Shown: one piece after another, positions 1-38,617 of the stretch
How positions within the stretch are numbered: the stretch's first letter is position 1
How the letters are laid out: every line of letters starts with the position of its first letter
NCBI GenBank assembly: GCA_028713285.1
Contig: JAQTOP010000026.1
Location: 1 to 38,617, forward strand
DNA from: Terrimicrobiaceae bacterium
GTDB taxonomy: Bacteria; Verrucomicrobiota; Verrucomicrobiia; Chthoniobacterales; JAATET01
DNA length: 38,617 nucleotides
Direction of reading: 5' to 3'
Translations under genes and position numbers: made by a program
Notes under the pieces: model-generated
The model's database searches: none
What the model saw: the letters and a program-made list of their open reading frames with translations, nothing else
What the model was told of the DNA's origin: nothing

Positions 1-71
1 TTCGGACTCGGCTCAAAATCGGGCACAAGGTCACTGAGAACATCCAACTCCGTCTCGCTAAGTCGCAGCAT
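1..71 (-). CDS. Partial CDS, N-terminus only, possibly a transposase
   Basis: Twenty-three codons are open from an ATG at 71 to the window edge, reading MLRLSETELDVLSDLVPDF and on. An in-frame TAA lies four codons upstream, so this ATG is the first possible ATG start. The residue mix is protein-like. A short helix with 'LSxxELDxLSDLVP' followed by a proline-rich turn resembles the N-terminus of some IS5-type transposases, but this is only a resemblance and the rest of the gene is outside the window. No Shine-Dalgarno sequence is visible. It lies on the same strand as, and downstream of, the RHS and small secreted protein genes. Confidence 0.35.
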   Translation of the reverse strand, partial: MLRLSETELDVLSDLVPDFEPSP

Positions 72-121
72 CCCAATAAATTAGCATATCCCATGCCAAA
101 TCAGAGGTTTTGGGATAGCTT

Positions 122-430
122 CTAGTGATTTCTCGCAGAAATTAAGAATACAGTTCCCGATTTGAGCGAAATGTCCGAAAATTCAATCTCGATATCCTGA
201 ATCGTATCTCGTGCGCGAACGAGCGTATGACGAAGCAATTGCTTACCTTCGAAATTTTCAACAACTAAGTCTGCATTGATTCCTAAATAAGGGAATGCAC
301 GCTTCCAAACGATACGTGCCACCAGTCCGTCATCCTTGTCTATCGCTGCAAGATAAGTATGCTCTCTTTCAATTCCTGAAATGGCTAGTGTTAGCAACGC
401 GCCCGCGATCAAGGTCAACGTATATTTCAT
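122..430 (-). CDS. Small secreted protein downstream of RHS toxin, possible immunity protein
   Basis: About 102 residues starting MKYTLTLIAGALLTLAISG, a clear signal peptide (two basic/polar residues, then a hydrophobic core). The mature part of about 80 residues is charged and looks beta-rich; I recognise no family. An ATG three codons further upstream (439) is also possible. I prefer 430 because the alternative reading frame of the RHS C-terminus ends in a TAA at 432-430 that shares its last A with this ATG (TAATG), the usual sign of translational coupling. Its place directly after an RHS tail suggests an immunity protein that acts in the envelope. That role is inference from position only. 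The gene is visibly AT-richer than most of the window. Confidence 0.6.
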   Translation of the reverse strand: MKYTLTLIAGALLTLAISGIEREHTYLAAIDKDDGLVARIVWKRAFPYLGINADLVVENFEGKQLLRHTLVRARDTIQDIEIEFSDISLKSGTVFLISARNH

Positions 431-2096
431 TACTGACATAATATCTTTCTAAGCTGATCTCGTAATGAGTTTCCAGCATCTTCCTTACATTTTCCTGACT
501 TATATGCGTCACGCATGGCGTCAGCGACATCACGCCCAGCTCGGTCATCTGAAATCTCAGCGTCAGCTTCTTCATGCGTTTTCCAGGTTGGAACATTCCC
601 TCTGCCCAATCGCGTGCCTCCTGAGCATAAGAAAGGTAGCCTCTTCCTTGCAGTGACGCTCCCGCATTGCCATTGATGTGGCGCGAAACCGCACCATCTT
701 GCCCGCCGTTAGTCAACTCCGGCTTAAAGCCGTCAGACTTTTTAAGCGTTTCTCCTTTGTTGTCGTAGAGCGAATCTCCCAAGCTCTTCGGATCAGTGTG
801 ATTGCTCCATTTATCGACCAACGAATCAACATAATCGTCGCATGCAGATAACCCAAGCGGATCCCAAAAGTTAGTTGGATTATTGGAGACGTAACGATAG
901 ATATTTAAATCACCCCCGAAAAAATCCATCATGTCGGGTTGAAGGAATCTCCCGACCTTTGGCGAGTAAGCTCTGGTGCGGTAATGATACAATCCTGTTT
1001 CCGCATCATAGTCCCGCCCGGTAAAGAGGAACCGGCTCTGCGGCGCTGAACCCTGCACAGTCCACGAAGCATCGTAAACCGTCGGCTTGCCCCATGCATC
1101 GTAAGTGTAGCGCTCCGTGACTGCTCCAGCGGCATCGATCAACGCCACCACATTGCCGTTTACGTCCTGCAGTTGATAATTGATGGTGGCTGCATTTCCC
1201 GTCACTTCGCAAATGGGATGATCGATGCCGGGACCAAACACATACGACTTGGCGACCGCAGTCCCACCACCGGATGGAGTCTCGTAAGAGTCGAAGGGCT
1301 GACGTCCGACGTAAAGCAGCTTCCTGCTGTAATTCCCACTGCTCTCCTCGTAAGCGCGATTGCCAAACGCATCGAACCCATAGGTTTGAGTCGGCGCTCC
1401 GGTCTTGCTCGCGGAGACGAGTTGCCCGAGCGGACTGTAGCCGAGCGTCCATCCGTCTGCGCTCGTGAGATTGCCCATGCCATCGTAGGCGGGCGATTCG
1501 GATGTGATCGCTGTGTATTGGTTCAGGTCGTTGGCTGTGTAAGAGGTCGTCGTGGAGCCGACCGTCCGCGACGCCCGATTGCCCGCCGCATCGTAAGCCG
1601 TCGTTTCCGTCGAGGCGGGGCTGGTGGCGCTGGCATATCCGCTCGATGCCGTCGCGGTATGGTATTTCACGCCGGTCAACTGCCCCAAGTTGTCGTATTG
1701 ATATGCGTCTCCGCCTGTGCCGCCATAGAGCCCGGTCCCATACGTGCGATTGCCAATGGCGTCGTAGCCGTAGCCAGACGCCCAAAGAACGGTCGCGCCG
1801 GATGCCGCGCTGATCGCGGTGACGCGGTTCAACTCGTCGTAGGTGTAGGTGGTCACCGCGCCATTGCCGGTGGTCACGGTCGCGAGCTGGCCCTTCGTAT
1901 TGTAGCCGTAGGTGGCGAGCACCGTGGCGCCGAGGGTGGCCGTATAAAGGCGGCCATCGTTATCGTAGGCGTAGTTCACAGAGAACCCGGCCGGGTAATC
2001 CATCTGGCTCAACCGGTTATTCGTATCGTAGTGGAGAATTTTTCCAACACTCATCGCTGCAAACCTGGAAAAGCCGCCATACCTTGCAGACATCAT
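369..2096 (-). CDS. RHS-repeat protein, short, with probably frameshifted C-terminal module
   Basis: YD-repeats run through most of the protein (for example YDNDGRLY, YDELNRVTAI, YDAAGNR, YDAWGKP). They are followed by the RHS-associated core: TGRDYDAETGLYHYRTRAYS, then VGRFLQPD and NIYRYVSNNP, ending in the DPLGL motif that marks the border with a variable, often toxic, C-terminal module (about 150 residues here). RHS proteins are usually well over 1000 residues; this one has only about 575, and no secretion signal or N-terminal domain is seen, so it is either an orphan tip cassette or a truncated gene. ATG 2096/2093 or TTG 2102 can start it; a stop lies at 2120-2118. The frame as given ends at 369 and overlaps the next gene. 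A second frame from about 600 to 430 gives a better C-terminus (ends QLRKILCQ), so a one-base indel near 595-605 is likely. Confidence 0.8.
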   Translation of the reverse strand: MMSARYGGFSRFAAMSVGKILHYDTNNRLSQMDYPAGFSVNYAYDNDGRLYTATLGATVLATYGYNTKGQLATVTTGNGAVTTYTYDELNRVTAISAASGATVLWASGYGYDAIGNRTYGTGLYGGTGGDAYQYDNLGQLTGVKYHTATASSGYASATSPASTETTAYDAAGNRASRTVGSTTTSYTANDLNQYTAITSESPAYDGMGNLTSADGWTLGYSPLGQLVSASKTGAPTQTYGFDAFGNRAYEESSGNYSRKLLYVGRQPFDSYETPSGGGTAVAKSYVFGPGIDHPICEVTGNAATINYQLQDVNGNVVALIDAAGAVTERYTYDAWGKPTVYDASWTVQGSAPQSRFLFTGRDYDAETGLYHYRTRAYSPKVGRFLQPDMMDFFGGDLNIYRYVSNNPTNFWDPLGLSACDDYVDSLVDKWSNHTDPKSLGDSLYDNKGETLKKSDGFKPELTNGGQDGAVSRHINGNAGASLQGRGYLSYAQEARDWAEGMFQPGKRMKKLTLRFQMTELGVMSLTPCVTHISQENVRKMLETHYEISLERYYVSNEIYVDLDRGRVANTSHFRN

Positions 2097-2232
2097 TAAC
2101 AATCTGTCTTTCCCATCTCAAAAGCGGATGTCGCACCGTTAAGCCAGTGCATTCCGCTTCCCGATGCGGATTCCGCTAAAATCTGGGGAAGAATGATCCA
2201 TCGTTAAAGTAACACGCAGGGAGCCGGCGCGC

Positions 2233-3042
2233 CTAGTCGCTCGCCCGAAGCGCCCGCATTCGCGCGGTGAACTCCCGCACGCGGCCCGTATCGACGGCGC
2301 CCTCCCAGCTCCCGCCCTGCTTGAAATACGAGCCAACGATCAGCGCGCTCGCGTAGGGAAACAATGCCTCCATGTTCTCGAGGGTTGCGCCCGAGCCAAC
2401 CAGCACGGGCAGCCGCGTCGCCCCGGCAGCCGCCTTCAAATCCTCGATCTCGACCGCCTCGCCCGTCGCCGCGCCGGTCACGATCACGCCGTCGCCGCAG
2501 AAGAACTCCACCGCCTTCGCCGTGGCCGCCAGGCTCACATCCGCGGTGATCGCATGCGAGCTGTGCTTTTTCTTGATGTCGCAAAAAATCCGCACGTTCT
2601 CCGCGCCCCATGCCCGGCGCGCCCGCAGCAGCCGCCCCGCGCAACCCTCGATGATCCCCTCGTCCGCCACATGCGCAAAGACGAACCCCTCCGCGCGAAT
2701 GAAGTCCAGCCCCGCGCCGAGCGCAACGGCCAGCGCCTCCTCGTTCGCTCCGGCAAGCACCTGCACCCCGCACGGCAGCGCGACCTCCCGCTGGATCACG
2801 CAGGCCGCCGCCGTCATCGCGCTCACCACCTCCGGGCCAACCTTTGCGCGGAGATACGGCCGGTCGTGCATGTTTTCGATGAGCAGGGCGTCCACGCCCG
2901 ATTCCGCCAGCGCCTCGGCCTCGCGGCAGGCGGCGGCGACGATTTCGGGCATCGGCATCCGATGGTGCGGCGTGCCCGGCAACGCAGGCAAATGCACCAT
3001 TCCCACGACCGCGCATCTCCGTCCAAACAGCTCGCCGTTCAC
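2233..3042 (-). CDS. BtpA/SgcQ family TIM-barrel protein
   Basis: About 269 residues. The N-terminal GMVHLPALPGTP motif, LLIENMHDRPY, FIRAEGFVFAHVADEG, FCDIKKKHSSHAI and the C-terminal LVGSGATLENM...VGSYFKQGG are hallmarks of the BtpA family, which is predicted to have a TIM-barrel fold. In cyanobacteria BtpA affects photosystem I stability; in other bacteria the family (SgcQ-like) is tied to sugar metabolism, and no reaction is firmly known. The start is placed at GTG 3042, just before ELFGRR, which gives the usual family length; longer starts (GTG 3063, or further upstream) would run into the divergent murA start region. No good ribosome-binding site helps choose. The RHS gene lies downstream on the same strand. 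Confidence 0.8.
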   Translation of the reverse strand: MNGELFGRRCAVVGMVHLPALPGTPHHRMPMPEIVAAACREAEALAESGVDALLIENMHDRPYLRAKVGPEVVSAMTAAACVIQREVALPCGVQVLAGANEEALAVALGAGLDFIRAEGFVFAHVADEGIIEGCAGRLLRARRAWGAENVRIFCDIKKKHSSHAITADVSLAATAKAVEFFCGDGVIVTGAATGEAVEIEDLKAAAGATRLPVLVGSGATLENMEALFPYASALIVGSYFKQGGSWEGAVDTGRVREFTARMRALRASD

Positions 3043-3161
3043 AGCCGAAGTGTCGCGAACCACGCCCCGGCTGGCAAAAGAATCCGGTTCCAGAAGCCCG
3101 ACCCCGGCACCTTTTAACGGGACAACCCGAAGCCATGCGACTATTTCGTGGGGTTCGCAGC

Positions 3162-4427
3162 ATGGATAAGATTCTCGTTCACGGCGGTCCGGCATTGCGG
3201 GGGAACGTCCGCATCAGCGGCTCGAAAAATTCCGCCCTGCCCATCCTTGCCGCCACGCTGCTCACGAAGGAGCCGTGCATCATTCATCGCGTCCCGGATC
3301 TGAGCGACATCCACTACATGCTCACGATCCTCAGCGAACTCGGCTGCGAGGTCGAGCGCGCCAGCGGCACCGTGCAGATCAAGGCGGAGACCGTCATCAC
3401 CGACGCCCCGTATGACATCGTGCGCAAGATGCGCGCATCGGTCTGCGTGCTCGGCCCGCTCCTCGGACGCGAAAAGGAGGCCACGGTCTCGCTGCCCGGC
3501 GGATGCGTGATCGGCGACCGCCCCATCGACCTGCATCTGCGCGGCTTCGAGGCCCTCGGCGCCGCAGTGCGCGTGCAGGCCGGCAACGTCAAGGTGCTCG
3601 CTCCCGAGCTGCGCGGCGCCACCATCAACATGCGCGGCAAATTCGGCTCCACCGTGCTCGGCACCGACAACATCATGATGGCTGCCGTTCTCGCCGAGGG
3701 CACCACCGTCATCGACGGCGCGGCGGAGGAACCGGAGGTCGTCGATCTCGCCGACTTCCTCAACAAGATGGGCGCAAAGATCGAGGGCGCGGGCACCCGC
3801 CGCATCATCATCGAAGGCGTGAAGGAACTCCACGGCGCCGAGCACACCGTCATCCCGGACCGCATCGAGGCGGGCACGTTTCTCGTAGCGGCAGCCATCT
3901 GCGGCGAGGAGGTCACGCTCCAAAAGGTCGCCCCGGCCCATCTCGTGTCCGTCACCGAGCCGCTGCAGCGTGCCGGCTACTTCGTCGAAGCGAATTGCGA
4001 TACGATCACCGTGCGCAGAAACGGCGGATGCCTCCCGCTCGAACTCGAGACCCAACCCTACCCCGGCTTCCCGACCGACATGCAGGCGCAGATGTGCGCG
4101 CTCCTCGCGACCTCCCAGGGCATCAGCGTCATCACGGAGCATGTCTTCCCGCAGCGCTTCATGCACCTCGCGGAACTCAAGCGCATGGGCGCCAATATCG
4201 AGCTGCAAGGCGCAACCGCAGTGATCAATGGCGTCGATCAACTCAGCGGCGCGCCCGTGATGGCCAGCGATCTGCGCGCCTCGGCCGCTCTCGTGCTCGC
4301 AGGCCTCACCGCCGACGGCGTCACCGAGATCAACCGCGTCTATCACATCGACCGCGGCTACGAGAGCATCGACGATAAATTGAACCAGCTCGGCGCGAAG
4401 ATCGAGCGGGTCAAAGGCTCGAAGTAG
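3162..4427 (+). CDS. murA: UDP-N-acetylglucosamine 1-carboxyvinyltransferase
   Basis: 421 residues, normal for MurA. It transfers enolpyruvate from PEP to UDP-GlcNAc, the first committed step of peptidoglycan synthesis, in the cytoplasm. Visible landmarks match E. coli numbering exactly: Lys22-Asn23 in [10 protein letters not shown], the catalytic/fosfomycin-target Cys115 in [11 protein letters not shown], the conserved [11 protein letters not shown] with its Asp, and the C-terminal [11 protein letters not shown]. The start MDKILVHGG is the family start; an in-frame ATG at 3135 would add nine unlikely residues. It is divergent from the BtpA-family gene and is followed by a hairpin with a T-run (4476-4507). 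Cys115 predicts fosfomycin sensitivity at the target level. Confidence 0.97.
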
Positions 4428-4475
4428 CGACGCGACGCCTTGAGTTCATCCCGACGGATGCGCGGACCGGACGAC

Positions 4476-4507
4476 ACGAAGCCGACCACCGCTTCGTCAA
4501 CTTTTTT
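4476..4507 (+). terminator. Intrinsic terminator after murA
   Basis: A 7-bp inverted repeat ACGAAGC (4476-4482) / GCTTCGT (4491-4497) with an 8-nt loop is followed four bases later by TTTTTT (4502-4507). It lies 49 bases after the murA stop and before the vapBC promoter region. Confidence 0.6.
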
Positions 4508-4518
4508 GACGGCCAGTA

Positions 4519-4552
4519 TTGACAGGACAATCGTATGGCCGTAAATATGGCC
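4519..4552 (+). promoter_or_regulatory. Predicted vapBC promoter with direct-repeat operator
   Basis: TTGACA at 4519-4524, a 17-bp spacer, then TAAATA at 4542-4547. The vapB ATG lies only seven bases after the -10 and no Shine-Dalgarno is present, so the transcript would be close to leaderless. Two direct copies of TATGGCC (4534-4540 and 4546-4552, 12 bp apart) overlap the -10, where an autoregulating VapB ribbon-helix-helix protein would be expected to bind. The promoter and operator roles are inferred. Confidence 0.5.
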
Positions 4553-4554
4553 CC

Positions 4555-4788
4555 ATGAAAACGACGATTGAGATCGACGACGGCAAGCTGGCCCGGATCA
4601 TGAGTTTGACGGGCTTGAAGACCCGGAAGGAGGCGGTGGACTGGGCATTGACCGAGGCCGAGAGGATCGCAGCGATCAATCGGATCGCCGAGGAGCCCTG
4701 GGACGCCGAGTTTCTCAAGGACGCCGTCGAGCCCGGCTACGACATCATCGAGCTGCGGCGGAAGTCCGTGAAATACGGCAGGTCCTGA
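4555..4788 (+). CDS. vapB: VapB-type antitoxin
   Basis: 77 residues beginning MKTTIEIDDGKLARIM, a short beta strand followed by helices (KTRKEAVDWALTEAERI), the form of ribbon-helix-helix VapB antitoxins of the DUF2191-like group. The N-terminal half should dimerise and bind the operator; the acidic C-terminal half should wrap the toxin. Its stop TGA (4786-4788) shares the A with the ATG of the PIN-domain gene (TGATG), so the two are translationally coupled. An alternative TTG start at 4519 lies inside the predicted -35 and is not favoured. The pair probably regulates itself. Confidence 0.87.
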   Translation: MKTTIEIDDGKLARIMSLTGLKTRKEAVDWALTEAERIAAINRIAEEPWDAEFLKDAVEPGYDIIELRRKSVKYGRS

Positions 4789-5180
4789 TGCAAAATCTGC
4801 TCGTCGATTCGGCGGCCTACATCGATCTGCTCCGAAGCGGAGTGGATGTGCGTCAGCGACTGCTGCCGTTTCTGCGATCCGGCTGCCTCTACAATTGCGG
4901 CGTCGTGCGCGCCGAGGTCTTGCGCGCCATGAAGGCGCCCCGCGCGCGCGACGGCCTCGAGGCCTTCTTCGACATCATTCCCGAGGTGCCATGCGATGCC
5001 CGGCTTTGGCGATACGTCTCGCATCTCGGATGGGAACTCGGCCGGCGCGGCAAATGGCCGCCGGTCACCGATCTCGCCATCGCTGCGTGCGCCTTGCGCG
5101 TCGGTGCGCTACTCGTCTCGCCGGACGCCCATTTTGAAGTTGTCCCAGGCCTCACGCTGCAAGCGGAGATACCGGAATAG
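4788..5180 (+). CDS. vapC: VapC-type PIN-domain ribonuclease toxin
   Basis: 130 residues, normal for VapC. The four acidic residues of the PIN active site are in place: Asp7 ([12 protein letters not shown]), Glu43 (VRAEVLR), Asp95 ([11 protein letters not shown]) and Asp113 (VSPDAHFE). VapC toxins are Mg-dependent endoribonucleases that often cut tRNA; the target here cannot be told from sequence. It overlaps vapB by one base. The toxin seems intact, with no missing catalytic residue. acnA follows after 86 bases, apparently as a separate unit. Confidence 0.88.
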
Positions 5181-5266
5181 CTTTTCCGGGGAACCCGCGC
5201 TCGATCCCGTTCGACCGCTGCAATTTCCCTTGCGACCTGGGCACGAAAGGCGCTTTCTTCGAAACC

Positions 5267-8122
5267 ATGTCAGACGCATTCCAGACGGTTCGCACCTTCG
5301 AAGCTGCAAAGGGAAAAACGGGGCGCTTCCATTCGCTTCCCGCGCTGGAGGAACAGGGTGTCGGTCCGATTTCGAAGCTGCCCGTGAGCATTCGCATCGT
5401 CCTCGAAAGCGTGCTCCGCAATTGCGATGGAAAAAAGGTCGCGCCAAAGGACGTCGAGACGCTCGCGAACTGGAACGCAAAAGCCCCCGCGACCGAGGAA
5501 ATCCCCTTCGTCGTCGCCCGCATCGTGCTGCAGGATTTCACCGGCGTGCCCCTCCTCGTCGATCTCGCCGCCATGCGCAGCGCCATCGCGCGCATGGACA
5601 AAAGCCCCGCCGTCATCGAGCCGCTCGTCCCGGTCGATCTCGTCGTCGATCACTCGGTGCAGGTCGATTTCTACGGCAGCGCCGACGCGATGCGGCTGAA
5701 TCTCGAAATGGAGTTCAAGCGCAACCGCGAGCGCTACGAATTCCTCAAATGGGGCCAGGGCGCGTTCGAGACCTTCGGCGTCGTCCCGCCCGGCATCGGC
5801 ATCGTGCATCAGGTGAACCTCGAATACCTCGCCAAGGGAGTCCTCCAATCGCCATCCGTCACCGGCGAGCCCCCGATGTATTACCCCGACACTCTCGTCG
5901 GCACCGACTCGCACACCACGATGATCAACGGCATCGGCGTCGTCGGCTGGGGCGTGGGCGGCATCGAGGCCGAGGCCGGCATGCTCGGCCAGCCCGTCTA
6001 TTTCCTCACGCCGGAGGTCGTGGGCGTTCACATGACCGGACGCCTGCGCGAAGGCGTCACCGCCACCGATCTCGCGCTGCACGTCACCGAATTGCTGCGC
6101 AAGACAAAGGTCGTTGGCAAATTCGTCGAGTTCTACGGCGAAGGCGCCGCTTCGCTGCCGCTCACCGACCGCGCCACGATCGCGAACATGGCCCCGGAAT
6201 ACGGCGCGACGATGGGTTTCTTCCCCGTCGATGCCGAAACGGTCAATTACCTCGCCGCCACCGGCCGCACCGCGGAACAGTGCGAGGCGTTCGAGAACTA
6301 CTTCAAGGCCCAGGGCCTTTTCGGCATGCCGGCGAAAGGCGACATCTCTTACAGCACCGACGTCGAGATCGACCTTGCCGCGGTGCAGCCCGGCGTCGCG
6401 GGCCCGCGACGCCCGCAGGACCGCATCAACCTCCCCGATCTCAAATCCACCTTCAGCTCGCTCCTGGCCAAACCAATCCGCGAAGGCGGCTACGGCAAAC
6501 AGGGCGACGCTCTCACCTGTTCGGCCACCCTCAAGCGCAACGGTCATTCGGCCACGGACCCGGGCGCCGTCGAGCCCGGCGCCGCGCTCAACGAGGCGGA
6601 GATGGTCACCAACCGCCCGACGCCCGACGCGATCAAGGATTTTCCGCGCTCGCCCTTCCGCGAAGAGCACAGCACGCTGCGCAACGGCAGCGTCCTCATC
6701 GCCGCCATCACGAGCTGCACGAACACGAGCAATCCCTCCGTCATGCTCGGCGCGGGCCTCCTCGCGAAGAAGGCCGTTCTTCGCGGCCTGCGCGTCGATC
6801 CCGCGGTAAAGACCTCGCTCGCCCCCGGCTCCCGCGTCGTGCAGGACTACCTGGCGACCACCGGCCTCCAGCCCTACCTTGACGAACTCGGCTTCCAGAT
6901 CGTCGGCTACGGCTGCACGACCTGCATCGGCAACTCCGGCCCGCTCAATCCAGAGATCGAAGAGGCCATCGTCAGCCACGATCTCGTCGCCGCCGCCGTC
7001 CTCTCCGGCAACCGCAACTTCGAGGCCCGCATCCACCAGAACGTCAAGGCAAACTTCCTCATGTCGCCCCCGCTCGTCGTCGCCTTCGCGCTCGCCGGCA
7101 CCGTCGATATCGATCTCGACCACGAGCCCCTCGGAAAGGACCAGCATGGCGTGGACGTCTATCTGCGCGACGTCTGGCCGACCCTCGCGGAGATCCGGAC
7201 CGAGATGCAGGCCGCGCTCAAGCCCGAAATCTTCCGCAAACTCTACACCGATTTCGCGGAGCAGAATCCCAAATGGAACGAGATTCCCGCGCCCACCGGC
7301 GAGGTTTTCACCTGGGACGCGGGCAGCACTTACATCCAGGAGCCGCCGTTCTTCGAGAATTTCTCGATGGAGGCCGGCACCATCGTCGCGATCCAGGGCG
7401 CACGCCCCCTCGCCATCCTCGGCGACTCGGTCACCACCGACCACATCTCCCCCGCCGGCGCAATCAAGGCCAGCTCCCCCGCCGGGAAATTCCTCGAGGC
7501 GGCCGGCATCGATTTCACCGACTTCAATAGCTACGGCTCACGCCGCGGCAACGACCGCATCATGACGCGCGGCACCTTCGCCAATGTCCGCATCAAAAAC
7601 CTCATGATCCCGCCGAAGGAGGACGGCTCGCGCATCGAAGGCGGCGTCACGCTCCACCAGCCCGACGGCCAGCTCATGAGCATCTACGACGCCGCAATCG
7701 CCTACCAGGCCGCCGGCACGCCGCTCGTCATCATCGCCGGCCAGGAATACGGCACCGGCTCCTCGCGCGACTGGGCGGCAAAGGGCACGCGCCTGCTCGG
7801 CGTCAAGGCCGTCGTCGCGGCCAGCTACGAGCGCATCCACCGCTCGAATCTCGTCGGCATGGGCGTGCTTCCGCTCCAGTTCAAGGAAGGCACGAGCGCC
7901 CAGTCCCTCGGCCTCGATGGCACGGAGACCTTCGACGTACTCGGCCTGGGCGAAGACATCGAGCCGCGCCAGGACCTCGCGTTGCGCATCACGCGCGCGG
8001 ACGGCACAAGCAAGGAAATCTCCGTGACCCTGCGAATCGACACGCCCATCGAGGTGGACTACTACCGCCACGGCGGCATCCTCCCCTTCGTGCTGCGCGA
8101 GATCGCGAGCGCGGCGGCTTAG
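5267..8122 (+). CDS. acnA: Aconitate hydratase A
   Basis: 951 residues. The enzyme isomerises citrate to isocitrate in the TCA cycle and carries a [4Fe-4S] cluster. The three cluster cysteines are visible: Cys484 in [10 protein letters not shown], and Cys550 and Cys553 in [12 protein letters not shown]. Other AcnA motifs present are [38 protein letters not shown], and in the swivel domain [16 protein letters not shown]. It is about 60 residues longer than E. coli AcnA; the extra part lies mainly at about residues 395-465, ahead of the first cluster cysteine. The start MSDAFQTV at 5267 is the only good candidate. No operon partner: the small gene downstream is on the other strand. Confidence 0.95.
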
Positions 8123-8158
8123 CGGGTGCGGCCGATCAACCGCCGGCGCGGCGCGGGA

Positions 8159-8356
8159 TTACTGGGAAGTCACTGGCTGGCTCGTCACCAGAGCCGCCGG
8201 CTCCGCGAGACCCGTCTCCGCTTCGCGAGCCGAACTGCGCTGCTTGGATACATAGCTGCCCGACGCAATGAGCGCCGCGACAATCGCGCCGAAAAGTACC
8301 ATCGTGACGAGAGGATGCGTGCCGGTGACGGTTTTCAAAGGTTGCGTCTTTTCCAT
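8159..8356 (-). CDS. Small single-pass membrane protein, unknown function
   Basis: 65 residues starting MEKTQPLKTVTGTH with one hydrophobic segment (LVTMVLFGAIVAALIASG), then a basic patch and a soluble tail ending in repeated V-T-S-Q. A near-perfect Shine-Dalgarno, AGGAGG, sits six bases before the ATG, stronger than at most genes here, so this short gene is very likely translated. The topology N-in, C-out is suggested by sequence around the segment but is uncertain, as positive charges follow it. No family recognised. It converges with acnA and diverges from the His-rich secreted protein gene. Confidence 0.65.
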   Translation of the reverse strand: MEKTQPLKTVTGTHPLVTMVLFGAIVAALIASGSYVSKQRSSAREAETGLAEPAALVTSQPVTSQ

Positions 8357-8485
8357 TTTGCCTCCTGCGTTTTGATGAAGATGCCCCGGTAGCTGGCGCC
8401 GTGCCAAGCTCCTTCTTTTCCGGCGGAGCGTTTCGCGACACGGTAACGTTTGACAAATCGCACCGGCTGGCCGAGCGAGACAGGG

Positions 8486-8794
8486 ATGCGGCGGGGTTTT
8501 CATTCGACGGTCAGAACCGTTGCGCTGGCTTTGATCGCCTGCCACCTGCTTGCGGTCGCGATGGCATCGAGTCCCGCGCTGCACCAGTGGATGCACGGCG
8601 ACGCGGATGAGCCGGGACATCACTGCGCCGCCGCCACGGTCGTCGCCGGGCAGGTTGACCAGCCGGACGTCGCGTCCGTTTTCGCGAGACCGGCGAATTT
8701 TCCGACCGCGATTGCTTCAAGCATCGTGCCCGCGAGAGCGTTGCCAACGGCCTTTCGGGCCTGTGCACAGGAGCGCGCCCCGCCGGCGGTCTGA
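8486..8794 (+). CDS. Small secreted His/Cys protein next to metal GTPase
   Basis: 102 residues: MRRGFHSTVRTVALALIACH begins a signal peptide, ending near AMASSPA. The mature part has the pattern HxxxHxDADxPxHHC (residues about 33-47) and ends RAPPAV. This resembles small secreted proteins common in Verrucomicrobiota and the DUF2946-like group, whose function is unknown. The clustered His, Asp and Cys would suit metal binding. An upstream ATG at 8450 would add 12 residues before the basic start and is less likely. A TTGACA lies at 8450-8455, but I see no good -10 for it. It precedes the CobW-type GTPase gene by 109 bases, which fits a shared metal-supply role (inference). Confidence 0.65.
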   Translation: MRRGFHSTVRTVALALIACHLLAVAMASSPALHQWMHGDADEPGHHCAAATVVAGQVDQPDVASVFARPANFPTAIASSIVPARALPTAFRACAQERAPPAV

Positions 8795-8903
8795 TCACAC
8801 CCAGGCAGCACCCTTGCCGAGCCCCACGAATCCGGGCTCGCGTCCTTCATCCAAATCCTGCATTCCGGCGAGGACCGGAGCGCATTCCAAATTTTCCAAT
8901 TCC

Positions 8904-9914
8904 ATGACTCCACTCATTCTGCTCGTCGGATTTCTTGGCGCGGGCAAGACCACCTATCTCCGCCAGCTCCTGCCGCAGTTGCGCGCGCAGGGCGTCGATC
9001 CGCACGTCATCATCAACGATTATCAAAACGCCCGCGTCGATGCGGAGCTTCTCCGGGAACTCACCGACTCCGTCGTGCCCATCAGCGGGAGCTGCGTCTG
9101 CTGCGGCTCGCGCGAGGAGTTGCTCGGTGCGCTGGAAACGTTCGCTCACGCGCCGGGCCGCGCCGTCGTGATCGAAACGAACGGCACGACGGACTCCGAG
9201 GAATTGATCGAGCTGCTCTCGCTCGAACCGACGCTCGAGCGCTTCACGCAGCCGATCCAGCTCTCGGTGATCGACGGCCATCGCTGGCAAAAGCGCTTCT
9301 GGCATAATTCGCTCGAGCTCGATCAGGCAACGACGGCCAGCTTCCTCTTCATCGCGCGGGCCGATGAAATCGACGCAAACCGTCGCGCCCGCCTCGAGGA
9401 ATCGATCGAACACCACGGCATCCACGCAACGCCAGCCGATCCGGAGACGTTCGCCCGAGAGATCGCCGGCATCGTCGCCGCCGTGCGCGACCTGCCGGAC
9501 CGCGACGCCGTTGCCCACGAGGCCGGTTGCGCGTGCGGGCATCACGGCGACGGGGATCACGAGCAGCACCATCATCACGAGGAACCCGCCCACGACCATT
9601 CGGCGCACCATTTCGCCTCGCTGCAGATCGATCTTCCCCCGACGGTTGCCCGCGGCACGATCATCGCATTTCTCGACGGACTGCCTCCCGAGGTGATCCG
9701 CGTGAAGGGGCTCGCGCGCCTCGCCGATTCACCGGAGGAATATCACGTCTTCCAAAAGGTCGATTCCAGCGCGGTGCAGTGGCTGCCGATCGGGCGGACC
9801 TCCCGGCTGAGCCACCCGCTCGCGGTTTTGATCGGGCCCGGCATCGAGGCCGATGCCATTCGCGCTCGCGCGGCGGAACTCTTCGCTGGCGAGCCGGCGC
9901 AGGCGGCCTCGTAA
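8904..9914 (+). CDS. CobW/COG0523-family GTP-binding metallochaperone
   Basis: 336 residues. Visible: the P-loop GFLGAGKTT (9-17), the CxCC metal-binding motif CVCC (64-67) in SGSCVCCGS, the ETNGTTDSEE segment (91-100), and a histidine-rich stretch (about 204-235, containing GHHGDGDHEQHHHHEE) before the C-terminal CobW domain (TIIAFLDGLPPEVIRVKGLA). Family members load Zn, Co or other metals into client enzymes using GTP. The long His loop plus the neighbouring permease and YcgQ-like genes point to zinc, as in the B. subtilis yciC/ycgQ/ycgR setting. I found no clear Zur box upstream. ATG 8904 is chosen because it places the P-loop at the usual N-terminal position. Only three bases separate it from the permease gene. 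Confidence 0.9.
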   Translation: MTPLILLVGFLGAGKTTYLRQLLPQLRAQGVDPHVIINDYQNARVDAELLRELTDSVVPISGSCVCCGSREELLGALETFAHAPGRAVVIETNGTTDSEELIELLSLEPTLERFTQPIQLSVIDGHRWQKRFWHNSLELDQATTASFLFIARADEIDANRRARLEESIEHHGIHATPADPETFAREIAGIVAAVRDLPDRDAVAHEAGCACGHHGDGDHEQHHHHEEPAHDHSAHHFASLQIDLPPTVARGTIIAFLDGLPPEVIRVKGLARLADSPEEYHVFQKVDSSAVQWLPIGRTSRLSHPLAVLIGPGIEADAIRARAAELFAGEPAQAAS

Positions 9915-9917
9915 GCG

Positions 9918-10841
9918 ATGGGCGGCGCGTTTCATTTCAATTTCTCCGACTTCAGTTTCGCGTTCCTCAGCATCCTGCTCGAGGGCGCCCCGTTTCTGCT
10001 GCTCGGGACGATGATCGCGGGACTCATCGATCAATTCCTGCCCGTTCGCCTGATGACGCGCCTCCTGCCACGCAATCCCTACTGCGGCGCGCTGGTGAGC
10101 GGGCTGCTCGGGATCATCTTCCCGATGTGCGAGTGCGGCGTCGTGCCGATCATCCGCCGCCTGATGGCGAAAGGCCTGCCGCCCTCGAACGCGATCACCT
10201 ACATGCTCGCCGCGCCGATCGTGAATCCCATCGTGGCGTTCAGCACGTATTCCGCGTTTCGCGGGCAGGCGCCGCTGGACGTGACGCTCCTGCGCCTGAG
10301 CATCGGCTTCGGCATCGCGGCGATCGTCGGGATGGCGGTGCATCACCTCCCGCTGCGCCACGTGCTGCGGCCGCAGGTGATCGCCGACATCGCGCAGCCG
10401 CAGGGCCTTGCGGGCGGCGGAGCGCAGGGCGGCATCGGCGCGCGGCTGTGGGGCGCGCTCGCGGTTTGCGTCGGCGATTTTTTGAACATGGCGGTCTATT
10501 TCGTGTTCGGCGCGGCGGCGGCGGCGCTCTTCAACACGTCGGTGAATCAGGAAATCATCCTGCCGCTTGCCACGCATGGCTGGCTCGCGACGGTTTCGCT
10601 GATGGGCCTCGCCGCCACGCTGAGCCTCTGCAGCACGACGGATGCCTTCATCGCCGCGACGTTCGTAATGTTCCCGACCGTGTCGAAACTTGCGTTCCTC
10701 GTCTTCGGTCCGATGGTCAACTTCAAGTTGATTCTGCTCTACTCGTCCGTCTTCCGGAATCGCTTCGTGCTCGGACTGACCGCCGGCATTTTCGCGGCGG
10801 TGGTGGTCGTCTGCATGCGGTTGAAAGTCCTCGCGCTATGA
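9918..10841 (+). CDS. DUF318/YcgR-type membrane permease
   Basis: 307 residues, about eight membrane segments. It carries the family signature EGAPFLLLGTMIAG near the N-terminus, FPMCECGVVPIIRRL (Cys71 and Cys73) and LAAPIVNPIVAFSTY, and a second half copy LSLCSTTDAFIAATFV. The DUF318 family includes ArsP-type organoarsenical exporters and B. subtilis YcgR; the two-cysteine CEC motif suits soft-metal handling. The central loop (residues about 155-175) is glycine-rich and cytoplasmic. It overlaps the next gene by four bases (ATGA at 10838-10841), so the permease and the YcgQ-like protein are probably made as partners. The substrate is not shown by sequence; zinc or another divalent metal is inferred from context. 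Confidence 0.85.
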   Translation: MGGAFHFNFSDFSFAFLSILLEGAPFLLLGTMIAGLIDQFLPVRLMTRLLPRNPYCGALVSGLLGIIFPMCECGVVPIIRRLMAKGLPPSNAITYMLAAPIVNPIVAFSTYSAFRGQAPLDVTLLRLSIGFGIAAIVGMAVHHLPLRHVLRPQVIADIAQPQGLAGGGAQGGIGARLWGALAVCVGDFLNMAVYFVFGAAAAALFNTSVNQEIILPLATHGWLATVSLMGLAATLSLCSTTDAFIAATFVMFPTVSKLAFLVFGPMVNFKLILLYSSVFRNRFVLGLTAGIFAAVVVVCMRLKVLAL

Positions 10842-11656
10842 CTTCGATTCTCCACCGCTTTCTCAGCTCCGGCATCCTGGCCGTGTGGGGCACGGTCCTT
10901 TGCACCTTCTACTTCACCGGGCGAATCTCCGCATACCTCCACCCGACCTTCCAGCCATTCGCCCTCGCCGCCGGATGCGCGCTCGTTGTCCTGGCCTTCC
11001 TCGTGCTCATCGCGCCGGACCTCGAGGCCTCGCATTGCCCGTCGCCGGAACGCCCGCCCGTGCGCGGCGTGCTGATGGCATTGGTGCTCGTCGGGCCGCT
11101 GCTCGTGGCGTTTTCCAACTCTCAGGACAGCTTCGGCGCGAGCGCGGTGAGCAACCGCACCTACGTGCAGGACATCGCCCAGCTTCCCGCCGCCCAGCCA
11201 CCGGCCACCGTGGAACCCGCCCTGCCGGATGACGGCTCATCCGCCGAGGCAGGCGACAACAAGGCAGCCGATCCCTACAGCTTTCCGAAAAACAAAAAGG
11301 GCGATATCCAGGCGCAGGTCGTGGATTTCCTCTACGCGGCGCAGCTTCCCGAAATGCGCACCGAACTCGAGAACAAGCAGATCGAGGTGATCGGCCAGTT
11401 GATGCCCGCGAAGACCAACAATCCCCAGGGCAGTCGCTACGACGTGATCCGCATGTTCATGACCTGCTGCGCCGCCGACGCGCAACCCGTCGCCCTCCCC
11501 GTCGAGCCCAGGGACAAGCCCGGCCTGCGGGAGATGACGTGGGTGAAGGTCTCGGGGAAGGCGACTTTTCCCGTGATCGGCGGGCAGCGCATGCCCCTCA
11601 TCGAAAACGGCGTGATCGAAAAAACCGATCCGCCCGAGGACACCTACCTCTATTAG
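10838..11656 (+). CDS. TIGR03943/YcgQ family (DUF1980) membrane protein
   Basis: 272 residues: three membrane segments near residues 8-27, 40-60 and 78-94, then a Pro/Ala-rich linker and a C-terminal DUF1980-like domain with [14 protein letters not shown] and [15 protein letters not shown] (Cys210, Cys211). The family is found almost always beside a DUF318 permease and often beside a COG0523 GTPase, as here. The C-terminal domain probably faces outside and binds a metal through the CC pair and nearby polar residues (inference). The start overlaps the permease stop (ATGA). It is the last gene of the unit; tRNA-Ala follows on the other strand. Confidence 0.85.
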
Positions 11657-11683
11657 GCGCGAATCCGCGGAAGGAGCGGAAAA

Positions 11684-11756
<73 letters not shown>

Positions 11757-11832
11757 GAGGTCAGGCGGTGAACCTCACTGAAGGGTGGGACCGCGGCAAG
11801 TCAAAAAACGGGCAGCGACAGCCGTGGCAACG

Positions 11833-13560
11833 TCACTCCGGCACGACGATTTCGGCCGCGGTGTAGGGCTGGGAGCGCGGGCGGGCGATGAAGAAGCCCT
11901 GTGCGTAATCGATGCCCAGCTCCCCCAGCAGGTCATACTGCTCGCGCGTCTCAACACACTCGGCGACGGTTTTGATATTCCGAATGCGGGCCACCTCGCG
12001 GATCGCTCGAAGGATCGCCTGGTTGAAGTCGTTGTTCGTCAGATCGCGGATGAATGCGCAGTCGATTTTGAGAAAATCGATCGGCAGATTCTTCAAATAA
12101 GCCAGCGAGGAAAATCCCGCGCCGAAATCGTCGAGCGCCGTCTTAACGCCCATCGCGTTCATCTGGCCCAGCACCTCGCGCGCATTATCAAGGTTCGACA
12201 TGACTTCGGTCTCCGTAATCTCGAACAGCAGCCGCGCGGGATCGACCGAATATTCGGAAAGCGCGGACTCCAGGTGCCGGATGAGTTCGCTGTCGTTGAA
12301 CGATGGCGCCGCGAGATTCACGCCGAGCACCAGGCCGGGATGGTCCGCCAGAATCTTGAAAGCCGCATGGACCACGAAGCGGTCGAGCTTCTCGCCCTGG
12401 CCGGAGCGCTGAGCGGAACTCAGAAATGCGCCGGGGCTCACGATGATCGTCTGTTCGGGCGCCATGTAGCGGAGCAGCGCCTCCTGGTAGAGCAAGGTGC
12501 CGTCCACGGCCGAAACAATGGGCTGAAACCACAGCTCGAGGCTGTCGTCGCGCATGGCCTCCTGGATGCGCGTCGCCCAATTCGTATCCGCGATGAGCTT
12601 GGCAATCTCGCTGTCGCTCTCGCGGTGCAGCTCCACGCGATTGCGTCCGTGGGCCTTCGCCGCGTAGCACGCGGAATCCGCCGCCACGAGCACCTCGGCC
12701 GGCGTGAGCAAGGCATTCACCGGCGCGACGCCGATCGACGCTCCCACGCGAAAACTCATCCCCGAATCCAGAAACCGAAATTCGTCGAGTTTCTCGCGCA
12801 GGCGATCGGCCACCGCCATCGCCTGCTCGATGCCGGCATCGATGAGGATCACCACAAATTCGTCTCCGCCGAATCGCACGAGTTCATCCTGCGGCCGCGT
12901 CGTGGTCTTGATGAGCGCCGCAAGGGCGAGCAGCAGGCGGTCGCCGGCGTCGTGGCCAAGGGTGTCGTTGACGACCTTGAAATTGTCGAGGTCGAGATAC
13001 AGCACCGCCGCGGGCCGCCCCTCGTGCGTGGCTTGGATCGCCGCGAGCAGGGCGGGCTCGAGCTGGCTGCGGTTCAGCAGTTTCGTGAGCGGGTCGCGGG
13101 TCGCGAGGAACGTCAGCTCGTGCTCGAGGCGCTTGCGGGCGGCGATTTCCTTCACCTGCTTCTCCGCGATCGTGAGACGCACGTTGAGAAAGCCGGGATG
13201 ATACGGCTTCGCGACGTAATCGCTCGCCCCGGCGTCGAGGATGTCGCGCAAATCCTCGGGCTTGTCGTTGCCCGTGCCGACGAGGATGTAATACTGGTCG
13301 CCGTCGGGCTGCGCACGCAGTTGGCGGCAGAGTTCCAGCCCGCTCATTCCCGGGAGCTGCACGTCGAGCAGAATGATCGGGTAGTATTGCTCGAGCAGCC
13401 GCGCGAGCGCGATCTCGGCGCTCTCACAGGGAGCCGTAAGATGGCCCCGCTTGCGCACCAGCCGGTCGAGGAGGGCGCGCGTAACCGGGTCGTCCTCCAC
13501 GATGAGCACGTCGAGCGCCGTGAGAGGCTCGATGGCCGAAGCGGCGGCCCGGTGGCTCAC
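11833..13560 (-). CDS. Response regulator with GGDEF and EAL domains
   Basis: 575 residues. Receiver domain at 1-125 with phospho-acceptor Asp66 (LLDVQLPG) and Lys118 (VAKPY); GGDEF domain at about 145-310 with an intact RFGGDEFV; EAL domain at about 320-565 with EALLR, NLAAP, EITETE, DDFGAGFSSL, KID and AECVE, all residues needed for metal binding and catalysis. It could therefore both make and break cyclic di-GMP, with phosphorylation as the switch. No membrane segment. GTG 13560 is chosen because GGGGAG lies six bases before it and it overlaps the upstream lipoprotein stop (GTGA); GTG 13566 is too close to that site. No histidine kinase is seen nearby. Confidence 0.93.
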   Translation of the reverse strand: MSHRAAASAIEPLTALDVLIVEDDPVTRALLDRLVRKRGHLTAPCESAEIALARLLEQYYPIILLDVQLPGMSGLELCRQLRAQPDGDQYYILVGTGNDKPEDLRDILDAGASDYVAKPYHPGFLNVRLTIAEKQVKEIAARKRLEHELTFLATRDPLTKLLNRSQLEPALLAAIQATHEGRPAAVLYLDLDNFKVVNDTLGHDAGDRLLLALAALIKTTTRPQDELVRFGGDEFVVILIDAGIEQAMAVADRLREKLDEFRFLDSGMSFRVGASIGVAPVNALLTPAEVLVAADSACYAAKAHGRNRVELHRESDSEIAKLIADTNWATRIQEAMRDDSLELWFQPIVSAVDGTLLYQEALLRYMAPEQTIIVSPGAFLSSAQRSGQGEKLDRFVVHAAFKILADHPGLVLGVNLAAPSFNDSELIRHLESALSEYSVDPARLLFEITETEVMSNLDNAREVLGQMNAMGVKTALDDFGAGFSSLAYLKNLPIDFLKIDCAFIRDLTNNDFNQAILRAIREVARIRNIKTVAECVETREQYDLLGELGIDYAQGFFIARPRSQPYTAAEIVVPE

Positions 13561-14231
13561 GGCCACTCCCCAAGCTTCTTCGCATGGGAAACTTCCTTCC
13601 GAGGGATAAAGCCTTCCTGCGCCATGTATTCAGAAAGCACAGCGACGACTTCGCGGGAAGTCCGAATGACATCGAAGCTCAAACCCGGACCCAAATGCGC
13701 CAGGGTATCGAGGCTCATGAGATAAAAGTTCGGATTTACAAGGCCGACGATCACGCCCGGCTGGGCGTTCGAGCCGCCTGTCGTTCGGAAATGCAGGAAC
13801 GGACGCGGTTGCGGGCCGCTGAGATCATACACGGCGACCTCCGTCTCGACCTTCGTACCTCCGAGACCGAATCCGAACGCCGTTCGCAGCGCCCGGCTGC
13901 CTTGATTCACGCGGACGAATCGGCCCGTCACCAGCCACGCACGCTCTCGCTGGAACGCGGCCGCGCGGGGCAGCGCCACAGCGCGGACGAGCCGCTTGTT
14001 GACGCGCTCGGCGGTCGCCAGCGCGAGCTGCCTCGCGACGTTGCGGCGAAATTGATTGAGGTTGCGGGCGCCACGGTCCACGCGGAACACACGGCGCGGC
14101 GCATCAAATTCCTGCACATAGATTTCCTGCGGAGCCGGCACGGCCTCGCCGGGCCGCCGAATCTGATCCACGCTCACCGAGGCGCAGCCCGCCAGCAATC
14201 CAAGCACAATGACGAACAGGAATCGGCACAT
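13557..14231 (-). CDS. DUF4410-like lipoprotein
   Basis: 224 residues with a lipoprotein signal, MCRFLFVIVLGLLAGCAS, lipobox LLAGC (Cys at 16), so it should be anchored in the envelope. The body has ALATAERVNKRLVRAVALP and LVTGRFVRVNQGSRALRTAF followed by FGLGGTKVETEVAVYD, the pattern of DUF4410 proteins, which are envelope lipoproteins without a known activity. Its stop overlaps the start of the REC-GGDEF-EAL gene by four bases, so the two are co-translated. A cyclic di-GMP protein coupled to an envelope lipoprotein suggests an output or sensing link at the cell surface, but this is an inference. Confidence 0.7.
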   Translation of the reverse strand: MCRFLFVIVLGLLAGCASVSVDQIRRPGEAVPAPQEIYVQEFDAPRRVFRVDRGARNLNQFRRNVARQLALATAERVNKRLVRAVALPRAAAFQRERAWLVTGRFVRVNQGSRALRTAFGFGLGGTKVETEVAVYDLSGPQPRPFLHFRTTGGSNAQPGVIVGLVNPNFYLMSLDTLAHLGPGLSFDVIRTSREVVAVLSEYMAQEGFIPRKEVSHAKKLGEWP

Positions 14232-14285
14232 GGGGACGAGGAGCTTGTTGCCCGCCGGTCATCTGTCCATTAAAAAATCCGGCCA

Positions 14286-15584
14286 ATGCCTGCACTCATC
14301 GCCGCCGCGGCGCACGCCTCCGATCCGAGTCCCTGGATGCTGCTCCCGTTCGCGGCGATGCTGCTGAGCATTGCGGTGATGCCGTTCGTCCACGCCCACT
14401 GGTGGGAGCGCCACTATCCAAAAGTCGCACTCGCCCTTGGCGCGATCACCGCCGGCTACTACCTCTTTGCCCTGCAAAACGGTCACCGCATGCTCGAAGT
14501 CGCCCACGAATACTTCAGCTTCATGTCGCTCATCGGGTCGCTCTTCGTCGTGGCAGGTGGCATCCACATCACGGTCAAGGGCGAGGCCCGCCCGTGGATC
14601 AACGCGCTCTTCCTCTTTGTCGGTGCCGTTCTTGCGAACTTCATCGGCACGACCGGCGCGTCCATGCTGCTCATCCGGCCATGGGTTCGCATGAACAAAT
14701 ACCGCGTGACCGCCTACCACATCGTCTTCTTCATCTTCATCGTCAGCAATGTCGGCGGCTGCCTCACGCCCATCGGCGACCCGCCGCTCTTCCTCGGCTT
14801 CCTCAAGGGCGTGCCGTTCCTCTGGGTGATCGAGAATTGCTGGGCGGCCTGGGCCATCGTGCTCGCGCTTCTCATCGCCGTCTTCACGGTGATCGACGCG
14901 CGCAATTTCCGCCGCGCCCCGATCGACGTGCGCGAGCGCGAGACCGCGCAGGAAACGTGGCGCTTCGACGGACTGCCGAACGTTTTTTTCCTCGGGCTCA
15001 TTCTGGCCGGCGTCTTCCTCCACAAGCTGCTGCCCTTCCCGCTGCCGGACCTGCTCATGCTCGCCGCCGCGACGGCATCCTATTTCACGACGGCGCGGCC
15101 CGTGCACGAATCGAACCATTTCACCTTCGCCCCGATCCTCGAGGTCGGCTGGCTCTTTGTCGGCATCTTCGCCACGATGGTTCCCGCGCTTGACTATCTC
15201 TCGCTGCACTCCAGCCGCCTCGGGCTCGACACCCCGATGCAATTCTACTGGTGCACCGGCGTGCTCTCCGGCTTCCTCGACAACGCGCCGACGTATTTGA
15301 CCTTCCTCGCAGCCGCCGCCGGCGCCAAGGGGCTCAGCATCGACTCGCCCACCGACATCCTCCGCTTGATCGAAACCAACAATCACTTCCTCGTCGCCAT
15401 TTCGCTGGGCGCCGTCTTCTTCGGCGCACTCACCTACATCGGCAACGGCCCGAACCTCATGGTGAAAAGCATCTCGCGGCAACTCGGCGTGCGCACCCCG
15501 GGCTTTTTCGGGTATCTCTTTCTCTACGCCCTGCCCATCCTCCTTCCGATCTTCGGGCTTGTCGCGCTGCTCTTCTTCTCGTGA
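14286..15584 (+). CDS. Sodium:proton antiporter, NhaD/ion-transporter superfamily
   Basis: 432 residues with about eleven membrane segments. The conserved ion-transporter superfamily patches are seen twice, as expected for inverted repeats: SNVGGCLTPIGDPPLFLGFL in the first half and LSGFLDNAPTYLTF with GALTYIGNGPNLMVKSI in the second. Verrucomicrobial proteins of this type are usually named sodium:proton antiporters; a carboxylate transporter role cannot be excluded. The start MPALIAAAAHASDPSP at 14286 follows a weak TTGCCC-N17-TAAAAA candidate promoter (14248-14276). It is divergent from the DUF4410-like gene. Riboflavin synthase starts 38 bases after the stop, so the two may share a transcript. 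Confidence 0.8.
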   Translation: MPALIAAAAHASDPSPWMLLPFAAMLLSIAVMPFVHAHWWERHYPKVALALGAITAGYYLFALQNGHRMLEVAHEYFSFMSLIGSLFVVAGGIHITVKGEARPWINALFLFVGAVLANFIGTTGASMLLIRPWVRMNKYRVTAYHIVFFIFIVSNVGGCLTPIGDPPLFLGFLKGVPFLWVIENCWAAWAIVLALLIAVFTVIDARNFRRAPIDVRERETAQETWRFDGLPNVFFLGLILAGVFLHKLLPFPLPDLLMLAAATASYFTTARPVHESNHFTFAPILEVGWLFVGIFATMVPALDYLSLHSSRLGLDTPMQFYWCTGVLSGFLDNAPTYLTFLAAAAGAKGLSIDSPTDILRLIETNNHFLVAISLGAVFFGALTYIGNGPNLMVKSISRQLGVRTPGFFGYLFLYALPILLPIFGLVALLFFS

Positions 15585-15622
15585 TAGGCCGTTTTCTGAT
15601 CGCCTCAACAATTCCGACCCGT

Positions 15623-16216
15623 ATGTTCACAGGCCTCGTCGAAACCACTGGCATCCTGCGCGATTTCACCGACACGCCGCAAGGCCGCCGTCTTTCCATC
15701 GAAACGCCCGCCCTCGCCCCGGTCGCGGTCCTGGGCGAAAGCACTGCGGTGAACGGCTGCTGCCTCACCATCGCCGGGATTTCCGGTCCCGTGTTGCGCT
15801 TCGACCTCCTCGCCGAAACCCTCCGCGCCACAAACTTCGGCCGCCTCGTCCCCGGGTCCCGCGTCAATCTGGAACGCGCCCTCGCCGCAACCTCCCGCCT
15901 CGGCGGCCACTTCGTCCAGGGCCACATCGACTGCACCGCGACCGTGCTTGAAGTGGACTCCGCGGGACCAGACCTCGGCCTCGGCATCGAACTGCCCGCC
16001 GATTTCGCCCGTTACGTCGTCGCGAAGGGTTCCATCGCGATCAATGGCGTCTCACTTACCGTCGCGCGTCTGGAGGCCGACCGATTCGGAGTGTGGATCA
16101 TTCCGCACACGCGCGTCGAAACGAACCTCGGCGACCTGCGCACCGGCGACCATGTGAACCTCGAGTTCGACCTGCTGGCGAAATACACCGAGCGCCTCCT
16201 CGCCGCCCGCCACTAG
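15623..16216 (+). CDS. ribE: Riboflavin synthase, alpha subunit
   Basis: 197 residues, normal for the trimeric enzyme that dismutates two 6,7-dimethyl-8-ribityllumazine molecules to riboflavin. The two tandem lumazine-binding barrels are plain: MFTGLVETTG with STAVNGCCLTI and NLERAL in the first; GGHFVQGHIDCTATV with GSIAINGVSLTVARL and VNLEFDLLAKY in the second. The MFTGxVE start fixes the initiation codon. No FMN riboswitch is seen upstream and no other rib gene is near, so riboflavin genes are scattered in this genome. The stop overlaps that of the opposite OB-fold gene by four bases. Confidence 0.96.
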   Translation: MFTGLVETTGILRDFTDTPQGRRLSIETPALAPVAVLGESTAVNGCCLTIAGISGPVLRFDLLAETLRATNFGRLVPGSRVNLERALAATSRLGGHFVQGHIDCTATVLEVDSAGPDLGLGIELPADFARYVVAKGSIAINGVSLTVARLEADRFGVWIIPHTRVETNLGDLRTGDHVNLEFDLLAKYTERLLAARH

Positions 16217-16641
16217 TTCGGCTTCGGTGTCTCGGCTCCGACCGGCGGAGTCTCCACGATCTGGATCTGCTCCGGCGATTTCACGACGATCTGCGGCGTC
16301 GTCTCCTTGTAAATTGCAACCTTCCCGGAGATGCGCACCGTCCGATCTTTGTATTTATCGAAGCCGTCGGGAAAGGCCTGGTAGTCGGACCTAAAGACAA
16401 CCGCCACGAAACCGCCCGGGCCGCCTGCGAAGTTGATGAAAGTAATGCCGCCCGACGGCGTCGCGCCGATGCGCGTGATCCGACCCTCCACGACCGCCAC
16501 CTTGCCAGCGAGGGCCTTGATCGCATCGGTCGCCGAGGTCTGCACCACCGGCGGAGGTGCGACGGCCGGCGGCGCATCCGCTGCGAAAAGAAATGAAACG
16601 GAACCCAGGAGGGCGATTGCGAGCAGGAGCGGACGAATCAC
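16213..16641 (-). CDS. Secreted OB-fold-like protein
   Basis: 142 residues starting at GTG 16641: MIRPLLLAIALLGSVSFLFA forms a signal peptide with cleavage after the Ala-Asp-Ala region. A Pro/Ala linker is followed by KVAVVEGRITRIGATPSGGI, FINFAGGPGGFVAVVFRSD and DRTVRISGKVAIYKETTPQI, the strand order and spacing of an OB-fold like those of nucleic-acid-binding 'tRNA-anti' or YdeI/NirD-like secreted OB proteins. The exact ligand is unknown. A longer start (up to 16932) would remove the signal peptide from the N-terminus and run into the FHA-cyclase region. It converges with riboflavin synthase, overlapping by four bases. Confidence 0.7.
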   Translation of the reverse strand: MIRPLLLAIALLGSVSFLFAADAPPAVAPPPVVQTSATDAIKALAGKVAVVEGRITRIGATPSGGITFINFAGGPGGFVAVVFRSDYQAFPDGFDKYKDRTVRISGKVAIYKETTPQIVVKSPEQIQIVETPPVGAETPKPN

Positions 16642-16777
16642 CCTGCGAGCGTAACGTCCCGCCGATCCGTCGCAAGCGCGAAGCCTCCGGCCCCGGCCCT
16701 CGATTTCGCGATCGCCGGATTGCAGGCGTAATTTGCTCTGCCCTTGCGCTCCGCCGCGCTTAAGCTCCCGCCCTGCC

Positions 16778-17695
16778 ATGCGTGCGAAGTTGAGAATCCA
16801 GCCACCCGAGGGCGAGCCGTTCGAGGTTGATATCGCGAATACTGCGACCATTGGCCGCAGCAGGGACAATACGGTCTCGCTGCACTTCAGTCCGCACGTC
16901 TCCCGCCAGCACGCGATCATCCGCTGCCACAACGCCTACGAATACCAGATCATGGACCTCGGCAGCCGCAACGGTACCTTCGTCGATGGCCGCCGTGTCA
17001 TCACACCGCTCACGCTTCGCAACGGCTCCATCATCCGCATTACCAGCAACGAGCTTCTTTTCGAGCAGATCGACGATGCTCCGCACGACGGCGGCTACGA
17101 CGTCACCCTCGCCGGCACCGACGCCGGCATCGAGGAAGTCTGCGATGTGGCGATCATGGTCTGCGACATTCGCGCCTTCTCGACCATGAGCGAGCAACTG
17201 CCGGAGGAAATCCTCGCCCGCACCCTCGGCGAATGGTTTCGCACCGCCGGCAACCTCGTGCAGCAAAGCGGCGGCACCATCGACAAATTCATCGGCGACG
17301 CAATTCTCGCCTATTGGAACCCAGCCGACGGGGAAGGCGGAGAGGTCCGCGCCGCCCTCGGCGTCGGTCGCGAACTGCTCACCCTCGCCGAGGCCATGCG
17401 CTGGCCGCTCCGCGAGGCTCCGCCGTTCCGCATCGCCGTCGCCCTCCACCACGGCACCGTCACCTGCGGGAACATCGGGCTTGTCGCCCAGCGCGACGCC
17501 ACCATCATCGGCGACGCGGTGAACACCGCCTTTCGCATCGAGAGCATCATGAAGCCGCTCAACAAACCGCTCGTCCTCTCCGAAGATTTCCTTGCCCGGC
17601 TCGCCGAGTCCGCGGAAGCCTACGCCGACCTTGGCGTCCACGAACTCAAAGGAAAAAAGGAGCAGGTCCGCCTCTTCGGGCTGACGGGAGATTGA
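16778..17695 (+). CDS. FHA domain fused to class III adenylate/guanylate cyclase
   Basis: 305 residues. FHA domain at about 1-100: TIGRSRDNTVSL, SRQHAII and LGSRNGTFVDG carry the phosphothreonine-binding Arg, Ser, His and Asn. Class III cyclase catalytic domain at about 122-305: metal-binding Asp130 (VCDIRAFS) and Asp174 (KFIGDAILAYW), Lys170, and Asn249 and Arg253 in GDAVNTAFRIES. All catalytic residues seem present, so the protein should make cAMP or cGMP when its FHA domain binds a phosphorylated partner. No membrane segment, so it is cytoplasmic. The start is set by MRAKLRIQPPEG, which begins the FHA first strand. A Ser/Thr kinase partner is expected but none lies in this window. Confidence 0.9.
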   Translation: MRAKLRIQPPEGEPFEVDIANTATIGRSRDNTVSLHFSPHVSRQHAIIRCHNAYEYQIMDLGSRNGTFVDGRRVITPLTLRNGSIIRITSNELLFEQIDDAPHDGGYDVTLAGTDAGIEEVCDVAIMVCDIRAFSTMSEQLPEEILARTLGEWFRTAGNLVQQSGGTIDKFIGDAILAYWNPADGEGGEVRAALGVGRELLTLAEAMRWPLREAPPFRIAVALHHGTVTCGNIGLVAQRDATIIGDAVNTAFRIESIMKPLNKPLVLSEDFLARLAESAEAYADLGVHELKGKKEQVRLFGLTGD

Positions 17696-17719
17696 AGATA
17701 CCGCAACGCCCCATATCGC

Positions 17720-18142
17720 ATGAAGCCCTGGATCGCGTTCGCCATTGTCTCGATGATCTTCGCCGGATTTACCTCGGTGATCGCCAAGCTGGGGCTGGCG
17801 GGCATTTCGGGAGAACTCGGCCTCGCCGTTCGGACGGTTTTTGTCACCCTCATCGTTCTGGCGTTCGCCTTCGCGACCGTGCCGGCGAGCCAGCTCGGCA
17901 CCCTCACCGGCGCGAATTATTTCTGGCTCGGCCTCTCGGGAATCACGACTTCGCTCTCGTGGATCTTCTATTACAAGGCGCTCAAGGATGGCGAAGTATC
18001 CACCATCGCCCTCATCGACAAGGGCAGTGTCGTCGTCGCCGTGCTGCTGGCGTTCGTCATCTTGAAGGAACAAATCACCCCGCGAGTGATGGTCGGCGCC
18101 GCGTTCATGCTTACGGGAATCTTGATCATCGCGAGGAAATGA
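17720..18142 (+). CDS. Half-size EamA/DMT-superfamily transporter
   Basis: 140 residues, five membrane segments, a single EamA repeat: MKPWIAFAIVSMIFAGFTSV, ANYFWLGLSGITTSLSWIFYY, ALKDGEVSTIALIDKGSVV and the C-terminal VGAAFMLTGILIIARK. Single-repeat EamA proteins probably work as dimers; their substrates (metabolite export or sugar-like compounds) are mostly unknown. It starts 24 bases after the FHA-cyclase stop on the same strand, so co-transcription is possible. Full-size DMT proteins have two such repeats; there is no sign of a lost second half, as the protein ends with the normal basic tail. Confidence 0.85.
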   Translation: MKPWIAFAIVSMIFAGFTSVIAKLGLAGISGELGLAVRTVFVTLIVLAFAFATVPASQLGTLTGANYFWLGLSGITTSLSWIFYYKALKDGEVSTIALIDKGSVVVAVLLAFVILKEQITPRVMVGAAFMLTGILIIARK

Positions 18143-18250
18143 GCCCTCCCGAAAAGCAGGGCGTCCTCCGTTGACGCACAGTCCGGATTGCAAAACCATT
18201 TGGTTGCACGCGGCCGGCGCGTATGGTGCGCGCAACACAACTGGGAAATC

Positions 18251-19516
18251 TTGAAGGCGGGCATCCATGGACTGGTCGGGGCAATCCTCATCACAGGGCA
18301 CGCCTGCGCCGCCCTCACGTATGAGGGGGTGAACCTCGCCGGCGCCGAATTCGGCAGGAGCGGCATCGATTCGAACGGTCTGCCGATTCCCATCCTGCCT
18401 GGCGATCCGGGGACCACCTACATGTATCCGACGCAGGCAGAAGTCGCCTACTACAGCGGCAAGGGTATGAACACCTTCCGGCTGCCATTCCTCTGGGAGC
18501 GGCTGGAGCCGGATTTGAGCAGCGGTCAGCTTGATGCGATCCAGCTTGGTTACATCACCGACTTCGTCTCGCAGGTAATGACCATCACCGGCAACAACGG
18601 CTACGTCATCCTCGATCCGCACGATTTTGGCCAATACTTCTCCGGCGGCGCAGGCCACGCCATCGGCTCCCCGGAGGTGAGCGTCGCGGATTACGCCAAC
18701 CTCTGGGCGCAGCTCGCCGCGTCATTTGCCGGCGACGACCACGTGATCTTCGGCCTCATGAACGAGCCCGCCGGCACGCCGCTCATCACGACGGAAAACT
18801 GGTTCACCGCCGCGCAGGCCGCGATCACTGCAATTCGCGACACGGCCCATGCGGACAACCTCATCCTCGTCCCGGGAAACTATTTCACCGGAGCGTGGAG
18901 CTGGGTCTCGGGCAATGGAAACGGCACGCCGAACTCGCAAGTGATGGGCGGCCTCGTGGACAATGGGGTCAGCGGCTCCGGGAAAAATCTCGTTTACGAG
19001 GTGCATCAATATCTCGATGCGGACTACAGCGGCACGTCGCCAGACATCGCCCATCCCGACGCCAGCCTCACGCTTGGCCCGTTCACGCAATGGCTCGCAT
19101 CCACAGGCAACAAGGGCTTCCTTGGAGAGTTTGCCGTTGCCCCCGGCTCCATGCAGCAGGCGGCTGTCTCCAGCCTGCTTAACTACCTCGACGCAAATTC
19201 GAACGTATGGACCGGCTGGACGTGGTGGGCCGGCGGACCGCTCTGGGACAATTACATGTTCAGCATTGAGCCGACCGCCAACTTCACGACCGACGCCCCG
19301 CAGATGGCCTATCTCACCCCGTTCCTGCCCGCCGCCGTGCCCGAGCCCGCGTCCGGCGCGCTCGTCCTCGGCGCCGCGCTGCTTCTGCTTGCCTACCCCG
19401 CAGCCTGCACGGCGCGGAGCTGGATGTCGCCGATCTCCAGCTCCAGCGCCTCCTCCGCGACGCGCAGGAAGCCCTCGCTCGCATCGGTGAGCGCGACCTG
19501 CAGGCTGCCGAGCTGA
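18251..19516 (+). CDS. Glycoside hydrolase family 5 endoglucanase-like, PEP-CTERM anchored
   Basis: 421 residues from TTG 18251. The signal peptide KAGIHGLVGAILITGHACA ends before ALTYEGVNLAG. GH5 features: NTFRLPFLWERLEP, VILDPHDFG, acid/base Glu172 in GLMNEPAG, VYEVHQYLD, and nucleophile Glu293 in FLGEFAVAPG, with WTGWTWWAGGPLW near the end. It should cut beta-1,4-glucan type chains outside the cell. The C-terminus has VPEPASGAL and a hydrophobic stretch, a PEP-CTERM sorting tail, but the usual basic cluster and stop are missing; the frame runs a further 120 bases over the 3' end of the opposite murI gene. Start is uncertain: TTG 18251 gives the best signal peptide, TTG 18188 would also be open. 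Confidence 0.83.
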   Translation: MKAGIHGLVGAILITGHACAALTYEGVNLAGAEFGRSGIDSNGLPIPILPGDPGTTYMYPTQAEVAYYSGKGMNTFRLPFLWERLEPDLSSGQLDAIQLGYITDFVSQVMTITGNNGYVILDPHDFGQYFSGGAGHAIGSPEVSVADYANLWAQLAASFAGDDHVIFGLMNEPAGTPLITTENWFTAAQAAITAIRDTAHADNLILVPGNYFTGAWSWVSGNGNGTPNSQVMGGLVDNGVSGSGKNLVYEVHQYLDADYSGTSPDIAHPDASLTLGPFTQWLASTGNKGFLGEFAVAPGSMQQAAVSSLLNYLDANSNVWTGWTWWAGGPLWDNYMFSIEPTANFTTDAPQMAYLTPFLPAAVPEPASGALVLGAALLLLAYPAACTARSWMSPISSSSASSATRRKPSLASVSATCRLPS

Positions 19517-20238
19517 CGCTCCGGCGCCGCAAGCGACTGCGATTTCAAAATCTCGTTCACCGCGAGCGCGCAGTTGTGGGCGGAATCCACGAGCGTCACT
19601 GCCTCGCCGGCCGCCCTCGAGATCGCCTCGCGCAGCAGCGGGTAGTGCGTGCAGCCGAGCACGAGCGTATCGATCCCCTCAGTCAGCAACGGATCGAGAT
19701 AACGCCGAAGGACTTGATCCGTGATCGCGTCCTCAAACCACGCCTCCTCTATGAGCGGCACGAGCACGGGGCAGGGTTCGGCAAAGACGCGGGCGTCCGG
19801 GGCGAGCGCATGGATCGCCTGCTCGTAGGCGTGGCTCGCGATGGTCGCCCGCGTGCCGATTACGCCGATGCGCCCGTTGCGGGTCGAGCGCACCGCTGCC
19901 GCCGCGCCGGGGTCGATCACTCCCTGCACCGGCAGGTTGAAGAGCTGCTTGAGCCGCGGCACGGCCAGGGCCGAGGCCGTATTGCACGCCACGACGATGA
20001 GCTTCGCCTGCTCCGCGAGCAGCAGCCCCGCGATCTCGACGCTGTAGCGCTCGATGGTCCGCCGGCTCTTCCCTCCATAGGGCACGCGCGCCGTGTCGCC
20101 GATGTAAAAAATCTGCTCCGCCGGCAGCAACTGCTGCAACGCCGCGACCACGGTGAGCCCTCCGATTCCGGAATCGAACACGCCGATCGGCCCCTTCTCG
20201 ATTTCCACGGCGACATTCGGCGAATCCGGCGACTCCAT
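19393..20238 (-). CDS. murI: Glutamate racemase
   Basis: 281 residues. It interconverts L- and D-glutamate for peptidoglycan. The two catalytic cysteines are Cys85 (VVACNTASA) and Cys196 (LGCTHYPLL); GVFDSGIGGLTV (Asp22-Ser23) and GDTARVPYGGKS are also present. ATG 20238 is chosen because it places GVFDSGIGG at the usual distance from the N-terminus; an in-frame extension to 20388 has no family match. The 3' end overlaps the tail of the GH5 gene on the other strand. A strong inverted repeat lies 22-58 bases upstream of the start. Confidence 0.95.
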   Translation of the reverse strand: MESPDSPNVAVEIEKGPIGVFDSGIGGLTVVAALQQLLPAEQIFYIGDTARVPYGGKSRRTIERYSVEIAGLLLAEQAKLIVVACNTASALAVPRLKQLFNLPVQGVIDPGAAAAVRSTRNGRIGVIGTRATIASHAYEQAIHALAPDARVFAEPCPVLVPLIEEAWFEDAITDQVLRRYLDPLLTEGIDTLVLGCTHYPLLREAISRAAGEAVTLVDSAHNCALAVNEILKSQSLAAPERQLGSLQVALTDASEGFLRVAEEALELEIGDIQLRAVQAAG

Positions 20239-20260
20239 CCGCGCAGGATAACGAATTCTT

Positions 20261-20296
20261 CGGTCTGGTGAAAAGGAAAGCGCGCTTTCCAGACCG
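20261..20296. repeat. Nested inverted repeat upstream of murI
   Basis: CGGTCTGG (20261-20268) and CCAGACCG (20289-20296) form 8-bp arms. Inside them sits a 16-bp perfect palindrome, GGAAAGCGCGCTTTCC (20275-20290), which partly overlaps the right arm, so two alternative hairpins compete. In the murI transcript it would lie in the 5' leader; as DNA it could be an operator. No T-run follows on either strand, so it is not a typical terminator. Confidence 0.5.
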
Positions 20297-20446
20297 CGCA
20301 GAACGCGGATTCTTCCTTGTGAAATCGCCCCCCCGTTGCAATGCCGAATTCCTGGGTTGACTCTCCGGCCCGTTTCTGTCACGGCCAACGGCCATTGGCA
20401 ATGGGTTGCGATTTCCGCCCGCCCAATAGCCGAAAAAAACCATCAT

Positions 20447-21295
20447 ATGATAACGATTCGTCATGGCTTCCTGTTCTCCTCGGGCATCGCGCTGGGAATT
20501 TTCCTGATCTGCATTCCATCCCGTGCACAGTTGGTGACATGGGGCGCCGCCCAGACCATCACCGGCGTGGGCGATATCTCAACCTCCGGGACCTATGTTG
20601 ATGCCATGAATCTCTCCGGCGTTCATGGCGCGGGCAACAACACGACATTCACTCAAGTGACGATTGGCGACACGATCTTTCACGCATCGACCTATGGAAC
20701 TCTTCCAGGGAATCCGACGACTGTTGGAGCGTCGTTCCTGGCGTCGGATGGTCTCAACATTTCCGCTGCGGTGCAGGCTGGCTACAATGCGGGAGTGGAT
20801 GGGGGAGTCAATTTCACAAGCGGCACTCCCTCCTCTTCCGATTACAGCCTGGCCGTCAGCAACGGAGCGTATCTCAGTTCCGCTGGCTTCACCCAGTTGA
20901 GTTATGTCACACTCTCGGGGCTGGCCGTTGGTCACAATTATCAGGTGCAGGTATGGACCTATCTCGATGCGACTCCGACCGGGTCGCTTGATAACACGAC
21001 GTCCTTGAGCGGAACGGCTCCGATTTCCTTGAATCCGAATGCGGGCAACGCGACCGCGGGCGGGCAATTCGTAATCGGCACGTTCACGGCGACCTCGGCG
21101 ACTTTGACGTTCAATTGGAGTTACTCGGGAACGATGGGACCGACCCAGGATTCGGCGCTGCTGAACGACGTGGCGCTTCGCGACTTGACTCCTGTTCCGG
21201 AACCTTCGACCTGGGCGTTGCTGTTGGGTGGGATCGTCACGGTGGGTTTCCTCGCCGGGCGGCGCCGGACCCGGGGCATCGGCGTAAGATCCTAA
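20447..21295 (+). CDS. Secreted PEP-CTERM protein of unknown function
   Basis: 282 residues: a signal peptide (MITIRHGFLFSSGIALGIFL, cleaved near SRAQ), a Gly/Thr/Ser/Asn-rich beta-type body and a classic PEP-CTERM tail, VPEPSTWALLLGGIVTVGFL followed by AGRRR. The body begins TWGAAQTITGVGDISTSGT, a pattern seen in many planctomycete and verrucomicrobial secreted proteins. It has no catalytic motif I can identify. PEP-CTERM proteins are exported and processed by an exosortase (not in this window). The stop overlaps the CBM9-like gene on the other strand by four bases. No Shine-Dalgarno is visible. Confidence 0.85.
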   Translation: MITIRHGFLFSSGIALGIFLICIPSRAQLVTWGAAQTITGVGDISTSGTYVDAMNLSGVHGAGNNTTFTQVTIGDTIFHASTYGTLPGNPTTVGASFLASDGLNISAAVQAGYNAGVDGGVNFTSGTPSSSDYSLAVSNGAYLSSAGFTQLSYVTLSGLAVGHNYQVQVWTYLDATPTGSLDNTTSLSGTAPISLNPNAGNATAGGQFVIGTFTATSATLTFNWSYSGTMGPTQDSALLNDVALRDLTPVPEPSTWALLLGGIVTVGFLAGRRRTRGIGVRS

Positions 21296-21954
21296 CAAAA
21301 TCGCAGATCGAGCCGCGGCCAGTCCGCCGCGCGATGGAAATCTAGCTCACCCAGTGGAGCGGTGGACGAGAGCACGGGCTGCAAGCGTCCGCGCGTGTAA
21401 TCGTAACGGGCGAAATTCACCCGGACGCGGCTGCCGTGCCACGGCGCGCGTTCCTCGAAGATGCGGCGCAGCGGAATCTCGGCGTGGACTTCCCAGCCCG
21501 CGGGCACGGCTCGGGCCCGCGCGCGAATGCGCCAGCGCGTGATCCTGTAGGCGCGCAGCGGATCGGCCGGCGCGGTCCAATCGAGCGCCAGGGTGCGCAT
21601 CGGAGCGGGCCAGCGGAGCTGAAGCAATGCGGCGCCGGGTGTGACGTGAAATTCGTAATAGGCGGCCTGCCCCTCCGGCTGGAGAAAGATCTCAAACGTA
21701 TCGCCGTGCGGAAAAGCGGGGACGCCGGAGTGCGTCACGGGATTGAACACGTCGCGGTCGCGCAGCGTCGCGAATACGGCCAGCGACATCCCCGCGAGCG
21801 CGACCCGCACGCGCCCCGGCGCGAAGAGGGGCTCGGGGATTTCCCGCCAGGCCTGGCTCAACTCGAGCGCCGGCCGGCCGCGGAAGCCGCGGCGCAGCGC
21901 CTCCCAGTCACGCGAGCCGGAGGGCGGCAACGGCGTAACGGGAATCGCATCCAT
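21292..21954 (-). CDS. Stand-alone CBM9-like sugar-binding protein
   Basis: 220 residues without a signal peptide or membrane segment. The region VRVALAGMSLAVFATLRDRD, then GDTFEIFLQPEGQAAYYEFH and GWEVHAEIPLRRIFEERA, shows the strand pattern of family 9 carbohydrate-binding modules (DOMON-like sandwich). No catalytic domain is attached. It starts on the base after the ridA stop (TGA then ATG), so it is co-translated with ridA, although no shared function is obvious. A cytoplasmic sugar-binding or sensing role is possible but unproven; family assignment is from pattern only. Confidence 0.7.
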   Translation of the reverse strand: MDAIPVTPLPPSGSRDWEALRRGFRGRPALELSQAWREIPEPLFAPGRVRVALAGMSLAVFATLRDRDVFNPVTHSGVPAFPHGDTFEIFLQPEGQAAYYEFHVTPGAALLQLRWPAPMRTLALDWTAPADPLRAYRITRWRIRARARAVPAGWEVHAEIPLRRIFEERAPWHGSRVRVNFARYDYTRGRLQPVLSSTAPLGELDFHRAADWPRLDLRFC

Positions 21955-22344
21955 TCAGTCGAGCGCGACGACGGCTTCGATCTCGACGTCAAAGCCCAGA
22001 AGCTGCGCGCCGAGCGTGGTGCGCACGGGCTTGTGCCCGCCGAAAAAGCGGGCATACACGCCGTTCATTTCGGCGAAATTTTCCTTCGTGAGTTCGGCGA
22101 GATACACGCGGCATTGAACGACCTGCGCAAGCGTCGTGCCGGCGGTGCGGACCACGCGCTCGAGGTTCGTCAGCACGATTTCCGTCTGCTCGGCGACCGT
22201 TCCGCGGACAATCCCGCCAATCGCCGGATCGAGAGGAATTTGACCGGAAACGAACAGCATGCGGCCCTGCGCGACGATCGCCGGAGAATACGGCCCGATC
22301 GCTGGCGGACCGCCGGGAATTTCGGAGAGGAGTTCGATTGGCAT
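21955..22344 (-). CDS. ridA: RidA/YjgF family enamine deaminase
   Basis: 129 residues, full length. RidA hydrolyses reactive imine/enamine intermediates such as 2-aminoacrylate made by PLP enzymes. Seen: GPYSPAI, FVSGQIPLDP, AEQTEIVLTNLERVV, KPVRTTLGAQ with the substrate-binding Arg (about residue 108) and the C-terminal VEIEAVVALD with Glu121/123. The protein is cytoplasmic. It starts 55 bases after polX and ends immediately before the CBM9-like gene. Confidence 0.92.
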   Translation of the reverse strand: MPIELLSEIPGGPPAIGPYSPAIVAQGRMLFVSGQIPLDPAIGGIVRGTVAEQTEIVLTNLERVVRTAGTTLAQVVQCRVYLAELTKENFAEMNGVYARFFGGHKPVRTTLGAQLLGFDVEIEAVVALD

Positions 22345-22399
22345 GGAAAATTGACTACCGCAAGGCGGCCGCGCGGTCGAGCGAAGTGCGGCGGCGTTG

Positions 22400-24139
22400 T
22401 CAGCGCCCGCGTTTTCGCGCGAGAACGCCGGCGATCTTCGCAGACGGCAGGCAATTCACCACGTCGTCGCGTGTGAGCCAGCCTTTCCGCGCAATGCGGG
22501 CGCCGAAGGCCAGATCCTGCAGACCCCGCGTGGAATGGGCGTCCGGGTTGATCGAGCACTTCACGCCTTTTTCCTTCGCCAGCGGCCACCAGCGCCAGTC
22601 CATGTCGAGGCGGCGCGGATTCGCATTCAGCTCGATGATCGTGCCGGTGGCAGCGGCGGCTTCGATGATGGCGGGGATGTCCACCTTGTAAGGGTCGCGG
22701 GTGGTGAGCAGACGGCCCGTGAGATGCCCGAGCATGGTGACGTGGGGATTCGAAATCGCGCGGATGATGCGCTTCGTCATCTCGGCCTCGCTGAGAGTGA
22801 ACGACGCATGCACCGAGGCGACCACGTAGTCGAGCGAGGCCAGCACGTCGTCGGGAAAATCGAGCGTGCCGTCCTTGAGGATGTCGCATTCGGTGCCGGC
22901 GAACAGGCGGAAGCCGTCGAACCCCGCGTTCAACCGGTCAATGTCGGCGCGCTGCGCCTCGAGGCGCCCGGCATCGAGGCCGTTCGCCTGCACCGAGCTC
23001 TTGCTGTGGTCGGCAATGCCGAGGTATTCGAGACCGAGCTCGATCGCCGCGGCAGCCATCTGCTCGAGCGTCGCCCGGCCATCGCTGGACGTGGTGTGGT
23101 TGTGAAATGTGCCGCGCAGATTGTGGCATTCGACGAGCCGGGGCAGATCGCCGCGCTCGGCGGCGGCGAATTCTCCGCGGTCCTCCCGCAATTCCGGCGG
23201 AATGTTTGCCAGCCCGAGCGCCCTGTAAATATCGGCCTCCTCGCGCACCTCGGGCAGCGGCTCGGAAAGCGTGCGGCCCTCCGCGAGGCTGAATCGATAC
23301 TCGTTGAGCGACCAGCCGCGGTCGAGTGCGCGGCCGCGCAGGCGGACATTGTGCTCCTTGCTGCCCGTGAAATACTGGATCGCGAAGGGATATTCCGCGG
23401 CGGACACGACGCGGAGGTCGCATTGCAGCCCATTTTTCAGCACCACGCTCGTCTTGGTGGCGCCGGCCGCCAGCACGCGCTCGACCAGCTCGTGGCCCGC
23501 GAAATCTTCGCTCACGAGCTTCGCCTCGCGGGTGGCGACGATCAGGTCGAGGTCATGCACGACCTCCTTCGCCCGGCGGCAGCTGCCCGCGGCCTCTGCG
23601 TGGAGCACCTCGGGATGCGAGCGTAGATCTTCGAGCAGACGATTGGCGACCGGCGCGACGTCCCCGAGCAGAAACGCGCCGGCGTTCTTCTTCCGGTGAT
23701 CGATGGCGGCGAGAATGTTCGCCGCGGTCTTCTCGCCGAAGCCGGGAAGCGCGGCGACGCGCCCGTCCCGGCAGGCGCGTTCCAACCCGCTAAGCGACGA
23801 GATTTTCAACGCGTCGTAGATCGCCTTGATTTTCTTTGCGCCGAGTCCCTGGAGTTCGAAGAGCAGCAGGATGTCGGGCGGGAAGGCCTCGCGCAACTCG
23901 TCGTATTGCGGCAGGGCGCCGGTCTGGACGAGCGTGGCGATTTTCTCCGCGATGGCCTTGCCGATGCCATCCACCGCCTCGAGCCGCTTCTCCGCCACCA
24001 GCGTTTCCAGCGGCTCACTCAGCGTCTCGATGGCGCGCACTGCATTCGCATAGGCGCGAACCTTGAACGGATTCTCCCCCTTGAGTTCGAGCAGCCGGCC
24101 AAAATTCTCCAGCACGCCGGCGATTTCCTCCTTCGTCAT
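22400..24139 (-). CDS. polX: DNA polymerase X family with PHP phosphoesterase domain
   Basis: 579 residues, normal for bacterial PolX, a gap-filling repair polymerase. Helix-hairpin-helix regions at about 50-60 (VDGIGKAIAEK) and 130-141 (LPGFGEKTAA), polymerase palm with GSCRRAK (185-191) and the metal Asp residues Asp196, Asp198 and Asp241, then a C-terminal PHP domain from about 335 (HNHTTSSDGR, IADHSKSS, DILKDGTLD, GHLTGRLL, INPDAHST) with the metal-binding histidines for 3'-exonuclease or phosphatase activity. ATG 24139 is chosen because AAGGAG lies eight bases before it; a longer start at 24214 adds unlike residues. It is divergent from a small secreted protein gene and is followed by ridA. 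Confidence 0.94.
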   Translation of the reverse strand: MTKEEIAGVLENFGRLLELKGENPFKVRAYANAVRAIETLSEPLETLVAEKRLEAVDGIGKAIAEKIATLVQTGALPQYDELREAFPPDILLLFELQGLGAKKIKAIYDALKISSLSGLERACRDGRVAALPGFGEKTAANILAAIDHRKKNAGAFLLGDVAPVANRLLEDLRSHPEVLHAEAAGSCRRAKEVVHDLDLIVATREAKLVSEDFAGHELVERVLAAGATKTSVVLKNGLQCDLRVVSAAEYPFAIQYFTGSKEHNVRLRGRALDRGWSLNEYRFSLAEGRTLSEPLPEVREEADIYRALGLANIPPELREDRGEFAAAERGDLPRLVECHNLRGTFHNHTTSSDGRATLEQMAAAAIELGLEYLGIADHSKSSVQANGLDAGRLEAQRADIDRLNAGFDGFRLFAGTECDILKDGTLDFPDDVLASLDYVVASVHASFTLSEAEMTKRIIRAISNPHVTMLGHLTGRLLTTRDPYKVDIPAIIEAAAATGTIIELNANPRRLDMDWRWWPLAKEKGVKCSINPDAHSTRGLQDLAFGARIARKGWLTRDDVVNCLPSAKIAGVLARKRGR

Positions 24140-24207
24140 CGATGCTCCTTCTCCTCCGCGGACGTTCGGCTGACAAGCCGCATTCTCCCCGGCATGCTGG
24201 CGATTTT

Positions 24208-24236
24208 TTGACACCGCCCGCGCATTTGGCTAGCTT
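24208..24236 (+). promoter_or_regulatory. Predicted promoter of the small secreted protein gene
   Basis: TTGACA (24208-24213), a 17-bp spacer, then TAGCTT (24231-24236). The start codon is at 24248, so the mRNA leader would be only a few bases long. The same TTGACA...TAnnnT pattern precedes the leader peptide at 26925. Confidence 0.5.
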
Positions 24237-24247
24237 CCGCGCTCGTC

Positions 24248-24769
24248 ATGAAAATCAGATCGATCCGAATTCTCCTTGCCGCGGTTGCGGCTCTTGCATC
24301 CGTCACGGCTGGAGAAGCGCAAACGAAACCGAGCCTCGTCCGGTTCGCCGGCTCCTACACGGGAACCGCAACATCCAACACCGCTGCCGGCACCCTCGGG
24401 TCGAACGCGACGCTCACGTTTACGGGCTTTCAGGGCAGCCTCCGAGGCACGTTTCTTTACACGGGCATCCTCAACCAGCTCGGCGTCGCGCAGAATGTCA
24501 ACCAGACGCTCAATATCACGCGCAAGGGCAGGCTGCGCGGTCGCGTCAACGTCGGAAGCATCAACGGCACGGGCTCCGGTAGCGCCAGACTCACCGGCAA
24601 ACAGCTCCGCGTCTCGATGACCTATCTGCTCCAGAGCCTGCCCTCGCCGACTGCGATCACGTTCACCGGCGCGGTGAAATTCGCCGGGAAGCGCGCGATC
24701 TGGACGACGACCGTGACTTCGAGCGACCCGACTTTCAACGGCTCACTGGTCGTGCAGGGCCGGCGCTAA
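24248..24769 (+). CDS. Small secreted beta-rich protein, unknown function
   Basis: 173 residues starting MKIRSIRILLAAVAALASVT, a signal peptide cleaved near GEAQ. The mature protein is rich in Thr, Ser, Gly and Asn with alternating strands (FAGSYTGTATSN, ATLTFTGFQGSLRGTFLY, FTGAVKFAGKRAIWTTTV), which suggests a lipocalin-like or small beta-barrel fold. No cysteines in the mature part and no known family. It has its own candidate promoter. The stop overlaps that of the lysozyme-like gene on the other strand by four bases. Confidence 0.8.
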   Translation: MKIRSIRILLAAVAALASVTAGEAQTKPSLVRFAGSYTGTATSNTAAGTLGSNATLTFTGFQGSLRGTFLYTGILNQLGVAQNVNQTLNITRKGRLRGRVNVGSINGTGSGSARLTGKQLRVSMTYLLQSLPSPTAITFTGAVKFAGKRAIWTTTVTSSDPTFNGSLVVQGRR

Positions 24770-25530
24770 TGCGCCGCGTAGGAGGCGACGCGGTTCCGCC
24801 AGCCCGGCAGCCACTTCGCCTCGTTGCGCGCTTTCGGGGAATTCTCCACGCGCCGGGTGAGCACCTGATCGGCGGCCTTTGAAAATGCGGGCAGCGCGGG
24901 CCCCTCGCCCATGGCCGCAAGCACCTGCAGCAGACCCCAGCCCTGACCCGTGTAGCGCTCGGTCGGGCTGGTTCCCTCGCCCTTGAAATTCACGTAATCG
25001 ATCAGCGCATACATTCCGAGCGGCTGGGCGGCGACGCGGTAAAAGTTTGCGCGAATGCCCTCGCGCTCACCCGCCGGCGCGACGGCCAGCATCTTCGGAA
25101 GCGCCCGCTCGAGCCGGTGCGCGCAAAATCGGGCCTGCAGCGCCACGCTGCCTGCGAGGAGGGCGCGGAGCTGCTTGACCCGCGGACTGTCGAGATCGGC
25201 CATGAATTCCGCGCGCATCTTCCATGGGCACGGACCGCGCAGCCAGCCCGGGACCGGCACTCCCCCCGCCTCAAGAGCAGCCACGAGGGCGGGAAAGCTC
25301 TCCTCGAACGGCCCGCGATTGCCGGCCGGATACCAGATGAAATGGCCGATGCCGAGCGAGGCAAATTCCTCGCCGCGATTCCACGACGTGAGCCCGCTCA
25401 CGGTGCCCGCGCATTCGTTCTTCCAAATCCGCCGCCCGATCGCGAGCGCCTGCGCGTCGGAGAGCGTGACGTCCTGCGCGCAGGCCATGCCGGCGGCGAA
25501 AAGAAAAATGACGAGTGACCGGACCATCAT
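24766..25530 (-). CDS. Secreted protein with lysozyme-like EC...GIGH motif
   Basis: 254 residues with a signal peptide (MMVRSLVIFLFAAGMACA, cut before QDVTLS). Near the N-terminus: AIGRRIWKNECAGTVSGLTS, then GEEFASLGIGHFIWYP. The distance and content of the NEC Glu and the GIGH box resemble the catalytic Glu and IGIGH of phage T4-type muramidases. The rest (IDYVNFKGEG, RYTGQGWGLLQVLAAM) fits a helical enzyme. Similar full-length secreted proteins exist in several phyla as conserved hypotheticals. A cell-wall role is inference from the motif alone. It starts 21 bases after the Kef-type antiporter gene, probably in the same unit. Confidence 0.72.
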   Translation of the reverse strand: MMVRSLVIFLFAAGMACAQDVTLSDAQALAIGRRIWKNECAGTVSGLTSWNRGEEFASLGIGHFIWYPAGNRGPFEESFPALVAALEAGGVPVPGWLRGPCPWKMRAEFMADLDSPRVKQLRALLAGSVALQARFCAHRLERALPKMLAVAPAGEREGIRANFYRVAAQPLGMYALIDYVNFKGEGTSPTERYTGQGWGLLQVLAAMGEGPALPAFSKAADQVLTRRVENSPKARNEAKWLPGWRNRVASYAAH

Positions 25531-25551
25531 ATGCAGCGCTGCCGCGGCCAG

Positions 25552-26820
25552 CTAGGCATTCGCCACGGCGTCGCCGAGTTCGCCCTCGGCCCGGGCGCGG
25601 CGGCCATAGACCCATTCGAAGAGCGGCGTGGCCATGAGCGTCGTGACGATGGCCATCACCACCATCATCGAGAAAAAGGCGGGCAGGATCACGCCGCGCT
25701 GGAGACCAATGTTCAGGATGATGAGTTCCATCAGCCCGCGCGAGTTCATGAGCGTGCCGACGGCGAGCGCCGTGCGATTGTCCTCACCGCTCAGCCGGGC
25801 CGCCGCCCAGCACGCCACGCCCTTGCCCAGGATGGAAGCCGCGAGGAGCGTGGCTGCGACGAGGAAGAGGCTGGGATTGTTGACGAGGGCGAGCTGGGTG
25901 TTCAGCCCGGAGAAGGTGAAAAACATCGGGAGCAAAAAGACCACGGTGAAGGGTTCAATCTGGCGCCGCAGCTCCTGCGCAAAGAATCCGCGCGGCATCG
26001 CGGTGCCGAGGAGAAAGCCGCCGAACACCGCGTGAATGCCGATGGCGTCCATCCCCCATGCTGCGAGGGCAAAAAGCGTGAGCGTGATCGCAAGCAGGGT
26101 CGGGCTGATGCGCTGGTCGCGCTCGGCGATGCGGCCCAGCGGCGCGAGGAGGCGCCGGCCGATGAGGGTGATGAACAGCGCGTAGCCGATGCCACCCGCG
26201 ATGGCTTTGATCGCGATGAACGAATCTCCGCCGAAGGTCGCCAGCACGACGGCGAGCACGCACCATGCGGCGGCGTCGTCAATGGCGCCGGCCGAGAGCG
26301 CCAGCGTGCCGAGGGAGGTGCCGGAGAGCCCGCGCTCGTAAATGATCCGCGCCAGCATGGGGAATGCGGTGATGGCGATGGCCGCGCCGAGGAAGAGGAA
26401 AGCCTCGAAAAAACGCGTCTTCGCGGCAAAGAGATCGGGAGTCTGCAACAGCCAGCCGGCCAGCGCGAAGGCGAGCAGAAATGGCACGGCCATGCCGGCA
26501 AGCGAAACCGCGGCCGCACCCCTGGCCCGGCTGCGAAAGAGCTCGGACTTGAATTCCACGCCTACGAGAAACATGTAGAGCCCGACGCCAAGCTGCGCGC
26601 CGACGAAGAGGGTCTTGAGCGACTCCTTCGGAAAGAGCGCATGCTGGAGGCCGGGAAAAAACAATCCGAAGAGCGACGGCCCGAGCAGCACGCCCGCGAT
26701 CATTTCACCCACGACCTGCGGCTGCCCGATCAGCCGACCGAGCCGCCCCACGACGCGGCAGACGAGCAGGATGACCGCCATTTGCAGAAAAAAAGCGACG
26801 GACAATTGAGCGGGCGTCAT
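25552..26820 (-). CDS. Cation:proton antiporter, CPA2/Kef type
   Basis: 422 residues, about twelve membrane segments. CPA2 markers: QPQVVGEMIAGVLLGPSLFG in the second helix, AIAITAFPMLARI with the functional ALSAGAIDDAAAWCVLA (DD pair), HAVFGGFLLGTAMPR and the C-terminal NSRGLMELIILNIGLQRGVI. It has no C-terminal RCK/TrkA-N domain, unlike KefB and KefC, so it is not expected to be regulated by NAD or glutathione conjugates. It exchanges K+ or Na+ for protons in the inner membrane. The lysozyme-like secreted protein follows after 21 bases. The start MTPAQLSVAFFLQ begins the first helix. Confidence 0.9.
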   Translation of the reverse strand: MTPAQLSVAFFLQMAVILLVCRVVGRLGRLIGQPQVVGEMIAGVLLGPSLFGLFFPGLQHALFPKESLKTLFVGAQLGVGLYMFLVGVEFKSELFRSRARGAAAVSLAGMAVPFLLAFALAGWLLQTPDLFAAKTRFFEAFLFLGAAIAITAFPMLARIIYERGLSGTSLGTLALSAGAIDDAAAWCVLAVVLATFGGDSFIAIKAIAGGIGYALFITLIGRRLLAPLGRIAERDQRISPTLLAITLTLFALAAWGMDAIGIHAVFGGFLLGTAMPRGFFAQELRRQIEPFTVVFLLPMFFTFSGLNTQLALVNNPSLFLVAATLLAASILGKGVACWAAARLSGEDNRTALAVGTLMNSRGLMELIILNIGLQRGVILPAFFSMMVVMAIVTTLMATPLFEWVYGRRARAEGELGDAVANA

Positions 26821-26889
26821 GTCGCCACGGGACTAGTCGTTTCCGCGGCATGCCGGAAGCCCAAAGTGCCGCGGCGGCGGAATCGTGCG

Positions 26890-26917
26890 TTGACAGGCGG
26901 TGCGGTGCGGTTACGCT
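26890..26917 (+). promoter_or_regulatory. Predicted promoter of the attenuator leader
   Basis: TTGACA (26890-26895), a 16-bp spacer, then TACGCT (26912-26917). A transcript would begin at or just before the leader ATG at 26925, so the leader peptide would be translated from a leaderless or near-leaderless mRNA. No Shine-Dalgarno precedes that ATG, which fits. Confidence 0.5.
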
Positions 26918-26924
26918 TCAGCCA

Positions 26925-27008
26925 ATGTCACTGCACATTTCCATTCTCGGGGTCGCCTCCGTCGTCGTCGCCAAGCGCGACGCCGCGGGTCCGCTTCGTT
27001 TGGAATGA
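26925..27008 (+). CDS. Leader peptide of a transcription attenuator (Val/Ile/Leu-rich)
   Basis: 27 codons from ATG 26925 to TGA 27006-27008. The peptide reads MSLHISILGVASVVVAKRD and continues AAGPLRLE. Ten of 27 residues are Val, Ile or Leu, with three consecutive GTC valine codons at 26961-26969. It is directly followed by nested hairpins and an intrinsic terminator, with the geometry of ilv-type attenuators: the Val codons sit in the protector arm, and the stop codon lies in the loop of the antiterminator hairpin. The peptide itself should have no other role. It is too short to be called by usual gene finders. The evidence is structural; expression has not been shown. Confidence 0.65.
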   Translation: MSLHISILGVASVVVAKRDAAGPLRLE

Positions 27009-27074
27009 TGCCTCACTGACCAATCGAAAACGAAGCAACCCACGGCTGAGAGCGGCCGTGGGATTTTTATTTTC
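26961..27074 (+). promoter_or_regulatory. Predicted attenuator: protector, antiterminator and terminator hairpins
   Basis: Protector (1:2): 26966-26971 pairs with 26977-26982 (CGTCGC/GCGACG). Antiterminator (2:3): GCCGCGGGT (26982-26990) pairs with ACCCACGGC (27038-27046), eight of nine pairs, stacked on a perfect 9-bp helix GCTTCGTTT (26993-27001) / AAACGAAGC (27028-27036). Terminator (3:4): CCCACGGC (27039-27046) with GCCGTGGG (27055-27062) and a T-run. Structures 1:2 / 2:3 and 2:3 / 3:4 exclude each other. A ribosome stalled on the Val codons would free segment 2 and allow read-through; one that reaches the stop at 27006 would cover the 9-bp helix and allow termination. Confidence 0.65.
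27039..27074 (+). terminator. Intrinsic terminator of the attenuator
   Basis: Perfect 8-bp stem CCCACGGC (27039-27046) / GCCGTGGG (27055-27062), 8-nt loop, followed by ATTTTTATTTT. The strongest terminator-like hairpin in the window, and placed 47 bases before a start codon on the same strand, where a plain terminator would make little sense for a following gene unless regulated. Confidence 0.8.
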
Positions 27075-27120
27075 CGCGGATCGCACGAAGGCCGGAGGTT
27101 TCCCAACCAAACCACCGACC

Positions 27121-27906
27121 ATGCAAACCACCGAAGAACCACCCCGAAGAACTTGTGAACTCCAGCCTCCCGGCTGCGCAGCCCCCGCGATCGCCCTCAT
27201 GTCGGCGCGCACGCTTGAGTCGCACGCCGGATTCCTGCTGCCGCTGCTCGATCGCGGCCTCGAAGTGCTCGATGCCGGCTGCGGGCCCGGCACGATCACG
27301 CAAGGCATTGCCGAGCACGTCCTGCCCGGCCGCGTGACGGCCATCGACCGCGATCCGGCGCAGGTGGCCCATGCCACGCGGCTTGCCGAGGGCCGGGAGC
27401 AGACGAATGTCCGATTCACCACCGCCAGCGTTTACGATCTGCCATTCGCAGACGCGTCATTTGACCTTGCCTTCTCGCACGCTCTCTTCGAGCACCTGTC
27501 GGATCCGCGGGGCGCGCTCGCCGAGCTGCGGCGCGTGCTGCGGCCGGGCGGCATGGTCGCGCTGTGCAGTCCCGATTGGGACGCCTTCGAGATGCGCGCC
27601 GCGACGCCCGAAGCCGGGGAGGCGCTCTCGGCCTACCGGGACCTGCAGGAGGAATGCGGCGGCGATCTCCGAGCCGGAGGCCGTCTCGCCGACTGGCTGC
27701 ACGAGAGCGGATTCGGCCTCGTGCAAAAAGGCCGGCGCCTCGAGGAATACGAGTCGTCGATGCGCATCGCGACCTACCTCGCACTGCAACTGGACGCCGC
27801 CGGGAACACCCGCGCCGCGCGCGCGCTGCTCGATTGGTCCACGGAATCCGACGCCGCGCTGCTCGGCTGCTGGACGCATGTGATCGGCGTCAAGTGGAAC
27901 CGCTAG
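27121..27906 (+). CDS. Class I SAM-dependent methyltransferase
   Basis: 261 residues. Rossmann-type methyltransferase: motif I VLDAGCGPG (49-57), then VTAIDRDPAQV, VYDLPFADASFDLAFSH, and ELRRVLRPGGMVALCSPDW, the UbiE/COQ5-like (Methyltransf_11/25) pattern. Substrate unknown. It is the first full gene after the predicted attenuator, 47 bases past its T-run, and so may be controlled by it. The start MQTTEEPPRR at 27121 has no close Shine-Dalgarno; a GGAGG lies about 24 bases upstream, too far to be normal. Cytoplasmic, no membrane segment. It is followed by 232 bases with no gene I can support. Confidence 0.88.
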   Translation: MQTTEEPPRRTCELQPPGCAAPAIALMSARTLESHAGFLLPLLDRGLEVLDAGCGPGTITQGIAEHVLPGRVTAIDRDPAQVAHATRLAEGREQTNVRFTTASVYDLPFADASFDLAFSHALFEHLSDPRGALAELRRVLRPGGMVALCSPDWDAFEMRAATPEAGEALSAYRDLQEECGGDLRAGGRLADWLHESGFGLVQKGRRLEEYESSMRIATYLALQLDAAGNTRAARALLDWSTESDAALLGCWTHVIGVKWNR

Positions 27907-28138
27907 GCTCGATTCCCTTTGCCTGCCCTCGAAAATCGGCGTGCTCCTGCTCGATCCAGGAAAAAGGATTTCGCTTCCGGCGGATTGTTGGCAGCATACG
28001 CGCCGAACACCGACGAAATGTGCTGCTTTTGCCTCATTGATCTCAACGCCACCGGTCACCGCTTCCGCACGGGGAAGCTGAGTAATACAGGCGATTCACG
28101 CGACAGCGAGGGCGGAAATTCATCTCCACGGGAGGCGG

Positions 28139-29353
28139 ATGGTGATTGCCGCTGACGGGCTGCTGCCGTCGATTGCCGGCGGGCGCCCAATACGGGAAAA
28201 CTTCCTTACCTTCGGCGCGCCACTGATCGGAGAGGAAGAGATTCGCGAGGTCGTCGATACGCTCCGCAGCGGATGGATCGGGTTCGGACCGAAGTGCCTC
28301 CGGCTGGAGGAGGCGTTTGCCGGATACTCGGGAGCAGCGCATGCGGTGTCGGTGAACTCCGCCACGGCCGGACTGCACCTGTCGCTGCTTGCGGCGGGGA
28401 TCGGACCCGGAGACGAAGTCATCACCACCCCGCTCACGTTCGTCGCGACGACCAATGTCATCGAGCATGTCGGAGCGCGTCCCGTATTCGCTGACGTCGA
28501 TTCAAAGACGCAAAACATCGATCCGGAGCGCATCGCGGAGGCCGTGACGCCGCGCACCCGGGCGATCATGCCCATGCACATGGCGGGGCGCCCCTGCAAC
28601 ATGGACGCGATCGGCGAGATCGCGAGGAGCCACAATCTGACCGTGATCGAAGACGCCGCCCACGCCGTGGAGGCCGCATGGAACGGCCGCAAGGTCGGCA
28701 GCATCAGCCGTTTCACGGTGTTCAGTTTCTACGCGAACAAGAATCTCACCACCGCGGAAGGCGGCATTGTCACGACGGCGGACGGTCACGTGGCGGACAG
28801 GCTGCGCAGACTGCGGCTGCATGGTCTCTGCCAGAATGCCTGGGCTCGCTTTTCGAACAAGGGATCGGGTTCCTACGAAGCGATGGAGCCGGGATACAAT
28901 TACAGCCTCACGGATCTGAATGCTTCGCTCGGAATCCATCAATTGGCCCGCGTCGAAGAAAACCTCAGGATTCGCGAACGCCATTGGCGCGCCTACGACG
29001 AAGGCCTGGCCGGTCTGCCCGCGCTGGAAACCCCCGCGCCGACCCGCCCCGAGGAAACCCATGCCCGGCACCTCTACACCGTCGTGCTGCGGCCGGAATC
29101 GCTGACCGTCGGTCGCCTGCAATTTCTCGCGGCATTGAAGGCGGAAGGAATCGGCTCGGGCATCCATTATCTCCCCGTGCACCTGATGCCGTTCTATGTC
29201 GGCAAATACGGCTACAAGCCGGGAGTCTTTCCGAATGCCGAGCGGATCGCGGCCGGCACGATCTCGCTTCCCATGTCGGGAAAGCTGACGGACCAGGACG
29301 CGCAGGACGTCGTGAGCGCGGTGCGCAAGATCGCTGCATACTACGCCCGGTGA
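28139..29353 (+). CDS. DegT/DnrJ/EryC1/StrS family PLP aminotransferase
   Basis: 404 residues. Family landmarks: FGAPLIGEEEIREVVDTLRS, the SGWIGFGPK strand, FVATTNVIEHVGARPVFADV, Asp172 in VIEDAAHA (binds the PLP pyridine), and the Schiff-base Lys201 in FYANKNLTTAEGG; then HGLCQNAW and YNYSLTDLNASLG. These enzymes aminate nucleotide-linked keto sugars for O-antigen, capsule or antibiotic sugars. GGAGG at 28131-28135 suits GTG 28142 (six bases) better than ATG 28139 (three); the difference is one residue. No sugar-nucleotide enzymes lie next to it here, so the substrate cannot be told. It converges with moaA. Confidence 0.92.
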   Translation: MVIAADGLLPSIAGGRPIRENFLTFGAPLIGEEEIREVVDTLRSGWIGFGPKCLRLEEAFAGYSGAAHAVSVNSATAGLHLSLLAAGIGPGDEVITTPLTFVATTNVIEHVGARPVFADVDSKTQNIDPERIAEAVTPRTRAIMPMHMAGRPCNMDAIGEIARSHNLTVIEDAAHAVEAAWNGRKVGSISRFTVFSFYANKNLTTAEGGIVTTADGHVADRLRRLRLHGLCQNAWARFSNKGSGSYEAMEPGYNYSLTDLNASLGIHQLARVEENLRIRERHWRAYDEGLAGLPALETPAPTRPEETHARHLYTVVLRPESLTVGRLQFLAALKAEGIGSGIHYLPVHLMPFYVGKYGYKPGVFPNAERIAAGTISLPMSGKLTDQDAQDVVSAVRKIAAYYAR

Positions 29354-29355
29354 AT

Positions 29356-29378
29356 CGGAGTCGCGTCGTCGCGCTCCG
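29356..29378. terminator. Hairpin between convergent genes
   Basis: CGGAG-t-CGCG (29356-29365) pairs with CGCG-CTCCG (29370-29378): nine pairs, one bulged T, 4-nt loop TCGT. It lies exactly in the 30-base gap between the aminotransferase and moaA stops. There is no T-run on either strand, so any termination would be factor-dependent or weak. Confidence 0.4.
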
Positions 29379-29383
29379 GGAAA

Positions 29384-30355
29384 TCAGCCGCCGATGGCGG
29401 TCATCACCCGTCCCGGCTGGTAATTGCTGCGGAAGAGATGCTCGGCCGGCTTCCCGGCAAGCGTTTGCAGGAACAACTCCTCCAGCGCATCGAGGTCCAC
29501 GTCGGGACGCAGCGCAGGCAGAAGGTCCGTCTCGAGATGATTGCCCAGGCAGGGCCGCAGCTTGCCATCCGCGGTGAGCCGCATCTTGTTGCAGCGTTCG
29601 CAAAAGTGCAGGTCGGTGATCGCGCTGATGAATCCCACGATCACTCCGCGGCGCCGGAGCCGGTAATATCGCGCCGGGCCGAATCCCAGCGCATCCTCGA
29701 TCGGGTCGAGAATATCTTCCCGCTCCAGATTTCTCCGCACCTCGCCGACCGGCAGGAAATTCTCCTCGCTGAGCATTTCGCTCATACTGACGGGCATGAG
29801 TTCGATGAAGCGGACGACGACATCGAGCGCTCCGGCGAAGTCCAGAATCGACTCGATCTGATCTTCGTTCTTCCCGCGCATGAGGACGGTGTTGAGCTTC
29901 ACCTTGCAGCCGAGCGCCTTCATTTGACGGATGCCGTCGATCACCGGCGCGACGTCTCCGTGCGTGATCGCGCGATAGCGTGCGGGGTCGAGCGCATCGA
30001 GGCTGATATTGAAATTCCGCACGCCCGCGCGGACAAGGCCGTCGCCGAGTCTGGGCAGGAACATGCCATTCGTGGTCATTTGCACCGATTCCACGCCGGG
30101 AAAGGCTGCGAGATCGGCCATGAATTCGACGATCCCGGGGCGCAGCAGGGGCTCGCCGCCGGTCACGCGGAAGCGCTTGAATCCGATGCCGGCCGCCACG
30201 CGCACCACGGCCATCAGCTCAGCGTCCGACAGAATCTCCTTCTGCGGAAGCCAGCCGCGATAATGCTCGGGCATGCAGTAGAGGCAGCGCTCGTTGCAAC
30301 GGTCCGTGACCGACAGCCGCAAGTAATCCACCGTCCTGCCGAGCGGGTCATTCAT
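29384..30355 (-). CDS. moaA: GTP 3',8-cyclase (molybdenum cofactor step 1)
   Basis: 323 residues. A radical-SAM enzyme that turns GTP into 3',8-cyclo-7,8-dihydro-GTP, the first step of molybdopterin synthesis. First [4Fe-4S] cysteines Cys20, Cys24 and Cys27 (CNERCLYC); VTGGEPLL SAM site; second cluster Cys252, Cys255 and Cys269 (CERCNKMRLTADGKLRPCL); the GG at the very C-terminus (AIGG) that inserts into the active site is kept. ATG 30355 starts on the base after the mobA stop (TGA then ATG). It is the last gene of the nitrate operon. MoaC, MoaD, MoaE and MoeA are not in this window. Confidence 0.96.
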   Translation of the reverse strand: MNDPLGRTVDYLRLSVTDRCNERCLYCMPEHYRGWLPQKEILSDAELMAVVRVAAGIGFKRFRVTGGEPLLRPGIVEFMADLAAFPGVESVQMTTNGMFLPRLGDGLVRAGVRNFNISLDALDPARYRAITHGDVAPVIDGIRQMKALGCKVKLNTVLMRGKNEDQIESILDFAGALDVVVRFIELMPVSMSEMLSEENFLPVGEVRRNLEREDILDPIEDALGFGPARYYRLRRRGVIVGFISAITDLHFCERCNKMRLTADGKLRPCLGNHLETDLLPALRPDVDLDALEELFLQTLAGKPAEHLFRSNYQPGRVMTAIGG

Positions 30356-30913
30356 TCAATCACCGGGAGTATTGAGGTTTCGGAACAAGGGCCTGTCCGC
30401 TTCCTCCACGGGCGCCGACTTCATTATCCCCTCCGCGACGAGCCGGCGGAGCAGCGGCTGCAGCGACTTGTCGGGGGTGGCAAGCTGCCGCAAAGTCGCC
30501 GCCAGCGCGGAGCGGGGATACACCGCGCTCAATGGCTGAAACAAGCGATCCATCACGGGAACAATTCCGCACGCGCCGGTGGCATGCGCCAGCAGTTTTT
30601 TCAAGTAGTCGGAATTCATGCCGGGCAAATCCACCGCGAGGATGAGGACGCGATCGTGCGTTGCGGCAGCCAATGCCACCGCCAGTCCCCCGAGCGGTCC
30701 GCAGCCTGCGACGGCATCCGCGACCCAACGCAAATCCGGAGGGCACCACCCGGGCCTGACGGGAGCGACGATCATCGATTCCCCGGCGATGCCGCCGAGC
30801 AATTCCCACTGGCGACGCCAGAGCGGGATGCCGTCGATCTCGATGAGACATTTGTCGCGGCCCATGCGGGAGGATTTGCCGCCCGCCAGCAGCGCTGCGG
30901 CACACGGTGTCAC
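30356..30913 (-). CDS. mobA: Molybdenum cofactor guanylyltransferase
   Basis: 185 residues from GTG 30913. It adds GMP to Mo-molybdopterin to give the MGD form used by nitrate reductases of the DMSO-reductase family. The nucleotide-binding LLAGGKSSRMGRDK (residues 8-21) and the VDLPGMN metal-binding Asp box are plain. The GTG overlaps the MOSC stop (GTGA), and a longer in-frame extension upstream has no family match. Expression with nitrate reductase makes sense, as NasA needs this bis-MGD cofactor. Confidence 0.93.
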   Translation of the reverse strand: MTPCAAALLAGGKSSRMGRDKCLIEIDGIPLWRRQWELLGGIAGESMIVAPVRPGWCPPDLRWVADAVAGCGPLGGLAVALAAATHDRVLILAVDLPGMNSDYLKKLLAHATGACGIVPVMDRLFQPLSAVYPRSALAATLRQLATPDKSLQPLLRRLVAEGIMKSAPVEEADRPLFRNLNTPGD

Positions 30914-31371
30914 GGCTCGCTGAGCCGGAGCGGACCTCCGGTGAGGATTCTGGCTCTCAACCCTCCCCTGCCCTGCAAAAGCTCCTCCGCGCCGGCGCCG
31001 AACGCCTCGTTCATCCACAGACAGGGGCTGCATTCCGCCGCGCCGAAAAAGCGCACGCCCTGAATCTCGAACTCCGAGCCGATCAGCGTGTTCAAATTCA
31101 CGCCGCGCGTGATGATATTCCGCCGGAATACCGCGGGCGATTTGTCCCAAATATCCAGCGCGCGGCAAAGATCCTCATGGACCTCGCCGGCAAATAACGT
31201 GACCTGCCCCCTGTAGTCCTGCTTGTAGTCGAAGAAGCGGTCGCCGCGCAGGCCCCTGCCCGGCACGCATTCGACCTCGGGCACCGCGACGGTGGGATGA
31301 GTCCCGGCCGTCTGTCCGTAGCGCCCGAAGAAATTATGGCCGGGCGAAATGTAAAGCGCGGTGACAAGCAT
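30910..31371 (-). CDS. MOSC domain protein
   Basis: 153 residues. MOSC features: GRGLRGDRFFDYK, GQVTLFAGEVHE, FRRNIITRGVNLNTLIGSEF and the C-terminal ECSPCLWMN with Cys114 and Cys117, one of which is the conserved MOSC cysteine. MOSC proteins bind or transfer molybdenum cofactor, sulfurate it, or reduce N-hydroxylated substrates with it (as in mARC and YiiM). Placed between the nitrate reductase gene (10 bases upstream) and mobA (overlap of four bases), it probably helps load or finish the Mo cofactor; this is inferred from position. Confidence 0.86.
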   Translation of the reverse strand: MLVTALYISPGHNFFGRYGQTAGTHPTVAVPEVECVPGRGLRGDRFFDYKQDYRGQVTLFAGEVHEDLCRALDIWDKSPAVFRRNIITRGVNLNTLIGSEFEIQGVRFFGAAECSPCLWMNEAFGAGAEELLQGRGGLRARILTGGPLRLSEP

Positions 31372-31381
31372 TATCTCCTAT

Positions 31382-33658
31382 TTACAACGCCGCGACGCTC
31401 ACCGCACATGCTTTATAGGCGGGCTGGCGCGAGTGCGGGTCGAAGGCGGGAAAGGTGAGCGTGTTCACCTCGCGGTAGTGCATCGGCACGAAAATCTGCC
31501 CGGGCTGGACGGTCGGGGTGACGAAGGCGGCGGCCCGTATTTTTGCGCGGCGCGAGGCGAGCTGAACAGGGGAGTTCGGCCTGATGCCGAGTCGGCGGGC
31601 GTCCGTCGGATGAATCTCCACGTAGCAATGCGCGGGGTAGAGCTTCCGCAGCACGTCGGATTTTCCCGTTCGCGTATTCGTGTGCCATTGCGAGGAAGTG
31701 CCCCGGCCCGTGAGCAAAATAAAGGGATATTCGTCATCGGGTGGCTCGGGCATCGCACGCGGCTCGTCGAACAAAAAGCGCGCGCGGCCGTCGGGGGTAA
31801 AAAACCTGCCGTCCTCGAAAAGCCGCCGCTCCGTGGAAATCCGGTTCTCGCAATCATGCTCCTGCCCGTGCTCGATGGAGTGGGTTGCGCGGGAAAGAGA
31901 CGCTTCAGGAAGCGGCCACTGGATGCCGCCCTCCGCGTCGATGTGGTGGTAGTCGCGGATGCCGGTCATGTCATTCGGCTGATTACGCGAAACTTCCTTG
32001 AGCAGCGCGAATGCGGCCTCGGGCGAGGTCCATCTGGCAAATTGCGCGGCGCAGCCCCAATAGTGAGCGATGAGCTGGCAAATGTGGAAATCCGACAGCG
32101 CCTGACCCGGCGCGCGGCGGATTTTTTTGATAAGGCCGATGCGGCGTTCGGAGTTGATGAGCGTCCCTTCCTTCTCTCCCCAGCCGGCGGCGGGAAGAAA
32201 AAGATCGGCGCGCTGCGCGGTCTCGGTGGTCGAATAGAGATCCTGCACGACGAGAAAATCGAGCCTCTCGAGGAGCGCGTTGAATTCGCTCTGGTGAATC
32301 CACGAGTGCGAGGAATTCGTCGCGATGACCCACAGGCCTTTGATTTTTCCCTCGGCGATGCCGCGCACGATTTCGTCGTAGGCCATCGAGGGCTCGCGCG
32401 GGATTGCGGATTCGTCGATGCCGAGAATGCCGGCGATCTTCGCGCGGTCCGCGTCGTCGTTCGCGTCGTGCGCGCCGAGCAGGCTCGTGATGTTCGCGAA
32501 GATGCGGGAGCCCATTGCATTGCACTGGCCGGTGATCGAGTTCGCCCCCGTGCCGGGCCGGCCGATGCTGCCGGTCATGAGCGCAAGGTTGATGATCGCC
32601 TGCGCGGTGCGCGTGGATTCGTGGCCCTGGTTCACGCCCATCGTCCACCAAAACGAAACGCGCTTCCCGTCCGCGATGGTCTGCGCGAAATGCCGAAGGC
32701 GCTCTTCGGAAATGCCGGCAGCCGCCGAGACGTGCCTGGGTGAAAACGCGCGCACAAACTCCGCGAACTCCTCGAATCCCGTGGTGTGCGCCTCGATGAA
32801 TTCCCGCCGCACCGCGTCCATCTCGATGAGCAGATGCGCGAGACCGTAGAGCAGCGTGAGATCGGACTTCGGCTGGATCGCGTAGTGCTGCGTCGCGGCC
32901 ATCGCGGTTTCCGTGGCGCGCGGATCGACGACGAGAATCTCGGGCGAGTGCGGGTTGCGCATCACGCGCTGCCACATGATCGGGTGCGCGATGCAGGGAT
33001 TCGAGCCGATGAAAACGAGCACGTCCGACTCCTCGAAATCGGCATACGTGTAGGGCGGCGCGTCGAAGCCGAAGGACTGCTTGTAGGCGACGTGGGCGGT
33101 GGCCATGCATTGCCGCGTGTTGCTGTCGCAATGGATGAAGCCCATGCCGATTTTGAACAGGCAGCCGAGGAACGCCATCTCCTCGGTCGTGATCTGTCCG
33201 GTGCTGAGAAAGGCGACGGACTCGGGGCCGTGTTTCGCCTTGAGGGCCTTGAACTCCTCGCAAAAAAGGACCATCGCGCTTTCCCAATCGCACGACTCCA
33301 GCGGACCGCCCCTGCGGCGGCGCACGAGCGGAGTCGTGCCGCGGTCCGGCGCGGAAAGCGGCGTGAGCGCCTCCCAACCCTTTGGGCACGCCATTCCGAG
33401 GTTCACGGGATAGGTCGCGTCAGCGCTGAGGTTGATTGCCTGACCGTCCTTGAGGTGAACGTTCAGGCCGCAGCCCGTCGAACAGAAACCGCATACCATC
33501 GTCGTCGTGTCGTCGGGCGTCACGCGATCCGGAATCTGCCCGAGCCCGAAGCCGCCGGGGCTGCGCACAAGTTCCTCCGTGAGCGGGCCGGTCCAGGCGC
33601 GGATGGGCGGAATGAGTTCCGCCGGCGTCGAAGGAATCTTGAGCGCAGGAAATTTCAT
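31382..33658 (-). CDS. nasA: Assimilatory nitrate reductase, catalytic molybdopterin subunit
   Basis: 758 residues. Reduces nitrate to nitrite. [4Fe-4S] cysteines Cys56, Cys59, Cys63 and Cys91 ([14 protein letters not shown]...[11 protein letters not shown]); Mo-ligand Cys184 in [54 protein letters not shown] and the C-terminal molydopterin-binding domain [19 protein letters not shown]. No twin-arginine signal or other signal peptide, so it stays in the cytoplasm, as for NasA/NarB types. It lacks the extra C-terminal [2Fe-2S] domain present in Klebsiella NasA. The ATG shares a base with the stop of the DmsB-DmsC fusion (TGATG), so the two are made together. Confidence 0.93.
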
Positions 33659-35247
33659 CAGATTCCGCCGGGCATGTGCGGCGCGCGCACCGCGGTGAAA
33701 AAGGTGTAGCGCTCGAGGATCTGGGACGCCGCCGTTGTCGCGAACGCAAGGGCCGCCCATGCAGGCGCAAACTGCGGTGCACCGAAGATCGCGACGAGCG
33801 AGCCGAGCGTCGCCACGACGAAGAGCGCGATGCGCGAAGGGAACAGCCACGGCAGCAGGGCACTGATCGTGAGGGCGGACAGATGCGTGGCGGCATTCCG
33901 ATCCTTCAGCGCGAGGCGATGGCTTGCATATTCCCAACCGAAGATGATCGCGCGAATTGCGACGGCGATGGCGAGCGCGGCGCGCATGCCTGCGCTTTGA
34001 CCGGCAAGGCCGAGGACGACCGCGGCGGCGGCGGCGCCGAGCACGAGCGTCGCGCCGTAAAACCGGCCGAACGATTCGACGGGCGACCAAAACGTGCGGC
34101 GGGTGTCGATGTAGATCATCGCGGAGGTTAAGACCGCGACGACGCCAAGCAAGGCCGTGGCCCCGGCGAGGCCGGACGCAAGCGGAGAGCCCGGGAAAAG
34201 AAACGCCGCGCCGACCGCAGGAGCGGCGATTGTGGCCATGAGGCTGAAAGCAAGAATCTCGCGGCTCATCCACGAAGTGCGCAGGCCGAGGAAGAATCGC
34301 CAGGCGCCGAGCGGGCGGCCAAGGTGAAAGACGGCGGCGAAGAGGCCTCCGTTGAGGAGCGCGAAGGCGGCGGCGACAAGCGGGAAGCCGGCGTTGTGAA
34401 ATTGGCCAGGGCTTGCGATTCCGGTCGCGAAGGCGGCGGCAAAGAGGCCGGTCGCGGCCTGCGTGGCGACGAGCATGATGAGCAGCGGCCAGTGCGCGTG
34501 CTCGAGCTGGAGCTTGTAGGCGCAGGCCGCATGGGCGGCATCCGGCGGAGCCTTCCGCGAATGATAGACGGTCGTCGGTTTCGTGTAGCTCGAGTCAAAC
34601 GCACCCGGCACGAGGCGCGTGCCCGGCGTCGCGGCGGCGGACACTTCGGCGACATCCACGAGGCGGATCGCGATGGCCTCGTGCGGGCACGCCTGCACGC
34701 AGGCGGGCGCTTCGCCGACGGCGAGCCGGTCGTGGCACATGTCGCATTTGCGCACGATGCCGAGTCGCTCCGAATATTTCGGCACGCCGTAGGGGCACTT
34801 CAACGTGCAGTATTGGCAGCCGATGCATTGATCATCGAGGTGCCGCACGATGCCGGTTTCCGCGTCCTTGTCGTAGGCCATCACGGGACAGCCTTCCAGG
34901 CAGGCGGGATCGACGCAGTGGTGGCAGGCGGTCGTGACCGTCTGCAAATATGGGCCGCCGCCGCGCTCGCCGACGAGCAGCCCGACGTCGCGCCACGTCT
35001 CGTGTTCATCGAGTCCGTTTAACGAATGACACGCGCTCACGCAGGCCTTGCAGCCCGTGCAGGCATCGAGATCGACGGCGAAGGCGTATTGCTGGCCGGG
35101 CGCGGGTCGCGTGAGCGGAATGAGGTCCTCGTAGTAGCGGGCCTGCGCGGGCAGGCCGCCCTCCTCGTGCCGCCGCGCAAACCGCGCGACCGCTGTGAGC
35201 GCGCCCTGCTCGGCGAGCAATCGGTCGATGAGATTCACCTCAGTCAT
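33658..35247 (-). CDS. DmsB-DmsC fusion: four-cluster ferredoxin with membrane anchor
   Basis: 529 residues. The first half (about 55-195) is a DmsB/NrfC-type protein with sixteen cysteines in four groups: Cys63/66/69/73, Cys108/111/116/120, Cys141/144/147/151 and Cys168/171/183/187, enough for four [4Fe-4S] clusters. The second half (about 245-525) is a DmsC-like quinol-binding anchor with about eight membrane segments ([49 protein letters not shown]). In DMSO reductase these are separate subunits; here they are one chain. It would take electrons from the quinol pool and pass them to nitrate reductase at the inner face of the membrane (inference). ATG 35247 overlaps the upstream stop by eight bases. 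Confidence 0.9.
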
Positions 35248-36976
35248 CGCCCGAAAACAGGGTTTGGAGCGCATTCAGGTCGTGACGAACGGTGAACGCC
35301 TGGAACGACTCGCCCGCCTCCCGCTCCCGCAAATAGACGCGCAGCATGCGCTCGAGGACGGGCTTCAATTCCTCGAACGGCATCGCTTGAAAAACCTGCC
35401 GGCCAATGGCTGCGCGATTTCCGAAGCCGCCGCCCACGCAGACGTGATAGGCCTCGCGGCCATCGCGGGTCTTCGCGCCGAGCAGGCCGATGTCGCCCAT
35501 GTAGTGCTGCGCGCACGAGTGCGGACAGCCGGTGACGTGGATGTTGATCGGCCGGTCGAGCGCGATGCGCTTCTCGAGGTATTTCGTGAGTTCCAGCGCG
35601 TGGCCCTTCGTGTCGGTCGAGGAGAATTTGCAATAGCGATTTCCCGTGCAGGCGATCACGCCGCTCGCGATGTTGGACTGCCGATGGTCGAGGCCGATGC
35701 GGATGACGGCCTTCTTCACGGTCTCCAGAAACGCGTCGGGGATGTTGGGCAGGATGAAATTCTGCCAGACCGTGAGGCGCAGTTCGCCGGAGCCGTAAAG
35801 TTTGGACAACTCGGCGAGCCGCACGAGCTGGCGCGGAGTGATCTGGCCAGCAGGCAACGCGATGCCGAGGTAGTTCAATCCCCGCTGCCGCTGCGGATAG
35901 GCGCCGATGTGCGAGTGGGACAGATGCTCCGCGGGATAGCTCAACGGTTCCAGCGACGCGCGGCGCAACGGGGCGCCGAGGAGTTTTTCCGTCTCGGCGA
36001 GGTATTGGTCCAGCGTCCACGTATCGAGCAGGTGTTTCAGCCGGGCCTTCTTTCGGTCGGTGCGGCAGCCGTTCGCGATGAAGACGCGAACCAGGGCAAC
36101 AACGACCTTTACGATGTCCTCCGGCGGAACGAGCACGCCAAGGTCGCGGGCGAATGCCTTGTGCCCGGTCGCGCCGCCCAGCGCGATGCGGAAGCGCGCC
36201 TCGCCGCCGATCTGCACGGCCTTCACACCGATGTCGTTCGTATCCTCGACCGAGCCGATGAGGCCGCCGCCATCGAAGGCGATATTGAACTTGCGCGGCA
36301 GGTTGTAGAACTCGCGGTGCTCGATGATGAAGTCGGCCAGCTCGCGGACGTAGCGCGTGCAATCGATGATCTCGACGGGATCGATGCCGGCGGTGGGATT
36401 CGACGTGAGGTTGCGGATGTTGTCCGCGCCCGATCCGCGCGTGTGCAGGCCGATGGCCTGGACGCGGCGAAGGAATTCGGGCGTGTTCTTCGGCTCGATG
36501 AGGCGCAGCTGGAGGTTCGCGCGCGTGGTCACCTGCACGTAGCCCGTGGTGAGTTCCTTCGCGATGCGGGCGAGCTCGCGCACCTGGTGGCTCATGAGCT
36601 GGCCGCCGGGAATGCGCAGCCGCGCCATGAAGGCATCCTTCACGGGAGTGAGGTAAAACAGGCCGTTCCACTTGAAGCGGAAGGTCTCCTCCTTGTCGGG
36701 GGGTTGATTGTGACGCGCGTTTTCGACGAGACGATAATACGAGTCGAGCGGATGCTCCTCGTTCTTGATGCGCTCTTCGGCGACCTGCGGGAGTTCGTCC
36801 TCCGCGGACTCCTGCTGCGGGGCGTTATGTTCCGGGAAGAGATCGGCAAAGACGACTGCCCTCTGCTGCACCCCGGCGAAAAAACCGTCTAGATAGGTGC
36901 GCTGCTCGGGACTGAGCGGCTGACCTTCGACTTCCTGAATAAGGCCGGCGCCCGCCGGTAACGTGATTGGATTCAT
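35240..36976 (-). CDS. Siroheme nitrite/sulfite reductase (NirA-like)
   Basis: 578 residues. Two ferredoxin-like and two siroheme-binding repeats: FKWNGLFYLTPVKDAFMARL, RIPGGQLMSHQVRELARIA, TTRANLQLRLI, RNLTSNPTAGIDPVE. The siroheme/[4Fe-4S] cysteines are Cys443 and Cys449 (CTGNRYCKFSSTDTK) and Cys484 and Cys488 (VTGCPHSCAQHYMGDIGLLG). The TGNxYC...TK form is closer to NirA-type nitrite reductases than to CysI, and its place next to nitrate reductase favours nitrite as substrate (six-electron reduction to ammonium). It is soluble and cytoplasmic. The diflavin reductase gene ends one base before its ATG. Confidence 0.9.
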   Translation of the reverse strand: MNPITLPAGAGLIQEVEGQPLSPEQRTYLDGFFAGVQQRAVVFADLFPEHNAPQQESAEDELPQVAEERIKNEEHPLDSYYRLVENARHNQPPDKEETFRFKWNGLFYLTPVKDAFMARLRIPGGQLMSHQVRELARIAKELTTGYVQVTTRANLQLRLIEPKNTPEFLRRVQAIGLHTRGSGADNIRNLTSNPTAGIDPVEIIDCTRYVRELADFIIEHREFYNLPRKFNIAFDGGGLIGSVEDTNDIGVKAVQIGGEARFRIALGGATGHKAFARDLGVLVPPEDIVKVVVALVRVFIANGCRTDRKKARLKHLLDTWTLDQYLAETEKLLGAPLRRASLEPLSYPAEHLSHSHIGAYPQRQRGLNYLGIALPAGQITPRQLVRLAELSKLYGSGELRLTVWQNFILPNIPDAFLETVKKAVIRIGLDHRQSNIASGVIACTGNRYCKFSSTDTKGHALELTKYLEKRIALDRPINIHVTGCPHSCAQHYMGDIGLLGAKTRDGREAYHVCVGGGFGNRAAIGRQVFQAMPFEELKPVLERMLRVYLREREAGESFQAFTVRHDLNALQTLFSGDD

Positions 36977-36977
36977 T

Positions 36978-38588
36978 TCAATAGACGTCACGCACGTAGC
37001 GCTTCGCGGTTTTGAGTTGGGTAATGAAGTCGGCGGCAGCATCCGCGCCGAGTCCGCCGGCGGTTTCGGCGATCCGGTGCAGGGCGGCATCGACATCCTT
37101 CGCCATGCGCTTCGCATCGCCGCAGACGTAGAAATAGCCGCCGTCCTGCAGCCAGGCCCAGATGTCGGCGGCGTGCTCGAGCATGCGCGTCTGCACGTAG
37201 ATTTTTTCGGCTTGATCGCGGGAAAAGGCGAGGTCGAGGCGGGTGAGATGGCCATCGGCGCGCATCGCGAGCAATTCCTCCTCGTAAAGAAAATCGGTGG
37301 CGGCGCGCTGGTCGCCGAAGAAGAGCCAGTTCCTGCCGGACGCACCCGTGGCACGGCGCTCCTCGAGGAATGCGCGGAACGGAGCGACGCCGGTGCCCGG
37401 GCCGACCATGATGATCGGCCGAGAGCCGTCGGACGGAACGCGGAAGTGCGGCGACTTGTGAACGAAGACGGGCACGCGCGTTTCGCCCGTCACCCGATCG
37501 GCGAGAAAGGTCGAACACACGCCCTTGCGCGGCCGCCCGGCCAGTTCATAGCGAACGATGGCGACGGTGAGATGCACTTCGCCGCGATGGGCTTTCGAAC
37601 TCGACGAAATGGAGTAGAGCCGCGGCTGCAGCTTGCGAAGGGATGCGATCCACTCCGCCGCGGCGATCCCATTGGGCGGCGGATCGGAGAGATGCCCGGA
37701 AAGATCGCAGTGGCAGGTGAGCGCATCGCGCAGCGAGACTTCGCCACCCGCGGCGAGCGTCACGACCTCGCCGCCATCGCGGCCGGCCGCGCCGAGAAGC
37801 TCCTCCACGAACTCGGGGCAATTCGTCGGACGGATCCCGAGCGCGTCGCCGGCCTCGTATTCCACGGCGTCGAGAAGAAGCTCGAAGTGGCGCGTCTCCT
37901 TGGCCGAGCCGGGACGATTGAGGATGCGATTCGTCTTGAGAACCGCGGGAAAGGGATTGGTCTTCGAATAGGCGGCGACTTTCGGCGCGGCGACATTCGG
38001 CGAAGCGGGCGCGGCGGTCGAGCCCAGCGATCCCATCAGGCCTTCGAACCAGGCTCCAGCGGGAGCTTCGTAGTCCACGTCGCAGTCGGCGCGCGGCAGC
38101 AGGCGCTTCGCGCCCAGTTCTTCGAGGCGCTGATCGAACCGTCGTCCCGCCTCGCAGAATTGCGCGTAGTTGAGGTCGCCCAGCGCGAGAACGGCGAACT
38201 CGACGTGATCCAGCCTCGGCGCGGTCCCGTTGCGGATGAAATCCCAAAACGCCTGCGCATTGTCTGGCATGTCGCCGTCGCCGTAGGTGCTCGTGACGAC
38301 GGCGATGCGGCTTTCCTTCGCAAGGTCGAGCGACGCGTATTCCTCGAGGCCCACGGCGCGGGCGTCGAAGCCGAGCTTTTTCGCGTCGCGTGCGAAACGG
38401 CGCGAGAGCCCCTCCGCGCCCCCTGTCTGGGATCCCCACAGAAATAGAAGCGGGCCGCGCGACGGAGATCCGGCCGCAGACGCCGTCGCAGCGGCGCCGG
38501 AGCTGAAAAGGCCGGCGAGATAGCCATTGAGCCACACGCGCTGCGACGCGTCGAAGGGCGCGGTGGCGGGAATTTGCGGGATCGTCAT
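36978..38588 (-). CDS. CysJ-like diflavin reductase (FMN/FAD/NADPH)
   Basis: 536 residues. Flavodoxin domain at about 47-185 (WGSQTGGAEGLS, TSTYGDGDMPDNA, LALGDLNYAQFC), FAD-binding domain with RLYSISSSSKAHRGEVHLTV and GVCSTFLAD, and NAD(P)H domain with MVGPGTGVAPFRAFLEER, FFGDQRAATDFLYEEEL, YFYVCGDAKRMAKDVDAAL and the terminal RYVRDVY typical of sulfite reductase flavoproteins. It is about 60 residues shorter than E. coli CysJ. It should carry electrons from NADPH through FAD and FMN to the siroheme enzyme encoded next. The ATG overlaps the upstream gene stop by four bases. Confidence 0.93.
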   Translation of the reverse strand: MTIPQIPATAPFDASQRVWLNGYLAGLFSSGAAATASAAGSPSRGPLLFLWGSQTGGAEGLSRRFARDAKKLGFDARAVGLEEYASLDLAKESRIAVVTSTYGDGDMPDNAQAFWDFIRNGTAPRLDHVEFAVLALGDLNYAQFCEAGRRFDQRLEELGAKRLLPRADCDVDYEAPAGAWFEGLMGSLGSTAAPASPNVAAPKVAAYSKTNPFPAVLKTNRILNRPGSAKETRHFELLLDAVEYEAGDALGIRPTNCPEFVEELLGAAGRDGGEVVTLAAGGEVSLRDALTCHCDLSGHLSDPPPNGIAAAEWIASLRKLQPRLYSISSSSKAHRGEVHLTVAIVRYELAGRPRKGVCSTFLADRVTGETRVPVFVHKSPHFRVPSDGSRPIIMVGPGTGVAPFRAFLEERRATGASGRNWLFFGDQRAATDFLYEEELLAMRADGHLTRLDLAFSRDQAEKIYVQTRMLEHAADIWAWLQDGGYFYVCGDAKRMAKDVDAALHRIAETAGGLGADAAADFITQLKTAKRYVRDVY

Positions 38589-38617
38589 GGCGAGGCAAAA
38601 AGCTTGAGGAGCAGAAG
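38585..38617 (-). CDS. Partial CDS, C-terminal end of the upstream operon gene
   Basis: The last ten codons of an open frame entering from the window edge, reading LLLLKLFASP and then TGA, which overlaps the diflavin reductase ATG (ATGA). The hydrophobic end with a short tail would suit a membrane transporter, and nitrate transporters often head such operons, but ten residues cannot prove it. It shows that the operon continues to the right. Confidence 0.35.
   Translation of the reverse strand, partial: LLLLKLFASP

Follow-up and report, generated by a model that had tools for sequence, protein, structure and literature searches.

A short leader peptide gene and a set of competing RNA hairpins lie ahead of a SAM-dependent methyltransferase gene in the 38,617-nucleotide stretch of DNA analysed here (the window, contig 49 of a 3.5 Mb source genome in 157 contigs). 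The arrangement is very probably a ribosome-mediated transcription attenuator of the ilv/leu type, which would control the methyltransferase in response to Val/Ile(/Leu) shortage. At the level of sequence comparison the attenuator is confirmed as real and conserved. Its anatomy, conservation, codon bias, fold geometry and the single grouping in the methyltransferase tree are observed; from these we infer attenuation itself and the inducing amino acid. The attenuator sits between a divergent Na+/H+ exchanger gene (25552-26820, minus strand) and the methyltransferase gene. On the plus strand a TTGACA box, a weak -10 box, the leader ORF, segment 2, segment 3, the terminator and the methyltransferase gene follow each other in this order:

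26890-26917, plus strand: promoter read from the sequence, with TTGACA at 26890-26895, a 16-nt spacer and a weak -10 box TACGCT at 26912-26917
26925-27008, plus strand: leader peptide ORF MSLHISILGVASVVVAKRDAAGPLRLE with its stop codon, 27 codons; related leaders at 12 other loci
26955-26967, plus strand: segment 1, the 5' side of the protector in the minimum-energy fold, able to sequester segment 2
26961-26969, plus strand: GTC-GTC-GTC, the final Val codons ahead of the switch point
26982-26990, plus strand: segment 2, GCCGCGGGT, pairing with the upstream protector or with 27038-27046
26993-27036, plus strand: stacked antiterminator helix of 9 bp (26993-27001 with 27028-27036), with the stop codon in the loop
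27038-27046, plus strand: segment 3, ACCCACGGC, common to antiterminator and terminator
27039-27073, plus strand: strong intrinsic terminator, CCCACGGC...GCCGTGGG in a stem at 27039-27062, then ATTTTTATTTT
27121-27906, plus strand: Methyltransf_11 gene, class I SAM-dependent, 261 aa, the regulated gene

The leader described in the initial annotation, 27 codons with ten Ile, Leu or Val residues and GTC-GTC-GTC, is present in the sequence. Its promoter was not listed by a consensus promoter scan because the -10 box is weak; relatives carry TTGAC/TTGC-type boxes at a comparable distance from the leader start. Transcription is expected to start within 1-2 bases of the leader ATG, so translation of the leader probably begins on an mRNA with no, or almost no, 5' untranslated region. 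The protector, the antiterminator with its stacked 9-bp helix and the strong terminator that had been proposed were recovered by sequence and folding. In the minimum-energy fold of the free leader, 26955-26958 pair with 26987-26990 and enclose an inner hairpin. The antiterminator (2:3) and the intrinsic terminator (3:4) are mutually exclusive, and both pairings are kept in relatives, in agreement with the classical 1:2, 2:3, 3:4 competition suggested at the outset. The leader stop codon (27006-27008) indeed lies inside the antiterminator loop; the stacked helix is an extension found in the genus only.

In the proposed mechanism, RNA polymerase would start just ahead of the leader ORF. With ample charged Val (and Ile/Leu) tRNA, the ribosome would reach the stop codon and cover segment 2, segments 3 and 4 would form the terminator, and the methyltransferase would stay untranscribed. 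A ribosome stalled in the Val/Ile/Leu codons would leave segment 2 free to pair with nascent segment 3, and transcription would proceed. If the leader were not translated, the protector would hold segment 2 and transcription would end.

Folding analyses fit the geometry of an ilv/leu-type attenuator, in which a stall at the regulating codons frees segment 2 and a ribosome at the stop codon does not. The antiterminator piece, that is, the RNA left free by a stalled ribosome with segment 4 not yet made, has a folding energy of -27.3 kcal/mol (z = -4.0 relative to dinucleotide-shuffled sequences), and the whole free leader adopts the protector and terminator fold at -57.7 kcal/mol (z = -2.9). Ribosome-position states were folded for 12 methyltransferase leaders, one ilvB leader and one leuA leader; counting from the first base of the codon in the A site, the 3' edge of the ribosome was placed 12 nt downstream. 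When the A site lies within the V/I/L run, the antiterminator is available in the folded leaders before segment 4 is made, mostly with a probability of 0.6-1.0, and it falls away within a few codons past the last V/I/L codon. In the window leader this probability is 0.75 with GTC-GTC-GTC in the A site, and the antiterminator is gone within 4 codons after it. With the ribosome at the stop codon the terminator is certain and the antiterminator absent, so that ribosome position selects the fold in these states, as had been anticipated. Because the terminator usually wins at equilibrium once segment 4 is present, the decision in this model must be kinetic, as in classical attenuators.

The codon content of the leaders points to the signal. 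Examples are SILVAVSAVVAKRD from the genus, SIMISVVSKAVVGRGAVA and VKISIVSLAVVGPGAVAI from family f7, and VTVSILAKVSVLGDAVAF from f8. Among 11 distinct leaders, Val, Ile and Leu make up 86 of 168 residues before the switch point (51%; 50 of these residues are Val), a count slightly favoured by the switch point itself being set at a V/I/L codon. After the switch point they make up 28 of 114 residues (25%), and their share in the enzymes is 19%. Taking one leader per lineage gives 38 V/I/L residues out of 75 (binomial p ~5e-10 versus the 19% in the enzymes). Substitutions between leaders fall largely within this class, for instance from V to I and from L to I when G033 is compared with G100, an interchange that is expected if the codon class is selected. 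The description as a Val-codon attenuator is thus right in that Val codons are present and too narrow in that the leader is rich in Val, Ile and Leu, not purely in Val.

The unit extends well beyond the window. When 57 relatives were searched with the protein, methyltransferase orthologs turned up at 73, 66 and 61% identity in the genus and 46-48% in families f7 and f12, likewise preceded by leader, switch and terminator. A contig scan found the same elements in three named metagenome-assembled genomes (MAGs; L032, L033 and L034); named relatives fall within Verrucomicrobiota, a Spartobacteria MAG among them, and since the L033 and L034 leaders are identical to those of the G100 and G105 loci, each was counted once. 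A covariance model run over 213 genomes of the order found the loci of the genus, f7 and f12 again, together with two new ones from f8. Leader, switch, terminator and methyltransferase thus occur together at 13 loci (G000-G003, G033, G041, G047, G100, G105, G020, G026, G034 and L032) in families f1, f7, f12 and f8 and in a further Verrucomicrobiota MAG; within the order this spans four families or more. Codons and the order of promoter, leader, terminator and gene are conserved in these relatives, as the initial annotation would lead one to expect. No switch accompanies the methyltransferase homologs of family f5, and upstream of homologs from other phyla a scan found no terminator. The window copy is the sole strong switch match in its genome; weak matches to the model inspected in the genus were plain terminators, not further copies of the switch.

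Conservation across families makes a chance origin untenable. In 10 sequences, terminator pairs are kept in 98.9% of cells and the antiterminator pairs of segments 2 and 3 in 94.6%. With pairing segments that hardly vary, there is little covariation: one double change per helix, neither well clear of shuffles. L032 changes segments 2, 3 and 4 together, to GCTGTGG, CCCACAGC and GTTGTGGG. In a maximum-likelihood tree of 29 methyltransferases, which has no fixed root and a long branch carrying the two f8 rows, a single branch splits leader-bearing from leaderless proteins (support 92/97), corresponding to one change of state, and none of 500 shuffles gave a number as low. The leader-switch-methyltransferase unit therefore probably arose once and stayed with the methyltransferase in several families.

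This distribution bears on the suggestion that the attenuator was left behind, or accidentally captured, when an ilv operon moved, with the methyltransferase as a bystander. Leaders of related appearance do stand ahead of ilvB and leuA in other members of the phylum. Yet the attenuator has stayed with the same gene at 13 loci from four or more families, even though the flanking genes change completely, and the suggestion is contradicted by the leader-bearing methyltransferases forming one group in the tree; we regard it as scarcely credible. On sequence grounds, the other option of the initial annotation, that the gene belongs to branched-chain amino acid physiology, is favoured.

The structure of the methyltransferase, predicted at high confidence (pLDDT 91.8), has a class I fold; its closest folds are 3mgg and methyltransferases of small molecules, among them RebM, AtmM, SpnF and MitM. 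Searches of NCBIfam, of PDB sequences and of folds returned methyltransferases that are generic or act on small molecules, and nothing more specific. An additional RNA-binding domain is absent from the enzyme, no RNA methyltransferase family is matched at cut-off, and against the model for RlmA, an rRNA methyltransferase, its score stays far under the cut-off. A chain named SgvM was found neither among the PDB sequence matches to 1e-4 nor among the best 50 folds of a library that may lack SgvM. These models suggest that the methyltransferase probably acts on a small molecule.

A leader peptide with attenuation ahead of a methyltransferase is also a known resistance design, and an antibiotic-stalled ribosome in the leader might switch on an rRNA-modifying enzyme, as for tlrB or erm. 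The tlrB gene (yxjB) of Bacillus subtilis is described as using tylosin-dependent stalling and transcription attenuation (PMC6851288). The window attenuator resembles tlrB in combining a leader peptide and transcription attenuation with a SAM-dependent methyltransferase; tylosin as the signal and methylation of 23S rRNA, which characterize tlrB, are not indicated for it. The enzyme features above speak against an antibiotic response, as do leaders in which V, I and L interchange around no fixed stalling motif, the comparable architecture ahead of ilvB and leuA in the phylum, and the amino acid genes among several of the neighbours. We therefore consider this explanation very unlikely, and return to an attenuator sensing branched-chain amino acids.

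What recurs beside the methyltransferase are genes for homoserine, threonine and methionine, not ilv genes, none of which is adjacent to it. Three of the four genus members have hom behind the methyltransferase in the same orientation; thrC comes after it in two of them and probably in the third. Upstream, metF is found directly adjacent in G033 and ~2-4 kb away in G041, G047 and G105, and metY-metA directly adjacent in L032; loci with hom-thrC, metF or metY-metA beside the methyltransferase are L171, L172, L173, L176, L174 and L032. No neighbour of these types was seen in G020, G026, G034 and G100, and the source genome of the window has hom on a different contig. The pattern was noticed post hoc. 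It is compatible with a link between the methyltransferase and amino acid metabolism, and we infer, as a suggestion, a substrate near homoserine/methionine metabolism.

As isoleucine is made from threonine, the ancestral target might instead have been hom-thrC behind the methyltransferase, with the attenuator serving threonine/isoleucine synthesis and the methyltransferase carried along. The gene order in the genus speaks for this; however, the leaders contain no Thr run, no hom follows in f7, f8, f12 or L032, and the window genome has its hom elsewhere, which makes such a history highly improbable. Under control of the methyltransferase itself, the enzyme could catalyse an undescribed branched-chain or aspartate-family step induced by Val/Ile shortage, such as the methylation of an alpha-keto acid. 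Adding a methyl group to 2-ketobutyrate would give the valine precursor, and to 2-ketovalerate the isoleucine precursor. The hom, thrC, metF, metY and metA neighbours would suit an enzyme of this kind. This assignment is an unlikely one; no sequence match to known keto-acid methyltransferases was found.

The enterobacterial ilv attenuators are of the same classical kind as the one proposed here. Leader-peptide attenuators of ilvB(NC) are described in Corynebacterium, Mycobacterium and Streptomyces (PMC1262725), with a three-hairpin model for ilvBNC of C. glutamicum (PMC11857589). The window attenuator shares with these systems a short leader ORF, rich in Val, Ile and Leu, that overlaps alternative hairpins and a terminator with a U tract, and differs in controlling a methyltransferase, in its phylum and in its probably leaderless start. 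The LEU element and leuA leaders (PMC1262725) similarly place a leader ORF ahead of the regulated, there branched-chain, gene, but codons, structure and gene are all different. With a methyltransferase as its target, the window attenuator stands outside the narrow class of branched-chain biosynthesis (ilv/leu) attenuators. A branched-chain biosynthesis gene is the usual target of such attenuators, not a mechanistic requirement. No Rfam family matches the attenuator at gathering or relaxed thresholds, and a literature search found no report of a leader of this type or of attenuators in Verrucomicrobiota. The mechanism would be classical; as a target the methyltransferase is new, and Verrucomicrobiota are apparently a new phylum for such attenuators. 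By these sequence tests the attenuator appears to tie the methyltransferase to branched-chain amino acid supply, giving an uncharacterised family a physiological handle: a conserved switch indicates when the cell wants the enzyme, so a directed search for the substrate becomes possible.

Branched-chain leader-peptide attenuators are also added for Verrucomicrobiota more widely. In a search of 387 genomes of the phylum, strong switch matches end at the order and weaker ones lie beyond. A leader MLKSTSQVVMLGVVAVGDIVGAC precedes ilvB at L200, an Ile/Val/Leu leader precedes ilvB of an ilvB-ilvC-ilvD run (L183, G469), and a Leu-rich leader precedes leuA (L182, G500), each with a terminator. Their layout is that of the methyltransferase attenuator, with a segment 3 of CCCAC(G/T)GC type reused in the terminator at L200 and L182 and CCCTCGGC at L183; they differ in their canonical biosynthesis targets, and they are too diverged for homology to be claimed on sequence alone. 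The ilvB, ilvC and ilvD genes of the methyltransferase-bearing genomes have no such leader. In the same order, leuA is preceded by a pure-Leu leader at L206, L207, L208 and L210 and by MVKAACTSLLALRLGLLPSRLTLLLP in G002; the pure-Leu leaders resemble the actinobacterial LEU element (PMC1262725). Leader ORFs ahead of branched-chain genes are thus a habit in this lineage, with codons that follow the gene. Weak matches at L184, L185, L187, L190, L193, L195 and L198 turned out to be plain terminators, one of them beside a tRNA.

Elsewhere in the window, a radical-SAM-like (MoaA-like) ORF (29384-30355) and a molybdopterin oxidoreductase gene (31382-34273), both on the minus strand, lie downstream of a DegT aminotransferase gene. 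Similar layouts of leader ORF, segment 2 and terminator were also seen at L122, L125, L126, L127 and L128 (around G057:C43:27878, G005:C10:61609, G032:C36:41144, G071:C51:38096 and G086:C25:12378), with unrelated leaders that are not V/I/L-rich. The next gene there encodes a ~60-aa protein that has a core in common between loci and matches nothing in Pfam; behind it comes an EamA exporter (L122, L127) or a LexA-like repressor (L125). Segments 2, 3 and 4 of these loci vary in step, CCCACTGC occurring with GCAGTGG and CCCACCGC with GCGGTGG.
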